64,000 bases of DNA from Gallaecimonas sp. GXIMD4217 (GTDB lineage Bacteria; Pseudomonadota; Gammaproteobacteria; Enterobacterales; Gallaecimonadaceae), in assembly GCF_038087665.1 (NCBI RefSeq), contig NZ_CP149925.1, positions 2,480,870 through 2,544,869 of the forward strand, given 5' to 3'. A program made the position numbers and the translations under genes. How positions within the stretch are numbered: the first letter of the stretch is position 1; the number at the start of each line of letters is the position of its first letter. The notes under the pieces were generated by a model. That model saw nothing but the letters and a program-made list of their open reading frames with translations. It made no database searches and was not told where the DNA came from. This document shows, piece after piece, positions 1-64,000 of the stretch.

Positions 1-833
1 GGAATGGACAGCGGCAGCGCCAGGCGCCACTGGATCTCGGCCCGGGCGTCCGGGGAGTCGTCCTGCAGCAGCTCGGCCAGCGGCAGGGCCGCCAGCTTGC
101 GGCGGCGCTTCTGCACCTCCTGCTCGCCTATGGCCAGGCTGTAGCTGGAAAAGGCCAGCTCCTGCAGTTGCGGTTGCCCGGCCTTGCCTTCATAGCGGTT
201 GCCTTCCTCCAGCACCAGCCGCTGGCTGTCGCCCTGGCCGTCCTCGACCCGGCCGGCGGCCGCCATCAGCACCGAGGACTTGCCGTCGCCGTCGGACAGC
301 TGGGCCACGAAGACGCTGTCCAGCTCGCCGCCGTCGCGGCTGATGTCCTCGATGAACACCACCGCCTTGCCGTTGGCGGTGCGCTGGAAGCGCCCTTCCT
401 GCAGGGTAGCCAGGCCGCTGGAGGCCTGGGCCTTTTCGATGAGCTGGTATTCCTTCTCCAGCGCCCAGGGCCCGGCCACCAGGCTGATGCCGGCGCCCAG
501 CAGGGCAAACACCAGCCCCAGCACCAGGGTCACCCTGGCCACGTACCACTCGGAGACGCCGCAGGAGTGCAGCACCGTCATCTCGTGCTCGGCGTACATG
601 CGGCCATGAGCCAGCAGCACCCCGATGAAGAGCGCCAGGGGCAGGATCAGCGCCAGCAGCGCCGGCATGTGCAGGCCTATGACGGTGGCCACCAGGGTGC
701 CGGGAATGTCGCCCTCGGCGGCGTCGGAGAGCACCGACACGAACTCCCGGCTCATGAAGATGGCCATCAGCACCCCGGCCACGGCCAGCGTGGATTTCAT
801 CGCCTCGAGAAAGAGGTAGCGAAGTATGATCAA
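1..833 (-). CDS. lptF: LPS export ABC transporter permease LptF (3' part outside window)
   Basis: LptF is one of the two inner-membrane permeases of the LptB2FG machine, which extracts lipopolysaccharide from the inner membrane and drives it across the periplasm. The translation begins with a hydrophobic LRYLFLEAMKSTLAV segment. It continues with REFVSVLSDAAEGDIPGTLV, a second membrane segment, and HEMTVLHSCGVS, all closely resembling E. coli LptF. I chose a TTG start (833-831) because it aligns with the E. coli N-terminus and an AAGG lies about 9 bases upstream. About 277 residues are visible; the C-terminal membrane half lies left of the window. It is divergent from pepA, as in E. coli. Confidence 0.9.
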   Translation of the reverse strand, partial: MIILRYLFLEAMKSTLAVAGVLMAIFMSREFVSVLSDAAEGDIPGTLVATVIGLHMPALLALILPLALFIGVLLAHGRMYAEHEMTVLHSCGVSEWYVARVTLVLGLVFALLGAGISLVAGPWALEKEYQLIEKAQASSGLATLQEGRFQRTANGKAVVFIEDISRDGGELDSVFVAQLSDGDGKSSVLMAAAGRVEDGQGDSQRLVLEEGNRYEGKAGQPQLQELAFSSYSLAIGEQEVQKRRRKLAALPLAELLQDDSPDARAEIQWRLALPLSI

Positions 834-1062
834 AACGGCGCCCTTAAGCAGAAATTTGCAGTTTTGCTAAAATCGAACGAAATAAAGGCTGAAGCACTTG
901 TTTTTACAATTTTAACCGGTTTTAATCGGGTCGGCAGACGGCGTGATAAGGCCCTGCCCGTCACCTCAGGTCCCGCCTGAAGTCCCTGACCCATAAGGGC
1001 CTTGCCGCACAGCATTATCCATAAATCTGCCAGCTTTGTCTTTAGGACCTCAAGGAGAGCAC
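834..1062. promoter_or_regulatory. lptF/pepA divergent intergenic region
   Basis: This 229-base region is AT-rich compared with its surroundings, especially 840-940. It must hold the promoters for lptF (minus) and pepA (plus). I could not assign one convincing -35/-10 pair in either direction. The pepA ribosome binding site AAGGAG lies just upstream of its ATG. Confidence 0.5.
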
Positions 1063-2571
1063 ATGGAATTCAGCGTTAAAAGCGGAAGTCCGGAAAAACA
1101 GCGTAGCGCCTGTATCGTAGTCGGTGTCTACGAGCCTCGCCGCCTTTCCCCCGTCGCCGAGCAACTGGACAAGATCAGTGACGGCTATATCTCCAATCTG
1201 CTGCGCCGCGGCGATCTGGAAGGCAAGGCCGGCCAGGTACTGCTGCTGCACCATGTGCCGGGCGTGCTTTCCGAGCGGGTGCTGCTGGTGGGCTGCGGCA
1301 AGGAGCGGGAGCTGGACGAGCGCCAGTACCGCCAGATCATCCAGAAGACCATCGCCACCCTCAACGACACCGGCTCCATGGAGGCGGTCTGCTTCCTGAC
1401 CGAGCTGCACGTCAAGGGCCGCGACACCTACTGGAAGGTGCGCCAGGCGGTGGAAGCCACCCAGGCCGGCCTCTATTCCTTCAACCAGCTCAAGACCAAG
1501 AAGGAAGAGCCGCGCCGGCCGCTGCGCAAGATCACCTTCAACGTCCCGACCCGCCGCGAGCTGGGCCTGGGCGAAAAAGCCATCCGCCACGGCCTGGCCG
1601 TGTCCGCCGGCATGGCCGCCACCCGCGACGTGGCCAACCTGCCCCCCAACATCTGCAACCCCGCCTACCTGGCCAAGATCGCCACAGAACTGGCCGAGCA
1701 GCACGACAAGCTCAGCGTCGAGGTCATCGGCGAGAAGCAGATGGACGAGCTGGGCATGCATTCCTACCTGGCGGTGGGTCGCGGCTCCGACAACGAATCC
1801 CTGATGACGGTCATGCACTACCGCGGTAACCCGGACCCGGACGCCAAGCCCATAGTGCTGGTGGGCAAGGGCCTGACCTTCGACTCCGGCGGCATCTCCC
1901 TCAAGCCCGGCGAGGGCATGGACGAGATGAAGTACGACATGGGCGGCGCCGCCGGCGTGTTCGGCACCATGACCGCCCTGGCCCAGCTGGAGCTGCCCCT
2001 GAACGTCATCGCCATCCTGGCCGGCTGTGAAAACATGCCCGACGGCAAGGCCTACCGCCCCGGCGACATCCTCACCACCATGTCCGGCCAGACCGTGGAA
2101 GTGCTCAACACCGACGCCGAAGGCCGCCTGGTGCTGTGCGACGCCCTGACCTATGTGGAGCGTTTCGAGCCCGAGTGCGTCATCGACACCGCCACCCTCA
2201 CCGGCGCCTGCGTCATCGCCCTGGGCAAGGTGGCCTCCGGCCTGCTGTCCACCCACAATCCCCTGGCCCACGAGCTGCTCAACGCCGCCGACCAGTCCGG
2301 CGACAAGGCCTGGCGCCTGCCGCTGTTCGACGAGTACCAGGAGATGCTGGAGAGCCCCTTCGCCGACATGACCAACCTGGGCGGCCGCCCGGCCGGTACC
2401 ATCACGGCGGCGGCCTTCCTGAGCCGCTTCACCAAGAAGTACAACTGGGCGCACCTGGACATCGCCGGCACCGCCTGGACGAGCGGCAAGGACAAGGGCT
2501 CCACCGGCCGCCCGGTGCCGCTGCTGACCCAGTTCCTGCTGAACCGGGCCGGCGAGAAGCCGGAAGACTGA
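1063..2571 (+). CDS. pepA: Leucyl aminopeptidase PepA
   Basis: PepA is a cytosolic M17 metallo-aminopeptidase that removes N-terminal residues from peptides; in E. coli it also acts as an accessory DNA-binding protein in carAB control and Xer recombination. The 502-residue product matches E. coli PepA (503) almost end to end. It has the metal-binding stretch [13 protein letters not shown] and the M17 signature NTDAEGRL at residues 349-356. The ATG at 1063 is preceded by AAGGAG and gives the canonical start [13 protein letters not shown]; the reading frame is open upstream but lacks such a site. A terminator follows at once, with holC next. Confidence 0.97.
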
Positions 2572-2576
2572 TGAAC

Positions 2577-2605
2577 CAAAGGGCAGTTTCCACTGCCCTT
2601 TTTTA
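2577..2605 (+). terminator. Rho-independent terminator after pepA
   Basis: The hairpin AAGGGCAG-tttcca-CTGCCCTT is followed by a T run, directly after the pepA stop codon and before holC. Confidence 0.8.
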
Positions 2606-2618
2606 CCTTTGAGGCCCT

Positions 2619-3065
2619 ATGCAACAGGTCACCTTCTGCCTGCTGGGGGACAGCTCCCTCACCGACTTCGCCGCCCGGCTCGCCAAGCACTGCTACCAGC
2701 AGCAAAAGCCCTGCCTGGTCTACTGCGCCACCCAGGCCCAGGCCGAGGCGGTGGACGAGGCGCTCTGGACATTGGCCCCGGACGATTTCGTGCCCCATAA
2801 CCTGGCCGGGGAAGGCCCCAGGAGCGGCGCCCCGGTGCTGATCGCCTGGGAGGGCTCCGGCCCGGTGCGGGGCCGGCCGGCCCTCATCAATCTGCATGAT
2901 TCCGTACCCCAAGTTGCGGTACACTGTCAGGATATTTTCGAGGCGGTCCCAGAGGACGACAGCGGCAAGCAGGCTGCCCGGCAGCGCTTTGTCCAGTATC
3001 GCCAGCAGGGCATCCAGCCCGCCACGGCGCCTCTGCCTGACGTTTTGGCGCAAACCCACAGATAA
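2619..3065 (+). CDS. holC: DNA polymerase III chi subunit HolC
   Basis: HolC (chi) forms the chi-psi pair of the clamp-loader complex and connects the polymerase III holoenzyme to single-strand binding protein. The 148-residue product has the typical N-terminus [13 protein letters not shown], the [17 protein letters not shown] segment and the LINLHDSVP motif of the family. Length matches E. coli HolC (147). The order pepA-holC-valS is conserved with E. coli. The gap to valS is only 14 bases, so holC and valS are probably transcribed together. Confidence 0.93.
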
Positions 3066-3079
3066 GTTTTCGAGCAAGC

Positions 3080-5935
<2,856 letters not shown>

Positions 5936-5941
5936 GCATAT

Positions 5942-5973
5942 GAAGGCCTGTTCTTTTTGAGCAGGCCTTTTTC
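5942..5973 (+). terminator. Rho-independent terminator after valS
   Basis: Inverted arms AAGGCCTG and CAGGCCTT enclose an AT-rich loop and are followed by a T run, immediately downstream of the valS stop codon. Confidence 0.75.
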
Positions 5974-6046
5974 CTCAGGGCCCGATGGAGCTACATTACA
6001 TAAGAAGCACCACACACGCGTAATAAGAAGAAGATTGAGGGATCCC

Positions 6047-7966
6047 GTGGCGGATTTGAGTACGGAAAGCCTGCTCCAGCACCTGCACTGCCCCCTGGGC
6101 TGGCTGGACAAGGATGCACAACTGGTCGGTTGGAACCCGGCCTTTGCCAAGCTGTTTGATGGCGCCCCCGATACCTTCTGGTCCCAGTCCGAGCTAAGCG
6201 CCGATTGGCGCCAGCGCCTGCCCGGCCAATGGCAGGACCAACTGCCCGGCGCCGGCCTGGTTCAGGTCCATGCCACCGCCCTGCCCGGCGGTGAGGGGAG
6301 CCTGCTCAGCGTCCGTCCCCTGGTCGATGACGGCCACTGCGTCCTGGATCTGCTCAGCCACCCCATTTTCATCCAGAGCCCCGAAGGCGCCCTGCTGGCC
6401 TGCAACCAGGCCTTCGCCGCCCTGCTCGGCCGGGAGCGCCAGGCGCTTATCGGCCTGGGCCATGATCAGCTGTTCAGCCAGCCCTGGGGCCAGGCGCTGG
6501 CGGAACAGCGCCGGCAGTTGCTGGACTCGGGCCAGGCACATCAGTACCAGCAGCAGCTGGACGGGCAGCCGGTGCTGATCAGGCAGCGCCCGCTCGCCAG
6601 CGGCGAGCGCCTGCTGGCCGTGGTCGGCGAGTTCTGGGAACAGCCCCAGGCCGTGGTCGGCGAGTTTTGGGAACTGCCCCAGGTGGCCAACCGCGATGCC
6701 CTGCTCAGCCACCTGGAGGAGCAGATCCTCATCGCCAAGCGCACCAAGATGCCGCTGGGCCTGATGCTCATCGACCTCTGTAACTTCCAGCAGATCAACG
6801 ACGACTACGGCCTGCAGCTCGGCGACCGCCTGCTCAGGGTCGTGGCCGAGCGGCTCGGCTCCGGCGTCCGCGAGACCGACATGGTGGCCCGCCTGGAGGG
6901 CGACCGCTTTGCCGTGGTCGCTTCCCACCTGCAGGACAAGGCGGCCATGGCCCAGGTGCTGACCAAGGTCAGTGCCCTGTTCGAAAGCCCCTTCCTGCTC
7001 GACGACCAGAAGATCCGCCTCAACTTCCGCACCGGCATCGCCGTCTACCCGGAGGATGCCGAAGAGGGGCCTCCCCTGTTCAACAACGCCGAGCTGGCCC
7101 TGCACAACATCAAGAAGGAAGGCGGGGAAATCCGTTTCTATGACGACAAGATCGACGTCATGGTCCGCAAGACCCGGGAGCTGGGCAAGGATCTGGGCCG
7201 GGCCCTGGAAGACAACCAGTTCGCGCTGCGCTTCCAGCCCGTGGTCAGTGCCTACGGCAACAAGCTGATCGGCGTCGAGACCCTGCTGCGCTGGAACCAC
7301 CCGGTGCACGGTGAACTGCAGCCCCAGGAGTTCATCTACATCGCCGAGAGCGTGGGGCTGATCAACGAGGTCGGCAACCATGTGCTGGACATGCTCAAGG
7401 CCCAGCTGGAGCGCTGGCAGGACTACGGCATCTTCAACATCAACCTGTCCCTGAACGTGTCGCCGGCGCAGCTGCGCCATGGCGATCTCTACGACAGGCT
7501 CAAGGTGATCGTCGACGAGCTGGGCGGCCCGGATCAGTTCACCCTGGAGCTGGAGCTCAACGAATCGGCCATCTATGCCGACGGCCAGCGCTACACCCAG
7601 CAGCTGCTGGATCTGAAGAAGCTGGGCATACGCCTGACCATAGACGAGTTCGGCAGCGTCAACGGCGCCCTGAACAACCTGACCAAGCTGCCCATCGATA
7701 CCCTGAAGATCGACCGGCACTACGTCGCCAAGCTCACCAAGGACAGGGACGCCGACACCCTGGTCAGGGCCATCATCAAGCTGGGCAAGGAGCTCGGCAT
7801 CCGCACCAGCGCCGTGGGCGTGGAGAGCCTGGATCAGCTCAACTTCCTGCGCAACGAACGCTGCGAGCAGGTCCAGGGCTTTGCGGTCTCCACCCCCATC
7901 GAGGGGGAAGACTTCATCACCTGGTACCACAACTTCAACCTGGTCAGGGGCGGCATCCAGCCCTGA
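6047..7966 (+). CDS. PAS-GGDEF-EAL protein with degenerate GGDEF
   Basis: This looks like a cytosolic cyclic-di-GMP signalling protein of 639 residues. No membrane segment is visible. The N-terminal third resembles PAS-type sensory sequence (HPIFIQSPEGALLACNQAFAALLGRERQALIG). The GGDEF active site is replaced by EGDRF (284-288), but an inhibitory-site RxxD is kept (RETD, 275-278). This suggests a product-binding rather than cyclase domain. The EAL domain keeps the first Glu (ETL, E411), the KID lysine and a late Glu, but the DDFG motif reads DEFG (D533, E534), so phosphodiesterase activity is doubtful. I chose a GTG start at 6047, which follows GAGGG; earlier codons lie in the valS terminator. 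It contains an 11-residue tandem duplication. Confidence 0.85.
   Translation: MADLSTESLLQHLHCPLGWLDKDAQLVGWNPAFAKLFDGAPDTFWSQSELSADWRQRLPGQWQDQLPGAGLVQVHATALPGGEGSLLSVRPLVDDGHCVLDLLSHPIFIQSPEGALLACNQAFAALLGRERQALIGLGHDQLFSQPWGQALAEQRRQLLDSGQAHQYQQQLDGQPVLIRQRPLASGERLLAVVGEFWEQPQAVVGEFWELPQVANRDALLSHLEEQILIAKRTKMPLGLMLIDLCNFQQINDDYGLQLGDRLLRVVAERLGSGVRETDMVARLEGDRFAVVASHLQDKAAMAQVLTKVSALFESPFLLDDQKIRLNFRTGIAVYPEDAEEGPPLFNNAELALHNIKKEGGEIRFYDDKIDVMVRKTRELGKDLGRALEDNQFALRFQPVVSAYGNKLIGVETLLRWNHPVHGELQPQEFIYIAESVGLINEVGNHVLDMLKAQLERWQDYGIFNINLSLNVSPAQLRHGDLYDRLKVIVDELGGPDQFTLELELNESAIYADGQRYTQQLLDLKKLGIRLTIDEFGSVNGALNNLTKLPIDTLKIDRHYVAKLTKDRDADTLVRAIIKLGKELGIRTSAVGVESLDQLNFLRNERCEQVQGFAVSTPIEGEDFITWYHNFNLVRGGIQP
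6617..6682 (+). repeat. 33-bp tandem duplication within the GGDEF-EAL gene
   Basis: Two adjacent 33-base copies (6617-6649 and 6650-6682) differ at two positions and encode AVVGEFWEQPQ followed by AVVGEFWELPQ. The repeat lies in the linker between the PAS-like region and the GGDEF domain and keeps the frame open. Confidence 0.95.
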
Positions 7967-7968
7967 CG

Positions 7969-8001
7969 AAAAAGCGGCTCCCTGGGGAGCCGCTTTTGTT
8001 T
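7969..8001 (+). terminator. Rho-independent terminator after the GGDEF-EAL gene
   Basis: The hairpin AAGCGGCTCC-ctgg-GGAGCCGCTT is followed by a T-rich run. Confidence 0.8.
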
Positions 8002-8073
8002 TGATTGGCAATGAACTGGCCGGGACACTAGAATTAACTTTCTGATAACAAAGCCATTCTTCCCGGAGGTTCT

Positions 8074-9063
8074 ATGAGGCTCACCCTGTTTTGCCTGCTG
8101 TTCACCCTGCTGCTCCCGGCCAAGGCCGTCCCCCAGCCGGGTCAGGGCATCAAGGTACAGCCGCTGCAGAGCTCCATTGCCGAAGAACGCTTCCAGACCC
8201 TGCTGGTGGTGCGCGCCCTGGAGGAGCTGGGTTACGAGGTGGCGCCGGTCAGGGAAATGGAATACGCCAGTGCCCACCAGGCCATCGCCAGCGGCGAGGC
8301 CACCTTCATGGCCAATCACTGGGATCCCCTCCATACCGACTTCCTGCTCAAGGCCGATCCCAAGGGGCGACTGATCTACCGCCAGGGCACCTATTCCCCC
8401 GAGGCCATGCAGGGCTACCTGATCGACCGCAGGACCGCCAAGAAGCACGGCATCAGCCGCCTCGACCAGCTCAAGGATCCGGCCCTGGCCAAGTTGTTCG
8501 ACCGGGACGGCGACGGCAAGGCCGATCTCACCGGCTGCAATCCCGGCTGGGGCTGCGCCAGGGTCATCAACCACCAGCTGCAGGCCTACGGCCTGACCGA
8601 CACCGTCACCCACCACAGCGGCGACTACTCGGCCCTCATTGCCGATACCCTGGCCCGGTTCCGCAAGGGCGAGCCGGTGCTCTACTATACCTGGACCCCC
8701 TACTGGATCGCCGGGCTGATGGTACCCGGCAAGGACGTGATCTGGCTGCAGGTCCCCTTTTCGTCCCTGCCCGGCGCCCGCGCCGACGTGGACACCAGCC
8801 TGCCCGACGGCAGCAACTACGGCTTCCAGCCCAACGACCAGCGCATCATCGCCAACAAGGCCTTCACCGACGCCAACCCGGCCGCGGCCAGGCTGTTTTC
8901 GCTCATGTACCTGTCCGCCAACGACATCAGCGCCCAGAACCTGCGCATGCGCCGGGGCGAGCGGAACAAGGCCGATATCGCCGGCCATGTGGACGCCTGG
9001 ATCCGCGCCCACCGCGCCCGCTTCGATCAGTGGCTGGCCGAAGCCAGGAAGGCGGCCCGCTAG
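8074..9063 (+). CDS. ProX-like glycine betaine/proline-betaine periplasmic binding protein
   Basis: This is a periplasmic substrate-binding protein of the OpuAC/ProX family, which delivers glycine betaine, choline or related osmolytes to an ABC importer. A signal peptide (MRLTLFCLLFTLLLPAKA) is followed by a mature chain with GEATFMANHWDPLHTDFL. The family hallmark DLTGCNPGWGCARVINHQL (written here in part) is close to E. coli ProX; length is 329 against 330. The ATG follows CGGAGG. No ProV ATPase or ProW permease gene is adjacent, so it is an orphan. Its stop codon shares the palindrome CTAG with the stop codon of the convergent SMR gene. The exact ligand cannot be read from the sequence. 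Confidence 0.88.
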   Translation: MRLTLFCLLFTLLLPAKAVPQPGQGIKVQPLQSSIAEERFQTLLVVRALEELGYEVAPVREMEYASAHQAIASGEATFMANHWDPLHTDFLLKADPKGRLIYRQGTYSPEAMQGYLIDRRTAKKHGISRLDQLKDPALAKLFDRDGDGKADLTGCNPGWGCARVINHQLQAYGLTDTVTHHSGDYSALIADTLARFRKGEPVLYYTWTPYWIAGLMVPGKDVIWLQVPFSSLPGARADVDTSLPDGSNYGFQPNDQRIIANKAFTDANPAAARLFSLMYLSANDISAQNLRMRRGERNKADIAGHVDAWIRAHRARFDQWLAEARKAAR

Positions 9064-9386
9064 GACACCAGCTTCAAGCCCACCAGGGCGGTGAGCAGCA
9101 GGCCCAGGAAAAACAGCCGGGCGCCGCCGACGGGGTCGCCAAACCAGATCATGCCCACCACCGCCGTGCCCAGGGCGCCGATGCCGGTCCAGAGCGCATA
9201 GGCGGTCCCGATCGGCACGCTGGCCATGGCCCTGGTCAGGCAGAAGAAACTGGCCGCGCTCAGCACCACAAAGGCCAGGGAGGGCCCCGTCCTGCTGAAG
9301 CCGTCGGACAGCTTCAGTGCCGTTGCAAAGCCCACCTCGAACAATCCCGCCAACAGCAACATCAGCCACGCCACATCAACCCCCAA
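9060..9386 (-). CDS. Small multidrug resistance (SMR) family transporter, Gdx/SugE-like
   Basis: SMR proteins are four-helix dual-topology exporters in the inner membrane, driven by proton exchange. This 108-residue protein has the Glu in helix 1 (AGLFEVGFA) and the signature PIGTAYALWTGIGALG. KLSDGFSR resembles the SugE/Gdx subgroup, whose known substrate is guanidinium. A TTG start at 9386 has AGGAAG about 6 bases upstream. A GTG at 9374 aligns better with the E. coli SugE N-terminus (VAWLMLLLAG versus MSWIILVIAG), so the start is uncertain. It is divergent from a marR gene, and two matching palindromes lie between them, one overlapping the likely ribosome site of this gene. Confidence 0.88.
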   Translation of the reverse strand: MGVDVAWLMLLLAGLFEVGFATALKLSDGFSRTGPSLAFVVLSAASFFCLTRAMASVPIGTAYALWTGIGALGTAVVGMIWFGDPVGGARLFFLGLLLTALVGLKLVS

Positions 9387-9387
9387 C

Positions 9388-9405
9388 TATCTTCCTAGAA
9401 AGACA
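9388..9405. promoter_or_regulatory. Putative MarR operator 1
   Basis: The sequence TATCTTCCTAGAAAGACA is an imperfect palindrome with arms TATCTT and AAGACA. It matches the second site at 9420-9437. Centre-to-centre distance is 32 bases, close to three helical turns, so both would lie on the same DNA face. It covers the likely ribosome site of the SMR gene. Confidence 0.7.
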
Positions 9406-9419
9406 TTTCGCCGTGATAC

Positions 9420-9437
9420 TATCTTCCCGGAAAGATA
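9420..9437. promoter_or_regulatory. Putative MarR operator 2
   Basis: The sequence TATCTTCCCGGAAAGATA has perfect outer arms TATCTT/AAGATA around six central bases. It ends 16 bases before the marR ATG, so binding there would fit autorepression of marR as well as control of the divergent SMR gene. Confidence 0.72.
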
Positions 9438-9453
9438 AATACAAGGTGACATC

Positions 9454-9951
9454 ATGAGTCGTTCCCGCGCCGGTATCACCGAGCTGGAGAAGGAGTGGCG
9501 CCGGCACTGGCCGGAAGCCATGACGGAAAATGCCCTGCTGACCCCCGCCCTCTATCGCCTGCAGGAGCACCTGGGCCGCTGCGCCGAAAGGCTGCTAAAG
9601 CCCCACGGCCTGCAGAGCGCCGATTTTGAGGTACTGTCGGCGCTTCGGGCCAGCCCCCCACCACACAGCCTGACCCCCACCGAGCTGTACCGGCGCCTGC
9701 TGGTCAGCTCCGGCGGCATGACCAAGATCCTGGCCAGGCTCGAAGACAGGGGGCTGATCACCAGGCCCGCCAACCCGGAAGATGCCCGCAGCAAGCTGGT
9801 GACCCTGGCCGAGCCCGGCAAAGAGTTGATTGAAAAGCTGACGGCGGCCCTGGTGACCGAGGAAGGCAAGCTGCTGGCGTTGCTGGACGACGCCCCCGGC
9901 CTGGAGCGGGTGCTGACGGCCTGGCTGGACAGGATCGAAAAGGCCGGCTAA
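9454..9951 (+). CDS. MarR family transcriptional regulator
   Basis: MarR proteins are dimeric winged-helix regulators that usually repress a neighbouring transporter or stress gene and release DNA on binding a small ligand. In this 165-residue protein, LQSADFEVLSALRASPPPHSL leads into the recognition helix region LTPTELYRRLLVSSGGMTKILARLEDRGLI. The wing has the family pattern NPEDARSKLVTL (DxR). The ATG follows AAGGTG. The divergent SMR exporter and the paired palindromes in the 67-base gap make this pump its most likely target, along with its own gene. The ligand is unknown. Confidence 0.9.
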   Translation: MSRSRAGITELEKEWRRHWPEAMTENALLTPALYRLQEHLGRCAERLLKPHGLQSADFEVLSALRASPPPHSLTPTELYRRLLVSSGGMTKILARLEDRGLITRPANPEDARSKLVTLAEPGKELIEKLTAALVTEEGKLLALLDDAPGLERVLTAWLDRIEKAG

Positions 9952-9966
9952 TGCCGGCCTTGTTCA
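9939..9966 (+). terminator. Hairpin at the end of marR
   Basis: AAGGCCGGC-taat-GCCGGCCTT encloses the marR stop codon and is followed by a moderate T-rich stretch. It lies between convergent marR and rraB and may serve both. Confidence 0.55.
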
Positions 9967-9976
9967 TATAGGTGAC

Positions 9977-10387
9977 TCAGTGCAGCTGTTCGTCGTCGTC
10001 GAACTCGTCTTCGTCGTCGAGCTCCTCGGCCAGCACGTCGTCACCGAAATAGGTGCCCCAACCGTCGTACTCCACCCCGAACTTCTCCGCCAGGGCAATG
10101 AGGGCGTCGGTGTCGGCGTTGAGCTTCTCCAGCACCAGGGGCTCTTCCTTGATGGCGTCGAAGCAGTAGACCAGGTTGCGGCCTTCCTTGAATTCCTCGG
10201 CGTCGCTGACCTCGAAGCCCAGCTTGAAGGCCTCCACGGCCACCTTCTCCAGGCGGGAGAAGTCTTTGGCGGCGAAGTGATGCTCCACCACGAAATCGTC
10301 GCTGAAGTCGGCGCCGTCGTTTTGCAGGGCCTCCAGGATCTCCTTGTTGTCGAGACGCTGTTCAGCCTGCAGGCTCTCTAGGGACAT
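9977..10387 (-). CDS. rraB: Regulator of ribonuclease E activity B
   Basis: RraB is a small acidic cytosolic protein that binds RNase E and alters which RNAs the degradosome cleaves. The 136-residue product begins with MSLESLQAEQRLDNKEILEAL and contains VEHHFAAKDFSRLEKVAVEAFKLGFEV and the DGWGTYFGDDV motif of the family. A very acidic tail follows (LDDEDEFDDDEQLH). Length agrees with E. coli RraB (138). It is transcribed alone, convergent with marR and about 85 bases downstream of the plsC stop codon on the same strand. Confidence 0.93.
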   Translation of the reverse strand: MSLESLQAEQRLDNKEILEALQNDGADFSDDFVVEHHFAAKDFSRLEKVAVEAFKLGFEVSDAEEFKEGRNLVYCFDAIKEEPLVLEKLNADTDALIALAEKFGVEYDGWGTYFGDDVLAEELDDEDEFDDDEQLH

Positions 10388-10472
10388 GGTGCTTACTCTT
10401 CTTAATCCGGGATCGCCGCAAGCCTAGCATGGCGCCGGCCCGGTAGCCAGAAGGCCAAGGCCGGTATTCGCC

Positions 10473-11168
10473 TCAGCCGAGCTCTGCCAGGGCCTGGCTC
10501 ATTTGGGCATGGCACTGCTGGGACAGCTCGCGGACCTGGCGGCGCTCAACCTGGCTGGTGTCGATGGCGGGCAGGTAGCGCACCACCACTTCGCCGTTGT
10601 GCCACTGGTTGAGGCGGATCCTGTCCAGGCTGGACACCACCACCGGCACGATGGGCACCTGGGCGTCCACGGCGGTGTGGAAGGCGCCGGTCTTGAAGGG
10701 CAGCAGGCCGCGGCCATAGGAGCGGGTGCCCTCGGGGAACAGCCAGACCGACAGGCCGTCTTCGCGGATGCGCCGGCCCACCACGTCCAGGGTGCCCTTG
10801 GCCCGGGCCGAGTTCTTGCGGTCGATGAGGATGTTGCCGGTCAGCCAGTACAGTTGGCCGAAGAAGGGGATCCACTTCAGGCTCTTCTTGCCGATGCTGA
10901 CGGTTCCGGGGCGGACACCGCCGGCGGCGGTGAACAGATCGTAGTTGTTCTGGTGGTTGCAGACGTAGACGGCCGGGCCCTGGGGCAGGTTTTCCTGGCC
11001 CTCGATACGCAGCCTGATGCCCAGTACCGGCGCCATGCGCGCGAACAGGTGGGCGAAACGGCAGACATGGTTGGGATGAAAGGGGCGCAGCAGGCAGAAC
11101 AGGCTGCCCAGGACGCCTACCAGGAGGATGAACAGGGCCAACAGCAGCAGGCGGACAACAGCGAGCAT
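10473..11168 (-). CDS. plsC: 1-acyl-sn-glycerol-3-phosphate acyltransferase
   Basis: PlsC acylates lysophosphatidic acid at position 2 to make phosphatidic acid, the precursor of membrane phospholipids, at the inner face of the inner membrane. The 231-residue protein has an N-terminal membrane segment (VRLLLLALFILLVGVLGSL) and the catalytic NHQNNYD (71-77, the HX4D box). GKKSLKWIPFFGQLYWLTGNILIDR and FPEGTRS (144-150) follow, all as in E. coli PlsC. The ATG is preceded by GGAGG. In E. coli plsC lies next to parC; here a heptosyltransferase and kdkA separate them. Confidence 0.95.
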   Translation of the reverse strand: MLAVVRLLLLALFILLVGVLGSLFCLLRPFHPNHVCRFAHLFARMAPVLGIRLRIEGQENLPQGPAVYVCNHQNNYDLFTAAGGVRPGTVSIGKKSLKWIPFFGQLYWLTGNILIDRKNSARAKGTLDVVGRRIREDGLSVWLFPEGTRSYGRGLLPFKTGAFHTAVDAQVPIVPVVVSSLDRIRLNQWHNGEVVVRYLPAIDTSQVERRQVRELSQQCHAQMSQALAELG

Positions 11169-11284
11169 GGATCCTCCGGTTTGGGCCGCAACAAACGGCG
11201 CTCGGGCAGGGGCAAATCGAAATCAGCGCACGATTGTACGCCCAAGGCAGCGGCCAGCCAAGTCCGCTTTGTTATAAATAGCCG

Positions 11285-12316
11285 CTAGTTGCCCAGCTTT
11301 TCGGCGAAGATGGCGTCCAGGCGCTGGATCACCTCCTCGCTGCCTATGCCGGCCATCAGCGTCTCGCCCTTGGCCCTGGCGCCCCAGGGCAGCTGCTGCC
11401 AGTCCCGGCCGGTCTGGGCCTTGATGTTGGCCTCGTAGCGGCTCACCACCAGCTGCTGGTGGTTGTAGGGACCGGTGCGCCTGGGGTTGGAGTGGGCATA
11501 GAGGCCCACGGTGGCCGTGCCCTGGCTGGAGGCCATGTGCACCGGGCCGGTATCCGGGCCCAGCACGGCGTCGGCCTTGCCCAGCAGGGCCCAGAGCTGC
11601 TTGAGGCTGCTCTGGCCCACCAGGTTTTTCAGGGGATGCCGGGCGCCAGCCTGGATGTCGGCGGCCAGCTGCCGCTCCATGGGGGTGGGGGCGCCGCACA
11701 GCAGCACCTGTATGCCCTTCTGTGCCGCCCAGTCGGCCACGGCGGCGTAGCGCTCGGGCAGCCAGTTGCGGTTGGCCTTGGAGGCGGCAGGGCAGATCAC
11801 CAGGGCCGGCCCCGGGCCCAGCTGGGCCTGGGCCCAGGCCCTGTCCTCGTCGCTTACCGGCAGGCGCCAGTCCGGTTGCGGCTCCCTGATGCCGAGCTGC
11901 TCGGCGAACATCATAAAGTTGTCCAGCACGTGCAGGCCCTTGGGCTGTCCCACCTGCTCGTTGGTGAACAACCACTGACCTTCCCCGGCCCGCTCCCGGT
12001 TGAAACCGATGCGGCGCCTGGCCCTGATCCCCAGGCTCAGCACCGAGGCCCTCAGGGCCTGCTGCAGGTGCAGCAGCACGTCGAAGCGGCGGCCCCTGAG
12101 CTGGCGCCACACCGCCCTCATGCCGGCCAGGCCCTGCTTCTTGTCGAACACCACCAGCTCCACACCCTCAAGGCCGGCCAGAAGCTGGGCCTCGACCTTG
12201 CCGACTACCCAGGTGATCTCGGCCCCCGGGTAGGCCTTTTTCAGGCAGTTCACCAGGGCCAGGGCATGGCAGACATCGCCGATGGCGGACAGGCGCAGGA
12301 TGCAGATGGAATTCAT
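11285..12316 (-). CDS. LPS heptosyltransferase, glycosyltransferase family 9 (OpsX/WaaC-like)
   Basis: Family 9 enzymes transfer heptose from ADP-heptose to the growing lipopolysaccharide inner core at the cytosolic face of the inner membrane. The 343-residue protein starts MNSICILRLSAIGDVCHALAL, the family's N-terminal signature. It has LVICPAASKANRNWLPERYAAVADW in the middle and GPDTGPVHMASSQGTATVGLY in the nucleotide-sugar binding half. I chose the ATG at 12316; the frame is open for ten more codons without support. It is divergent from the Kdo kinase gene. In Haemophilus, kdkA likewise neighbours an OpsX-type heptosyltransferase I, which favours that role. The exact acceptor is inferred. 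Confidence 0.85.
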   Translation of the reverse strand: MNSICILRLSAIGDVCHALALVNCLKKAYPGAEITWVVGKVEAQLLAGLEGVELVVFDKKQGLAGMRAVWRQLRGRRFDVLLHLQQALRASVLSLGIRARRRIGFNRERAGEGQWLFTNEQVGQPKGLHVLDNFMMFAEQLGIREPQPDWRLPVSDEDRAWAQAQLGPGPALVICPAASKANRNWLPERYAAVADWAAQKGIQVLLCGAPTPMERQLAADIQAGARHPLKNLVGQSSLKQLWALLGKADAVLGPDTGPVHMASSQGTATVGLYAHSNPRRTGPYNHQQLVVSRYEANIKAQTGRDWQQLPWGARAKGETLMAGIGSEEVIQRLDAIFAEKLGN

Positions 12317-12413
12317 AGGCTGCTCAGTGACTTCAGGGCCGCCCAATTATGCAAGCCAGGGCCCCTGTTGTACAATTGAGGCCTGCATCCCAGGCCCCCA
12401 CAGGACAGCTTGC

Positions 12414-13133
12414 ATGGTCAAGGCACAGCCACTTTGGAGCCAGCGCCATTTCTTCCTACACGATCCGGATCTGCTGCCCGCCATAGGCCGGGACTGCTTC
12501 CATTACGACTACTGGCAGCGCCGCGACGCCGTCACCGGCCACGCCTTCGGCCGCGGCACCACCTTCTTCCTGCACCACCAGGGCCACGACTGGGTGCTGC
12601 GCCATTACCGCCGCGGCGGCCTGGTGGGCAAGTTGATCAACGACAGCTATCTCTACCTGGGCCTGGAAAAGACCAGGCCCGTCGCCGAGTTCAAGCTGCT
12701 GCAATACATGGTTGAGCTGGGCCTGCCGGTGCCAAGGCCGGTGGCGGCCCACATCAGCCGCCACGGCCTCTGGTACCGGGGCGACATCATCATAGAGCGC
12801 ATCCCGAGCGCCCGCGATCTGGTGGCCTGGCTGGGCGAGGGCCCGCTCGGCGCCGACGACTACAAGGCCGTGGGCCGGCTGATCCGCCGCTTCCACGGTG
12901 CCGGCATCTACCACGCCGACCTCAACAGCCACAACATCCTCAGGAACGAGCAGGGCCAACTGTGGCTGATCGACTTCGATCGCGGCCAGCGCCGCCCGGC
13001 CGGCGTCTGGAAGGAAGACAACCTGGCGCGGCTGAAGCGCTCCTTCGAAAAGGAAAAGGGCCGCCTGGCCCACTTCCACTGGCAACCGGACGACTGGCAG
13101 GCGCTGATGGCCGGCTACCAGGGCGGCGCCTGA
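12414..13133 (+). CDS. kdkA: 3-deoxy-D-manno-octulosonic acid (Kdo) kinase
   Basis: KdkA phosphorylates the Kdo residue of lipid A-Kdo in organisms whose inner core carries a single phosphorylated Kdo. The 239-residue protein has the eukaryotic-type kinase fold reduced to essentials: VLRHYRRGGLVGKL near the N-terminus, the catalytic loop HADLNSHNIL (167-176, D169) and IDFDRG (186-191, D187). Length agrees with H. influenzae KdkA (241). The ATG at 12414 begins MVKAQPLW; the frame is open upstream through the divergent promoter region. It implies a Haemophilus/Vibrio-type core with one Kdo, so the nearby WaaA would be expected to be monofunctional. Confidence 0.9.
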   Translation: MVKAQPLWSQRHFFLHDPDLLPAIGRDCFHYDYWQRRDAVTGHAFGRGTTFFLHHQGHDWVLRHYRRGGLVGKLINDSYLYLGLEKTRPVAEFKLLQYMVELGLPVPRPVAAHISRHGLWYRGDIIIERIPSARDLVAWLGEGPLGADDYKAVGRLIRRFHGAGIYHADLNSHNILRNEQGQLWLIDFDRGQRRPAGVWKEDNLARLKRSFEKEKGRLAHFHWQPDDWQALMAGYQGGA

Positions 13134-13142
13134 ACCAGGCAA

Positions 13143-13170
13143 TGAAAAGGGGCGCCGCGGCGCCCCTTTT
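13143..13170. terminator. Bidirectional terminator between kdkA and parC
   Basis: A nearly perfect GC palindrome (AAAAGGGGCGCC/GGCGCCCCTTTT) lies between the convergent kdkA and parC genes, with A and T runs on either side. Confidence 0.8.
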
Positions 13171-15416
13171 CATTCCACTTCCACCAAGTCGACCCGTTGC
13201 AGGCCCCTGGGCAGCTTGGCGCCGCGGCGGCCGCGCTCGCCCCGGTAGTGCTCCAGATCGGCCGGTTTCAGGGTCAGCTTGCGCTTGCCGGCATGGACGG
13301 TGATGCCCTGGTCGACGCCGATCACCACCAGCTGCTTGACGAACTCCTCGCGGCTGGCGGCCCGGGCACCGGGGATGCCGATGATCTTGTTGCCCTTGCC
13401 CTTGGCCAGCTGGGGCAGATCCGCCAGCGGGAACAGCAGCATGCGGCCCTCGTTGGAGATGGCCACCACCAGCCGTTCGCCCTCCCCGGCCAGGGATACC
13501 GGCGGCAGCAGCTCGGCGCCCGTGGGCAGGGTCACCAGGGCCTTGCCGTTCTTGTTGCGGCTGACCATGTCGCCGAACCTGCACACGAAGCCGTAGCCGG
13601 CGTCCGAGGCCAGCAGGAACAGATCGCCCTCGTCGCCCATCAGCACCTGTTCGAAGGTCTCGCCGGCCACCGGGTTGAATCTGGTGGTCAGCGGCTCGCC
13701 CTGGGAGCGGGCCGAAGGCAGCGAGGTGGGCTCGGTGGCGAAGGCGCGGCCGCTGGTGTCCAGGAACACCACCGGCTGGTTGCTCTTGCCCTTGGCCTGG
13801 GCCTTGTAGGCATCGCCGGCCTTGTAGCTGAGCTTCTCGCCGTCCACCTCGTGGCCCTTGGCGGTGCGGGCCCAGCCCTTGTCGGACAGCACCACGGTGA
13901 CGGCTTCCGTGGGCATCAGCTCCTTCTCGGTGAGGGCCTTGGCCTCGGCGCGCTCCACCAGCGGCGAGCGGCGCTCGTCGCCGTAGGTCTCGGCGTCCTT
14001 CTTCAGTTCCTTCTTGATCAGGCTCTTCAGGGCCCGCTCCGAACCCAGCAGGCGGTTGAGCTCGTCGCGCTCCTTGGCCAGCTCGTCCTGCTCGGCGCGG
14101 ATCTTCATCTCCTCCAGCTTGGCCAGGTGGCGCAGCTTCAGCTCCAGGATGGCTTCGGCCTGGCGGTCGGAGAGGCCGAAGCGGGCCATCAGCACCGCCT
14201 TGGGCTCGTCCTCGTTGCGGATGATGTCGATGACTTCGTCGATGTTGAGGAAGGCGATCAGCAGGCCTGCCAGCACGTGCAGGCGCGCCTCCACCTTGTC
14301 GAGGCGGTACTGGAGGCGCCGGGTCACGGTCTGGCGACGGAACTCCAGCCACTCGCCCAGCATGGTGTTGAGGGCCTTGACCTGGGGCCGGCCGTCCAGG
14401 CCCAGCACGTTCATGTTGACCCTGTAGTTCTTCTCCAGATCCGTGGTGGCGAACAGGTGCGCCATCAGGGCGTCCACGTCGACGCGGTTGGAGCGCGGCA
14501 CCACCACCAGGCGCACCGGGTTCTCGTGGTCGGACTCGTCGCGCAGATCCGCCACCATGGGCAGCTTCTTGGCCTGCATCTGGGCGGCGATCTGCTCGAG
14601 GATCTTGCCGCCGCTGGCCTGGTGGGGCAGCGCCGTGATGACGATCTCGCCGGCCTCCTGTTCGAAGGCGGCGCGCATCTTGACCGAGCCGCGACCGGTC
14701 TCGTAGATCTTCTGGAGATCGGCCCTGGGGGTGATGATCTCGGCGTCGGTGGGGTAATCCGGGCCGGGCACGAAGTCCATCAGCTCCTCGACCGTGGCCT
14801 TGGGCTTGTCCAGCAGGTGGATACAGGCCCGGGTCAGCTCACGGGCGTTATGGGGCGGGATGTCGGTGGCCATGCCCACGGCGATGCCGGTGGTGCCGTT
14901 GAGCAGCACATGGGGCAGCCGCGCCGGCAGCATGGCCGGCTCCTTGAGGGTGCCGTCGAAGTTGGGCACCCAGTCCGCGGTGCCCTGGCCCAGCTCGGAC
15001 AGCAGCACCTCGGAGAACTTGGCCAGGCGCGCCTCTGTGTAACGCATGGCGGCGAAGGACTTGGGATCGTCCGGGGCGCCCCAGTTGCCCTGACCGTCCA
15101 CCAGCGGGTAGCGGTAGGAGAAGGGCTGGGCCATCAGCACCATGGCCTCGTAACAGGCGCTGTCGCCATGGGGATGGTACTTACCCAGCACGTCACCCAC
15201 GGTACGGGCCGACTTCTTGTGTTTGGACAGGGACGACAGGCCCAGCTCGCTCATGGCGTAGACGATACGGCGCTGGACCGGCTTGAGGCCGTCGCCGATA
15301 TGGGGCAGGGCCCGGTCCTGAATGACGTACATGGAGTAGTTCAGGTAGGCCGATTCGGTAAATTGGCGCAGCGGCATCTGCTCGATGCCGTCGAGACTGG
15401 CTTGGTTCTCGTCCAT
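13170..15416 (-). CDS. parC: DNA topoisomerase IV subunit A
   Basis: ParC is the DNA-breaking subunit of topoisomerase IV, which unlinks replicated chromosomes. The 748-residue protein matches E. coli ParC (752) throughout. The quinolone-determining region reads [15 protein letters not shown], with Ser86 and Glu90 unmutated; these correspond to Ser80 and Glu84 of E. coli. The catalytic tyrosine is in AAMRYTEAR (Tyr126). The C-terminal beta-pinwheel repeats include GERGRRG near the end. It is the last gene of a same-strand run that contains parE, with one GGDEF-EAL gene between the two subunits. Confidence 0.98.
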
Positions 15417-15469
15417 GGCGTTTCTAAGGCTCAGGAAATTTTAGGGACTACTATACCGAAAAGCGGCCC

Positions 15470-17740
15470 TCAGGCCACCTCGGTGGCGGGCCAGAGCCGC
15501 TGGGCCGGCTGGGGCCGGCCGAACAGGTAACCCTGCATGTAGCTGACCTGCAGTATGCCCAGCAGCTCCGCCACCTCCTCGTCTTCCACGTATTCGGCGA
15601 TGGTGCGATAGCCGAACTGATCGGCGATATCCACCAGGGCGCGGATGAAGATGGAATCGGCGTCCTTGGAGGCCAGATCGCGGATGAAGGAACCGTCGAT
15701 CTTGATGAAGTCCACCGGCAGCGCCTTGAGGGTGTGGAAGGACGAAAAACCCACCCCGAAGTCGTCCAGGGCGAACTGACAGCCCAGGGCCTTGAGGCGC
15801 AGGATGGACTGCCTGGCCTGGAGCAGGTTGGTGAAGGCGGCGGTCTCGGTGATCTCGAAGATCAGGCGCCTGGCCACTTCCGGCCTGTCCTGGAGGGCCT
15901 GGGCTATCTCGTCGATGACATGGCCCTCGCCGAAGGTCTTGGGCGACAGGTTGATGGCGAAACGGGTCTGCTCCGGGGCGCCCAGCGCCTCCAGCTCCGC
16001 CACCAGGCGGCGGAACACCCAGAGGTCGATGGCGGTGGTCTGGCCGGTCTGCTCGGCGGCGCGGATCAGCTCCACCGGCGAGCAGAGGGCGCCGTCCCTG
16101 TCCTTGACCCGAAGCAGCACCTCGTAATGCACCACCTGGCGGCTCTCGGTGTGCACTATGGGCTGGAAGTAGAGGCAGAGGTTGATCTCGTCCAGGGCGT
16201 GCTTGGAGCGCTCCAGCCAGAACAACTGCCGGCCCAGCTCCTGGCCGCCGCTGACCGAGGCGACCCGGATATGGCGGTTCTTGCCCAGCTCCTTGGCCCG
16301 GTACATGGCCATGTCGACCCTGGCCATGAGGTCGTCGAAGTCGTCGCCGTCCTCTGGAATGCGCGCCAGGCCCACCGACATGGACGGCGAATGGAGCTGG
16401 CCGCCGCCGGACACCCGCACCTCGCGAAAGGCGTGGTAGACCCGGCTCAGCAGCTCCTCTTCCTGCTCGATGGTGATGCCCGGCACCATGACCGCGAACT
16501 CGTCGCCGCCGAAGCGGGCCACCGAGGCCTCCACCGGCATCACCTGGCGCAGGGCCTTGGCCACCCGTACCAGCAGGCGATCGCCCACCTTGTGGCCGGC
16601 CACGTCGTTGACGAACTTGAAGTTGTCCAGATCCATGAACAGCAGGCTGGCCGGGCTCTGCTGGCGCAGCAGCTGTTGCATCTCCTGCTCGAAGCGGCGG
16701 CGGTTGACCAGGCCGGTCAGCACGTCGTGGTTGGCCAGCCATTCCAGCTCGCCGGCCCGGCGCTGCAGCTGGGTTTCCATGCTTTCCAGGCGGTACGACA
16801 GCACCTCCAGCAGCTGCGACAGCTGGCTGGTCTCGTCCCTGAGCCGCTGCTTGTGGCTGATGGCGCGCATGGCCGAGCGGAAGCGGTCGAAGTCCGCCTC
16901 CGCCAGCAGCGGCAGGGCCTTACCCGTGGCGCTGATCCGCTGCAGCGGCGGGTGCAGCACCAGCAGCAGCAGGCCGCCGGAGATCAGCACCACCAGGGCG
17001 CCATAGGCCAGGTATTCGTACAGGAAGGGCTGGTGCTCGGCCACGAAGCCGGCCCTGTCCGCCACCAGGGTGGTGGCGATGGGCCGGCCCTTCATCAGGC
17101 TCTGGTTGACGGTGAGCAACAGGTAGTCGGGGTGGCCGTCGCAGAGACCGTCGCTGAGGCAGCCCAGATCCAGGTAAGGCCCCACCTCGGCCAGGCCGGG
17201 CAGGGAGCGGGAGCTGCCGAGCAGCTGCGGTGCCTTGCCGTCGTCCAGGCCCCAGGTGGCCAGGGCCAGATCCAGTTCCTGATCCAGGATGGCCATGAAG
17301 GCGGTCAGCGGCACCGCCGCCACCCAGGGCTGGCCCTGCCCTGCCCCCTCCAGCACCAGCAGGCAGTCATCCCGGCAATCGATGGCCCAGCCGGCACTGC
17401 CCGGCGGCACCAGCTGGGCGCCGCTCTGCCACCAGCGGCCCAGCTCCGACTGCCAATGGGCCAGGCCGGCCAGGCGCAGCTCGGAAACCAGGGCCTGGCG
17501 CTGGGCCGCGTCGTTGCTCTTGGCCAGGCGCTCGCCGATATGGCGGCGCAGGTTGCGGATTTCCTCGGCGAATTCCCGGTGCAGGAAACGCACCGAGCGC
17601 TGCTGCTGCTCGGCGTGGATGGCGGTGAGCTTCTTCTGGTGCAGCCAGGCGTTGCCCAGCAGGGTCAGCACCAGGGTCAGGCCCAGGGCCAACAGCACCC
17701 GCCAGCGCAGGCTCAGGGAAGGAAGGTTTCTAGACAGCAA
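15470..17740 (-). CDS. Membrane GGDEF-EAL cyclic-di-GMP protein between parE and parC
   Basis: This 756-residue inner-membrane protein has one segment at about 12-32 and a second at about 242-263, enclosing a periplasmic sensor region of some 200 residues. A coiled stretch (SQLSQLLEVLSYRLESMETQLQRR) leads into a GGDEF domain with an intact active site (411-415), but no RxxD inhibitory site at the usual place. The EAL domain reads EVL at 540-542 and keeps INLS, EITE, DDFG and KID, so it is probably a working phosphodiesterase; which activity dominates cannot be told. Gaps of 39 bases to parE and 53 to parC suggest shared transcription with both. Confidence 0.9.
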   Translation of the reverse strand: MLSRNLPSLSLRWRVLLALGLTLVLTLLGNAWLHQKKLTAIHAEQQQRSVRFLHREFAEEIRNLRRHIGERLAKSNDAAQRQALVSELRLAGLAHWQSELGRWWQSGAQLVPPGSAGWAIDCRDDCLLVLEGAGQGQPWVAAVPLTAFMAILDQELDLALATWGLDDGKAPQLLGSSRSLPGLAEVGPYLDLGCLSDGLCDGHPDYLLLTVNQSLMKGRPIATTLVADRAGFVAEHQPFLYEYLAYGALVVLISGGLLLLVLHPPLQRISATGKALPLLAEADFDRFRSAMRAISHKQRLRDETSQLSQLLEVLSYRLESMETQLQRRAGELEWLANHDVLTGLVNRRRFEQEMQQLLRQQSPASLLFMDLDNFKFVNDVAGHKVGDRLLVRVAKALRQVMPVEASVARFGGDEFAVMVPGITIEQEEELLSRVYHAFREVRVSGGGQLHSPSMSVGLARIPEDGDDFDDLMARVDMAMYRAKELGKNRHIRVASVSGGQELGRQLFWLERSKHALDEINLCLYFQPIVHTESRQVVHYEVLLRVKDRDGALCSPVELIRAAEQTGQTTAIDLWVFRRLVAELEALGAPEQTRFAINLSPKTFGEGHVIDEIAQALQDRPEVARRLIFEITETAAFTNLLQARQSILRLKALGCQFALDDFGVGFSSFHTLKALPVDFIKIDGSFIRDLASKDADSIFIRALVDIADQFGYRTIAEYVEDEEVAELLGILQVSYMQGYLFGRPQPAQRLWPATEVA

Positions 17741-17779
17741 AGTCGAACATCAGCCTCGGCATCGACCCAAAGTACCGCA

Positions 17780-19669
17780 TCAGGCCAGTTCGGCCTGATG
17801 CCCCTTCTGCTCCAGCCAGGCCTTGCGGTCGGAGGCCCGCTTCTTGGCCAGCAGCATGTCCATCACCGCCAGGGTGGCCTCGGCGTCGTCCACGGTCAGC
17901 TGTACCAGGCGGCGGGTGGCCGGCTCCATGGTGGTTTCACGCAGCTGCATGGGGTTCATCTCGCCCAGGCCCTTGAAGCGGGTCACGGCGATCTTGCCCT
18001 TGCGCTTTTCCGCCTCGATGCGGTCGAGGACGCCCTGCTTCTCCTCTTCGTCGAGGGCGTAGAAGACCTCCTTGCCCACGTCGATGCGGTACAGGGGCGG
18101 CATGGCCACGTAGACATGGCCGGCCTCCACCAGGGCCCGGTAATGGCGCAGGAACAGGGCGCACAGCAGGGTGGCGATGTGCAGGCCGTCGGAGTCGGCA
18201 TCGGCGAGGATGCAGATCTTGTGGTAGCGCAGGCCGTCCAGGGCGGCGGCGTCCGGATCCAGGCCGATGGCCACGGAGATGTCGTGGACCTCCTGGCTGG
18301 CCAGGATGTCGGCGGAGTCCACTTCCCAGGTGTTGAGGATCTTGCCGCGCAGCGGCATCACCGCCTGGAAGTCGCGGTCGCGGGCCTGCTTGGCGGAGCC
18401 GCCGGCGGAGTCACCCTCCACCAGGAACAGTTCGGAGCGGGCCGGATCGTCGGTGGCGCAATCGGTGAGCTTGCCGGGCAACGCCGGGCCAGAGGTGACC
18501 TTCTTGCGGGCCACCTTCTTGGCGCTGCGGGTGCGGCGCTGGGCGTTGGAGATGAAGTGCTCGGCCAGGGCCTCGGCCACCTCGGTGTGCTCGTTGAGCC
18601 AGAGGCTGAAGGTGTCCTTGACCACCCCGGACACGAAGCTGGCGCACTGGCGGGACGACAGCCGCTCCTTGGTCTGGCCGGCGAACTGGGGATCCTGCAT
18701 CTTGACGCTGAGCACGAAGGCGCACTTGTCCCAGATGTCCTCCGGGGTCAGCTTCAGGCCCCGGGGCAGCAGGTTGCGGAACTCGCAGAACTCGCGCATG
18801 GCGTCCAGCAGGCCCTGGCGCAGGCCGTTGACGTGGGTACCGCCCTGGGCGGTGGGAATGAGGTTGACGTAGGACTCCTGCACCAGCTCGCCGCCTTCCG
18901 GCAGCCACAGCACCGCCCAGTCCACCGCCTCGGTCTCGGCGGCGAAGGCGCCGATGAAGGGCACCTCGGGCAGCTTCGGCCATTCGCTGACGGCCTCGGC
19001 CAGGTAGTCCTCCAGGCCCTTCTCGTAGCACCACTGGTGCTTGTCGCCGGTGTTCCTGTCGTGGAACTTGATGGACAGGCCGGGGCAGAGCACCGCCTTG
19101 GCGCGCAGGTTGTGGACCAGGCGCCGTACCGAGAAGCGGGCGGAGTCGAAGTAGCCGGCGTCGGGCCAGAAGCGCACCCGGGTGCCGGTGTTGCGGCGGC
19201 CGACGCTGCCGACCTCGGTCAGGTCCTGGACCTTGGCGCCGTTCTCGAAGGCAATCTCGTACTGGATGCCGCCGCGCTTGATGCCCACCTCGACCCGCTT
19301 GGACAGGGCGTTGACCACGGAGATGCCGACGCCGTGCAGGCCGCCGGAGAACTGGTAGTTCTTGTTGGAGAACTTGCCGCCGGCGTGGAGCTTGCAGAGG
19401 ATCAGTTCGACGCCGGGAATGCCCTTCTCAGGGTGGATGTCCACGGGCATGCCGCGGCCGTCGTCAATCACTTCCAGGGACTGGTCTTCGTGGAGGATCA
19501 CCTCCACCTGGCTGGCATGGCCGGCCAGGGCCTCATCCACCGAGTTGTCGATGACTTCCTGGCCCAGGTGATTGGGCCTGGTGGTGTCGGTATACATGCC
19601 GGGCCGGCGTCGGACCGGCTCCAGGCCTTCGAGGACTTCCAGATCCTGGGATGTGTATTGACTGCTCAT
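17780..19669 (-). CDS. parE: DNA topoisomerase IV subunit B
   Basis: ParE is the ATPase subunit that partners ParC. The 629-residue protein (E. coli 630) has the GHKL ATP-binding elements: VIDNSVDEALAGHA, DDGRGMPVDIHPEKG and GGLHGVGISVVNALS. It also has the TOPRIM motifs LVEGDSAGGSAKQARDR and ILADADSDGLHI. Like the E. coli protein it lacks the large insertion typical of gammaproteobacterial GyrB. The start ATG gives MSSQYTSQDLEVLEGL. Upstream on the same strand lie yqiA, cpdA, yqiB and nudF in the E. coli order; a GGDEF-EAL gene and parC follow. Confidence 0.98.
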   Translation of the reverse strand: MSSQYTSQDLEVLEGLEPVRRRPGMYTDTTRPNHLGQEVIDNSVDEALAGHASQVEVILHEDQSLEVIDDGRGMPVDIHPEKGIPGVELILCKLHAGGKFSNKNYQFSGGLHGVGISVVNALSKRVEVGIKRGGIQYEIAFENGAKVQDLTEVGSVGRRNTGTRVRFWPDAGYFDSARFSVRRLVHNLRAKAVLCPGLSIKFHDRNTGDKHQWCYEKGLEDYLAEAVSEWPKLPEVPFIGAFAAETEAVDWAVLWLPEGGELVQESYVNLIPTAQGGTHVNGLRQGLLDAMREFCEFRNLLPRGLKLTPEDIWDKCAFVLSVKMQDPQFAGQTKERLSSRQCASFVSGVVKDTFSLWLNEHTEVAEALAEHFISNAQRRTRSAKKVARKKVTSGPALPGKLTDCATDDPARSELFLVEGDSAGGSAKQARDRDFQAVMPLRGKILNTWEVDSADILASQEVHDISVAIGLDPDAAALDGLRYHKICILADADSDGLHIATLLCALFLRHYRALVEAGHVYVAMPPLYRIDVGKEVFYALDEEEKQGVLDRIEAEKRKGKIAVTRFKGLGEMNPMQLRETTMEPATRRLVQLTVDDAEATLAVMDMLLAKKRASDRKAWLEQKGHQAELA

Positions 19670-19725
19670 CGGCGCCTTCGTGTCATTTTAATTGTTGGCA
19701 ATGGTCAGCAATGGCCCGGATCTTG

Positions 19726-20289
19726 TCAACAGGCGCCGAGGAATTGCGCCAGGGCCGGCAGGTGCCGGGGCAGATCCTCGAAGGCATGGTTGCCGCCTGG
19801 TTCGATATGGAGTCGGGCGCCGCGGTAGAAATCCCGGGCCTGGCGCCAGTCCAGCACCTCGTCCCCTTCCTTCTGCAGCACCATGAAGCGCTCCGGCCGC
19901 TCGATGCCGGCCAGGGTCAGGGCCTGCAGCTCGGCCAGGTGGCGCTGATCCAGTTCGTAGCACTCGCCGGTGTAGGGGTGCTGCTGGGGGCCAAGGTAGT
20001 CGTGAAAGAGTTCGGCGGGCCTGACCGCCGGGTTGATCAGCACCGCCTTGAGAGGGTGACGCTCGGCCAACCGGGTGGCCAGGAAGCCGCCCAAGGAGCT
20101 GCCGATCACCCCCAGGGTGCGGCCGTCCACCAGGGCTTCGGCCTGCTCCCAGGCGGCCATGGGGGTGGCGGGCAGCTGCGGCGCCAGCACCTCGATGTCC
20201 GGGTGGTGGTAGGCGAACCAGCTCAGCACCTGCTGGGCCTTCATGGACCCCGGCGAGGAATGGAAACCGTGCAGGTACAGCAGGCGCAT
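19726..20289 (-). CDS. yqiA: YqiA family esterase
   Basis: YqiA is a small cytosolic alpha/beta hydrolase with esterase activity in E. coli; its natural substrate is unknown. The 187-residue protein begins MRLLYLHGFHSSPGSMKAQ. The nucleophile elbow is GSSLGG, and NPAVRP and a late Asp (EGDEVLD) follow. The catalytic His is in GGNHAFED. Length matches E. coli YqiA (193). The start is one base away from the cpdA stop codon, and parE follows after 56 bases, so translation is probably coupled with cpdA. Confidence 0.92.
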   Translation of the reverse strand: MRLLYLHGFHSSPGSMKAQQVLSWFAYHHPDIEVLAPQLPATPMAAWEQAEALVDGRTLGVIGSSLGGFLATRLAERHPLKAVLINPAVRPAELFHDYLGPQQHPYTGECYELDQRHLAELQALTLAGIERPERFMVLQKEGDEVLDWRQARDFYRGARLHIEPGGNHAFEDLPRHLPALAQFLGAC

Positions 20290-20290
20290 G

Positions 20291-21094
20291 TCAGTAGCCG
20301 CCGGCGCTGGCGTCCACCGGGAAACGCTCGGCGGGGAGCCGGTGCACCGTGGTTGCTATGGTGCCGTCGGCCTTCAGGCACAGGCGGCGATAACCCGGGC
20401 CCAGCTCGGCCAAGGCGAAATCCTGGCTGCCGGCCTGAAACTGCACGCAGGTGGCCGGGGTGGCCAGCAGGCGCACGCCCTGCACCATGCTGTCCACCTC
20501 CTGGTGGACGTGACCGAACAGCACCGCACAGGCCTTGTCGTGGCGGGCCAGCCTTGCCAGCAGGGCCTGGCCGTCATGGAGGATGTGCTGGTCCAGCCAG
20601 CGCGAGTCCAGGGACAGGGGATGGTGGTGCAGCACCACCAGGGTGTGGCGGCTGTCGTCGGCCAGGCAGGCCTCCAGCAGCGCCAGCTCTTCCTCGCCCA
20701 GCTCGCCGAAGGTCTTGCCCGGCACCTGGGAATGGAGCAGCACCAGCTGCCAGTGCCGGCCCTTGAGGCAGCGCACCGGTGCGCCGAGCTCCTCGACCAT
20801 GGCGGAGGCATCATCATGGTTGCCGGGGATCCAGAACCAGGGCTCGGGCCGCGCCGCCAGTTGCCGGCCCAGGCGGCGGTAGGTCTCGGGGTTGTGGTCC
20901 TGGGCCAGATCACCGGTCAACAGCAGGCAGTCCTGGCGGCCGCCGTCGCCGTCCATGGCCTCGAGGCAGGCATCGAAGCTGGCCTGGGTCGGCACCCCCA
21001 GCAGGCAGGCATCGGGATCCCGGAACAGGTGGGGATCGGTCAATACCGCCAGCTGCCAGTCGTCTTGGGAATGGGGGAAATCCTGGATTTTCAA
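20291..21094 (-). CDS. cpdA: 3',5'-cyclic AMP phosphodiesterase CpdA
   Basis: CpdA is a class III metallophosphoesterase that hydrolyses cAMP in the cytosol and so limits CRP signalling. The metal-binding motifs are present in order: TDPHLF, GDLAQDHNPETY, PGNHDD and a late GHVHQEVD. The 267-residue length is near that of E. coli CpdA (275). It lies in the conserved nudF-yqiB-cpdA-yqiA-parE order, nine bases downstream of yqiB and one base from yqiA. Confidence 0.94.
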   Translation of the reverse strand: MKIQDFPHSQDDWQLAVLTDPHLFRDPDACLLGVPTQASFDACLEAMDGDGGRQDCLLLTGDLAQDHNPETYRRLGRQLAARPEPWFWIPGNHDDASAMVEELGAPVRCLKGRHWQLVLLHSQVPGKTFGELGEEELALLEACLADDSRHTLVVLHHHPLSLDSRWLDQHILHDGQALLARLARHDKACAVLFGHVHQEVDSMVQGVRLLATPATCVQFQAGSQDFALAELGPGYRRLCLKADGTIATTVHRLPAERFPVDASAGGY

Positions 21095-21103
21095 ACCGCG
21101 TCT

Positions 21104-21538
21104 CTACTCGGGCAGACAGACTTCGATACGTCCTTGACTCAAAATCATTTTCAGCCAGTCGGATAAGAACCTGTTGACCTGCACTTTTTCATTAGGAAGC
21201 AGCATCTTAGCATTGGGATAATCGTATCTGGGCTTGAGCCGTGAAAAGTGCTGACTGGCGCACACTTCGGCCATGCGGGCGTCGTGGTAGAGCCGTATGG
21301 ACAGCTGCGGACGCAGGAAGGTCGCCATGCTGCCCAGCTGTTCCAGCAGCACCGTGGAGGTGTATTTGAAGTCCTCCTCCAGGCGCAGCCGATAGCGGGC
21401 CTGCTCGCCGACCAGGTACACCTGGGCGTCCCCCCGCTCCCTGAGCTGGTGGGTGAGCTTCATCAGGGCCCCGTAGTTGTGCTCGTAGAGGCTGTGGAGC
21501 TCCTTGATGCTGAGCCGGTACTGGCGTTTCAGGTCCAC
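21104..21538 (-). CDS. yqiB: DUF1249 protein YqiB
   Basis: YqiB is a conserved gammaproteobacterial cytosolic protein without an established function. The 144-residue product contains RYRLRLEEDFKYTSTVLLEQ, the near-invariant IRLYHDARMAEVC and PRYDYPNAKM, and ends with NRFLSDWLKM, all resembling E. coli YqiB. I chose a GTG start at 21538 (VDLKRQYR). It overlaps the nudF stop codon by ten bases and gives a length close to E. coli YqiB (140). Longer starts would run well into nudF. Confidence 0.88.
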   Translation of the reverse strand: MDLKRQYRLSIKELHSLYEHNYGALMKLTHQLRERGDAQVYLVGEQARYRLRLEEDFKYTSTVLLEQLGSMATFLRPQLSIRLYHDARMAEVCASQHFSRLKPRYDYPNAKMLLPNEKVQVNRFLSDWLKMILSQGRIEVCLPE

Positions 21539-22146
21539 TTGGCCTTGATCTCCTCGTGCTTGCGGGCCAGCCACTGCAGGCCGATCACCGAGGCGGCATT
21601 GTCGATCAGCCCTTCATCGAGCATAGCAATGGCCTCCTCACGGGAGACCGGCACCACGGCGATATCTTCCCCTTCCTCGTCCAGGCCGTGGATGCCGCCG
21701 GCCTGGCTGGCATCCACCTCCACCAGGAACAGGTGCAGCCGCTCCGTGGTGCCCCCCGGCGAGGCCAGGTAGCTGAGCATGGGCTCGACGCGGCCCACGG
21801 CCAGGCCTGACTCCTCTGCGGTCTCGCGCACCGCCACCTGCTCAGGGCTTTCCCCCTCCTCGACGATGCCGGCCACCAGCTCGAACAGCCAGGGATCCGC
21901 CGAGGTGGCCAGGGCGCCCACCCGGAACTGGCGCACCAGCACCACCCGATCGGTGTTGGGGTCATAGGGCAGGGCCACGGCGGCATGGCCGCGCTCGAAG
22001 ATCTCCCGCTGCAGCCAGGGACTCCAACCGCCCTGGAACAGGCGGTGGCGCAGCCGGTAACGGACCATGCGGAAGAAACCCTCGTAGAGGGGCTCTACCG
22101 CCTCGATCTGCACATCTTCCCTGCTGAAGCGACGTTTCTTGATCAT
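21529..22146 (-). CDS. nudF: ADP-ribose pyrophosphatase NudF
   Basis: NudF hydrolyses ADP-ribose to AMP and ribose 5-phosphate in the cytosol and may limit ADP-sugar pools. The Nudix box GIVEEGESPEQVAVRETAEE continues into SGL, fitting the GX5EX7REUXEEXGU pattern. The 205-residue protein begins MIKKRRFSREDVQIEAVEPLYEGFF, typical of the subfamily. I chose the ATG at 22146, with AGGAG upstream, over an earlier codon in the tolC-nudF gap. It is the first gene of the operon leading to parE and is divergent from tolC, as in E. coli. Confidence 0.94.
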   Translation of the reverse strand: MIKKRRFSREDVQIEAVEPLYEGFFRMVRYRLRHRLFQGGWSPWLQREIFERGHAAVALPYDPNTDRVVLVRQFRVGALATSADPWLFELVAGIVEEGESPEQVAVRETAEESGLAVGRVEPMLSYLASPGGTTERLHLFLVEVDASQAGGIHGLDEEGEDIAVVPVSREEAIAMLDEGLIDNAASVIGLQWLARKHEEIKAKWT

Positions 22147-22207
22147 GGTCCTGTTTCTCCTGGCTGTCGGGCCGCGGCAGCCTAGCACAGCGACATTTGG
22201 CGTAACA

Positions 22208-22236
22208 CTTTGTTGCGCCAATGGAGAATTTATAAT
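22208..22236 (+). promoter_or_regulatory. Probable tolC promoter
   Basis: A perfect TATAAT (22231-22236) lies in an AT-rich stretch, with a weak -35 candidate about 17 bases upstream. It would give a leader of roughly 80 bases before the tolC ATG. Confidence 0.5.
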
Positions 22237-22324
22237 CTGTTACACTTGCCGCTTGCCCGGATCAGGCGAATTTTTTTACTGTTCCAATCAGAAAGAGCCG
22301 GTTGCGCACACAAGGAATGCGAGA

Positions 22325-23644
22325 ATGAAAAAATCCCTATTGAGCTTGCTGGTCGGCCTGGGCCTGAGCCAGCAGGCCCAGGCCGTCGACTTGATGGATG
22401 TCTACAAGCAGGCATTGCAGAACGATCCCCAGCTGCTGCAAAGCGCCGCCCAGAAGGACGTGGCCGCGGCCGGCGTCGGCATCAACAGGGCCAGCCTGCT
22501 GCCCCAGCTGAGCGCCCAGTTCGGTTACGCCTGGAATGACAGCGAGTTCGCCCAGGGCGGCCAGGTCATCGGCGACAGCAGCCACGGCTGGGACGCCACC
22601 TTGAACCTGAGCCAGGAGATCTACCACCACGACTCCTGGATCCGTCTCGACCGGGCCGAGAAGCAAGCCACCCAGGCCACCGTCGCCTACAGCGCCGACG
22701 TCCAGGCCCTGATGATCCGGGTCGCCAACGCCTACTTCAACGTGCTGCTGGCCCAGGACACCCTGGCCTTCCGCCAGGCCGAGAAACGTGCCATCGAGCG
22801 CCAGCTGGAGCAGACCAAGCAGCGCTTCGCGGTGGGCCTGACCGCCATCACCGACGTCCACGAAGCCCAGGCCCAGTACGACACCGCCCTGGCCAACGAG
22901 ATCCAGGCCCAGAACGACCTGGAAAACAGCTACGAAGGCCTGTCCGAGATCACCGGCGTCAACTACGACAACCTGGACGTGCTCAACACCAAGAAGTTCA
23001 GCCCGACCCTGCCCGACGGCATGGTGGAGGCCTGGGTCAAGCGCGCCGAGGATCAGAACCTCAACCTGCAGGCCAGCCGCATGGGCGTGGAAATCGCCCG
23101 GGACGACATCAAGACCGCCCAGGCCGGCCACTACCCGACCGTGGATCTGACCGCCCGCTACAACACCGCCGATGACGCCAGCGGCCCCCGCCTGGACAAC
23201 TCCAGCATCGGTATCGGCGTCACCGTGCCGCTGTTCTCCGGTTACCGCACCACCAGCCAGGTGGAGCAGGCCAAGGCCAACTACCAGGTCACCGCCCAGC
23301 AGCTGGAGCAGACCTACAGATCCGTGGTGCGCAGCGTCCGCAACACCTACAACAACGTGCGCGCCTCGCTGTCCTCGGTGAAGGCCTTCGAGCAGTCCGA
23401 GATCTCCAGCCAGTCCGCCCTGGAAGCCACCGAAGCCGGCTTCGAGGTGGGCACCCGCACCATAGTGGACGTGCTCAACGCCAACCGCCAGCTGTACCAG
23501 ACCAAGCAGCAGCTGGCCCAGGCCCGCTACACCTACATCAACAACATCCTGGCCCTGAAGCAGGCCGAGGGTTCCCTGGGCGAGGCCGACCTGGACGCCA
23601 TCAACGCCGTGCTGACCGCCATGGTCCCGGCCAGGGACGAGTAA
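22325..23644 (+). CDS. tolC: Outer-membrane efflux channel TolC
   Basis: TolC forms the trimeric outer-membrane duct used by RND, ABC and MFS exporters and by type I secretion. The 439-residue product has a signal peptide (MKKSLLSLLVGLGLSQQAQA). It then shows the two structural repeats of the family, each ending in coiled-coil helices: QRFAVGLTAITDVHEAQAQYDTALA and GFEVGTRTIVDVLNANRQLYQTKQQ (written in part). It lacks the long C-terminal tail of E. coli TolC (493 residues), as in Vibrio and Shewanella relatives. The ATG at 22325 starts the signal peptide. It is divergent from nudF and has its own terminator. Confidence 0.95.
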   Translation: MKKSLLSLLVGLGLSQQAQAVDLMDVYKQALQNDPQLLQSAAQKDVAAAGVGINRASLLPQLSAQFGYAWNDSEFAQGGQVIGDSSHGWDATLNLSQEIYHHDSWIRLDRAEKQATQATVAYSADVQALMIRVANAYFNVLLAQDTLAFRQAEKRAIERQLEQTKQRFAVGLTAITDVHEAQAQYDTALANEIQAQNDLENSYEGLSEITGVNYDNLDVLNTKKFSPTLPDGMVEAWVKRAEDQNLNLQASRMGVEIARDDIKTAQAGHYPTVDLTARYNTADDASGPRLDNSSIGIGVTVPLFSGYRTTSQVEQAKANYQVTAQQLEQTYRSVVRSVRNTYNNVRASLSSVKAFEQSEISSQSALEATEAGFEVGTRTIVDVLNANRQLYQTKQQLAQARYTYINNILALKQAEGSLGEADLDAINAVLTAMVPARDE

Positions 23645-23654
23645 CCCGCGCCAT

Positions 23655-23686
23655 CGAAAAAGCCGCCCAAGGGCGGCTTTTTTTGT
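23655..23686 (+). terminator. Rho-independent terminator after tolC
   Basis: The hairpin AAGCCGCCC-aag-GGGCGGCTT is followed by a long T run. Confidence 0.85.
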
Positions 23687-23695
23687 TGCCTGGAT

Positions 23696-24613
23696 TCAGC
23701 CCCGGCTCAACCAGGCCAGGGCCAGCAGGCCCACCAGGGTCAGGCCGATGCCCGCCACGGCCGCCTGCCCCGGCAACGCCGCCCCCAGCAACAGCACCTC
23801 GCCGCCCAGGGCAAAGAGCACTTCGCCGGACTGGGTGGCATCCACCACCGCCAGCCTGGCGGGACTGTCGGCCCGGCCACGGGCGTACAGGAACAAGGTG
23901 GTGGCCACCACCCCGGACAGCAGGGCCACCAGTGCCACCTGCCCCAGCTGCCCGGCCGAGGGCCGCCCCGTGTCCAGCGCCGCAAAGAGCAGCAGCCAGA
24001 AGGGCAGGCTGCCCAGCGACAGCAGCAGCACCTTGGCAAAGGCGTTGTCCAGCACGCCGGGCTCGGCCAGCCGGCGCTTTCTTGCCCACACCAGCTGGTT
24101 GCCCAGCGGATAGCAGAAGGCCGCCAGCAGCACCGGCAACAGCGCCCACCAGCCCGACGCCGACGGCCCAAGCTGCGCCAGGTTGACCAGGGTGACACCG
24201 GCCACCACCACCAGGGTGCAGAGCCAGATCCCGGCGGACAGCGGCTGGCCGAAGGCCCGCAGCACCAGCAGCGACGCTATGATGGTCAGCTGCCAGCTGG
24301 TGGCCACCACCCAGCCAGGCGCCAGGACGGCGGCAAAGCAGATCAGGGCATAGAAACAGCCGAAGCCGATGCTCCCGGCCAGGCACCAGAAGCCGCAGTG
24401 GCGGCGAAACTCCGCCAGCACCGCGGCCAGGTAGTCCCTGCCCTTGACCAGCGCCAGGCCGCCGGCCAGCAGCGCGATCATGTAGCCGTAGCGCAGCGCC
24501 GCCGACCAGAACCAGTGCCCGCCCTCCAGCGCCAGGGCCCGGTTGACCAGGAAGGTGGCGCTGAAGAACAGCGCCGACAACAGCCCCAGCACCAGCAGCG
24601 ACGCCGTGCTCAC
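23696..24613 (-). CDS. DMT superfamily efflux transporter (multidrug resistance efflux type)
   Basis: This 305-residue inner-membrane protein is almost entirely hydrophobic, with about ten predicted membrane segments in two repeats, as in the drug/metabolite transporter superfamily. The N-terminus SALFFSATFLVNRALALEGGHWFWSAALRYGYM resembles the ten-helix multidrug resistance efflux family rather than RhaT- or YddG-type members. Its start overlaps the stop codon of the upstream PLP-enzyme gene by four bases (ATGA), so the two are translationally coupled. It may export a product or substrate of that enzyme; this is inference from context. Confidence 0.75.
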   Translation of the reverse strand: MSTASLLVLGLLSALFFSATFLVNRALALEGGHWFWSAALRYGYMIALLAGGLALVKGRDYLAAVLAEFRRHCGFWCLAGSIGFGCFYALICFAAVLAPGWVVATSWQLTIIASLLVLRAFGQPLSAGIWLCTLVVVAGVTLVNLAQLGPSASGWWALLPVLLAAFCYPLGNQLVWARKRRLAEPGVLDNAFAKVLLLSLGSLPFWLLLFAALDTGRPSAGQLGQVALVALLSGVVATTLFLYARGRADSPARLAVVDATQSGEVLFALGGEVLLLGAALPGQAAVAGIGLTLVGLLALAWLSRG

Positions 24614-25518
24614 AACGCCGCCTGCAACTGGCGGTAGACGGCGCTCTTGCCGGTGAGCACCGCCAGTCGGTGCGCCGCGGCGGGCAGCTGGCCCTGGCCG
24701 TGCAGGTCGATCATGGCCGCCAGGCCACCCAGGGCGGAAGGCTCCACGTCCAGGCCCAGCTCGTCGGCCAGCAGCAGGGCCCGATCCAGGGCGGCCTCGC
24801 TGAAGCCGTGTACCCTGGAGCGGGCGCCGATCTCGCCCAGGGCAATCTTGGTCTTGATGAAGTTGTCATTGACCACGCAGAAGGGATTGAAGGGCGCGTA
24901 AAGCTTGTCGGCCCGGGAGTCCGGGCACTGGGTGGCACCGCCGATGACATGGACGGCGCTGGCATCCCGAAAGGCCCTGCAGCTAAGGAAGCTGCCGTAG
25001 AGGTGGCCGGTGCCGAACGGCACGAAGATATAGCCGGGGCCGAAATGGGCCAGCTCGGCCACCATGTCCCGGTAGTAGCTCTCGTAGGGACGGATGGCCA
25101 TGTTGGAGGTGACCTCGATGCCGGCCGGGTTGTCGGTCAAGGCCAGTATGTCGCTGGGGGTGAGCATGCGCGCACCCAGATCGCAGCGATACACCTGGCA
25201 GCCCAGGTCGTCCAGCAGCGCCGCCTCCGGGCGCAGCCGGTCGATCAGCACCTTCAGGGGCGGCATGCCAAGCCGGTTGAACAGGCTCTGGATGGCGTAG
25301 GCGGCCGAGCCGCTGGAGATGATGGACAGCCGCAGCGCCGGGTTCTGCACCAGCATGGCCTGGTAGGCGCTGGCGATGGCGATGGCCATCCTGTCCTTGT
25401 GGGTGCCGGAATGGTTGCGGGACTCGTCCAGCAGCGTCAACCTGCCCCATTCGGGGTGCTCCAGGGTGCGCAGGGTCGGGGCCAGGTAGGGGGCGGGTAA
25501 CTGCTCCAGCATGAGCAT
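24610..25518 (-). CDS. PLP-dependent enzyme, fold type II (threonine synthase/cysteine synthase-like)
   Basis: This 302-residue cytosolic protein belongs to the tryptophan synthase beta-like PLP fold. The cofactor lysine lies in NHSGTHKDRMA, matching the N-(P/S)-x-G-(S/T)-x-KDR pattern of threonine synthase and related lyases. The phosphate-binding loop reads ISSGSAAYAIQ. FVPFGTGHLYGSFLSCRAF and VIGGATQCPDSRADK follow. It is shorter than true threonine synthase and lacks obvious regulatory domains. The ATG follows AAGGACACC. It is coupled to a DMT exporter gene. I cannot assign the substrate; an amino-acid-like beta- or gamma-elimination or replacement is likely for the fold. Confidence 0.78.
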   Translation of the reverse strand: MLMLEQLPAPYLAPTLRTLEHPEWGRLTLLDESRNHSGTHKDRMAIAIASAYQAMLVQNPALRLSIISSGSAAYAIQSLFNRLGMPPLKVLIDRLRPEAALLDDLGCQVYRCDLGARMLTPSDILALTDNPAGIEVTSNMAIRPYESYYRDMVAELAHFGPGYIFVPFGTGHLYGSFLSCRAFRDASAVHVIGGATQCPDSRADKLYAPFNPFCVVNDNFIKTKIALGEIGARSRVHGFSEAALDRALLLADELGLDVEPSALGGLAAMIDLHGQGQLPAAAHRLAVLTGKSAVYRQLQAAL

Positions 25519-25805
25519 GATGGTGTCCTTGTTGTGATAGCCCGGGGCATTCGCACCGGGGGTCCTTTATTGCCAGGCTAGCGCTGACCGATGAACGTAA
25601 TATGACCAGATGATTATCTTCGCCACCATGGCATGGAGGCTCGGCAAGGCCGCGCCAACGCCCATGGCAGATTGGGCAGCCAAGGTCTGGCCGGGGGCGG
25701 ATCCGCCATTGGCACCGCCGCCTTCTTCCGGCACCCTCATATTCGCAACTGCTCAAGCAGCTTGCCCATGGACATCACAATCCACTCAAGAAAAGGACCT
25801 TTCTG
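25519..25805. other. Divergent intergenic region, PLP enzyme / secreted protein
   Basis: This 287-base region holds the promoters of two divergent genes. A CCCGGGGC/GCACCGGGGG stretch near 25540-25560 could fold in the PLP-gene leader. An AT-richer part at 25590-25620 (GTAATATGACC, GATTATC) is the most likely promoter area. I see no clear operator or coding sequence. Confidence 0.5.
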
Positions 25806-26651
25806 ATGAGGACACTCTCAGCGGCCGCCCTGGCCATCGCCACCCTGTTCAGCACCAGTGCCCTGGCCGACGGCCGACACTATGAACTGGCCTACCCCTC
25901 GGGCTCCGCCTACCCACTGTTTCCCGGCCTGGATCTGCAGCAGCTTTCCAGCGGCCAGCTGGAAAGCCGCCAGCTCGACACCAACCCGCAAGGGCAGCCG
26001 ACCAGGCTGACCCTGGGCTTCGGCAAGGCCGGCCAGCTGGTGGCCACCGGCTTCCAGCGCATCAACGACGGCTACGATCCCTATGATCCCTACGGCGGCG
26101 AGCCCACCTACCGGGCCCTGGTGGAGGACGCCTGGGTGTTCCGGGAAGTGGTGGTGGAGCTGCGCTACCCGGCCCTCCATGACGAGGCCCAGGTCAACAT
26201 CCGCGTCTTCGTACCGGAAATGAGCTCCCGCACCGCCCCCCTGGCCGAGATCCATGGGCCCGACCTCTACCAGGGCCAGGCCATGCTGGACGACGTGACG
26301 CCAAGCTATGACGTGGATGTGGCCACCGCCATCGCCCAGGACGGCAAGGCCGTCACCCTGCGCCTGCAGAACCAGGTGAACGTCGGCACCCCCGGGACAG
26401 ATGGCTTCATGGTCAAGACCCTGTGGATGGGCCAGGGCGAGTCCGCCTTCTATGTGCAGCCCTATTATGGTGACCCGCTGCGCATCAGCCCCATGGGCCT
26501 CGAACTGACCAGCATTCCCGGCCCCCAAGGAGAGCAATTCGAGCTGCGCATCAAGTACCGCGACGAGAGCGGCCAGGTGCAGTTCACCGATCCCCAGCCC
26601 CTGGACGCCCTGCTCTCCCAGGCCTATGCCAGCCCGGATCCTATGCTGTGA
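25806..26651 (+). CDS. Secreted protein of unknown function
   Basis: I do not recognise this 281-residue protein. A signal peptide (MRTLSAAALAIATLFSTSALA) is followed by a soluble, mixed alpha/beta or beta-rich chain without cysteines or membrane segments, so a free periplasmic or exported location is likely. Noticeable parts are YDPYDPYGGEPTYR near the middle and several beta-strand-like alternating stretches (FREVVVELRYPAL, AQVNIRVFVPEM). The ATG follows AAGGACC. It has its own terminator and is divergent from the PLP/DMT pair. Confidence 0.7.
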   Translation: MRTLSAAALAIATLFSTSALADGRHYELAYPSGSAYPLFPGLDLQQLSSGQLESRQLDTNPQGQPTRLTLGFGKAGQLVATGFQRINDGYDPYDPYGGEPTYRALVEDAWVFREVVVELRYPALHDEAQVNIRVFVPEMSSRTAPLAEIHGPDLYQGQAMLDDVTPSYDVDVATAIAQDGKAVTLRLQNQVNVGTPGTDGFMVKTLWMGQGESAFYVQPYYGDPLRISPMGLELTSIPGPQGEQFELRIKYRDESGQVQFTDPQPLDALLSQAYASPDPML

Positions 26652-26677
26652 AAAAGGGGCCTTGGGCCCCTTTTCAT
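26649..26677 (+). terminator. Rho-independent terminator
   Basis: AAAAGGGGCC-tt-GGGCCCCTTTT directly follows the stop codon of the secreted-protein gene. Confidence 0.8.
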
Positions 26678-26783
26678 TGCCGCATCAAGGCATTGGCGGT
26701 ACCCTGCCAAGGCCCATGACGGCCCTGCGTCATGACCCACACGGAAGATAAAACCAGGCCCGAACGGGCCATTGGAGGACACC

Positions 26784-27299
26784 ATGATGAAAAAGACCCT
26801 GGCCACCCTGGCCCTGTGCACCCTGCCGCTGCTGGCCAGCGCCGCCAGCGACAACGCCCGTGCCGACGTGAAGGAGCTGATGCAGGTGGCCAAGGCCGAC
26901 GCCATGATCGACAGCATCTACGGCCAGATGGAACAGATGATGGTCGGCATGAGCCAGCAGCTGGGCGTCCAGGCCGACGAGCGGGACATCTTCAACCACC
27001 ACTACAAGAAGATGACCGAGCTGATGAAGGCCGAGATGAGCTGGCAGAAGCTGGAAGGCCCCATGACCGATCTCTATCTCAAGCACTTCAGCGAAAAGGA
27101 AATCCAGGATCTGCTGGCCTTCTACAAGACCGAAAGCGGCCAGGCCGTGCTCGCCAAGATGCCCCAGCTGATGGGCGAGTCCATGCAGCTGGGCCAGCAG
27201 ATGGCCATGGCGCTGATGCCGCAACTGCAGCAGCTGAGCCAGGAGCTGGAACAGGAACTCCAGGCCCACCGCCAGGCCAAGGCTGAAAAGGCAGAATAA
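26784..27299 (+). CDS. DUF2059 domain periplasmic protein
   Basis: This 171-residue protein has a signal peptide (MMKKTLATLALCTLPLLASA) and an all-helical mature part. The segment LYLKHFSEKEIQDLLAFYKTESGQAVLAKMPQLMGES (written here in parts) is the hallmark of DUF2059: a helix, then EIxxLLAFYxTxxGQ. A Gln/Glu-rich helical tail follows. GGAGG at 26774-26778 supports the ATG at 26784; the next ATG at 26787 is also possible. The function of the family is unknown, and no neighbour gives a clear clue. Confidence 0.82.
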   Translation: MMKKTLATLALCTLPLLASAASDNARADVKELMQVAKADAMIDSIYGQMEQMMVGMSQQLGVQADERDIFNHHYKKMTELMKAEMSWQKLEGPMTDLYLKHFSEKEIQDLLAFYKTESGQAVLAKMPQLMGESMQLGQQMAMALMPQLQQLSQELEQELQAHRQAKAEKAE

Positions 27300-27301
27300 G
27301 C

Positions 27302-27326
27302 AAGGGGCCCAGGTGGCCCTTTTTTA
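27302..27326 (+). terminator. Terminator after the DUF2059 gene
   Basis: A GC hairpin with arms GGGCCC/GGCCC and a following run of six T. Confidence 0.7.
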
Positions 27327-27427
27327 CGCCCCCACGGCCGGTTGGGATGGTTCCTGGACTGGTTCTGGATCAGGGAAGAGCGGCCGGAAGGGGACGGGCT
27401 GTGCCCTGAACCGCTCTCCTCATCCCA

Positions 27428-27450
27428 GGGGCCTGCCGGCCCCTTTTTCT
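27428..27450 (+). terminator. Orphan terminator-like hairpin
   Basis: GGGGCC-tgcc-GGCCCC followed by TTTTTCTT, with no recognised gene between it and the previous terminator. It could end a small RNA or be left over from a lost gene. Confidence 0.6.
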
Positions 27451-27629
27451 TCCCCCCTCGTTGACGGTTGCTGGCAGTTCAGGCAAATCGTCGAAAAGCG
27501 ACGCCGAAGGCGCAAACTTGGGTGAACCTCTGTAAAGCAATGCAAAGCCGTTGAACCCGGGCCTTGCAACCCACTCTAGAGCCGTTGCCTGCGGACTTTT
27601 CCGTACGGCCAACACAAGGAGAGGATCCC

Positions 27630-29015
27630 ATGTTCAACAACAAAAACGGTCCTAATGAGGCCATCACGCGCAAGACGTTGTTGCCCGCAACCCTGCTCGC
27701 GCTGCTACTGGGTGGTTGCAGCACCGACGGCTCGGATGACGGTGAAACCGGCTATGTGCAGCTCTACAACGCCTCGGCCAACGCACCCACCCTGTATCCG
27801 ACCATAGACGACAACCAGCACAGCGGCGCCGCCTTCGGCAGGGCCGTCAGTCGACTGGAATACGACACCGGCAGTTATGATTTCAGCCTGTCCTGGACGG
27901 CGGCCGACGACACCCAGGTCGATTTCTACGACGAGTCGCTGAAGATCAACAACAATCAGGTGAGCTTTATCGCCGTGGCGGGCGACTTCGCCAGCCCGCA
28001 AACCCTGGTCTACCAGTTTGCCGTCGAGGATCCGGACGAGGACTTCAGCTTCCGTTTCTTCAACCTCAGCAACCAACAGGATCTGGACCTCTACATTTCC
28101 GAAGGCCATGAAAGCTTTGCCGACGCCGAGCTGGTGGGCAGCTACAGCTACCTGGCCATGTCGGAAAGCCACTTGGTGGAACTGGGCAACTACAGGTTCT
28201 ACCTGACCGCCGCCGGCAACCAGGAGGTGCTGTTCGAATCCGGCGACATCGGCTTCACCTACACCAGCCAGTACAAGCTGATCGCCCGTGCCAACACCGG
28301 ACCGGGTCAGTCGAGCCTGGTACTGGACCTGGTCAGCAATTCCTCCGGCGCCACGGCCCTGGACGACATCAATGCCTCGACCCGGCTGCAGATCTACCAC
28401 GGCATCCCGGAGGCGCCCAGCACCGATCTCCACCTGGGCCAGGTGGACGACAGCCCTGAACTGACCCAGGTTGCGCCGCATAGCCTCAGCGGCGAATTAC
28501 TGCTGGCCCCCGGTGACTTCAGCCTGCAGCTGGTCCAGGCCGAAGGCAACGCCTTGATCAGTCAGAACCATCTGGTCACCCTCAATCCCAACGACGACAG
28601 GACCGTCTTCTTCTATACCGACATCGAGATCGATGAAGAAACCGACGAACAAACCCGGGAGATCAGCACCATCATCGTCGACAACGCCACCAATGACGGC
28701 CTCTACGAACACCATATCGATGTGGTCAACCTGGTGCAGGCGTACGACTACCTGAACGTCTACTTCGTACGCGGTAACGAGACCATCGACACCGCCGCCT
28801 ACAAGCTGAGCAGTATCGGCAACGAGAGCGAGGCCATTACCCTGCCAAACGGCGACTACCAGGTATTGGTGACCACCAGCGGCAACAGCAACAGGCTGCT
28901 GCTGGCCAGCACGGTGTTGGCGCTGGACGAGGATCAGCCCAACCAGTTCCTGGTGGTGGAAGATGGCGACCAGGAGGGCAGCTTTACCCTGACCAGGGTG
29001 ACGCAGACGCCATGA
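27630..29015 (+). CDS. DUF4397 repeat lipoprotein
   Basis: This 461-residue protein has an N-terminal export signal with lipobox LLGGC (lipid Cys30), so it is membrane-anchored and faces the periplasm or surface. The rest looks like about four beta-sandwich repeats of the DUF4397 type. They begin near GYVQLYNASANAPTLYPTID, FSFRFFNLSNQQDLDLYIS, TRLQIYHGIPEAPSTDLHL and VVNLVQAYDYLNVYFVRG. The chain is acidic (DEETDEQT). AAGGAGAGG supports the ATG at 27630. Proteins of this type are common in marine gammaproteobacteria, without a known function. Confidence 0.8.
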   Translation: MFNNKNGPNEAITRKTLLPATLLALLLGGCSTDGSDDGETGYVQLYNASANAPTLYPTIDDNQHSGAAFGRAVSRLEYDTGSYDFSLSWTAADDTQVDFYDESLKINNNQVSFIAVAGDFASPQTLVYQFAVEDPDEDFSFRFFNLSNQQDLDLYISEGHESFADAELVGSYSYLAMSESHLVELGNYRFYLTAAGNQEVLFESGDIGFTYTSQYKLIARANTGPGQSSLVLDLVSNSSGATALDDINASTRLQIYHGIPEAPSTDLHLGQVDDSPELTQVAPHSLSGELLLAPGDFSLQLVQAEGNALISQNHLVTLNPNDDRTVFFYTDIEIDEETDEQTREISTIIVDNATNDGLYEHHIDVVNLVQAYDYLNVYFVRGNETIDTAAYKLSSIGNESEAITLPNGDYQVLVTTSGNSNRLLLASTVLALDEDQPNQFLVVEDGDQEGSFTLTRVTQTP

Positions 29016-29016
29016 A

Positions 29017-29052
29017 CAAAGGGGCCAGCGGCCCCTTTACCCTTTTTTACGC
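29017..29052 (+). terminator. Terminator after the DUF4397 gene
   Basis: AAAGGGGCC-agc-GGCCCCTTT is followed by a pyrimidine-rich run with six T. Confidence 0.75.
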
Positions 29053-29119
29053 CGGCCCGAACCTTCTTTGCCCGGCACCCCTTAGGCTGTTGCCAACCTA
29101 TTTCAGTGAGGAACTTAAG

Positions 29120-29632
29120 ATGCCAAAAACCAGATGCCTTATCTGCCTGCTGCCGTTGTCGCTGGCCCTGAGTGGTGGTGCCTGGGGCCATGACCATCAC
29201 GACAACCATCGCAAGGCCCAGGTCGTCAAGGTGTTGCCGAAAAAAGGCGTGAAGATCAGCTTCCGGGGCAGTCCCTACTTCTTTGCCAACGGCGTCTTCT
29301 ACCGCAAGGGCAGCGGCGGTTATATGGTGGTCACCGCCCCCGTCGGTATCCGCGTGACCACCCTGCCCGCCCACGCCAGGCGCCTGAGCCATTACCCCTA
29401 CCCCGTCTACGTGGTTGGCAGCACCTATTACCGCTGGCATGCCGACGCCAGGATCTACGAGGTGATCGCGCCGCCAGATGCCGAACTCCAGCCCGGCCAG
29501 CAGCTGAACCGCCTGCCGGAAGGAGCGACCAGCTTCATGGAGGACGGGGTACTGTACTTCCGCTACCGGGGCCATCGCCTGCTGCCGGTGAAAAACGGCA
29601 AGGATACCCGCTACGTGGTGCTGGTGCCGTGA
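29120..29632 (+). CDS. Secreted DUF6515-like protein
   Basis: This 170-residue protein has a signal peptide (MPKTRCLICLLPLSLALSGGAWG) and then a His-rich stretch HDHHDNHR. The body has repeated strand pairs (YFFANGVFYRKGSGGYMVVTAPVG; VGSTYYRWHADARIYEVIAPP; FMEDGVLYFRYRGHRLLPV). They look like the short beta repeats in which a conserved Tyr precedes 'YYxxxxxxYxVVxPP', as in DUF6515-type proteins. The ATG at 29120 follows GAGGAAC. The His cluster may bind metal; this is inference. Function is unknown. Confidence 0.65.
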   Translation: MPKTRCLICLLPLSLALSGGAWGHDHHDNHRKAQVVKVLPKKGVKISFRGSPYFFANGVFYRKGSGGYMVVTAPVGIRVTTLPAHARRLSHYPYPVYVVGSTYYRWHADARIYEVIAPPDAELQPGQQLNRLPEGATSFMEDGVLYFRYRGHRLLPVKNGKDTRYVVLVP

Positions 29633-29644
29633 CGCCCCGGGTGC

Positions 29645-29875
29645 TCAGCCCTTGGCGCCCCTGCCGGCCTCCTGCTCTTGGCGGACCCAGACGAAGGTCA
29701 GGTACATCTTGGCGGGCAGCGACAGGGCCATGCCCAGCGCGCTGATGATGATACCGGTGACGCCCATGGCTTCGGTGGTGTCGCTGAAGTTGTGCAGGTA
29801 GAGGCCGAGCAGGTTCAGGCAGAAGCCGGTGATCATCACGGCCTTGAGCAGGCGGAGCAGGGTCCGGTCTTTCAT
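29645..29875 (-). CDS. Small two-helix membrane protein of unknown function
   Basis: The 76-residue product MKDRTLLRLLKAVMITGFCLNLLGLYL... has two clear hydrophobic segments (about 12-28 and 37-62) and a charged C-terminus (RQEQEAGRGAKG). This fits an inner-membrane hairpin with cytosolic ends. I do not recognise the family. It faces the DUF6515-like gene with only 12 bases between the stop codons. Confidence 0.6.
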   Translation of the reverse strand: MKDRTLLRLLKAVMITGFCLNLLGLYLHNFSDTTEAMGVTGIIISALGMALSLPAKMYLTFVWVRQEQEAGRGAKG

Positions 29876-30221
29876 GGCCTGCGCCCCTATCCAGGAAGAT
29901 ATTCTCAGCCTTGTCGCTGGTACGGCCGCCTACTCTGATGCAGATCAGGCCGGTGCCCTTTCCCGTCAGCCGGGCCGGACGCCGCCCTGTGCCGGCGAGC
30001 AGCCGGTTGCGTCGAGCGCCCGAGGCGCATAACCTAGGGGCCGTTCAAGGATGACGTCATAGCCAATGTCCCCGGGCGCACAGGAAGGCGAAGCGCCGCA
30101 CCTTATGCCACTCCATACCCAATCCCTTGGGACCATGGTTGCCGGACATCCTCAGAGCCGACAGTCAGCAACCCCGGGTACACCTCGCTACCCGGACAAC
30201 GCCTTCAAGGGAATGAAAAGC
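29876..30221. other. Intergenic region upstream of the membrane-anchored unknown gene
   Basis: This stretch of about 346 bases lies between divergent genes. It contains a perfect ten-base palindrome, ATGACGTCAT, at 30051-30060. I see no convincing coding sequence. The frame of the next gene is open from 30066, but no ribosome site supports an early start and the predicted membrane anchor begins only at 30222. Confidence 0.45.
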
Positions 30222-31253
30222 ATGATTCTGCAAATACTGGGTGTGATATTTCTGGTGGTGCTCCTGGCCATCGGCCTCTTCGTGTGGCGAGTCTACCGCC
30301 AGATAAAGCGCCATGGCGGCTCAGATCTCGCTGTGGCCATGTCCGTGCTGCCCTCACAATCGTTGGAACTCGAGCCCGCCAACCGTGACGACTGGCAGGA
30401 GCAGGAGCGCCTGGCCCATACCGAGGGGGAGCTGAAGAAAATCGGCGCCCGGCACCTGGGTTATTTCTGCACCGAAAGCGGGCTTGCCAGCATCCGGATC
30501 TCCCTGTGGGACATCAAGGACCAGGCGGTGGCCGCCCTTTACGAAGCGCAAGCCGATATTGACGGCAGCCATGTCAGCTTCATCCAGGAAGTGGCCTGCC
30601 GAATCGACGCCGGCAGCGTCTGCATCACCTCCAACCCCCACGCCAGCTACGACCACCGCCCGAAGGAACACATCATCGCCTTCAACGAATCACCGTCCAT
30701 CATCGCCTTTATCAAGGCCCTGAAGGACGAGCTCCCTGCCGGCAAGAAACCGCTGAAAATCGACGATGCCAGGGACTTTTTCATCTCCTGCTACGAAGAC
30801 ACCGCCGAGTGGAGTTGGCGCAAGGAGCAGCTCGCCAGCGATAGGACGCAGCAGACCCTGGCCGCGGTGGGCGTCAAGGTCACAGACGACTTGATGGCCG
30901 AGCTTATCGAGATTGGCGAAAACTACGCCGTGCAGACGAACGTCAACAGGGCGAGACGACTGTTGGCCAAGCAGACGACCCTGAGCGTCGAGCAGTGGGA
31001 AAAGGTCCGGGACCGCCTGGTATTCATCAACGAAAGGATGCAGTCCCATCACCTGCTGGACGCCCTATATGAACTGGCCGGTGACCTGACCGAAAATCAG
31101 GAACAAGTGCTGGAAGGCTTCGAGCGCAACAGCGACGAGCTGGTCGACCCCATCTCCGCCTTCCAGATGCTGGTCAGCGCCCTGGACCTCAAGGCAAAGC
31201 GCGTCGCCAAACTCGACAGCCCCGTCAAGACAGAGTGTTACCTGGCTCTTTGA
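30222..31253 (+). CDS. Membrane-anchored protein of unknown function
   Basis: I do not recognise this 343-residue protein. A single N-terminal membrane helix (ILQILGVIFLVVLLAIGLFVWRVY) is followed by basic residues, so the large C-terminal domain is probably cytosolic. It contains DWQEQERLAHTEGELKKIGARHLGYFCTESGL, an aromatic-rich middle (SWRKEQLASDRTQQTL) and a helical C-terminal third. The ATG at 30222 has GGAA about eight bases upstream; 30213 is an alternative. It stands alone between unrelated genes and before a 490-base intergenic region. Confidence 0.6.
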   Translation: MILQILGVIFLVVLLAIGLFVWRVYRQIKRHGGSDLAVAMSVLPSQSLELEPANRDDWQEQERLAHTEGELKKIGARHLGYFCTESGLASIRISLWDIKDQAVAALYEAQADIDGSHVSFIQEVACRIDAGSVCITSNPHASYDHRPKEHIIAFNESPSIIAFIKALKDELPAGKKPLKIDDARDFFISCYEDTAEWSWRKEQLASDRTQQTLAAVGVKVTDDLMAELIEIGENYAVQTNVNRARRLLAKQTTLSVEQWEKVRDRLVFINERMQSHHLLDALYELAGDLTENQEQVLEGFERNSDELVDPISAFQMLVSALDLKAKRVAKLDSPVKTECYLAL

Positions 31254-31746
31254 GCATGGCGCCAGGGCGAAAATGGCCGCGCAGCGGCCAAATCGGCTTC
31301 CCTTTGAGGGCGCTGAGCAGAAACGAGCGTGAGCTGATAGCCAGCAGGGTGAGCCTCGAAGCAAAGAGCGCTGCTCTTTGCGCTGGCGAACGCGAGCCCC
31401 AGGACGGGCGAGCCGGGAGGTACCGCCAGGGATGGCTTTCAGCTAGGGCTCATCAAAAAAGTCACTCCCCCGGAAGGGGAAACCTGAAGAAAGCCGCACG
31501 AAAATAAAAAAGCCTCCAGATAAAGGCCGCTTTCTCAAAGAAGGCTCCAAGGGCCCAAAGTAAAGAATTCCCTGTCAAGCTCCACTCAGCGAGTGATCAA
31601 CAGTGACAACGCCCTAACCAGCACCATCCGGAACTAAACTTGTAATTGAGGGGTGAATCGACGAGGAGGTCGTCGTTGAGCGCTCTTCCCTACCTGCCAC
31701 GAGACGCTCGACGAGCAATGCAGCAAGGCAGGTGGAGGCAACAGCC
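31254..31746. other. Long intergenic region, possible dispersed repeat
   Basis: The first 250 bases hold several inverted repeats: TGGCCGC-gca-GCGGCCA near 31274 and AAAGAGC-gct-GCTCTTT near 31365. They also hold a purine-rich stretch (GGGCGAGCCGGGAGGTACC) of a kind I associate with non-coding repeated intergenic sequences in gammaproteobacteria. An open frame there (31235-31507) is strongly biased to Arg/Ser/Gly and lacks a ribosome site. The rest (31510-31746) is AT-richer leader sequence of the DUF4242 gene. No RNA gene is recognisable. Confidence 0.4.
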
Positions 31747-31986
31747 ATGCCACGCTTTATCGATGCCCATCCCATGCAGCCCTTCACGGCAGATCAGCTG
31801 AAACAGCTGCAGGACGCGCCACCGGATGAGTTCGGGGTCACCCACTACGACATTATCTTCAGCGAGAAAGACAACAAGATCTACTGCGTGCTGGACGCCC
31901 CGGACGCCGAAGCCATCCACAAACACCACCAAAAGGCCGGTATCAGCTGCGAGTGGGTTCACGAGGTGAAAACCACCCGCGGCTAG
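31747..31986 (+). CDS. DUF4242 small protein (nickel-binding SCO4226-like family)
   Basis: This 79-residue protein begins MPRFIDAHPMQPFTADQLKQL and continues with FGVTHYDIIFSEKDNKIYCVLDAP, AEAIHKHHQKAGISCEWVHEVKTT. This is the ferredoxin-like dimeric barrel pattern of DUF4242, with conserved His in HKHHQKAG. A Streptomyces member, SCO4226, binds nickel. There is no signal peptide, so the protein is cytosolic. I chose ATG 31747 because it aligns with the family start. It stands alone, about 110 bases from the IS element. Confidence 0.82.
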   Translation: MPRFIDAHPMQPFTADQLKQLQDAPPDEFGVTHYDIIFSEKDNKIYCVLDAPDAEAIHKHHQKAGISCEWVHEVKTTRG

Positions 31987-32087
31987 CACGCTTTTCTGAT
32001 GCCGCATGGGATATGGCCTGACCAGGCCTCAGGGACGGGGCCGGCAACCCGGGATCCACCACGGGTCCCGGAAAGGTTCGCGCACAC

Positions 32088-32095
32088 AAAAAAAA
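32088..32095. repeat. Target-site duplication, left copy (A8)
   Basis: Eight A residues border the left inverted repeat of the IS and match eight A at 33389-33396. ISL3-family elements make 8-base duplications. Confidence 0.7.
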
Positions 32096-32119
32096 GGTTC
32101 ATCGCGGATCTCCGGGGAA
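32096..32119. repeat. IS left terminal inverted repeat
   Basis: It begins GGTTCATCGC and ends CGGGGAA, and contains the stop codon of the transposase gene. Confidence 0.8.
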
Positions 32120-33292
32120 GGCGGCTTTTATCTTCAGGAAGAAGTACTCCAGATCCCGATAGCCATAAGCCATCCGCTTCATCAGTTTGATTTTGTTGTT
32201 CATCCCCTCCAGCCGGCAGGTATGGAGGGGATAGCTGGCGGAAGCGACTATCCCTGGCAAGTAGGGTTTTAGCTTACGGGCGAACTGCAACAGCGGCGCG
32301 ATGCCACTTTCCTCCACCTGCTGCCACCAGAGCCGCCATTGGCGATGGGCCGTTTGCTCATCGCGGCAGTACCACAGCGCCTTCAACTGCTCCTTGAGCA
32401 CGTAGACCACCATCAGATCACGGTTGGCGGCCAGCAAGGCTTCGAGGCGGCCACGTTCCTTGTCATTGAGATTGCCCTCGTTTTTGAGCAACACCCAGCG
32501 GCTACGCTTGATATGACGGCGGGCCTGCTGCTCGGTGCCCTGGGCCTTGGCACAGTCGAGCCGCACCCGGTCAATCACCTCCCGGCCATACTTGGCCACC
32601 ACATGGAACAGGTCGTAGACCACCCTGGCGTTGGGGCAATGCGCCTGCACCTCCAGATCGAAGGCGGTGTTCATGTCCATCGCCACGGCCTCGATCTGCT
32701 GACAGCGTTCGCCTAGCCGCTCGAAGAAGGGCCGGATGCTGCGGCGACTGCGTCCCTCGCCTATCCACAACACCTGGTGGGTATCCGCATCGGCGATGAC
32801 GGTGGCGTAGCGGTGGCCCTTGAACAGGGCGAACTCATCCATGACCAGTCGTCGCAACCGGGACCAGTCGGGCTCGGTGACCTGCCGCTGCAGGCGGCGC
32901 TTGTCGATGGCCTTCACGGTGTGCCAGTGCAGCCCCAGCAGTTCACCGACCTGCTTGACCGGCAGTAACGCCAGTAGGCGTTCGGCGTAGCGTTCCAGAC
33001 GGCAGCTCAAACGGGCGAAGGGACGCAGCCAGGAGATGTGTTCGGTCCCTCGGCCGCACTGATGGCAGTTAAGCCGTCGCACCGGCACCTTGAGGGTCAC
33101 GGTATGGTCCATCAGTGCGCGATCGGCGACCGTTCTCCAGGTGGTGTCGTGGACGGCTTGGGCCAGCTTGCCGCAACGACAGCAGGGCGGGCGATTGGGG
33201 CTGAGGTGAATGGTGAGATGTTGGTCGTGTTGCTCTATGTGGTCGGGGCTAAAGCCTTCCCACAGCTCGAACGGAAGGGTAAGCTGCGACAT
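32099..33292 (-). CDS. ISL3 family transposase
   Basis: The 397-residue transposase has an N-terminal zinc-ribbon with CCRC (37-40) and CHQC (76-79). A helix-turn-helix region follows (VKQVGELLGLHWHTVKAIDKRRL), then a DDE catalytic core. Likely catalytic residues are D152 (MDEFALFKGH), D206 (AMDMNTAFD) and E362 in the family signature CRLEGMNNKIKLMKRMAYGYRD. The frame is intact and the residues are present, so it may be functional. The start lies about 96 bases inside the right end. Confidence 0.93.
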   Translation of the reverse strand: MSQLTLPFELWEGFSPDHIEQHDQHLTIHLSPNRPPCCRCGKLAQAVHDTTWRTVADRALMDHTVTLKVPVRRLNCHQCGRGTEHISWLRPFARLSCRLERYAERLLALLPVKQVGELLGLHWHTVKAIDKRRLQRQVTEPDWSRLRRLVMDEFALFKGHRYATVIADADTHQVLWIGEGRSRRSIRPFFERLGERCQQIEAVAMDMNTAFDLEVQAHCPNARVVYDLFHVVAKYGREVIDRVRLDCAKAQGTEQQARRHIKRSRWVLLKNEGNLNDKERGRLEALLAANRDLMVVYVLKEQLKALWYCRDEQTAHRQWRLWWQQVEESGIAPLLQFARKLKPYLPGIVASASYPLHTCRLEGMNNKIKLMKRMAYGYRDLEYFFLKIKAAFPGDPR

Positions 33293-33364
33293 CGAAAACG
33301 GCTGGTTGGTTAGTGTCTTTGTTTGGCGACATCACAATAACCTATCCAGCCGTTTTCACATCTA

Positions 33365-33388
33365 TTCCCCGCTAATGTGCGAAGAACC
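33365..33388. repeat. IS right terminal inverted repeat
   Basis: Read on the minus strand it begins GGTTCTTCGC and ends CGGGGAA, matching the left end at 18 of 24 positions. Confidence 0.8.
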
Positions 33389-33396
33389 AAAAAAAA
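33389..33396. repeat. Target-site duplication, right copy (A8)
   Basis: A8 next to the right inverted repeat, part of a run of nine A that is the T-tract of the waaA terminator on the minus strand. Confidence 0.7.
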
Positions 33397-33418
33397 AGCA
33401 GCCCAGAAAAGGCTGCTT
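33389..33418 (-). terminator. Rho-independent terminator after waaA (IS target)
   Basis: On the minus strand the hairpin AAGCAGCC-ttttctg-GGCTGCTT runs into nine T. The IS element starts right after the eighth T. Confidence 0.8.
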
Positions 33419-33482
33419 CCTTCACGCCAGAGCATCCAGATGTCGGGTATCGCTTTTGCTCCAACCTACGGGACCAACGGCC

Positions 33483-34733
33483 TTACTCCGCCAAAAGCAG
33501 CAAGGACAACGTCCTAGCCAGCGCCCCCTGGTTGGCCCTGACCACCCTGAGCCCCGCCTCGCCGGCGGCACTGCGCCGGGCCGGATCCACCAGCAGATCA
33601 CGGATATCCCCCGCCAGGCTCTCGGCCGAGGTCAGCTTGCAGTTGCCGGCGGCCACCAGGCCCAGGGTGATCTCCTGGAAGTTGAAGTAGTGGGGGCCGA
33701 TCAGGGTCGGCAGCGCCAGGGCCGCCGGCTCCAGCAGGTTGTGGCCGCCCACAGGCACCAGGCTGCCGCCCATCACCGCCAGATCGGCGGCGCCCAGCAG
33801 CACCAGCATCTCGCCCATGGTGTCGCCCAGGTACAGCTGCTCGTTAAGGCTCACATCCTCGCCGCTGCTGCGGCGCACATAAGCCAGCTGCTGTTCCTCG
33901 ATGAGGGTCGCCACCCGGTCGAAGCGCTCCGGGTGCCTGGGCACCAGCACCAGCAGCGCCCTGGGGTAGTCGCTCAGCAGGCGCTTGTGGGCCTCCAGCA
34001 GCAGGGCGTCCTCGCCGTCGTGGGTGCTGGCGGCTATCCACACCGGTCGCTGGCCGAAGCCGGCCCTAAGGGCCCTGCCCTGCTCCCTTACCGCCTCGTC
34101 GACCTGGATGTCGAACTTGATGGAGCCGGTCACGTGCAACCGCTTTGCCTCCAGGCCCAGGGCCAGGAAGCGCTCGCCCTCGGCCTCGGTCTGCACCAGC
34201 ACCTGATCCAGGCGCCGCATCAGATCCCGGGCCAGGGGCCTGACCCTGAGGTACTGCCGGAAGGACTTCTCGGACAACCGGGCGTTGACCAGCGACACCC
34301 TGATGCCGCGCTTGTCGGCAAAGGCCAGGGTGTTGGGCCAGAGTTCGGTCTCCATGATCCACAGCTCCCTGGCCTCGAGACGGCGGAAGAAGCCCCACAC
34401 CAGGGGCCAGAGATCGTAGGGAGCATAGGAGTGGAGCACGTCGTCGCCCAGGGCTTCGTTAACCCTGTCATAGCCGGTGCGGCTGGAGGTGGTGACCAGG
34501 ATCCGCTTGTGGGGATCCTCGGCCAGCACCTGCTTGAGCAGTGGCAGGGCGGCGATCACCTCGCCCACCGACACCGCATGGACCCAGATGTCCACCTGGC
34601 CCAGGCTCGGCCCCAGGCCGAAGTGCTCCCGGCCCTTGGCGCCGAAGCCGGCCCGGCCCCTGGGCCAGTACAGCCAGGCCAGCAGCAGGGGGAACAGGCA
34701 GCTCAGCAGCAGGTTGTAGAGGAGCCTGGCCAC
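33483..34733 (-). CDS. waaA: 3-deoxy-D-manno-octulosonic acid (Kdo) transferase
   Basis: WaaA transfers Kdo from CMP-Kdo to lipid IVA on the inner membrane, the first step of core assembly. The 416-residue protein has an N-terminal membrane anchor (LLYNLLLSCLFPLLLAWLYW). HAVSVGEVIAALPLLK includes the catalytic Glu of the glycosyltransferase-B fold, and METELWPN, ARLSEKSFRQYL and MGGSLVPVGGHNLLEPA follow. The GTG at 34733 lies two bases after the hldE stop codon and gives a length near E. coli WaaA (425); the frame is open further upstream inside hldE. With kdkA in the same genome it probably adds a single Kdo; this is inference. Confidence 0.94.
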   Translation of the reverse strand: MARLLYNLLLSCLFPLLLAWLYWPRGRAGFGAKGREHFGLGPSLGQVDIWVHAVSVGEVIAALPLLKQVLAEDPHKRILVTTSSRTGYDRVNEALGDDVLHSYAPYDLWPLVWGFFRRLEARELWIMETELWPNTLAFADKRGIRVSLVNARLSEKSFRQYLRVRPLARDLMRRLDQVLVQTEAEGERFLALGLEAKRLHVTGSIKFDIQVDEAVREQGRALRAGFGQRPVWIAASTHDGEDALLLEAHKRLLSDYPRALLVLVPRHPERFDRVATLIEEQQLAYVRRSSGEDVSLNEQLYLGDTMGEMLVLLGAADLAVMGGSLVPVGGHNLLEPAALALPTLIGPHYFNFQEITLGLVAAGNCKLTSAESLAGDIRDLLVDPARRSAAGEAGLRVVRANQGALARTLSLLLLAE

Positions 34734-34735
34734 GC

Positions 34736-36163
34736 TCAGGAATTGTCCATGATGCGCTGGATGATGCCGGTGGTGGAGCAGCCGTCCTTGAACTGCAGCA
34801 CCCTGACCTCGCCGCCATTGGCGATCACCTCGGCGCCGCCGGCGATGTCCTCGGGCTTGTAGTCGCCGCCCTTGACCAGCAGGTTGGGCAGGATGCGGGC
34901 GATCAGGCGCTGGGGGGTGTCCTCGCCGAAGGGCACCACCCAGTCCACGGCGCCCAGGGCCGCCAGCACCGCCATGCGCCGCTCCAGGCTGTTGACGGGA
35001 CGGCCGTCGCCCTTGAGGCGGCGCACCGAGTCGTCGTCGTTGACGGCGACGATCAGCCGGTCGCCCAGCTTGCGGGCCTCCTGCAGGTAGGCCACATGGC
35101 CGGCGTGGAGTATGTCGAAGCAGCCATTGGTCATCACCACCGTCTCGCCCCGGGCCTGGGCCTCGCGCACCGCCACCTCCAGAGAGTCCTCGGACAGGGC
35201 GCCGAAGCCGGACTCCTTGTCGTGGCACAGCGCCTCGGCCAGCTCGAAGGGGCTGACCGTGGAGGTGCCCAGCTTGCCGACCACGATGCCGGCGCTGACG
35301 TTGGCCAGGGCGCAGGCCTCGGGCAGGCTGGAGCCGGCGGCCAGGGCGGTGGCCAGCACCGAGATCACGGTGTCGCCGGCGCCGGTGACGTCGAACACTT
35401 CCTTGGCGGTGGCCGGCAGGTGCACCTCTGGGCCGTCCAGGCGAATGAGGGTCATGCCCTGCTCTGAGCGGGTCACCAGCAGCGCTTCCAGCTCATATTG
35501 CTGCACCAGTTCTTTGCCCTTCTGCACCAGTTCGGCGGTGCTGGCGCAGTGGCCGACCACGGCCTCGAACTCGCTGAGGTTGGGGGTCAGCAGGGTGGCG
35601 CCGCGGTAGCGCTCGAAGTCGGTACCCTTGGGATCCACCAGCACCGGCTTGCCGGCCAGGCGGGCGGCCTGGATCAGCCCCTGGACGTTGCTCAGCGCGC
35701 CCTTGGCGTAATCGCTCAGCACCACCACCTGGGCAGCGGCCAGGGCGGACTCGTACTGGCCCTGCAGGGGCTCGGCATCGCCGGCGCCGAAGGCGTCCTC
35801 GAAATCCAGGCGGATCAGCTGCTGGTGCCGGGACAGGATGCGCAGCTTGGTGATGGTGGGATGGGTACCGACGGCGGTGAGCTGGCTGGTTACGCCCACG
35901 GCATTAAGGCGGGTCTTGAGGGCCTCGGCGGCCTCGTCCCGGCCCACCAGGCCCTGCAGGGTGGCGTTGGCGCCCAGGGCGGCCACGTTCAGGGCCACGT
36001 TGGCGGCGCCGCCGGGGCGCTCCTCGATCTGCTCCACCTTGACCACGGGCACCGGCGCCTCGGGAGAGATGCGCTTGGTGGGACCATGCCAGTAGCGGTC
36101 CAGCATCACATCGCCCAGCACCAGCACGCGGGCATTTTCAAAGGCAGGGAGGTTCAGCTTCAT
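34736..36163 (-). CDS. hldE: Bifunctional heptose 7-phosphate kinase / heptose 1-phosphate adenylyltransferase
   Basis: HldE makes ADP-D-glycero-beta-D-manno-heptose, the heptose donor of the inner core, by two separate cytosolic reactions. The 475-residue protein (E. coli 477) has an N-terminal ribokinase-like domain ([39 protein letters not shown]). The C-terminal nucleotidyltransferase domain carries [19 protein letters not shown]. It is coupled to waaA two bases downstream, so donor and acceptor synthesis are co-expressed; the heptosyltransferase is elsewhere in the window. Confidence 0.97.
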
Positions 36164-36280
36164 GATGATTGTCAGTACCTTGCAAATTCTCGGCTCATCT
36201 TACCACAGCCTTTGACGGGCTTGGCATGGCCCGAGCTTGGGTTACACTGTGCGCTTTGCTGAACAGACACGGAGCCGACC

Positions 36281-37216
36281 TTGGCCATTCAGAAAGTCGA
36301 GGCCCCCAAATTTCGCCTGGCCTTGCTGCACCCCAGATTCTGGCCCACCTGGCTGGGCGTTGCCTTCTTATACCTGATCTCCTGGCTGCCCCACCGCCTG
36401 CAGTTGGCCCTGGGCCGGGGCCTGGGCGCCCTGCTGGGCAAGGTGCTGAAAAAGCGCGCCAGGATAGCCAGGCGCAACCTGGAGCTGTGCTTCCCGGAAA
36501 AGAGCGAGGCCGAGCGGGAGCAGCTGCTGAAGGAAAACTTCAAGGCCACCGGCATCGCCATGATCGAGACCGGCATGGCCTGGTGGTGGCCCAACTGGCG
36601 CATCCAGAAGCACATGCAGGTGGAGGGCCTGGAGCACCTCAACGCCCACCTGGAGCAGGGCCGCGGCGTGATCCTGCTGGCCATGCACTTCGTGACCCTG
36701 GAGATGGGCGGGCGCATGTTCGGCCAGCTGCACCCGGGGGTGGGCTTCTACCGCCCCCACAACAACGACCTGATGGAATACCTGCAGTACCACGGCCGGG
36801 TGCGCTCCAACAAGTACCTGATCCAAAAGCGCGACGTGCGCGGCATGATCCAGGCCCTGCGGGAAGGGGAAGTGGTCTGGTACGCCCCGGACCAGGACTA
36901 CGGCCGCCGCCGCGCCGAGTTCGTGCCCTTCTTCCACGTCCAGGACGCCGCCACCGTCACCGGCACCTCGCTGTTCGCCCGGGAGGGCCAGGCCGCCGTG
37001 GTGCCCTTCGTGCAGACCCGGCTGCCCGGCGGCCAGTACCGCCTCAGCTTCTACCCGGCCATGGCCGACATGCCAAGCGGCGACGACCGCCAGGACGCCA
37101 TCGCCATCAACCAGATCATCGAGCGGGAGATCCGCAAGCAGCCCGAGCAGTACATGTGGGTGCACCGGCGCTTCAAGACCAGGCCAGATCCGGACGCGCC
37201 GTCCCTGTACGACTGA
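36281..37216 (+). CDS. lpxL: Lipid A biosynthesis lauroyl acyltransferase
   Basis: LpxL adds a secondary acyl chain to Kdo2-lipid IVA at the inner membrane. The 311-residue protein follows E. coli LpxL (306) end to end, with ALLHPRFWPTWLGVAFLYLISWLP as the membrane anchor. MHFVTLEMGGRMFG contains the catalytic HX4E box. GVGFYRPHNNDLMEYLQ, GEVVWYAPDQDYG and EQYMWVHRRFKTRP follow. The TTG start at 36281 has GGAG six bases upstream and aligns with the family start. It is divergent from hldE and convergent with glnE, so the lipid A, core and heptose steps cluster here. Confidence 0.94.
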   Translation: MAIQKVEAPKFRLALLHPRFWPTWLGVAFLYLISWLPHRLQLALGRGLGALLGKVLKKRARIARRNLELCFPEKSEAEREQLLKENFKATGIAMIETGMAWWWPNWRIQKHMQVEGLEHLNAHLEQGRGVILLAMHFVTLEMGGRMFGQLHPGVGFYRPHNNDLMEYLQYHGRVRSNKYLIQKRDVRGMIQALREGEVVWYAPDQDYGRRRAEFVPFFHVQDAATVTGTSLFAREGQAAVVPFVQTRLPGGQYRLSFYPAMADMPSGDDRQDAIAINQIIEREIRKQPEQYMWVHRRFKTRPDPDAPSLYD

Positions 37217-37217
37217 G

Positions 37218-37246
37218 AAAAACGGGCCTGTTGGCCCGTTTTTTTA
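37218..37246. terminator. Bidirectional terminator between lpxL and glnE
   Basis: AAAAACGGGCC-tgtt-GGCCCGTTTTTTT with A and T runs on both sides, between the convergent genes. Confidence 0.85.
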
Positions 37247-40069
37247 TGCGAAGGTTTTCTGCCACAGGGCCTGGACCGCTTGGCGCTCCGCCAGCAGGGT
37301 ATCGGCCGGCACCAGCCGATCCTGGCCCTGCAGCACCTGGCGGTGGCCGGCCTCCCGCAGCGCCAGGTAAGTCCTTTTCAGGCTCTCGGCGTCGGCCTCG
37401 GCCAGGATCCCCTCGGCGGCCAGGGCCTCCAGCTGGCGCACGTTGTCGCTGAAGGTGAGGATGCGCGGGTGCTCGTGGCCGTGCCTGAGCAGCAGGTACT
37501 GGACCAGGAACTCGATGTCGGTGATGCCGCCCGGGCCCTGCTTGAGATCCAGCAGCCCGTCACGGCCGCCGTCCAGGTGACTGCGCATCTTGTCGCGCAT
37601 GGCCACCACCTCGGCCTTGAGCTCCTCCTCTGCCCTGGCCTTGGCCAGCACCGCCAGGCGAGTCTGCTCGAAGCGCTGGCGCAGCACCGGCCGGCCGTGC
37701 ACCGAGCGGGCCCGGCTCAGGGCCTGGTGCTCCCAGCACCAGGCCTCCTTGTGCTGGTAGTCGGCAAAGGCGTCCAGGGTGCTGACCAGCAGCCCGGAGG
37801 CGCCGGAGGGACGCAGCCTGGTGTCTATTTCGTAGAGCACCCCGCTCAGGGTGCGGGTGCTGAGCAGGTGGGTGAGCTTCTGCACCACCTTGAGGTAGAA
37901 CTGGCGGCTGCCGATGGGGCGCTCGCCATCGGTCTGGCTGTCGCCGCCGGCCACCAGGAACACCAGATCCAGATCCGAGCCATAGCCCAGCTCCAGGCCG
38001 CCGAGCTTGCCGTAGCCCAGCACCAGCAGATCCTCCGGGCCCTGGGCCGGCGGGCTGCCGTGGCGCACGGCCACAGAGCGCCAGGCCAGCTGGATGCAGG
38101 CCGCCACTATGGTTTCGGCCAGGCGGCTCAAGTGATCGCTCACCTTCATCAGCGGCATCACCCCGGACAGGTCGGCGGCGGCGATGCGCAGGCTCTGGGC
38201 GGCCTTGAACTGGCGCAGCGCCTCCATCTGCCCTTCCAGGTCGTCCGGCTCGATGCGCAGCAGGTAGCGGTCCAGCTCCGGCTGGTAGTCCTGCAGCGGC
38301 AGCGGCGAATGCAGGTGGCGGGGATCGATGAGCTCGTCCAGCAGCAGCGGCATGGCGGTGAGCTGGTCGGCCACCAGGCGCGACGCCGCCAGCAGCTTGA
38401 TCAGCTGGGCCCGGGCGCCGGGGTTTTCCAGCAGCAGCTCCAGGTAGACGGTGCGGCTGACCAGGGTCTTGAGCAGCGCGGTGAGCCGGGCCACGGTCGC
38501 CACCGGCTCGGCCAGGCCGCGCAGCTGCCAGAGCAGCATCGGCAGCAGCTTTTCCAGGCGCCGGCGGCCGCGCTCGCCCATGGGCCGGGCCGCCAGCTCC
38601 GCCAGCAGGTTGGCAACGGCTTCGGCGAGCTCCTGGTCCAGTTCCAGGCTGACGCCGCCCTCCAGCAGCAGCCTGGCCAGCTCGTCGCTGCTCCACCGGG
38701 CGGCGGTGATGCTGGTCAGGGCCTCGGGCAGCTCGCTCTCGGCCTGGGGCTCGTCGCCTATGGATTCCCGGAACAGCCGGTGCACCAGGGCCTGGTGGCG
38801 CGCCAGCTCGGCGCTGAAATCCTGCCAGGAGGCAAAGCCCTGCAGGGCGGCCAGGCGCAGCCGGTCCAGCTCGCCGCTGGGCAGGGTCTGGGTCTGCTTG
38901 TCGGCAATGGCCTGGAGGTTGTTCTCGGCGCAGCGCAGGAACAGGTAGGCGGCCCTGAGCGCCCGGCCCTCGTCGTCGGTGAGCACGCCCAGGCGGACCA
39001 GCTCCTCCAGGGCCGCCAGCAGCGACTGGGTGCGCAGGGTCGGCTCCCGGCCACCACGGATGAGCTGGAACACCTGCACCAGGAACTCCACCTCGCGGAT
39101 GCCGCCCGGGCCCAGCTTGAGGTTGTCCTTGAGGCCGCGGCGGCGGATCTCGGTCTCGATCAGCCGCTTCATGTCCCGCAGCGAAGCCAGGGCCGAGTAG
39201 TCCAGGTAGCGGCGGTACACGAAGGGCCTGAGCAGCTCGCTGAGCTCGTCCTCGTGGCCGCCGGCCCGGCCCATGCAGCGGGCCTTGATCATGGCGTAGC
39301 GCTCCCACTCCCGGCCCTGGGACTGGTAGTAATCCTCCAGGGCGTCGAAGGACAGTACCAGGGGCCCGGACTCGCCGTAGGGGCGCAGGCGCATGTCGAC
39401 CCGGTACACGAAGCCGTCCGTGGTCACCTGATCCAGGGCCTGGATCAGCTTCTGACCCAGCTTGACGAAGAATTCCTGGTTGTCGTAGCTGCGTCGCCCG
39501 CCCCGGGTCTCGCCGGCCCTGGGGTAGGTGAAGATGAGGTCGATGTCGGAGGAGAAGTTGAGCTCGCCGCCGCCCAGCTTGCCCATGCCCAGCACCAGCA
39601 GTGGCTGGGGCCGGCCCTCGGCGTCGCAGGGGGTGCCGCGCAGGGCGCATTGCTGCTCGTAGAGCCAGTCCCGGGCGGCGACGATCAGGGTCTCGGCCAG
39701 CCTTGACAGCGCCTCGATGCGCGCCACCTCGTCCATCTGGCCGTCCTGGCTGAGCCAGATCAGGGCGCACAGCCAGCGCTTTCGCCACAGCCTGAGCGCC
39801 TGCCAGAGTTCGGCCTCGCTGGTGCAGGCCCTAAGCTCGGGGCCGGCGTCCATGGCCTTGAGGTCCGCCGGCGTCAGGGCCAGCAGCCAGGCCGGCCAGT
39901 CGCCAAAGCCCAGGCAGCATTCCAGCAGGAAGTCGCTGCAGGCCAGGCGCTGGCCAAGCCGCTGTTGCTGTTCCCGGCTCAGCTCGGCCAGCTGCTCGGG
40001 GTGCCGCTCTTGCAAGCGGCTCAATGATGCTTCAGCCTGTAGCATCAAGGCCTTGGGCCACTTTGTCAT
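37244..40069 (-). CDS. glnE: Glutamine synthetase adenylyltransferase/deadenylylase
   Basis: GlnE attaches AMP to glutamine synthetase and removes it, under control of PII proteins, setting nitrogen assimilation. The 941-residue protein (E. coli 946) has two nucleotidyltransferase domains. The N-terminal deadenylylase carries GMGKLGGGELNFSSDIDLIFTY and VDMRLRPYGESGPLVLSF; the C-terminal adenylylase carries GYGKLGGLELGYGSDLDLVFL and IDTRLRPSGASGLLV. I chose ATG 40069, nine bases after an AAGG; earlier ATGs at 40078 and 40090 lack spacing or fall in the palindrome at 40086-40098. That palindrome lies upstream of glnE as well as the divergent lipoprotein gene. Confidence 0.95.
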   Translation of the reverse strand: MTKWPKALMLQAEASLSRLQERHPEQLAELSREQQQRLGQRLACSDFLLECCLGFGDWPAWLLALTPADLKAMDAGPELRACTSEAELWQALRLWRKRWLCALIWLSQDGQMDEVARIEALSRLAETLIVAARDWLYEQQCALRGTPCDAEGRPQPLLVLGMGKLGGGELNFSSDIDLIFTYPRAGETRGGRRSYDNQEFFVKLGQKLIQALDQVTTDGFVYRVDMRLRPYGESGPLVLSFDALEDYYQSQGREWERYAMIKARCMGRAGGHEDELSELLRPFVYRRYLDYSALASLRDMKRLIETEIRRRGLKDNLKLGPGGIREVEFLVQVFQLIRGGREPTLRTQSLLAALEELVRLGVLTDDEGRALRAAYLFLRCAENNLQAIADKQTQTLPSGELDRLRLAALQGFASWQDFSAELARHQALVHRLFRESIGDEPQAESELPEALTSITAARWSSDELARLLLEGGVSLELDQELAEAVANLLAELAARPMGERGRRRLEKLLPMLLWQLRGLAEPVATVARLTALLKTLVSRTVYLELLLENPGARAQLIKLLAASRLVADQLTAMPLLLDELIDPRHLHSPLPLQDYQPELDRYLLRIEPDDLEGQMEALRQFKAAQSLRIAAADLSGVMPLMKVSDHLSRLAETIVAACIQLAWRSVAVRHGSPPAQGPEDLLVLGYGKLGGLELGYGSDLDLVFLVAGGDSQTDGERPIGSRQFYLKVVQKLTHLLSTRTLSGVLYEIDTRLRPSGASGLLVSTLDAFADYQHKEAWCWEHQALSRARSVHGRPVLRQRFEQTRLAVLAKARAEEELKAEVVAMRDKMRSHLDGGRDGLLDLKQGPGGITDIEFLVQYLLLRHGHEHPRILTFSDNVRQLEALAAEGILAEADAESLKRTYLALREAGHRQVLQGQDRLVPADTLLAERQAVQALWQKTFA

Positions 40070-40083
40070 GGATGCCATCCTTG

Positions 40084-40112
40084 TGGACATATTATGTCAG
40101 GCATGCTATCTG
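40084..40112 (+). promoter_or_regulatory. Promoter with embedded palindrome, upstream of the lipoprotein-DUF350-aminopropyltransferase operon
   Basis: TGGACA (40084-40089), a 17-base spacer and TATCTG (40107-40112) form a plausible sigma-70 promoter. The 13-base palindrome GACATATTATGTC (40086-40098) overlaps the -35 element. It is followed by AGGCATGCTA, nearly the same as AGGCTGCTA after the matching site at 43751-43763. Occupancy would block RNA polymerase. It also lies 17 bases upstream of the glnE ATG. Confidence 0.7.
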
Positions 40113-40144
40113 TAAAACCTACCCTATTCACCCAAGAGGACGCC

Positions 40145-41107
40145 ATGGATCTCAGGCTTACTCTCCGGCCCTTGAGGTGGCTAACCGCATTGCTGGTGCT
40201 GATGTTAACGGCCTGCGGCGACCCGCTACAAGACGAGCTGGATATCCAGTCCAAGATCGCCACCCAGCAGGTCAACGAGCTGGGCACCGCCCTGGATCAG
40301 GACAAGCTGCGCAACGCCCGCCTGCTCAAGGACTACGCCAAGCGCGTCAAGGACCTCAAGCCGGATTACGCTTCCCTGGTCGATGAACTGGCCAAAGACG
40401 CCAGCCGCCAGGGCCCCCTGTACCAGTCCCTCCAGGAGCGCCTGGAGACGGCCCTGAACCAGCCGGAGCAGTTCGCCAAGCCCGAGGAGCGGCTCCGGGA
40501 GCTGATCAACATCCGCGAGGCCGCCGACAAGATCCTCTTCAACGACGCCCTGGCCGATCCCCTCAACGTGCTGGCGGATCTCTCCGGCGGCGCCCTGCCC
40601 AGGGTCAATGCCCTGCCCAAGGCCCAGAGCCAGCAGGCCAACCAGGCCGAGGACTTCGGCGCCGGCAGCCAGCTGATCGGCAACCCCGGCTACGGCCAGT
40701 GGGTGCAACGGGACGGCATGAGCTTCTGGGAGTGGTACGGCATGTACGCCCTCTTCTCCAACCTCTTCGACAGGCCCATCCATTACGACCGCTGGTCCAG
40801 GCACAGGGATTATTCCTACTATTCGGACTATGGCCGCTACCGTTACACCAAGCCCAGGGACTACCAGCGCCAGCAGCAGCGGGCCCAGAAGGCGTTCAAG
40901 AGCGACAGCCGCTTCAAGAGCCCCTATGCCAAGAGCCGCACCGGCGCCAGCCGCCTCAGCCAGGCCAGCCGCCAGGCCCCCAAGACGGTGCAGCAGGCCA
41001 GCAAGTTCCGCGGCGGCGGCAGCAAGTTTGCCAGCAAGTCCAAGTACAACTCGAGCTTCAGAAACAGCCAGAATCGCACCAGCCGCGGCGTCAGGCGCGG
41101 TAAATAA
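40145..41107 (+). CDS. Lipoprotein with basic tail, first gene of the DUF350/aminopropyltransferase operon
   Basis: This 320-residue lipoprotein has an export signal with lipobox LTAC (Cys24). The middle is a charged helical region (LGTALDQDKLRNARLLKDYAKRVKDL). An aromatic-rich segment follows (MSFWEWYGMYALFSNLFDRPIHYDRWSRHRDYSYYSDYGRYRY, given here as landmarks). The long tail is rich in Arg, Lys, Ser and Gln, almost without acidic residues. The aromatic segment plus Ser/Arg-rich tail resembles the YgiB/YjfM (DUF1190) style, but I cannot claim homology. The ATG at 40145 follows AGAGGA. The strongly basic tail could bind the outer-membrane inner face, peptidoglycan or polyanions; this is inference. 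Confidence 0.7.
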   Translation: MDLRLTLRPLRWLTALLVLMLTACGDPLQDELDIQSKIATQQVNELGTALDQDKLRNARLLKDYAKRVKDLKPDYASLVDELAKDASRQGPLYQSLQERLETALNQPEQFAKPEERLRELINIREAADKILFNDALADPLNVLADLSGGALPRVNALPKAQSQQANQAEDFGAGSQLIGNPGYGQWVQRDGMSFWEWYGMYALFSNLFDRPIHYDRWSRHRDYSYYSDYGRYRYTKPRDYQRQQQRAQKAFKSDSRFKSPYAKSRTGASRLSQASRQAPKTVQQASKFRGGGSKFASKSKYNSSFRNSQNRTSRGVRRGK

Positions 41108-41119
41108 CAGGGAACGACC

Positions 41120-42025
41120 ATGAACCAGATCTTGGATTTTCTCACCATCAACCAGAGCCTGGCGGTGATCCTGCTCATCGACCTGGCCATCGCCATCGCC
41201 CTGCTGGGCACCATGCGCTTCGTCACCGGCTGGCTGGCCAAGACCGACTCCACCGCCGAGCTGGCCAGCAAGGACAATATCGCCTTCGGCATCAGCGTGG
41301 CCGGCTCGGTCGGCGCCCTGGGCATCATGCTCACCGGCGCCATCACCGGCGAGGCGGCGCTGTCCTACAGCACCGAGGCCATCGGCATGGCCGCCTACGG
41401 CATCGCCGGCCTGCTGCTGATCAAGGCCGGCCGCTGGATCCACGACAAGGTGGCCCTGAACGCCCTGGACAAGCGCGAGCAGATCATCGACCACGGCAAC
41501 GTGGCCGTGGCCCTGGTGGACGCCGCCTCCGCCATCGCCACCGCCGTGGTGATCCGCGCCGTGCTGCTGTGGGCCGAGGGCCTGACCCTGGGCACAGTGC
41601 TGTCGGTGCTGGCCGGCTTCGCCCTGTCCCAGGTGCTGCTGGTGGCCATCACCCGCCTGCGCGAGAGCGGCTACGCCAAGCGCAATCCCGGCGAGAGCCT
41701 GCAGCAGGCGCTGGTCCGCGGCGAGCTGGCGGTGGCCGTGCGTCATGCCGGCCAGCTCATCGCCACCGCCCTGGTGGTCAAGGCCGCCAGCCACTTCCTT
41801 GAGTTCAATCCCGAGGCGCTGCTGGCCACCCTGGCCACCTGGCTGGTCATCACCCTGGTGCTGGCGCTGCTGCTGACCGCCCTGGTCTGGCTGGCCCGGT
41901 CGCTGATCCTCTACCGCATCGACCTCAATAGCGAGGTGGAGCAGCAGCACAACACCGGCATCGCCGCCGTGGAGATGGCCATCAGCATCGCCATCGCCCT
42001 GATCCTCACCGCGCTGATGGTGTGA
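41120..42025 (+). CDS. Double DUF350 membrane protein (YjfL-like)
   Basis: YjfL of E. coli is a four-helix DUF350 protein of about 130 residues and unknown function. This 301-residue protein contains two such units in tandem. The first includes VILLIDLAIAIALLGTMRFVTGWLA, DNIAFGISVAGSVGALGIMLTGAI and AAYGIAGLLLIKAGRWIHD. The second includes VAVALVDAASAIATAVVIRAV and later membrane segments, ending AVEMAISIAIALILTALMV. About eight helices are expected. It lies 12 bases after the lipoprotein gene and one base before the aminopropyltransferase start, so the three are one operon. YjfL homologues recur with PspA/YjfJ and polyamine enzymes. Confidence 0.85.
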   Translation: MNQILDFLTINQSLAVILLIDLAIAIALLGTMRFVTGWLAKTDSTAELASKDNIAFGISVAGSVGALGIMLTGAITGEAALSYSTEAIGMAAYGIAGLLLIKAGRWIHDKVALNALDKREQIIDHGNVAVALVDAASAIATAVVIRAVLLWAEGLTLGTVLSVLAGFALSQVLLVAITRLRESGYAKRNPGESLQQALVRGELAVAVRHAGQLIATALVVKAASHFLEFNPEALLATLATWLVITLVLALLLTALVWLARSLILYRIDLNSEVEQQHNTGIAAVEMAISIAIALILTALMV

Positions 42026-42026
42026 C

Positions 42027-43730
42027 GTGGGCGAAACCCAAAGGAGGCTGTTCGACGACAGCCTGCTTATCGGCATCATGGCGGTGCTGGCCGCCTGCGG
42101 CCTGATCTACGAGTACCTGCTGTCCCATTACGCCGGCCGGGTGCTGGGCACCCTGGAGAGCGCCATCTACGCCATGATCGGCCTGATGATCGTCTCCATG
42201 GGCCTGGGCGCCTTCGCCGCCCGCAAGGTGAGCCATCCCTACCGGGGCTTCGTCTGGCTGGAGCTGGCCATCGCCCTGGTCGGCGCCAGCGCCGTGCTGG
42301 TGGTGGCGGCCCTGATCGGCTTCACCCAGCTGCTGCCGACCCTGGTGGCCGACACCTTCGCGCTGCCGCCGGACATCCGTCCCCAGGGCGGCCTGTTCGC
42401 CGTCCTGCAGAAGGCCGCCAGCTACGGCCCCTACCTGGCCGGCACATTGCTCGGCTTTTTGGTGGGCATGGAGATCCCACTGATCGCCCGGGTCCGGGAA
42501 GACGTACACCAGCGCCACCTCCAGCACAATGCCGGCACCATCTACGGCGCCGACTATATCGGCGCCGGGGTCGGTGCCGCCCTCTGGGTGCTGGTGATGC
42601 TGCGCCTGCCCATCAGCGAGGCCGCCGCCTGGACCGCCAGCCTCAACCTGGTGGCCGGCCTGGCCTTCCTGTGGCGCTTCTGGAGCCAGATGCGGCGCCC
42701 GGCGTTGCTGCTGGGCCTGCACCTGGGCCTGGCGGGCCTGGTGGCCGCCATCGGCTTCAGGGGACCGGAACTCAACCAGCAGCTGTCGGCGCTGCTGTAC
42801 CAGGACAAGGTGGTGCACCAGGCCCAGACCCCCTACCAGCACCTCACCTTCACCGAACGCCTCAGCGGCAACGGCAACGCCGAGTACCGCTTCTACCTCA
42901 ATGGCCGGCTGCAGTTCTCCAGCCTGGACGAACACATCTACCACCGCATGCTGGTGCATCCGGCCCTGCTGGCGGCCCGGGCGCCCAAATCGGTGCTGAT
43001 CATCGGCGGCGGCGACGGCCTGGGGCTGCGCGAGGTGCTGCGCTGGGATATCGAGGAGGTCACCCTGATCGACCTGGACGAGCAGCTGCTGGCGCTGTTC
43101 CAACAGCCCGAGCAGGAGCTGCCGGGCCGGCTGGGCCGGGCCATGGCCAGGCTCAACCAGGGCAGCCTCAGGGATCCGCGCCTGACCCTGATGCCGGGGG
43201 ACGCCTTTATCCGCATCGACGAGCTGGCCCAGGCCGGCCGGCGCTTCGATGCCGTGATCATCGACCTGCCGGATCCCAGCCACCCGGATCTCAACAAGCT
43301 CTACAGCCAGCAGTTCTATGCCCGGCTGCGCAACCTGCTCAGCGGCGACGGCGCCCTGGTGGCGCAGTCCACCAGCCCCTGGTTCGCCCAGAAGGCCTTC
43401 ATCTCGGTGGCCAAGACCCTGGCCGCCGCCGGCTTTGCCGACGTGGCCCAGTACCATGTCAACGTGCCCAGCTTCGGGGAATGGGGCTTCAGCCTGGCGG
43501 TACCGGCCGGCCCCGGGGTGAAGGAACGGCTGGCCCGGCCACTGCCCTTCGAGGACGACTGGCTGAACAGGGACATCCTGCTGGCCGCCTTTGCCTGGCC
43601 CTCCTACTTTTACCGGGACCAGGCCGAGGTGCAGGTGAACTGGCTGGGCAGCCATGTGCTCTACCAGTACCACCAGCAGGCCTGGGCCTCGGAGCAGGGC
43701 CTCAGCAACCCGCTGTCGGGCAGTGAGTAA
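42027..43730 (+). CDS. Membrane-tethered polyamine aminopropyltransferase (SpeE-like)
   Basis: The N-terminal 240 residues form about seven membrane helices (for example 12-32, 45-64, 74-99, 132-155, 175-195, 200-218, 225-243). The rest is a spermidine-synthase-type Rossmann domain with HLTFTERL, LNGRLQFSSLDEHIYHRMLVHPAL (in part), the AdoMet-type motif GGGDG (327-331), LIDLDEQLL and the proton-acceptor motif IIDLPDPSHPDLNKLYS (D413). SpeE enzymes transfer an aminopropyl group from decarboxylated AdoMet to an amine. The GTG at 42027 is one base after the DUF350 stop codon. The acceptor is unknown. No AdoMet decarboxylase gene is nearby. Confidence 0.85.
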   Translation: MGETQRRLFDDSLLIGIMAVLAACGLIYEYLLSHYAGRVLGTLESAIYAMIGLMIVSMGLGAFAARKVSHPYRGFVWLELAIALVGASAVLVVAALIGFTQLLPTLVADTFALPPDIRPQGGLFAVLQKAASYGPYLAGTLLGFLVGMEIPLIARVREDVHQRHLQHNAGTIYGADYIGAGVGAALWVLVMLRLPISEAAAWTASLNLVAGLAFLWRFWSQMRRPALLLGLHLGLAGLVAAIGFRGPELNQQLSALLYQDKVVHQAQTPYQHLTFTERLSGNGNAEYRFYLNGRLQFSSLDEHIYHRMLVHPALLAARAPKSVLIIGGGDGLGLREVLRWDIEEVTLIDLDEQLLALFQQPEQELPGRLGRAMARLNQGSLRDPRLTLMPGDAFIRIDELAQAGRRFDAVIIDLPDPSHPDLNKLYSQQFYARLRNLLSGDGALVAQSTSPWFAQKAFISVAKTLAAAGFADVAQYHVNVPSFGEWGFSLAVPAGPGVKERLARPLPFEDDWLNRDILLAAFAWPSYFYRDQAEVQVNWLGSHVLYQYHQQAWASEQGLSNPLSGSE

Positions 43731-43748
43731 AAAAGATGCAGGGAAGGC

Positions 43749-43776
43749 TTGACATAAAATGTCAGGCTGCTAGATT
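43749..43776 (+). promoter_or_regulatory. Promoter with palindrome 1, upstream of the yjfI-pspA-yjfK operon
   Basis: TTGACA (43749-43754), a 16-base spacer and TAGATT (43771-43776) form a promoter whose -35 element overlaps the palindrome GACATAAAATGTC (43751-43763). The following AGGCTGCTA nearly repeats the sequence after the palindrome at 40086-40098. This marks the start of a second transcription unit immediately after the aminopropyltransferase gene. Confidence 0.72.
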
Positions 43777-43785
43777 GAACCACAT

Positions 43786-43798
43786 GACATATTATGTC
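43786..43798. promoter_or_regulatory. Palindrome 2 (operator candidate) of the yjfI-pspA-yjfK operon
   Basis: GACATATTATGTC, identical to the site at 40086-40098. It is centred 35 bases downstream of the palindrome at 43751-43763, just past the expected transcription start and ahead of the ribosome site GAGGGAG. Confidence 0.75.
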
Positions 43799-43810
43799 GA
43801 GGGAGAAAAG

Positions 43811-44224
43811 ATGAACATCCACAAGATTGCCAACCACCTCAACAGCCTGGGCGACAACGCCGAAAGCGGCTTCAACTTTGATTGTCAGCCCATCTCCGGC
43901 GAGGTGGACGTACTGCAGGTGACCATCCAGGGTCGCGAGGAGATCCCGGTCTTCGTCTCCGTCAGCGACGACCAGATCCTGGCCATCAGCTTCCTGTGGG
44001 GCGAGGCAGAAGTGAGGGAAGAGCGCCGGGTCGAGATGCTGGAAGCCATGCTGGAAATGAACATTCCCATGCCGCTGTCCGCCTTCTCCAAGATCGGCGA
44101 CAAGTACGTCATCTTTGGCGCCCTCAGCATCAACTCCAGCCTCTCGGACATCGAGCACGAACTGGCGGTGCTGTCCGAGAACGCCCTGGAAGTGATTGAC
44201 GACATGAGTGATTTCCTGCGCTAA
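43811..44224 (+). CDS. yjfI: DUF2170 protein, YjfI-like
   Basis: The 137-residue acidic cytosolic protein matches the DUF2170 family, named for E. coli YjfI, which is encoded just before the PspA paralogue YjfJ. Alternating strands (VDVLQVTIQGREEIPVFVSVSDDQILAISFLW) precede helices (RVEMLEAMLEMNIPMPLSAFSKIGDKYVIFGAL; DIEHELAVLSENALEVIDDM). The layout resembles type III secretion chaperones of the CesT/Tir class; this is a fold guess. The ATG at 43811 follows GAGGGAG; an ATG at 43783 lies in the operator region and is less likely. It leads the second operon. Confidence 0.85.
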   Translation: MNIHKIANHLNSLGDNAESGFNFDCQPISGEVDVLQVTIQGREEIPVFVSVSDDQILAISFLWGEAEVREERRVEMLEAMLEMNIPMPLSAFSKIGDKYVIFGALSINSSLSDIEHELAVLSENALEVIDDMSDFLR

Positions 44225-44251
44225 CGCGCACCGACAAGTGAGGTTCCTATC

Positions 44252-44950
44252 ATGAGCATCTTCAAGAAAGTAATGACTGCCCTGCGCGGTGGTGCGCGGG
44301 AAGTGGGCGAAGCCATAGTCGACGCCAACAGCACCCGTATCTTCGAGCAGGAGATCCGCGACGCCGAGAACCACCTGACCAAGGCCAAGCGCGACCTGAC
44401 CGATGTCATGGCCAAGCAGATGGCCGCCGGCCGCGAAGTGGAGCGCCTGCGCCGCGACATCAGCGAGCACGAAGGCTATGCCAGCGCCGCCCTGGCCAAG
44501 GGTGACGAGGCCCTGGCCCTGGAAGTGGCCGAGAAGATCGCCGCCCTGGAGGCCGAGCTGTCCGAGCAGCAGGGCATACACGACAGCTTCAGCGCCAGCG
44601 CCGATCGCCTCAAGGATCTGATCAAGAAGACCGAGCGCCAGCTGGCCGACTACCAGCGCCAGCTGTCCATGGTCAAGACCACAGAGAGCGTGCAGAAGGC
44701 CACCGCCGCCATCACCGACAACTTCACCTCCTCCAACTCCAAGCTGCTCAACGCCAAGGAGTCCCTGGAGCGCATCAAGGCCAAGCAGCAGGCCTTCGAC
44801 GACCGCATGCAGGCCGCCGAGCAGCTGCAGGCGGAAGATTCCGACCAGAGCCTCAAGGCCAAGCTGGAAGCGGCCGGCATCGGTCCCCAGAAGGCCTCCG
44901 CCAACTCGGTACTGGACAGGCTCAAGGCCAAGAACAACCCTCAAGGTTGA
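44252..44950 (+). CDS. yjfJ: PspA/IM30 family protein, YjfJ-like
   Basis: PspA-family proteins are peripheral membrane coiled coils related to ESCRT-III that bind stressed inner membranes. The 232-residue product starts with an amphipathic helix (MSIFKKVMTALRGGAREVGEAIVDAN). It continues as long heptad-rich helices (IRDAENHLTKAKRDLTDVMAKQ; ALEVAEKIAALEAELSEQQ; LKDLIKKTERQLADYQRQL). It is followed by a terminator-like hairpin before yjfK, which would make PspA more abundant than downstream products. No pspF or pspBC lies nearby, so regulation differs from the classical phage-shock operon. Confidence 0.92.
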   Translation: MSIFKKVMTALRGGAREVGEAIVDANSTRIFEQEIRDAENHLTKAKRDLTDVMAKQMAAGREVERLRRDISEHEGYASAALAKGDEALALEVAEKIAALEAELSEQQGIHDSFSASADRLKDLIKKTERQLADYQRQLSMVKTTESVQKATAAITDNFTSSNSKLLNAKESLERIKAKQQAFDDRMQAAEQLQAEDSDQSLKAKLEAAGIGPQKASANSVLDRLKAKNNPQG

Positions 44951-44975
44951 TGCGTGCGAGATCCCACCAACCTTC

Positions 44976-45002
44976 TTTGGCGGCCCCTGGCCGCCCTTTT
45001 TG
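44976..45002 (+). terminator. Terminator or attenuator between yjfJ and yjfK
   Basis: The hairpin GGCGGCC-cct-GGCCGCC is followed by CTTTTTTG. It lies inside an apparent operon, 15 bases before the GTG of yjfK, so partial read-through would lower YjfK and the small regulator relative to the PspA paralogue. Confidence 0.65.
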
Positions 45003-45016
45003 CTTGAGGTAAGCCC

Positions 45017-45664
45017 GTGTTTGGAAAATGGTTTGGCAACAAGGCCGCCCCGGAGCGGCAAATCCAGCGCCCCCAGGAGCTGCAGGTGGGCGACATGATC
45101 CAGCTCACCGACAGCTTCGCCCTGCCTGGCGAACTCAGGGGCAAGATGCTGCAGGTGACCGAGGTCAACACCCAGGAGTTCGAGCGCGAGCACGGCCCCG
45201 AGTTCATCCTCAAGGGCGACCAGCCAGGCCTGCTCTACCTGACCCTGGATCAGGACGACGAGACCTGGCTGTGCTTCTCCAAGCGCATCTCCCGGGAGCA
45301 GGTGGACGCCCTGTTCGGCCTGGAGGCCTTCGGCGCGCTGTTCGAGGAGCCCGGCGAGGCCCAGCTGGAGGCCAGGGCGCTGCCGGCCCTGGACGGCTGG
45401 CACGGCGACCACTATGTGCAGGACGCCTTCGCCCAGATGGGCTACTTCCATCGCCAGGACTACCGCGGCGGCCAGCCGCCGGCCCATGAGGGCCGGGATG
45501 CCGGCGAGCCCTTCGAATACTACGGCCTGGGCAGCGCCGACGAGCGCTACCGGGTCGAAGTGGAGGTCTACGAGGACGGCGAGACGGACGTCAGCCTGAC
45601 CCTGGTGCGGCCCCTGTCCGACATCCGCGGCTACTTCCCGGGCCAGCACGGGCAGCCGTCATGA
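45017..45664 (+). CDS. yjfK: DUF2491 protein, YjfK-like
   Basis: This 215-residue protein matches the DUF2491 family, of which E. coli YjfK is the type. Its start is FGKWFGNKAAPERQ. The body includes LQVGDMIQLTDSFALPGELRGKMLQVTEVNTQEFER (in part), EDELGPEF-like acidic stretches and a C-terminal strand-rich part (YRVEVEVYEDGETDVSLTLVRPL). It is acidic and has no membrane segment or signal peptide, so it is cytosolic. I chose a GTG start at 45017, following GAGGT. It overlaps the next gene by four bases (ATGA). Function is unknown; it always appears with PspA-type partners in this gene family context. Confidence 0.85.
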   Translation: MFGKWFGNKAAPERQIQRPQELQVGDMIQLTDSFALPGELRGKMLQVTEVNTQEFEREHGPEFILKGDQPGLLYLTLDQDDETWLCFSKRISREQVDALFGLEAFGALFEEPGEAQLEARALPALDGWHGDHYVQDAFAQMGYFHRQDYRGGQPPAHEGRDAGEPFEYYGLGSADERYRVEVEVYEDGETDVSLTLVRPLSDIRGYFPGQHGQPS

Positions 45665-45996
45665 GCAAGAAGCCCCTGCCCGAGAAATGGCAATCCTCGG
45701 TCAAGGCCGCCAAGGCGGTGCAGGTGGCCTTCGACCTGGATGCCAGGCTGCAGTACGCCATCCGCCGCAGCGCCCTGGAGGAGGGCCTGAGCCCCTCGGA
45801 TCAGATCCGCACCCTGCTGGAGCTGCCGGTCAGCCGCCGCCCGAAAAGGCCGCGCCTGACCGTGTCCCTGTCCCAGGACGACTACCGGCTGCTGGCCGAG
45901 CGCTACGGCCTGGGCATGGACGACCAGCTGGAGATCAAGCGCCGCTGCCTGGACGAGCTGGTGGAAAAGGCCGAGCTCATCGACAAGGAACTCTGA
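45661..45996 (+). CDS. Small protein resembling two fused ribbon-helix-helix units; candidate regulator
   Basis: I do not recognise a named family. The 111-residue basic N-terminus leads into strand AVQVAFDL (19-26), helix ARLQYAIRRSALEEG (28-42) and helix PSDQIRTLLEL (45-55). This is the ribbon-helix-helix (RHH, MetJ/Arc-type) order, with the familiar 'S.S.QIR.LLEL' second helix. A second unit follows the basic linker SRRPKRP: strand RLTVSL (65-70), helix 71-83 and helix 86-104. A fused pair could fold as one DNA-binding pseudo-dimer. The ATGA overlap couples it to yjfK, and a terminator follows. It is the only candidate transcription factor in the cluster and may bind the three palindromes; this is inference. 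Confidence 0.6.
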   Translation: MSKKPLPEKWQSSVKAAKAVQVAFDLDARLQYAIRRSALEEGLSPSDQIRTLLELPVSRRPKRPRLTVSLSQDDYRLLAERYGLGMDDQLEIKRRCLDELVEKAELIDKEL

Positions 45997-46022
45997 CAAG
46001 GGCGCCCCAGGCGCCCTTTGTT
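45997..46022 (+). terminator. Terminator after the RHH-like gene
   Basis: AAGGGCGCC-cca-GGCGCCCTT followed by TGTT. It separates the yjfI-yjfJ-yjfK-RHH unit from the K+ channel gene. Confidence 0.65.
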
Positions 46023-46090
46023 AAGCCGGGCTGGAAATCCGCCGGCCACTCCTGAACAATGGCCGAAAACCAAGGACAGGAGCCCAATCC

Positions 46091-46891
46091 TTGAAAGCCC
46101 CGCTACGCATACTGCCCCCCAGCGCCTTCGAGCTGGCCATGATGGTGTTGTCCATCCTCTCCGTGGTGATCATAGTGCTGCACCAGTTCGGCCCCTTCAG
46201 CCCGGACGAGAAGGAACTGCTGCTCTATGTGGACACCGGCATCTGCCTGATCTTCCTGACCAACTTCTTCTCTGGCCTGATCAGGGCCAGCGACAAGAAG
46301 CGCTTCATCCGCACCCACTGGATCGACTTCCTGGCCTCCATCCCGGCCGTGGACGTACTCCGCTACGGGCGGATCTTCCAGGTGCTGAGGGTGATGCGGA
46401 TGCTGCGGGTGGCCAACCAGGTGATCCGCCACCTGATGAAGGAAAGCGAAAGCGCGGTGCTGGCCTCCATGCTGCTGATCATGGTGGTGGTGGTGGGCGG
46501 CAGCGCCATCGCCATACTGCTGACCGAAGCCGGCCGGGAAGGCTCCAACATCGCCACCGCCGAAGATGCCATCTGGTGGTCCCTGGTCACCATCTCCACC
46601 GTCGGTTACGGCGACTATTACCCTGTGACCACCGCCGGGCGCATCATCTCCGCCGTGGTGATCATCGCCGGGGTGTCGCTGTTTGGCGGCCTGTCGGGCC
46701 TGGTGGCCTCCAAGCTGCTGCACCCCAAGACGGAAGAATCCCTGGAGGAATCGGAAAGGCACCTGGCGGCCAGCGAAGACCGCCATATGGCGGACATGAA
46801 GGCGCACCTGGCCGAGATGAAAAACGAAATGTCCTCCCTGAAGGAGGACATTCGCGAGCTCAAGTCACTGCTGAAAAGTCAGGGCCAGTAG
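46091..46891 (+). CDS. Voltage-gated-type potassium channel subunit
   Basis: This 266-residue inner-membrane protein has the six-helix channel plan. S1-S3-like segments (for example 14-32, 47-64, 76-89) precede an S4-like helix with Arg every third residue (R91, R94, R100, R103, R106). S5 (121-145), the K+ selectivity filter TVGYGDYYP (170-178) and S6 follow. The C-terminal tail is a coiled coil (HLAASEDRHMADMKAHLAEMKNEMSSLKEDI). The start is TTG at 46091 with AGGAG upstream. It follows the yjf-type operon after a terminator, and its last 13 bases overlap the convergent ygiF gene. Such channels recur beside YjfL/PspA/polyamine genes, so a shared role is likely. Confidence 0.88.
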   Translation: MKAPLRILPPSAFELAMMVLSILSVVIIVLHQFGPFSPDEKELLLYVDTGICLIFLTNFFSGLIRASDKKRFIRTHWIDFLASIPAVDVLRYGRIFQVLRVMRMLRVANQVIRHLMKESESAVLASMLLIMVVVVGGSAIAILLTEAGREGSNIATAEDAIWWSLVTISTVGYGDYYPVTTAGRIISAVVIIAGVSLFGGLSGLVASKLLHPKTEESLEESERHLAASEDRHMADMKAHLAEMKNEMSSLKEDIRELKSLLKSQGQ

Positions 46892-48396
46892 ACCGGCAGC
46901 TGCATCAGCTGGCGCCTGGACTGCTCCATGGCCAGCATCAGCGAGTCGCGCTTGCGCCTGAGCCAGCGGCCCAGCTGCTCTTCTTCGTCCTCTTCCAGAT
47001 CCAGGCGCCTGGCCAGCTGCTCTATGCCGTCCAGGCGCTTGAGCTCCTCCAGGCCCAGGCCCAAGTCCTCCAGCAGCTGCAGGAAGGGCTGGGCGGCGGC
47101 GCCGTCGTACAGCCTTAGGAAGGTCCTGGCCACAGTAGCGGCCTTGAGGATACGGCTCTCCTGGTCCTGCAGATCCGGCCGGCTCAGCTCCGGCTTGAGG
47201 TGCTTCTTCAGCTCCCCATGGGTCCTGGCCAGCTGGGTGTCGGCGAACCACTTCACCGGCTTGTCCAGCTGTGCCAGGGCCTTGTCGTCCAGCTCCGGGC
47301 GCCAGCCTCTTTGCAGGGCGAAGCTCAACGCCGCCAGCTTGAGCTGGCTGTAGCGCTGGCTGCGCACCAGGGCCACGAAACGCTGGGGCGGCGGCAGGGA
47401 ATGGAGGCGGCTCTCGGCCTGGGCCAGCAGCGCCTCCTTGGCCAGGACCTTTTTCAGGAAGGCGCCCTTGCCTTCCAGCACCTTGCTGATCCTGGCCAGG
47501 GCCTGGCCGGCCTGGAGTTCGTCGCTGAGCCACTGACATTCCTGGCGCAGCTCGCTGGAGGCCTTGCGCGGCACCAGGGCCCCGAACAGCTGCAGCACCT
47601 GGCGGAAATACTGCAGGGCCCTGTCCAGCTCCACCAGAAAACGGGGATCCTGGGTCAGGGCCAGGGCATCCTCGCCCTGCTGCCACTGCTCCAGGGCGCT
47701 GAGCAGCGCCGCCTGCAGCACCTGGTCATTACCCATGCGCCGGCCCGCCCTGGGCGCCTTGGCCTTGACGGCCAGGGTCGGCATGCCCTGGGCCACCCAG
47801 TGGCCGCGGGCGGCCTTGGACAGGCCCATCATCTGCACCCCGTCCTGGGCCAGCAGCTTGCCGGCCAGGGCCAGCAGGGCGTCCACGTCGCCGCCGACCA
47901 GCTCCAGCTCCAGTTCGCGAATGGGCAGCACCAGGCCGCCGGCCTCCACCTGGCCCATGTCCAGGGCTATTTCGATGCGGTTGCTGCCGTCGGACACCAG
48001 CCAGGTACGACGTTCGAAGTGGGTGCAGAACTGTTCGGTCAGGGACTGTTGCAGGCCAGCGAGGTCGGTGCCGTCCGGCCAGATCTCGGCGGGGAAATCC
48101 GCCAGCACCGGCACATCCCCTGCCAGCGGCAGGTTGTATTCGGGCCTTTGGCTGAGGCCGGCCACGCCGGTGCCGGCGGTCTTGAGGGTCTGTTCCCTGT
48201 GCTCGCCGGCCTGGCGGATGCGCAGGCCCATGCCCCAGGCCTTGAGCTGCCTGTCGTCGGTATCGAAGTAGCGATTGCGGAGCTGGCGGGGGCTGCCTTC
48301 GGATTCGACCTTGAGGCCGGCCAGCACCGGCTCCAGCCAGGCCAGGGGATCGACGGCGTCGGAAAAACTCAGCTTTATTTCGGTTTCTGTGCCCAT
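46879..48396 (-). CDS. ygiF: CYTH-CHAD inorganic triphosphatase, YgiF-like
   Basis: YgiF hydrolyses inorganic triphosphate in the cytosol. The 505-residue protein has an N-terminal CYTH (triphosphate tunnel) domain with the ExExK signature ETEIK (residues 4-8). RQLRNRYFDTDDRQLKAWGMGLRIRQ and EIALDMGQVEAGG (in part) follow. The C-terminal half is a helical CHAD domain, a fold that binds polyphosphate (RGHW..., QECQWLSDELQAGQAL, QQLPVYWP end region). E. coli YgiF has 433 residues. In E. coli it lies directly beside glnE; here nine genes separate the two. It is divergent from the DUF47-PiT pair. Confidence 0.9.
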   Translation of the reverse strand: MGTETEIKLSFSDAVDPLAWLEPVLAGLKVESEGSPRQLRNRYFDTDDRQLKAWGMGLRIRQAGEHREQTLKTAGTGVAGLSQRPEYNLPLAGDVPVLADFPAEIWPDGTDLAGLQQSLTEQFCTHFERRTWLVSDGSNRIEIALDMGQVEAGGLVLPIRELELELVGGDVDALLALAGKLLAQDGVQMMGLSKAARGHWVAQGMPTLAVKAKAPRAGRRMGNDQVLQAALLSALEQWQQGEDALALTQDPRFLVELDRALQYFRQVLQLFGALVPRKASSELRQECQWLSDELQAGQALARISKVLEGKGAFLKKVLAKEALLAQAESRLHSLPPPQRFVALVRSQRYSQLKLAALSFALQRGWRPELDDKALAQLDKPVKWFADTQLARTHGELKKHLKPELSRPDLQDQESRILKAATVARTFLRLYDGAAAQPFLQLLEDLGLGLEELKRLDGIEQLARRLDLEEDEEEQLGRWLRRKRDSLMLAMEQSRRQLMQLPVYWP

Positions 48397-48549
48397 TTTT
48401 GGCTTTTATTACCGGGGGTTCGACGCCGATTATAGCCAGAGCCCTGGTAAAATAGCAGCCGTTACAGTTTTATTAAGAAATGACATGGGGTACCATGCGC
48501 GCCGCATTGACATGATGCCCAAAAATCCATCAAACAAAGGTGCAACAGC

Positions 48550-49230
48550 ATGCCTGCAAACAGCATCCTGGGCCTCTTCGCCAAGTCGCCCATCCGGCCA
48601 CTGCAGCAACACATCGACAAGGTACACGAGTGCTGCACTAGCCTGCTGCCCTTCTTCGACGCCGTCATGGCGGAGGACTGGGACAAGGCCGAGTCCCTGC
48701 GCAACACCATCTCGGCGCAGGAAAAGGAAGCCGACCAGCTCAAGCGGGAGATCCGTCTGACCCTGCCTTCCGGCCTCTTCATGCCGGTGGAACGGACCGA
48801 CCTGCTGGATCTGGTAAAACACCAGGACAGGATCGCCAACAAGGCAAAGGACATCGCCGGCCGTGTCATCGGCCGCCAACTGCGCATACCCCAGGAATTC
48901 GCCGGTGAATTCCGCCAGTACCTGGAGCGCTGCATCGACGCCACCGCCCTGGCCAAGGAAGCCATCAACGAGCTGGATGAACTGCTGGAAACCGGATTCC
49001 GTGGCCGCGAGGTCGATCTGGTCAACCGCATGATCAGCAAGCTCGACAAGATCGAAGACGACACCGACCGCCTGCAGGTGAGCCTGCGCCGCCAGTTGCT
49101 GGCCATCGAAGCCAACCTCAACCCGGTCGATGTCATGTTCCTCTACTCCATCCTGGAATGGGTAGGCGATCTGGCCGACCGCGCCGAAAGCGTGGGCTCC
49201 CGCCTGGAACTGATGCTGGTTCGCAGCTAA
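48550..49230 (+). CDS. DUF47/PhoU-like protein (TIGR00153 family)
   Basis: This 226-residue all-helical cytosolic protein belongs to the PhoU-like DUF47 family, found next to PiT phosphate transporters and thought to control them. Landmarks are PIRPLQQHIDKVHECC, AQEKEADQLKREIRLTLPSGLFMPVERTDLLDLVKHQD (in part), the run of acid residues typical of metal-binding PhoU helices, and a C-terminal ILEWVGDLADRAESVGSRLEL. The ATG at 48550 has AAAGG upstream. It is 12 bases from the PiT gene, so the two form an operon. I found no clear Pho box in the 150 bases upstream. Confidence 0.92.
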   Translation: MPANSILGLFAKSPIRPLQQHIDKVHECCTSLLPFFDAVMAEDWDKAESLRNTISAQEKEADQLKREIRLTLPSGLFMPVERTDLLDLVKHQDRIANKAKDIAGRVIGRQLRIPQEFAGEFRQYLERCIDATALAKEAINELDELLETGFRGREVDLVNRMISKLDKIEDDTDRLQVSLRRQLLAIEANLNPVDVMFLYSILEWVGDLADRAESVGSRLELMLVRS

Positions 49231-49242
49231 CAGGAATTCATC

Positions 49243-50511
49243 ATGGATATCATTGCTAACTACGGCACCGAGCTGGTGCTGCTGGCCGGCTTTTTCGGCT
49301 TTTTGATGGCCTGGGGCATCGGCGCCAACGACGTGGCCAACGCCATGGGCACCTCGGTGGGCACCAAGTCCCTGACCATCAAGCAGGCGATCATCATCGC
49401 CATGGTCTTCGAGTTCGCCGGTGCCTACCTGGCCGGCGGCGAGGTGACCTCCACCATCCGCAAGGGCATCATCGACACCAACGCCTTCGTCGGCCACGGC
49501 GATACCCTGGTGCTGGGTATGATCGCCTCGCTGCTGGCGGCCGGCCTGTGGCTGATCCTGGCCTCCCATAACGGCTGGCCCGTGTCCACCACCCACTCCA
49601 TCATCGGCGCCATCATCGGCTTCGCCGTGGTCGGCGTGGGCATGGAAGCGGTGCAGTGGGACAAGACCCTGGGCATCGTCGGCTCCTGGATCATCACCCC
49701 GGCCCTGTCCGGCTTCATCGCCTACATGACCTTCGTGTCGGTGCAGAAGCTGATCTTCGACACCGAAGAGCCGCTCAAGAACGCCAAGCGCTATGTGCCC
49801 TTCTACATGTTCCTGACCGCCTTCGCCATCTGCCTGGTGACCATCAAGAAGGGCCTCAAGCACGTGGGCCTGCACCTGACCGATGGCCAGGGCATTCTGG
49901 CCTCCCTGGCCGTGTCTGCGGTGGTCATGGCCCTGGGCTACTTCTTCATCGGCCGCCAGAAGTACAACCCGTCCGATGACAAGGAGATGCACTTCTCCAA
50001 CGTGGAGAAGGTGTTCGCCATCCTGATGGTGCTGACCGCCTGTGCCATGGCCTTTGCCCACGGCTCCAACGACGTGGCCAACGCCATAGGCCCGCTGTCT
50101 GCCGTGGTCTCCGTGGTCGAGGCCGGCGGCGCCGTGGCGGCCAAGTCCGCCATCGCCTGGTGGATCCTGCCCCTGGGCGCCTTCGGCATCGTACTGGGCC
50201 TGGCCGTCATGGGCCACAAGGTCATGGCCACAGTGGGTACCGGCATCACCCACCTGACCCCCAGCCGTGGTTTTGCCGCCCAGTTCGCCACCGCCGTGAC
50301 CGTGGTGCTGGCCTCCGGCACCGGCCTGCCCATCTCCACCACCCAGACCCTGGTGGGCGCGGTGATGGGCGTGGGCCTGGCCCGGGGTATCGCCGCCCTG
50401 AACCTCAGCGTCATCCGCAACATAGTGGTGTCCTGGGTGGTGACCCTGCCGGCGGGCGCGGCCCTGTCCATCGTCATCTACTTCATCCTGTCCGGCATCG
50501 TCCGCGGCTGA
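49243..50511 (+). CDS. PiT family inorganic phosphate transporter
   Basis: PiT proteins carry metal-phosphate or phosphate across the inner membrane with protons or sodium. The 422-residue protein has about ten membrane helices and the duplicated family signature: GANDVANAMGTSVG near residue 27 and GSNDVANAIGPLSAV near 280. Each is followed later by a PVSTTH or PISTTQ motif (NGWPVSTTHSIIGAIIGF; GLPISTTQTLVGAVMGV). AGGAA precedes the ATG. It is encoded after its DUF47 partner and beside a triphosphatase, so the locus handles inorganic phosphate. Confidence 0.94.
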   Translation: MDIIANYGTELVLLAGFFGFLMAWGIGANDVANAMGTSVGTKSLTIKQAIIIAMVFEFAGAYLAGGEVTSTIRKGIIDTNAFVGHGDTLVLGMIASLLAAGLWLILASHNGWPVSTTHSIIGAIIGFAVVGVGMEAVQWDKTLGIVGSWIITPALSGFIAYMTFVSVQKLIFDTEEPLKNAKRYVPFYMFLTAFAICLVTIKKGLKHVGLHLTDGQGILASLAVSAVVMALGYFFIGRQKYNPSDDKEMHFSNVEKVFAILMVLTACAMAFAHGSNDVANAIGPLSAVVSVVEAGGAVAAKSAIAWWILPLGAFGIVLGLAVMGHKVMATVGTGITHLTPSRGFAAQFATAVTVVLASGTGLPISTTQTLVGAVMGVGLARGIAALNLSVIRNIVVSWVVTLPAGAALSIVIYFILSGIVRG

Positions 50512-50517
50512 AGCACC

Positions 50518-50577
50518 CCGGTTCGGCCAGACAGCCGAACCGCTCCAAAGGCCATGGCACCGCCATGGCCTTTTTGT
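50518..50577 (+). terminator. Double hairpin terminator after the PiT gene
   Basis: GGTTCGGC-cagaca-GCCGAACC is followed by AAAGGCCATGGC/GCCATGGCCTTT and a T run; the second hairpin has the features of a terminator. Confidence 0.8.
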
Positions 50578-50696
50578 TGCGCGCTCCCCGGGCGCGGCCT
50601 GATCCCGGGCTGAACAAAAGGGGCCCCTGCCCTTGCCATGGCCCCCGCGACTTTCTAGGATGTGCAGCTAACACATTCAACCATCACCAAAATTCC

Positions 50697-51278
50697 ATGT
50701 TGAAACGCGTGCTGCTTGCCTGCCTGGCCCTGATGGCGCCAGTGCTGATGTCGACGCCGGCCCAGGCCGCCGAACAGGCCTACATCAGCGAAGACATCTT
50801 TATCTATGTCCATTCCGGCCCCTCCCGCCAATACCGCATCATCGGCTCCATCACCGCCGGCGAGCCGGTGACCGTGCTGGAAAGGGCCGAGGAGTTCATC
50901 AAGGTCAAGGGCGCCGACAAGGAAGGCTGGGTGGAAAGCCGCTACGTGACCGAACAGGCCAGCTTCCGCATCACCGGGCCCCGCCTGCAGCAGCAGTTGG
51001 CCCAGGCCCGTGCCGAGATCGACCGGCTCAGCAGCGGCAAGAACGCCCTGGGCAGCGAGCTAAACGACATGCAGGACCAGAACCAGCGCCTGAACGCCAT
51101 GGTCAAGCAGCAGAGCGCCAGGATCGCCGAGCTGGAAGCCCAGGTGGCCAGCATGGATCAGTCCAACCTGATGGGCTGGTTCCTCTACGGTGGCGGCGTG
51201 GCCGGTGGCGGCCTGATCCTGGGCCTTTTGCTGCCGCTGTTGATACCGCGCAAGAAACGCAAGGACATGTGGGCTTAA
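50697..51278 (+). CDS. ygiM: SH3-domain membrane protein YgiM (TIGR04211 family)
   Basis: The 193-residue protein has a signal peptide (MLKRVLLACLALMAPVLMSTPAQA) and a bacterial SH3 domain (YISEDIFIYVHSGPSRQYRIIGSITAGEPVTVLE to GWVESRYV). A coiled coil follows (LQQQLAQARAEIDRLSSGKNAL to IAELEAQVASM), then a C-terminal membrane helix with a basic end (RKKRKDMWA). The SH3 domain faces the periplasm, probably near peptidoglycan. E. coli YgiM (206 residues) has the same plan and lies between ygiF and cca. The ATG at 50697 precedes a Leu codon. A terminator follows. Confidence 0.9.
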   Translation: MLKRVLLACLALMAPVLMSTPAQAAEQAYISEDIFIYVHSGPSRQYRIIGSITAGEPVTVLERAEEFIKVKGADKEGWVESRYVTEQASFRITGPRLQQQLAQARAEIDRLSSGKNALGSELNDMQDQNQRLNAMVKQQSARIAELEAQVASMDQSNLMGWFLYGGGVAGGGLILGLLLPLLIPRKKRKDMWA

Positions 51279-51301
51279 CCTCCATCCAGGCCCCGGAAAA
51301 A

Positions 51302-51335
51302 GACGCAGCGTGCCCCAGGCCGCTGCGTTTTTTTA
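51302..51335 (+). terminator. Rho-independent terminator after ygiM
   Basis: ACGCAGCG-(10-base loop)-CGCTGCGT followed by a run of seven T. Confidence 0.8.
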
Positions 51336-51344
51336 TGGCTAAAC

Positions 51345-51367
51345 TCTGACCAGTTTGAGCGGTCAGA
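51345..51367. promoter_or_regulatory. Inverted repeat upstream of putA
   Basis: Perfect seven-base arms TCTGACC and GGTCAGA enclose nine bases. The element lies about 135 bases before the putA ATG and is followed by an AT-rich stretch with TATACT near 51410. It could be an operator for a dimeric repressor, for example of the TetR type. Confidence 0.5.
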
Positions 51368-51501
51368 TTATTGCGACGAAAAGCGGTTTTCATCGCACTT
51401 GAATATTGTATACTTCGCCAAATTTTAGCCGTCTCGATGGCGGTAGGTTCACGCCTTTGGCCGGCCCGTTCGGGCCGGGCCTTGTTGCAAGGTAATTGCC
51501 C

Positions 51502-54500
51502 ATGTTCAATGCAAGCCAAGTCATAGCGCCTGATTACCAGGTTCCCGACCTCGCCACCCTGCGCCAAATCATCACCGACAACTACGCGGTGGACGAGGAA
51601 GCCTACGTGGCCGAGCTGCTCAAGCTGGTTCCCAGCGAAGACGAGCGGACCGCCAGGGTGACCCGGGACGCCGACCACCTGGTGACCAAGGTGCGCCAGC
51701 ACCACAAGGCCGGTGAAGGCATAGACGCCTTCCTGCAGCAGTACAGCCTGGAGACCCAGGAAGGCATCATCCTGATGTGCCTGGCCGAGGCCCTGCTGCG
51801 CATCCCCGACGCCGACACCGCCGAGGCGCTGATCAAGGACAAGCTGTCCGGCGCCGACTGGGCCAAGCACTTCAAGCAGTCCGAGTCGCTGCTGGTCAAC
51901 GCCTCCACCTGGGGCCTGATGCTGACCGGCAAGGTGCTGAACCTGGACCGCAACATCGACGGCAGCCCCGCCAACCTCCTCAACCGCATGATCAACCGCC
52001 TCGGTGAGCCGGTGGTGCGCAAGGCCATGTACGCGGCCATGAAGATCATGGGCAAGCAGTTCGTACTGGGCCGCAACATCAATGAGGCCCTCAAGGCGTC
52101 ACGCAAGTCCCGCAAACAGGGCTACACCCACTCCTACGACATGCTGGGCGAGGCGGCCCTGACCATGAAGGACGCCGAGCGTTACTTCAGCGAGTACGCC
52201 AACGCCATCCAGGCCCTGGGCCAGGAGCAGTACGACGAGTCCGAGGCGCCGCGCCCGACCATCTCCATCAAGCTGTCCGCCCTGCATCCCCGCTACGACG
52301 TGCAGAACCAGGATCGCGTGGTCACCGAGATGGTGGACATCGTCTCCCGCCTGGTGCAGCTGGCCCGCGACAACAACGTCGGCCTGCAGATCGATGCCGA
52401 GGAAGCCGATCGCCTGGAGCTGTCCCTGGATCTGTTCGAGAAGGTCTACCGCGGCCCGGCCGCCAAGGGCTGGGGCAACTTCGGCATAGTGGTGCAGGCC
52501 TATTCCAAGCGCGCCCTGCCGGTGCTGCTGTGGCTGACCCGCCTGGCCAAGGAGCAGGGCGACCTGATCCCGGTGCGCCTGGTCAAGGGCGCCTACTGGG
52601 ACACCGAGCTCAAGCTGTGCCAGCAGGCCGGCCTGGCCGGCTACCCGGTCTATACCAGGAAGGCCGGCACCGACTGTTCCTACCTGGCCTGTGCCCGCTT
52701 CCTGCTCAGCGACCACACCAAAGAAGCCATCTACCCGCAGTTCGCCAGCCACAACGCCCAGACCGTGGTGGCCATCAAGGATATGGCCGCAGGCCGTCCC
52801 TTCGAATACCAGCGCCTGTGGGGCATGGGCGACGAACTCTACGACACCGTCCTGGAAGAGAACCCGGGCCAGCCGGTGCGCATCTACGCCCCCGTGGGCA
52901 ACCACAAGGATCTGCTGCCCTACCTGGTACGCCGCCTGCTGGAAAACGGCGCCAACAGCTCCTTCGTCCACAAGCTGGTGGATCCCAAGACCCCGGTGGC
53001 CAGCCTGGTCGCCCACCCGGTCGAGACCCTGAGCGCCCAGCCCAGCCTGGCCAACCACAAGATCCCGCTGCCGGCAGACATCTACGGCACCCGTAAGAAT
53101 TCCGGAGGTATCAACTTGCATATCCAATCCGAGGCCCAGCCCTTCATCGAGGCCATGGCGCCCTTCAAGGACCACCAGTGGCAAGGCGCCAGCATCGTCG
53201 GCGGCCAGGACATGGCCGGCAAGGCCGTGGAGGTCCGCTCGCCCCAGAACAACGAGGATCTGGTCGGTACCATCCAGTGGGCCCAGGAAGACGCCGTCGA
53301 CAAGGCCCTGGAACTGGCCCACGGCGCCTTCCCGCGCTGGAACAGCACCCCGGTCGAAGAGCGCGCCCAGGCCCTGGAGAAGCTCGCCGACCTGATGGAA
53401 GAGCACCAGGCGGAGCTGATCGCCATCGTCACCCGCGAAGCCGGCCGCATCCTCCAGGACGGCATCGACGAGGTGCGCGAGGCCGTGGACTTTTGCCGCT
53501 ACTACGCCGCCCAGGCCCGCACCCTGTTCAACGGCGCCGAACTGCTGCCGGGACCGACAGGCGAACTGAACGAGCTGTTTGTCCAGGGCCGCGGCGTCTT
53601 CGTCTGCATCAGCCCCTGGAACTTCCCCCTAGCCATCTTCATGGGCCAGGTGGCCGCGGCCCTGGCCACCGGCAACACCGTCATCGCCAAGCCCGCCGAG
53701 CAGACCTGCCTGGTAGGCTACCGTGCCATCCAGCTGGCCCTGGAAGCGGGCATCCCCGCCGACGTGCTGCAGTTCCTGCCCGGTGACGGCGCCACCGTCG
53801 GCGCCCGCCTGACCGCCGACGAGCGCGTGGCCGGCGTGGTCTTCACCGGCTCCACCCAGACCGCCAAGATCATCAACCGCACCCTGGCCGGCCGCGAAGG
53901 CCCGATCGTGCCGCTGATCGCCGAAACCGGCGGCCAGAACGCCATGATCGTCGACTCCACCGCCCTGCCCGAACAGGTGGTCAACGACGTCATCGGCTCT
54001 TCCTTCACCTCCGCCGGCCAGCGCTGCTCCGCCCTGCGGGTGCTCTACCTCCAGGACGACATCGCCGAGCGGGTACTGGAGCTGCTCACCGGCGCCATGC
54101 AGGAGCTGGTGATCGGCGACCCCTGGCAGTACAAGACCGACATCGGCCCCGTCATCGACCAGGACGCCAAGGCCGAGCTGGACGCCCACCTGGCCGCCGT
54201 CACCCAGAGCGGCAAGCTGATCGCCGAAGCCCCCATGCCGGCCGAGACCGCCAAGGGCTCCTTCGTCACCCCCACCGCAGTGGAAATTGGCGGCATCGAG
54301 GAGCTGAGCAAGGAGAATTTCGGTCCCATACTGCACGTGGTCCGCTACCGGGCCCAGGATCTGGACAAGGTCATCGACGCCATCAACGGCACCGGCTACG
54401 GCCTGACCCTGGGGATCCACACCCGTAACGAGTCCAAGGCCATGGCGATCGCCGACAAGGCCAATGTGGGCAACTGCTACATCAACCGCAACCAGATCGG

Positions 54501-54666
54501 CGCCATGGTCGGCACCCAGCCCTTCGGCGGCCAGGGCCTGTCCGGCACCGGTCCCAAGGCCGGCGGTCCCCACTACCTGTACCGCTTCGTGACCGAGAAG
54601 ACCCGCACCAACAACATCACCGCCGTGGGCGGCAACGCCACCCTGCTGAGCCTGGGCGACGACTGA
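51502..54666 (+). CDS. putA: Bifunctional proline dehydrogenase / delta-1-pyrroline-5-carboxylate dehydrogenase PutA
   Basis: PutA oxidises proline to glutamate in two steps, using FAD and then NAD, on the inner face of the inner membrane. The 1054-residue protein has an N-terminal arch and a PRODH barrel (SIKLSALHPRYD; QIDAEEADRLELSLDLFE; PVRLVKGAYWDTELK). The aldehyde dehydrogenase domain shows ISPWNFPLAIFMGQ, IAETGGQNAMIVDSTA and catalytic Cys842 in TSAGQRCSALR. It lacks the N-terminal ribbon-helix-helix domain of E. coli PutA (1320 residues) and the C-terminal extension, so it is a minimal PutA that cannot autorepress. No putP or putR is adjacent. ATG 51502 has AAGG nine bases upstream. 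Confidence 0.96.
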   Translation: MFNASQVIAPDYQVPDLATLRQIITDNYAVDEEAYVAELLKLVPSEDERTARVTRDADHLVTKVRQHHKAGEGIDAFLQQYSLETQEGIILMCLAEALLRIPDADTAEALIKDKLSGADWAKHFKQSESLLVNASTWGLMLTGKVLNLDRNIDGSPANLLNRMINRLGEPVVRKAMYAAMKIMGKQFVLGRNINEALKASRKSRKQGYTHSYDMLGEAALTMKDAERYFSEYANAIQALGQEQYDESEAPRPTISIKLSALHPRYDVQNQDRVVTEMVDIVSRLVQLARDNNVGLQIDAEEADRLELSLDLFEKVYRGPAAKGWGNFGIVVQAYSKRALPVLLWLTRLAKEQGDLIPVRLVKGAYWDTELKLCQQAGLAGYPVYTRKAGTDCSYLACARFLLSDHTKEAIYPQFASHNAQTVVAIKDMAAGRPFEYQRLWGMGDELYDTVLEENPGQPVRIYAPVGNHKDLLPYLVRRLLENGANSSFVHKLVDPKTPVASLVAHPVETLSAQPSLANHKIPLPADIYGTRKNSGGINLHIQSEAQPFIEAMAPFKDHQWQGASIVGGQDMAGKAVEVRSPQNNEDLVGTIQWAQEDAVDKALELAHGAFPRWNSTPVEERAQALEKLADLMEEHQAELIAIVTREAGRILQDGIDEVREAVDFCRYYAAQARTLFNGAELLPGPTGELNELFVQGRGVFVCISPWNFPLAIFMGQVAAALATGNTVIAKPAEQTCLVGYRAIQLALEAGIPADVLQFLPGDGATVGARLTADERVAGVVFTGSTQTAKIINRTLAGREGPIVPLIAETGGQNAMIVDSTALPEQVVNDVIGSSFTSAGQRCSALRVLYLQDDIAERVLELLTGAMQELVIGDPWQYKTDIGPVIDQDAKAELDAHLAAVTQSGKLIAEAPMPAETAKGSFVTPTAVEIGGIEELSKENFGPILHVVRYRAQDLDKVIDAINGTGYGLTLGIHTRNESKAMAIADKANVGNCYINRNQIGAMVGTQPFGGQGLSGTGPKAGGPHYLYRFVTEKTRTNNITAVGGNATLLSLGDD

Positions 54667-54685
54667 GCTCGCTCACCATGACGAC

Positions 54686-54718
54686 AAAGCCGCGGCAACT
54701 GCCGCGGCTTTTTTCTTT
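54686..54718 (+). terminator. Rho-independent terminator after putA
   Basis: AAGCCGCGGCA-ac-TGCCGCGGCTT with a T run. Its stem-loop is the exact reverse complement of the one at 55972-55997. Confidence 0.85.
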
Positions 54719-54767
54719 AAAAAACAAACAGTAGAATGCCCGTTTCTCGTCAAAACAAGGAAGTACC

Positions 54768-55301
54768 ATGAAAAAAGCACTGACCCTTTCCTGCCTTGCC
54801 CTGCTGTCCCTGAGCGTCCAGGCCAAGGACGACTATTATGACGGCCGCTATGTCCTGGCCGACGGCGCCTTCCTCGGCACCGAGCTGGGCAGCCACAACC
54901 TGAACCTCAAGGCCCTCAGCGGCGGCGTCGGTTACCAGTTCAACCCCCACCTGGGGATCGAAGCCCGCTTCCTGGCCGGCCTGGCCGACGACAGCTTCAA
55001 CAACGGCGCCGGCCGCACCACACTCAAGCTGGAAAGCGGCTGGAGCGGCTACCTGGTCCCCACCCTGCCCCTGAACGAGCAATGGGGTCTCCATGCCCTG
55101 CTCGGCGTCAGCCGGCTCAAGGTAAGGCTGGATGACGGCATCAGCAGCCTGGATGGCTCAGAGGACGACTTCAGCTACGGTCTGGGTGCCCAGTTCCACT
55201 ACTCCCGCCATGGCCGGCTCAGCCTGGAGTACGTCAGCCTGCTCGACAAGCACGGCCTGAAGGTCGACAGCCTCAACCTGGGCCTGCGTTACCACTTCTA
55301 A
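54768..55301 (+). CDS. OmpA/OmpX-like outer-membrane beta-barrel protein
   Basis: This 177-residue protein has a signal peptide (MKKALTLSCLALLSLSVQA) and a mature part of alternating beta strands separated by short turns. It ends in the outer-membrane signature aromatic LGLRYHF. An eight-strand barrel is likely, with strands such as LKALSGGVGYQFNPHLGIEARFLAG, HALLGVSRLKVRL and GLGAQFHYSRHGRLSLEYVSL. There is no C-terminal OmpA peptidoglycan domain. The next gene encodes a diverged paralogue (both share DDFxYxxGAxF... and LDKHG/MDTHGV stretches). The ATG follows AAGGAAG. Function is unknown. Confidence 0.83.
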   Translation: MKKALTLSCLALLSLSVQAKDDYYDGRYVLADGAFLGTELGSHNLNLKALSGGVGYQFNPHLGIEARFLAGLADDSFNNGAGRTTLKLESGWSGYLVPTLPLNEQWGLHALLGVSRLKVRLDDGISSLDGSEDDFSYGLGAQFHYSRHGRLSLEYVSLLDKHGLKVDSLNLGLRYHF

Positions 55302-55312
55302 GGCCCCGGCAG

Positions 55313-55343
55313 CAAAAAGCCCGGCCTGCGCCGGGCTTTTTTG
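55313..55343 (+). terminator. Rho-independent terminator between the two barrel genes
   Basis: AAAAAGCCCGGC-ctg-CGCCGGGCTTTTTT. Confidence 0.85.
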
Positions 55344-55453
55344 AGCCAAAACAAATTGACACAAAATGTTCATCAAACGCCTTGCCCGGCTCCCCGGCAA
55401 TGCCTTAGGATTGCCCCGCTTTTTCCTTTATCAGCAATAACATGGAGTACGTT

Positions 55454-55954
55454 ATGAAAAAGCTTATCACCGCAGCCGCTCTGGTTCTGGCCTCCACTTC
55501 CGCCCTGGCCGCCCAAGGCCCCTACATCGGCGCCCATTACAGTGCCCTGGAAGTCGAAGACAGCGGCTTCGACGTCGATCTGGGCGTGCTGGGTGCCCAG
55601 GCCGGTTACAACTTCAACGAGTTCTTTGCCATCGAAGGCCGCCTGGGCTTTGGCATCTCCGATGACAGCATCTTCGGTACCGACGTGGAGCTGGAAAACT
55701 ACTATGGCGCCTACCTGGTGCCCCAGTTCCAGTTCAACGAGGTCTTTGGTGCCTATGCCCTGCTGGGTTTCACCAAGGGCAAGATCAAGGTTTCCGGTTT
55801 TGGCTCCGACAGCGAAGACGATTTCGGCTACGCCATCGGCGCCCGCTTCAATGTGGCCGAGAATGCCAACCTGTTCGTGGAATACGGCCAGCTGATGGAC
55901 ACCCATGGTGTCGAATTCAACACCGTCACCGCCGGTTTCAACTACCGCTTCTAA
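55454..55954 (+). CDS. OmpA/OmpX-like outer-membrane beta-barrel protein (paralogue)
   Basis: This 166-residue paralogue of the preceding gene has a signal peptide (MKKLITAAALVLASTSALA). About eight predicted strands include GPYIGAHYSALEV, GVLGAQAGYNFNEFFAIEGRLGFGI, YLVPQFQFNEVFGAYALLGFT and AIGARFNVAENANLFVEYG. The C-terminus is FNYRF, typical for outer-membrane insertion. ATG 55454 begins the signal peptide; an ATG 12 bases earlier is less likely. A TTGACA at 55356-55361 may be part of its promoter. Each barrel gene has its own terminator, so they are separate units. Confidence 0.85.
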   Translation: MKKLITAAALVLASTSALAAQGPYIGAHYSALEVEDSGFDVDLGVLGAQAGYNFNEFFAIEGRLGFGISDDSIFGTDVELENYYGAYLVPQFQFNEVFGAYALLGFTKGKIKVSGFGSDSEDDFGYAIGARFNVAENANLFVEYGQLMDTHGVEFNTVTAGFNYRF

Positions 55955-55970
55955 GCTTCGCTCTTGGAAG

Positions 55971-56003
55971 AAAAGCCGCGGCAGTTGCCGCGGCTTTTTT
56001 ATT
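55971..56003. terminator. Bidirectional terminator between barrel gene and exeB
   Basis: AAGCCGCGGCA-gt-TGCCGCGGCTT with A and T runs. It lies between the convergent barrel and exeB genes and is an inverted copy of the terminator at 54686-54718. Confidence 0.85.
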
Positions 56004-56574
56004 GTACCGGCCAGTCGGTCAGGGCATTCAGCCACTGGCGGCGGCCACCATGGGCCAGCTCGGCCCCTTCGGCGGCGATACTGACCACCACCACCCCGGG
56101 TACCAGGCTGTCACCTTCACGAAGCTGCCGGCCGTTGAGCCTGATCCAGCGCTCGGCCGGCACCGAGGCGTAGAAATGGCCGGTATAGCGGATGGGCGGC
56201 AGCTCCGGGGCCACGGCGGTCACGGGCGGCGGCAGCCGCGGCACCTCCAGCCTGGGTTTCGGCTTCGGCACCAGGAAGGGATCCGGGATGGCCGGCTTCG
56301 GCTCGGCCTGAATTGAAACGGACCGCACCTTTGGCTCGGCCGGGGCAGGTGTCGCCCGCTCGGGCGCCAGGGTCTTCGCGTCGGGGCCTTGAGCCATTGC
56401 CATGGCCCGGATGCTCGGCCAGGCCCAATGACCGGCCAGGCCCAGCAAGGCCAACAGCAGCACCAGCAACGCCCGGCTCAGCCAGAGCCGGCCGTCGAAC
56501 AGGAAGCCGCCCCGGCCGGGTTGCGTTTCCGGCAGGGCCTGCTGCTGCCTGAGGGCCTTGGCCAGCAGGCTCAT
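55999..56574 (-). CDS. exeB: GspB/ExeB-type general secretion pathway protein
   Basis: ExeB partners ExeA in placing the type II secretion secretin in the outer membrane through the peptidoglycan. The 191-residue protein has a short cytosolic start (MSLLAKALRQQQ) and one membrane helix (LSRALLVLLLALLGLAGHWAW). A Pro-rich periplasmic linker (PEPKVRS to RLPPPVTAV) follows. The C-terminal GspB domain carries LPPIRYTGHFYASVPAERWIRLNGRQLREGDSLVPGVVVVSI (in part). It overlaps the exeA stop codon by four bases (ATGA). No other T2SS gene is in the window. Confidence 0.85.
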   Translation of the reverse strand: MSLLAKALRQQQALPETQPGRGGFLFDGRLWLSRALLVLLLALLGLAGHWAWPSIRAMAMAQGPDAKTLAPERATPAPAEPKVRSVSIQAEPKPAIPDPFLVPKPKPRLEVPRLPPPVTAVAPELPPIRYTGHFYASVPAERWIRLNGRQLREGDSLVPGVVVVSIAAEGAELAHGGRRQWLNALTDWPVQ

Positions 56575-58124
56575 CCGTTTTGCTCCAGGGTCGGCCCCGG
56601 CTTGCCCAGCACCATGTTCAGGCGCACCAGGGTGTTCTCGCCGGCCAGGCCGTCGGCCTTCAGGCCCTGGCGGGCCTGGAAGCGCCGCACCCGCTCCAGC
56701 AGCCGGGCATCATAGGGGGAAGCCAGGGCCGGCTCGCCATCGACCTGGCTCAGGGCCTGGGCCAGCCAGTCCACCAGGGGGCCGCTCATGCCCGGCGCCA
56801 GCGGCTCGCTGAAACCGGCCGGCGGCTGCCACAGCAGCATGGCCTGGCCCCGGTAGTGGCCGTCCAGCCAGTTGGCATCGACCTGGTATTGTCCCTGGCT
56901 GAGCCTGAGCCCGTAGCGGCCGTCCTCGACCCTGTCCAGCAGCCCATAGAAGCGCTCGCCGCTGTCGTCCAGCAGCTCCAGCACCGCCGGCCGGCCCAGG
57001 GCGATCAGCTCCCGCCAGGGCAGATGCTGGCGCAGGCAGCGCAGGCCCACCAGCTGTGCCTGCTGGCAGGGCTCGCCCGTGGGGATGGCCATGCCCCAGC
57101 GCCGGAACAGCTTGTCGAAGGCGGCCAGGGAGATCCTGTCCCTGTCCCCCGGCAGCACCGTCATCACCGCCGGCTTTGCCAGGGTTTGGGCGGCGGCAGG
57201 GGGCTCGGCGGCCGGCTGCACGCTTTCGCCCCCGGGCCAGAAGAAAAACAGCGCCGTGGCCCCCAGGGCGGCACCGGCGGCCAGCCCCAGCCAGGGCGTG
57301 GCGGTGCGGGGCTCGGCGGGGTCCTGCAGCACCTCCCGGGCGGCCAGCGCCAGGGTCCTGCTGTCGACCCTGTCCTTCTCCAGGCCATAGGCCCCCAGCA
57401 GGGCCCGATCGCAGAGCAGGTTGATCAGCCGCGGTATGCCGCCGCTGTGGCGGTGCAAGGCGCGGATGGCGGCGCCGGTAAAGAGCGGCGCCTCGCGCCC
57501 GGCGATGCGCAGCCGGTGGCGCACATAATGGCCGGTGTCCTTGCGACCAAGCGGCAGCAGGTGATAGCGGGCGGTGATACGCTGGGACAGCTGCCTGAGC
57601 TCCCGGCGCCGAAGCAACTGGTTCAGCTCCGGCTGGCCGATCAGGATCACCTTGAGCAGCTTCTGGGTGTCGGTCTCCAGGTTGGTCAGCAGCCTGAGCT
57701 GCTCCAGCACCGACACCTTGAGGTGCTGGGCCTCGTCCACCAGCAACACCGTCTGGCGGCCCTTTTGGTGGTTTTCCAGCAGGAAGGCCTGGATCACGTC
57801 GGTGAGCTGCTTGAGGCTGGGCTGGTCCGGGTAGGGGATCTTCAGCTCGTCGCAGAGGCTGGCCAGCAGCTCGGTCTCGGTGAGCATGGGGTTGAGGATG
57901 AAGGCCAGATCGGTGTGCTCGGGCAGCTCCTTCAAGAGCCGCCGCGATACCGTGGTCTTGCCGGTGCCCACCTCGCCGGTCAGCATCACGAAGCCGCCCG
58001 TTTCCCTGAGCCCGAACATCAGGTGCGCCAGGGCCTCCCGGTGCCGTTCGCTCATGTAGAGGAACTGGGGGTTGGGGGCGATGGAAAAGGGGTTCTCGCT
58101 GAGCTGGAAATACGACTCGTACAT
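56571..58124 (-). CDS. exeA: ExeA/GspA AAA+ ATPase with peptidoglycan-binding domain
   Basis: The 517-residue protein (Aeromonas ExeA 547) starts MYESYFQLSENPFSIAPNPQFLYMSERHREALAHL, as ExeA does. It has Walker A GEVGTGKTT (50-58), Walker B VLLVDEAQ, an arginine-rich sensor region, one membrane helix (LGLAAGAALGATALFFFWPG) and a periplasmic part. This part ends in a peptidoglycan-binding repeat (YDARLLERVRRFQARQGLKADGLAGENTLVRLN, in part). It remodels the cell wall for secretin assembly using ATP. ATG 58124 aligns with ExeA; upstream codons in frame are unlikely. It is divergent from cca. Confidence 0.9.
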   Translation of the reverse strand: MYESYFQLSENPFSIAPNPQFLYMSERHREALAHLMFGLRETGGFVMLTGEVGTGKTTVSRRLLKELPEHTDLAFILNPMLTETELLASLCDELKIPYPDQPSLKQLTDVIQAFLLENHQKGRQTVLLVDEAQHLKVSVLEQLRLLTNLETDTQKLLKVILIGQPELNQLLRRRELRQLSQRITARYHLLPLGRKDTGHYVRHRLRIAGREAPLFTGAAIRALHRHSGGIPRLINLLCDRALLGAYGLEKDRVDSRTLALAAREVLQDPAEPRTATPWLGLAAGAALGATALFFFWPGGESVQPAAEPPAAAQTLAKPAVMTVLPGDRDRISLAAFDKLFRRWGMAIPTGEPCQQAQLVGLRCLRQHLPWRELIALGRPAVLELLDDSGERFYGLLDRVEDGRYGLRLSQGQYQVDANWLDGHYRGQAMLLWQPPAGFSEPLAPGMSGPLVDWLAQALSQVDGEPALASPYDARLLERVRRFQARQGLKADGLAGENTLVRLNMVLGKPGPTLEQNG

Positions 58125-58219
58125 GACGGCGGCATTGTTATCGAATTGCTGCCTATGGTTGCCTGCAAGGCGCCCGAAGGCAAGGGTATAATGGCGCAAA
58201 GCCAAGATGGAGCAGGTCA

Positions 58220-59467
58220 GTGCAGATTTATTTGGTGGGGGGCGCGGTCAGGGACCAGCTGCTGGGCCTTCCCGTAAAGGACAGGGACCATGTGGTGGTG
58301 GGCGCCACGGTCGACGAGATGCTGGCCCTGGGCTACCAGCAGGTGGGCCGGGACTTCCCGGTGTTCCTGCACCCCGTGACCCGTGAGGAGCACGCCCTGG
58401 CCCGCACCGAGCGCAAGGCCGGCCACGGCTATACCGGCTTCACCGTCCATGCCGCCCCGGACGTGACCCTGGAAGCGGATCTGCGTCGCCGCGACCTCAC
58501 CATCAACGCCATGGCCCTGGCCGAGGACGGCGTCCTGGTGGATCCCTTCGGCGGCCGCGCCGATCTTGAGAACAGGCTGCTGCGCCATGTGTCCCCGGCC
58601 TTTGCCGAGGATCCGCTGCGGGTACTCAGGGTGGCCCGCTTCGCCGCCCGCTTCGCCCACCTGGGCTTTCGGGTCGCCGACCAGACCCGGGCGCTGATGC
58701 GCCACATGTGCCAGTCCGGGGAGCTGGAGCACCTGACCCCGGAGCGGGTCTGGAAGGAGCTGGAAGGGGCCCTGCTGAGCCCCTCCCCCCAGGTGTTCTT
58801 CCAGGTGCTTCGGGACTGCGGCGCCCTCAAGGTGCTGATGCCGGAGCTGGACCGGCTGTTCGGCATCCCAGCCCCGGCCAAGTGGCACCCGGAAATCGAT
58901 ACCGGCGTCCACGCCCTGATGGTCATCGAGCAGGCCGCCGGGCTGTCGGATTCGCTCAGGGTGCGCTTCGCCGCCCTCTGCCACGACTTCGGCAAGGGCA
59001 AGACTCCGCCCGAGAAGTGGCCCAGCCACCACGGCCACGGCCAGCTGGGGCTTCCGCTTATCCGCGACTTCTGCCAGCGGCTGCGGGTACCCAACGACTG
59101 CCGGGATCTGGCGCTGCTGGTGTCGGATCTGCACTGCACCATCCACAAGGCCGCCGAGCTGCGCCCGGCCACGGTGATCAAGGTGTTCGACAAGCTGGAC
59201 GCCTGGCGCAAGCCCCAGCGGGTGGAAGAGCTGCTGCTGTGCTGCGTGGCCGACTTCAAGGGTCGCACCGGCTTCGAGGCGCTGGACTACGAGCAGGCCG
59301 ACATCATGCGCCGCTATTTTGCCGCCGCCAGGGCGGTGGATGTGCAGGCCATAGTGGCCCAGGGATACCAGGGCAGCGCCATCGGCGAGCAGGTGCGCCG
59401 ACAGCGCGTGCGCCAGGTGGCGGCGTTACGCCAGGCTCAGGAAGGCGATCAGCCCCAGGCCCAGTAG
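58220..59467 (+). CDS. cca: CCA-adding enzyme (multifunctional, with HD domain)
   Basis: Cca adds or repairs the 3' CCA end of tRNAs. The gammaproteobacterial form also has an HD domain with phosphohydrolase activity. The 415-residue protein has [13 protein letters not shown], the nucleotidyltransferase region [25 protein letters not shown] and [14 protein letters not shown]. The HD motif is [21 protein letters not shown]. It is close to E. coli Cca (412). The start is GTG at 58220, after GGAG. Its 3' end overlaps the convergent uppP gene by 42 bases, more than usual. Confidence 0.95.
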
Positions 59468-60232
59468 CAGCCGGTAGACAACGAAGGGCAGCATGCCCAG
59501 GCGATCCAGCAGCTTCAGGAACCAGTGGATGCAGGTGATGGCGCTGATGAAGGACACCAGGGCGCCCAGGCCGATCAGCTGCCAGTTGACCGCCTCGCCG
59601 GCCTTGATCAGCTTCATGCCCTCGTAGCCGCCGGCCATGACGATGGCCGGGATCGACATCAGGAAGGAAAAGCGCGCCGCCGCGGTGCGGTTCAGGCCCA
59701 GCATCAGCGCCGCCGTCATGGTGATGCCGGAGCGGGAGGTGCCGGGAATGAGCGCCAGGGCCTGGGCCAGGCCAATGAGCATGGCCCCGCCCCAGCCGGC
59801 CTGGTGCTCGTCCTTGACCTGGCGGGCGCGGGCGTCGGCCCACCACAGCAGGCCGGCGAAGATCAGGGTGGTGGCGGCGATCACCCAGGCACTCCTGAGG
59901 TGTTCTTCGATGAAGTCGGCCCCCAGCAGGCCGAACAGGCCCAGCGGTATGGTGGCCAGCACGATCTGCCAGGCCAGGCGGCCGTCCTGGTCCAGCTTGC
60001 CGGTGAAGGAGGCCAGCCAGGCCAGCGTCATCCGCCCCACCTCCTGGCGGAAGTAGATCAGCACCGCCGCCAGGGTGCCCACATGCACGGCCACGTCGAA
60101 GGCCAGGCCCTGATCCTGCCAGCCCAGCACCTGGGACGGCAGCACCAGGTGGGCGGAGGAGGAAATGGGCAGGAATTCGGTCAGGCCCTGGATCAGGGCC
60201 AGCATCAGGGTTTCGAACCAGGTCAAGGTCAA
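59426..60232 (-). CDS. uppP: Undecaprenyl-diphosphatase UppP (BacA)
   Basis: UppP dephosphorylates undecaprenyl diphosphate in the inner membrane so the lipid carrier can be reused for peptidoglycan and polysaccharide synthesis; extra copies give bacitracin resistance. The 268-residue protein has many membrane helices, the catalytic [14 protein letters not shown] near residue 19 and [20 protein letters not shown]. It is similar to E. coli BacA (273). It overlaps folK by four bases, so folB-folK-uppP is one transcription unit. Confidence 0.96.
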
Positions 60233-60729
60233 GACTCCGTCTTGGGGGCCCAGTCAAAGGGCCGCTTCCACAATTGTTGCGGGGCGTCGAAACGCGCCCA
60301 GAGGTCACCCAGGGTGTCGGTCGTGCCGGGCAGCTCCAGCTCGGGCGCCAGCTCCGCCAGGGGCCAGAGCACGAAGGCGTGGCGGGTGATCTCCGGCCTG
60401 GGCAACACCACCGGCTCCAGGGTGCAGAGCTGGTCGTAGAGCAGCAGATCCAGATCCAGGATCCGCGGCGCCAGCTTCTTGATGCTGTCCTGGCGGCCCA
60501 GGGCGAATTCGATGCCTTTCAGCTTCGCCACCACGGCGGCCAGATCCAGGGCCGTGTCGGTGGCCACCACCAGGTTGATGAAGTTGTCGGAGACAAAGCC
60601 CACCGGCTCGGCCTCGAACACCGGCGACAGGGTCAGTGTGCCAAAGGCCTGCTGAAGGGCGTCCAAACCGGCGCGGATATGCTGCTCCGGTTCGATATTG
60701 GAGCCCAGGCTGATGTAGATCCTGGCCAT
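60229..60729 (-). CDS. folK: 2-amino-4-hydroxy-6-hydroxymethyldihydropteridine pyrophosphokinase
   Basis: FolK transfers pyrophosphate from ATP to 6-hydroxymethyl-dihydropterin in folate synthesis. The 166-residue protein begins [25 protein letters not shown] and has [29 protein letters not shown] and the signature [11 protein letters not shown], with [19 protein letters not shown] near the end. ATG 60729 shares one base with the folB stop codon. Linking it with folB puts two consecutive pterin steps in one operon. Confidence 0.95.
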
Positions 60730-61085
60730 CAGGGGCGGCTGCCCCGCTCGATGACCAGGCCAACGTTGCGGGCATTGGCCACGGCGCCGGGCTTGGACAG
60801 CCTCAGGCGCAGCCATTTGACGCTGAACTCGGCCATGACGCCGGCGGCGATGCGCTCGGCCAGGGTTTCGATCAGCTCGAACCGATGCTGCTGGGTATAG
60901 TCGGTGATCCACTGGGAGACGCTGGCGTAGCACAGGGCCTGGCCGTAGTCGTCGCCCCGGGCGGCGGCCGCGATGTCGCTGGCCATCTCCAGGTCGAAGA
61001 CGAGCTTGCGCTGCTGGGTCTTTTCCCAGTCGTAGATGCCGATCACGGCATAGACTTCCAGGCCTTCGATAAAGATGCTGTCCAT
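60729..61085 (-). CDS. folB: Dihydroneopterin aldolase
   Basis: FolB splits dihydroneopterin to 6-hydroxymethyl-dihydropterin and glycolaldehyde, the step before FolK. The 118-residue protein starts MDSIFIEGLEVYAVIGIYDWEKTQQRKLVFDLEM and has a late FELIETLAERIAAGVMAEF and VKWLRLRLSKPGAV, as in E. coli FolB (122). I chose the ATG at 61085; the frame is open upstream but not protein-like. It is first in the folB-folK-uppP run and lies downstream of the protease terminator. Confidence 0.94.
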   Translation of the reverse strand: MDSIFIEGLEVYAVIGIYDWEKTQQRKLVFDLEMASDIAAAARGDDYGQALCYASVSQWITDYTQQHRFELIETLAERIAAGVMAEFSVKWLRLRLSKPGAVANARNVGLVIERGSRP

Positions 61086-61203
61086 CTTGCTGATCCCTGT
61101 GGGGGCACCTTGCCCGGCCCCAAAAGGCCGCCGCGCCGGCGGCGCGGGTCGGGCCCGGAGTTTACCCCATACGCCGGGGCGATAAAACCAAGACACCGGC
61201 CAC

Positions 61204-61236
61204 AAAAAAGGGCCTTCCCGAAGGAAGGCCCTTTGC
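61204..61236 (-). terminator. Terminator after the protease gene, TTCG loop
   Basis: On the minus strand AAAGGGCCTTCC-TTCG-GGAAGGCCCTTT with a T run: a twelve-base stem closed by a stable UUCG-type tetraloop. Confidence 0.88.
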
Positions 61237-61251
61237 CGTAAGGGGCTGGGG

Positions 61252-64000
61252 TTAGCGCGGCCGGCGGCGCAGGCCGGCCAGGCCCAGGGCCAGTGCCATC
61301 AGCCAGCCGAAGGAGCCACCACCGCTGCCCTGTTCCGGCTGGGGCTTGGGCTCGGGATCCGGGGTGATCGGATCCACACCGTCCGAATGCACGGTCAGCA
61401 TGAAGCTGGTACTGGCGGCGTCAGAGGGATAGGCCAGATCAAAGACGGTCACCGTCACCTCGGTGCTGCCGTGCCAATGTGCCTCCGGGGTGATGGCAAA
61501 GGTGCTGCCGCTCTCGCTGCCCTGTACCGTGGCGCTGATGTGCTCGCCTTCCACCTTGATGCCGTTGGCGGTGCCCTTCACATCGTTGTAGTGCACCACC
61601 AGGCCTTCCAGAGTGCCGTTCTCGTCCATCTCCTGGTCGGACAGGGCCGCCAGCTGGATGTTGCTGGGGGCACTCAACACGTGGCTGACGGTGACCAGCT
61701 CGGAGTCGGCGAACTGGCTGTCGACGGTCACGGCGTTGTCCAGGCCGACGGCGTTGGCGCTGACCCGGGCCGAGAAGCTCAACGTCAGGGCGGACTGCTC
61801 GGGGCCGCGGTAATCGGCGCAGATCACCATGCCTTCCTGGACGTGCTCATCCACGTCGTTGTAGGCCACGCCGTCGTTAAGCCAGCCGCCCTGGGGAGCG
61901 AAGGTGCCACGTTCGCCGTTATAGCCGTGCAGGCCGACGGAGCCGATATGGCCGTTGGCGGACTGCAACGTCTTGTAGGCGAAGATGATCTCCGGGGTAC
62001 CCTCGGCAAAGTCGATGTCGGTGGCCACTATGGTCTCGGCATTGAACCTGGCGTCCGGATCCGGGTTGCTGTTGATCAGGAAGTGACGCCACTCCTGGCC
62101 GCCATCCCACTGGAACACATAGTGCTTGCCGGTGATGATGCCGTACACCACATTGTTCCAGCGGCCGCTGCTCCAGTCGAAGCTGGCCTCGGGCATCATC
62201 ACGTCACCGCGCCACAGCGGCGCCACCATGGTGTCCGGGAAGCTCTGGAAGACGTCGGTGAAGGGGTAATGGAAGTTGAAGAACTCCGGCATCATGTCGA
62301 ACTGCAGGTAGCCGAAGGGCGAGATCCCCAGCACGTCCTGGCCGTACATTTCCGGGTTGGCGTACAGGGGCACATGGGGCAGGCCGCTGGCCGCCAGCGG
62401 GATATACAGCACCTGGTTGGAGCGGCCACTGATGCCCATATGAGCGTAGCCTTCGGAGGCCAGATCGTAGAAGGCCGGATCGTCGCCGTAGGGCACCTTG
62501 CAGGTGGCGTCGGTGAGGTTGTCGGTGAACACATAGTGGCGCTTCATGCCCAGGGAGGACGGCTGCGCCGAGTCGATGCGGATGACGTTGCCGTCGACCG
62601 TGAGGTCTTCGCCATAGCTGCCGATGCCGCCCACCACGACGCTGTCTTCCAGCAGCTGCAGGCCCTCGGCCAGGGTGGTGCTGAGGCTGAACTCGCGCTC
62701 ACCGCCCAGCAGGTTGGGTGCCAGGGTGACGGTGAAGTCGACCCGATCACCGGCCTTGGCGGCGGTCTGAGACGCTTCTATCTGGGTGTCGCCGCCCATG
62801 TGCTGCAGCTTGACGGCCATGTCGCCCAGGTTGTCACTGTTGTAGGCGTCGCTGCCCAGGCCGACCATGGCGTAGTAGACGTCCCCTTCCTGGGCATCCG
62901 GCAGCTGCGTAGTTGAGCCTGACATTGTAGGGGATAATGCCGTCGGTGCTGGCCGGGCCTTCCAGGCTGAGGTTGCCGCTGTCGCCGGCGGTGACGATGC
63001 CCAGGGCCAGGCTGAAGTCGTCGGCCAGGTTCTTGGGATCCTCGTATTCCCACTTGTAGTTACCCACTGTCACCCAATAGCGGCCCGGCAGCGGATCGTT
63101 GACGGCGCAGTAGTCGCCGGCGTCGGTCCAGGAATAGCAGAGGGCCTCGTCGCTCCACTGGATCTGGCCATCACCGTTGAGGTCCATGCCCATGTCCACC
63201 GCCGTGTAGGCATTGGCGTCAGCGGACAGCACTTCCCAGACGATGCGCCTGGTGCCTTCGGGCACGTCGAAGAACAGCACCTTGTGGTTGCCGGCCTCCA
63301 GCTCCTCGACCGTCCTGAAGGTGTCACGGAAGTCGCGGTTGTCGGCACGCTGCAGCTGGAGGTCGAAGCGCTCGCCCTTGGCCAGGCCGTCCACCCGGTA
63401 GTTGAAGGACTGGATCTCGGCGGTGTCCAGCTCCGGGGTCAGCAGGTGGCCCTGCTGGCGGTGGATGGCGCCGGACAGCTCCTGGGGCAGGTTGTCGCCG
63501 CTGTAACGCACGCCCAGCGGCAGGTGCTGCAGGGGCAGGCCGTCATTCTGCGGGGTCAGGGTCACGGCGCCCTGGACCAGGAGCTGCGAGGCGTCGGCAC
63601 CCAGGGCCTCGACCTCGAGGATCTTGGCGGTGACGCTGATCACCTGGCTCTCGCCGGCGCGCAGGCTGAACTGCTTGGGCGACACCTCCATCTCCAGCAT
63701 GGGCGCCCCTTCCATGGCCAGCGGCTGGCCATCCACTGTCCAGCTGCCGTCCTGGGTGGCGGTGACGGTACGCATCCAGGTGCAGGTGCCGGCACAGGCG
63801 CCGTTGTAGAAGTAAGGCAGGTTGAGGGTGTGGACATTGCCGCCGTTCCTGGGGTTGGCGGCCCGGTAGTTGTCGGCGGTTTCATCCAGCAGCAGGCCGG
63901 CATTGACGGCCCGGGCGACGTTGATCACGCCGCTGCCGGCATCCTCGTAGCCGGCCTCGACCGCATCATAGGGATAACCGTCCCTGGAGCGGGTCACCCC
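61252..64000 (-). pseudogene. Subtilisin-like (S8) protease with GlyGly-CTERM, interrupted by a frameshift; N-terminal part outside window
   Basis: The visible 3' part begins with the usual end of a subtilase domain (YEDAGSGVINVARAVNAGL), so the catalytic Ser lies beyond the window. A first frame (64000 to about 62905) reads through beta-sandwich sequence up to GIIPYNVRLNY and then derails. A second frame (from about 62925) continues with QLPDAQEGDVYYAMVGLGSDAYNSDNL. It runs to 61252 and ends SGGGSFGWLMALALGLAGLRRRPR (landmarks only). That is a GlyGly-CTERM tail: Gly/Ser, a membrane helix and an Arg cluster, the target of rhombosortase and linked to T2SS export. One base is in excess, or two are missing, near 62905-62915. 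It could be a real mutation or a sequence error; no homopolymer is there. Confidence 0.8.

Follow-up and report, generated by a model that had tools for sequence, protein, structure and literature searches.

An eight-gene cluster of Gallaecimonas sp. GXIMD4217 is an operon pair of the already known "second group" of PspA/DUF2170 operons, with a K+ channel gene added (Ravi et al., 2024; PMC11237479), and its seventh gene probably encodes (at a rough probability of 0.8, judged from sequence) a repressor that acts on the cluster, its own gene included, and on a broader regulon for envelope and ion homeostasis. This repressor is predicted to be a tandem ribbon-helix-helix (RHH) protein. While the gene cluster itself is known, an account of its control was not found in the literature. 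Searching there for the operator palindrome, or for a Shewanella regulon that links RHH and PspA, returned nothing relevant, and a membrane-stress regulon under this repressor is apparently unreported.

The window, i.e., the whole stretch of 64,000 nucleotides that was analyzed, carries eight adjacent same-strand ORFs at 40084-46891, in agreement with the original prediction (Table 1). The two transcription units then proposed can be recognized as two operator-bearing units, but the division is somewhat too simple, hairpins being found after pspA (terminator-like) and after the RHH gene. A second, canonical PspA-family gene is present elsewhere in the same genome.

Table 1. Features of the cluster and its control regions (window coordinates).
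Feature	Position	Strand	Support
Unit 1 operator GGACATATTATGTCA, palindrome, between the divergent glnE and lipoprotein genes	40085..40099	.	found before this gene at most named loci
Lipoprotein, lipobox LTAC, basic C-terminal tail	40145..41107	+	homologues in 63/80 RHH loci; no Pfam match
Double DUF350 membrane protein	41120..42025	+	PF03994 7.8e-37, two stretches
Polyamine aminopropyltransferase, N-terminal membrane part fused	42027..43730	+	PRK03612 / NF002956 2.4e-180
Predicted unit 2 promoter TTGACA-16-TAGATT, TG before -10	43749..43776	+	geometry kept in 62 two-operator promoters
Unit 2 operator O1 TGACATAAAATGTCA, containing the -35 box	43750..43764	.	geometry of 62 two-operator promoters
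Unit 2 operator O2 TGACATATTATGTCG, from the predicted transcription start	43785..43799	.	geometry of 62 two-operator promoters
DUF2170 (YjfI/BacA-like, CesT/Tir-type fold)	43811..44224	+	PF09938 1.5e-37
PspA/IM30 paralogue	44252..44950	+	PspA_IM30 PF04012 1.3e-40
Terminator-like hairpin and T tract, pspA / DUF4178 gene gap	44979..45002	+	-14.5 kcal/mol, z -2.2
DUF4178 beta-rich protein	45017..45664	+	PF13785 in 11/19 family members; model pLDDT 92
Tandem RHH protein, proposed repressor of cluster and regulon	45661..45996	+	predicted fold, palindrome co-occurrence
Strong hairpin, RHH / channel gene gap	45994..46023	+	-19.8 kcal/mol, z -4.9
6TM voltage-gated-type K+ channel, TISTVGYGD filter	46091..46891	+	PF00520 (Ion_trans) 2.7e-18, PF07885 1.7e-16

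Regarding the individual products, the transferase has a Spermine_synth domain C-terminal to its membrane part, and solved spermidine synthases align to its residues 255-527. The nucleotide-binding GGGDG motif and the DLPDP active-site motif are kept among 64 homologues; as far as sequence motifs go, GGGDG and the catalytic aspartates place it among the polyamine aminopropyltransferases, as the Ion_trans domain and TVGYG selectivity filter place the last product, by sequence, among the 6TM K+ channels. The sixth gene had been taken for DUF2491 (YjfK), which is ruled out: in Pfam, none of 19 homologues matches DUF2491 whereas 11 match DUF4178 (PF13785; best 4.9e-7), the domain that Ravi et al. 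give for such operons. The window copy itself has no PF13785 match at E 1, and the DUF4178 model has no structural neighbor at Z >= 5.

The 111-aa product of the seventh gene had been described as a fused RHH-like protein. RHH is retained, but the protein is not merely RHH-like, since two strand-helix-helix units are predicted by AlphaFold in one chain, as in the tandem form of the RHH superfamily. The fold was assigned by structure prediction because sequence searches of PDB and Pfam with the family gave nothing useful. The best solved neighbors of the model are F TraY (Z 7.2), single-chain Arc (6.1), DndE (5.8), and AvtR (5.5), a moderate match (Z ~7, model pLDDT 80) with Foldseek E-values that are not significant. 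The strand residues predicted to face the DNA (A19, Q21, A23, and R65) are invariant in the family, which, together with operator co-occurrence, indirectly supports specific binding via the beta ribbon. Relatives of the protein were not found in phage records.

The promoter element said to be shared by the two units proves to be a real 13-bp palindrome, GACATAWTATGTC. With at most one mismatch, TGACATAWWATGTCA has three copies in the window; with at most three, it has 7 matches vs. 0.5 expected, a number reached by 0/100 shuffles. One operator is carried by the lipoprotein unit and two by the DUF2170 unit, and an element common to both supports their proposed co-regulation. Exact sites GACATAWWATGTC are only six in the 3.35-Mb genome, and the remaining three lie upstream of yqiJ, of htpX, and of an SPFH gene.

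Among 149 genomes of the order (Enterobacterales), the palindrome is found in 43 of the 50 that have the RHH gene vs. 8 of the 99 that lack it (p = 7e-22). The same association is seen within four mixed families (15/15 vs. 0/20 genomes, p = 3e-10) and outside the order (5/8 vs. 3/264, p = 2.5e-7). All 80 named RHH loci carry the palindrome, whereas it is absent from all 15 DUF2170-PspA loci that have no RHH gene nearby. Seven RHH-positive genomes, which belong to a single family, show relaxed sites only. Two control palindromes yielded 7 and 42 sites in the 149 genomes vs. 203 for the operator, the second control (42 sites) being mildly biased to RHH-positive genomes (odds ratio 3.4).

From this association we infer direct binding of the palindrome by the RHH protein, the sole predicted DNA-binding protein of the cluster. 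Association is no proof of binding, and it could be argued that another transcription factor co-travelling with the cluster reads the palindrome, the RHH protein being otherwise employed, e.g., as an antitoxin-like or accessory protein; one or two sites do occur in a few RHH-negative genomes. However, the site tracks the RHH gene in within-family gains and losses and, in one genome (G023), even where this gene is apart from DUF2170, which makes another reader very improbable. A very weak similarity to RelB/DinJ antitoxins (E 0.033) is detected, but a toxin-like partner is not seen and the operators are many and dispersed over the genome, and the antitoxin reading was set aside.

The position of the operators bears on the sign of the control. 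The unit 2 promoter is predicted to be of sigma-70 type, combining a perfect -35 with an extended -10. In 62/62 two-operator promoters, O1 includes the -35 TTGACA; O2 starts where transcription is predicted to start, and elsewhere among the target promoters the site falls on a TTGACA or TATTAT element. Repression is likely because O1 contains the -35 element and O2 begins at the start point. The regulator type is not certain from sequence and a sigma-70-type activator could act near the promoter, but activators rarely sit on the -35, the -10, or the start point, and the unit 2 promoter already has its perfect -35 and its extended -10; activation of the same regulon by the RHH protein thus appears highly unlikely.

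Beyond the cluster, sites recur before htpX (16 genomes), NfeD (8), Na+/H+ antiporter NhaA (6), stomatin-type SPFH (4), and YqiJ-like (4) genes, while 20 of the 62 site stretches are without a recognized target. The theme of membrane protection in the original prediction is strengthened by this recurrence of the same operator in many genomes. It had also been proposed that all eight products are parts of a single membrane-protection machine, in which a PspA scaffold and an ion channel would be joined by a polyamine product or modification. The co-occurrence expected of the eight families is borne out, the full set being found in the window order at about 41 of the 80 named loci; the transferase keeps its active-site motifs, and K+ channels of three different architectures occupy the same slot across loci. 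Yet the lipoprotein, DUF350, and transferase genes are missing from 17-18 of these 80 loci, and in four congeners all that remains is DUF2170 and RHH, plus the channel and a diverged coiled coil. Moreover, shared control does not imply one complex because the operator also serves many genes elsewhere. A single machine is therefore rather unlikely, and the RHH protein is best explained as a regulator and not as one of the device parts.

If the tandem RHH protein is indeed the repressor, one folded polypeptide would correspond to an RHH dimer and read the half-site GACAT, and two molecules would cover the palindrome. At unit 2, one operator would block the -35 box and the second would cover the start point. 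Membrane damage would lift repression, with sensing, as a guess, most plausibly via DUF2170 and PspA, whose genes alone accompany the RHH gene at every one of the 80 named loci. Derepression would supply the PspA scaffold, the HtpX protease, and the SPFH/NfeD and YqiJ/YqiK microdomain proteins, as well as NhaA, K+ channels, DUF350, and the aminopropyltransferase; newly made RHH protein would then restore repression. More tentatively, this might be a further type of PspA control circuit: in marine gammaproteobacteria, a natural single-chain RHH repressor, gated by DUF2170-PspA partner switching, would govern envelope and ion homeostasis across the genome, and the K+ channels, of three different architectures, would be tied in through their common slot.

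PspA systems are widespread, and little is known of their control outside PspF, Lia, and ClgR. For the DUF2170/PspA/polyamine branch, there is now a candidate regulator, with an exact operator and a list of targets (HtpX, SPFH/NfeD, YqiJ/YqiK, NhaA, and K+ channels). Poorly understood components, namely DUF350, DUF2170, DUF4178, and the membrane-fused aminopropyltransferase, may thereby be connected with proteolysis in the membrane, with its microdomains, and with the balance of Na+ and K+. The question of the regulator can be put to a direct test with a single protein and a single deletion, and tractable genera such as Shewanella carry the candidate system.

With regard to known systems, the second group of Ravi et al. 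(PMC11237479), e.g., Shewanella AAN56744-AAN56747, is described as combining a membrane-fused Spermine-synthase domain, an 8TM DUF350 protein, a lipoprotein, DUF2170, PspA, and DUF4178, with a terminal RHH gene in some cases. The window has the DUF2170-PspA dyad with the membrane-fused spermine synthase-like gene, DUF350, and the lipoprotein, DUF4178 (through 11/19 family members), and the terminal RHH gene. In the sections describing these operons, the RHH protein is called a "transcription factor" without an operator or target list, both of which are given here, and the K+ channel is reported for another group. The likeness first drawn to E. coli yjfIJKL does not hold, the cluster being of the DUF4178/spermine-synthase type. 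In the accounts consulted, yjfIJKL (PMC12492005) and the third group of Ravi et al. share DUF2170, a PspA paralogue, and DUF350 with the window, and the third group also a potassium channel and a polyamine-type gene. However, they have DUF2491 and an ATP-grasp enzyme where the window has DUF4178 and the transferase; DUF2491 is matched by 0/19 homologues, and the Pfam search of the eight genes gave no ATP-grasp domain. The bac operon of P. aeruginosa (PMC10948618) shares the DUF2170-PspA pair (BacA and BacB, respectively), and loss of BacA is reported to raise its partners; therefore, DUF2170 can act as a negative regulator. As far as the portions of that paper describing the operon go, a sigma-54 site is proposed, a spermidine synthase is lacking, and an RHH gene is unmentioned.

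F TraY, AvtR, and the engineered single-chain Arc have two RHH units per polypeptide, as predicted here, with no match to the window protein detectable by PDB sequence search. TraY functions in plasmid transfer and AvtR in the service of a virus, whereas the window protein is chromosomal and would control an envelope regulon. The classical Psp (PspF/sigma-54), Cpx, and RpoE envelope responses have overlapping effectors (PspA, HtpX), but they rely on another class of regulator and another DNA site than the RHH protein and its palindrome.

Genes were defined as open reading frames with profile matches, not by annotation, and all eight same-strand genes of the original prediction were found in the window as described. 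Pfam and NCBIfam matches were obtained for two DUF350 copies, DUF2170, PspA/IM30, a six-transmembrane (6TM) ion channel and a PRK03612-type polyamine enzyme with an N-terminal membrane part, the aminopropyltransferase, in which sequence comparison shows the catalytic motifs to be retained. The assignment of gene 6 to DUF2491 was dropped, as none of its 19 homologues matches that family and 11 match DUF4178; its predicted structure is beta-rich and confident (mean pLDDT 92), with no neighbour at Z ≥5 among solved structures. Hairpins follow pspA and the gene of the ribbon-helix-helix (RHH) protein, gene 7. Both suggest attenuation, so that more DUF2170-PspA than DUF4178-RHH and channel protein may be produced.

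The promoter element predicted to be shared by the two units is indeed present, as a palindrome, TGACATAWWATGTCA, with three near-perfect copies, one at the lipoprotein-DUF350-transferase unit and two (O1 and O2) at the DUF2170 unit. Allowing ≤3 mismatches, the window holds 7 matches against 0.5 expected, a number reached in 0 of 100 shuffles. Six exact GACATAWWATGTC sites occur in the 3.35-Mb genome, and those lying before YqiJ, htpX and SPFH/Band_7 genes point to a regulon. The first unit's operator lies in the region divergent with glnE, across the ATG that would be the farthest-upstream start of that gene. Translation more probably begins further into the gene (ATGACAAAG), but glnE might still be affected.

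Positions of the operators and neighbouring features
Sequence	Feature	Position	Remark
Window	Operator of first unit	40085-40099	Within 40060-40110, in the divergent region with glnE
Window	Most upstream possible glnE ATG	40090	
Window	TTGACA-16-TAGATT	43749	Separate consensus scan
Window	O1	43750-43764	
Window	O2	43785-43799	
Window	Hairpin after pspA	44979-45002	With T tract
Window	DUF4178 gene	45017-45664	
Window	RHH gene	45661-45996	
Window	Hairpin after RHH gene	45994-46023	
Window	Channel gene	46091-46891	
Host genome, outside cluster	GACATAWWATGTC site		Upstream of YqiJ gene, then second gene, flotillin-like by eye
Host genome, outside cluster	GACATAWWATGTC site		Upstream of htpX
Host genome, outside cluster	GACATAWWATGTC site		Upstream of SPFH/Band_7 gene
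L266, outside the order	Tandem operators	5595-5655	Three copies
L268, outside the order	Tandem operators	8391-8420	
L270, outside the order	Tandem operators	7506-7535	

Among the 149 Enterobacterales genomes, the RHH protein is present in 50 and GACATAWTATGTC, the strict form of the palindrome, in 51, the latter being found in 43 of the 50 RHH-positive genomes (191 sites) versus 8 of the 99 RHH-negative ones (12 sites; Fisher p=7e-22). Of these eight, G110 comes from an RHH-positive genus and its assembly is fragmented. The seven RHH-positive genomes that lack a strict site come from a single family, f12, in which relaxed variants such as TGACATTTAATGTCA stand upstream of the DUF2170 gene. At four f12 loci (L042, L048, L049, L052) the variants include TGACATTTAATGTCA, TGTCATTATATGTCA and others, and the RHH strand residues look unchanged. 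Within the four families showing both states, the site occurs in 15/15 RHH-positive versus 0/20 RHH-negative genomes (p=3e-10), a comparison that takes account of common descent above family level. This is the test to rely on, since of two control palindromes (7 and 42 sites across the 149 genomes) the second is itself mildly biased to RHH-positive genomes (odds ratio 3.4). That control, ACGATAWTATCGT, occurs in 28 of the 149 genomes, with up to three sites per genome in family f2, and may serve a different regulator. Outside the order, in a wider sample of the class, the operator palindrome was found in 5 of 8 RHH-positive versus 3 of 264 RHH-negative genomes (p=2.5e-7), and none of 15 DUF2170-PspA loci that have no RHH gene close by carries it. 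One of these 15 is in genome G023, where the RHH gene stands apart, adjoining DUF4178 and K+ channel genes, and the palindrome lies upstream of a separate pspA, htpX, nhaA and a YqiJ-like gene.

The RHH protein has no Pfam match. Its AlphaFold model (37-sequence alignment; mean pLDDT 80, pTM 0.67) shows strand-helix-helix twice, and the solved structures matching it best are F TraY (Z 7.2), permuted single-chain Arc (6.1), DndE (5.8) and AvtR (5.5), clearly separated from the next at 3.7; Foldseek E-values are weak on their own. TraY is described, in the available part of the source, as an RHH dimer within one polypeptide (PMC12117103). Of the strand residues predicted to point outward, A19, Q21, A23 and R65 do not vary across the alignment and T67 and S69 hardly do; by the RHH pattern, these six would face DNA. 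The operator contains GACAT twice, with centres 8 bp apart, an arrangement that would suit two RHH molecules side by side. The spacing recalls MetJ.

Of the DUF2170-unit promoters, 62 distinct ones have two operators; TTGACA lies within O1 in all 62 and within O2 in 4, and a -10-like hexamer (3.9 of 6 matches vs 3.2 for shuffled spacers) places the predicted start point on O2's first bases. In most htpX promoters a TATTAT inside the operator is preceded, at about 16 nt, by a TTGAAA-like box. Because the operators would thus occupy occluding positions at both promoters, repression appears the better reading. At ten htpX loci (L213, L218, L219, L221, L233, L237, L244, L247, L249, L253) a CTTGAAA- or CTTGAT-like box, resembling the sigma-32 -35 element, precedes the operator by about 16 nt; heat control and envelope control may converge at these promoters. 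Operators outside the order are in tandem, 15 bp apart versus ~35 bp.

Downstream genes were surveyed in 62 site-bearing stretches from 23 genomes, one of which (G080) lacks the RHH gene. Operators precede htpX in 16 genomes, NfeD in 8, NhaA in 6, and SPFH and YqiJ-like genes in 4 each. PspA, AIM24, an ion transporter and an M16 peptidase, the last labelled by eye, appear once each; 20 of the 62 stretches have none of these. Pfam confirmed representatives of YqiJ, HtpX, SPFH, NhaA, NfeD, AIM24 and the ion transporter, and matched no family for the YqiJ-like protein of L198. In three f7 genomes (L196, L201, L204) the operator is followed by a secreted-looking protein of ~100 aa of no recognised family.

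Operator, DUF2170, PspA and RHH occur in all of the 80 best-scoring RHH loci (picked by RHH similarity, hence RHH by construction), which come from Shewanella, Parashewanella, Oceanimonas, Zobellella, Oceanisphaera, Thalassotalea, Colwellia, Psychromonas, Catenovulum and others. DUF4178 is found in 65, the lipoprotein, DUF350 and transferase genes in 62-63, and the channel in 42. Beside the RHH gene, three unrelated channel architectures are found by genome (the window, L229, L266, L269, L274, L149, L054), namely 6TM, short 2TM and 2TM plus RCK domain, suggesting that what this slot requires is a K+ conductance, regardless of channel type. Four congeners of the window organism (L067, L069, L070, L074) keep the operator at a minimal cluster of DUF2170, coiled coil, RHH and 6TM channel, the coiled coil being a diverged 188-aa protein in PspA's place, without Pfam match.

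At rest, the RHH protein would repress both units, the dispersed targets and its own gene. Membrane stress would relieve repression, supplying PspA, HtpX proteolysis, microdomain proteins (SPFH, NfeD, YqiJ/YqiK) and ion handling through NhaA and K+ channels. DUF2170-PspA is the leading candidate for the sensor, because it accompanies RHH in every one of the 80 named loci and because, in the portion of the source available, P. aeruginosa without BacA (DUF2170) shows raised levels of BacA's partners (PMC10948618); the separation of the RHH and DUF2170 loci in G023 weakens this candidacy.

The gene cluster is already known as an operon type of Ravi et al. 2024 (PMC11237479), described in the part of that paper available as six to seven genes encoding PspA, a CesT/Tir-like protein (DUF2170), a spermine-synthase-like enzyme carrying a fused 7TM part, an 8TM DUF350 protein, a lipoprotein and DUF4178, with a terminal RHH gene in some cases. 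The window carries the same operon with a K+ channel added, such a channel being mentioned in that part for another group. More distant relatives, as far as the available text of each source goes, are yjfIJKL of E. coli, linked to heat tolerance (PMC12492005), and the bac operon of P. aeruginosa (PMC10948618).
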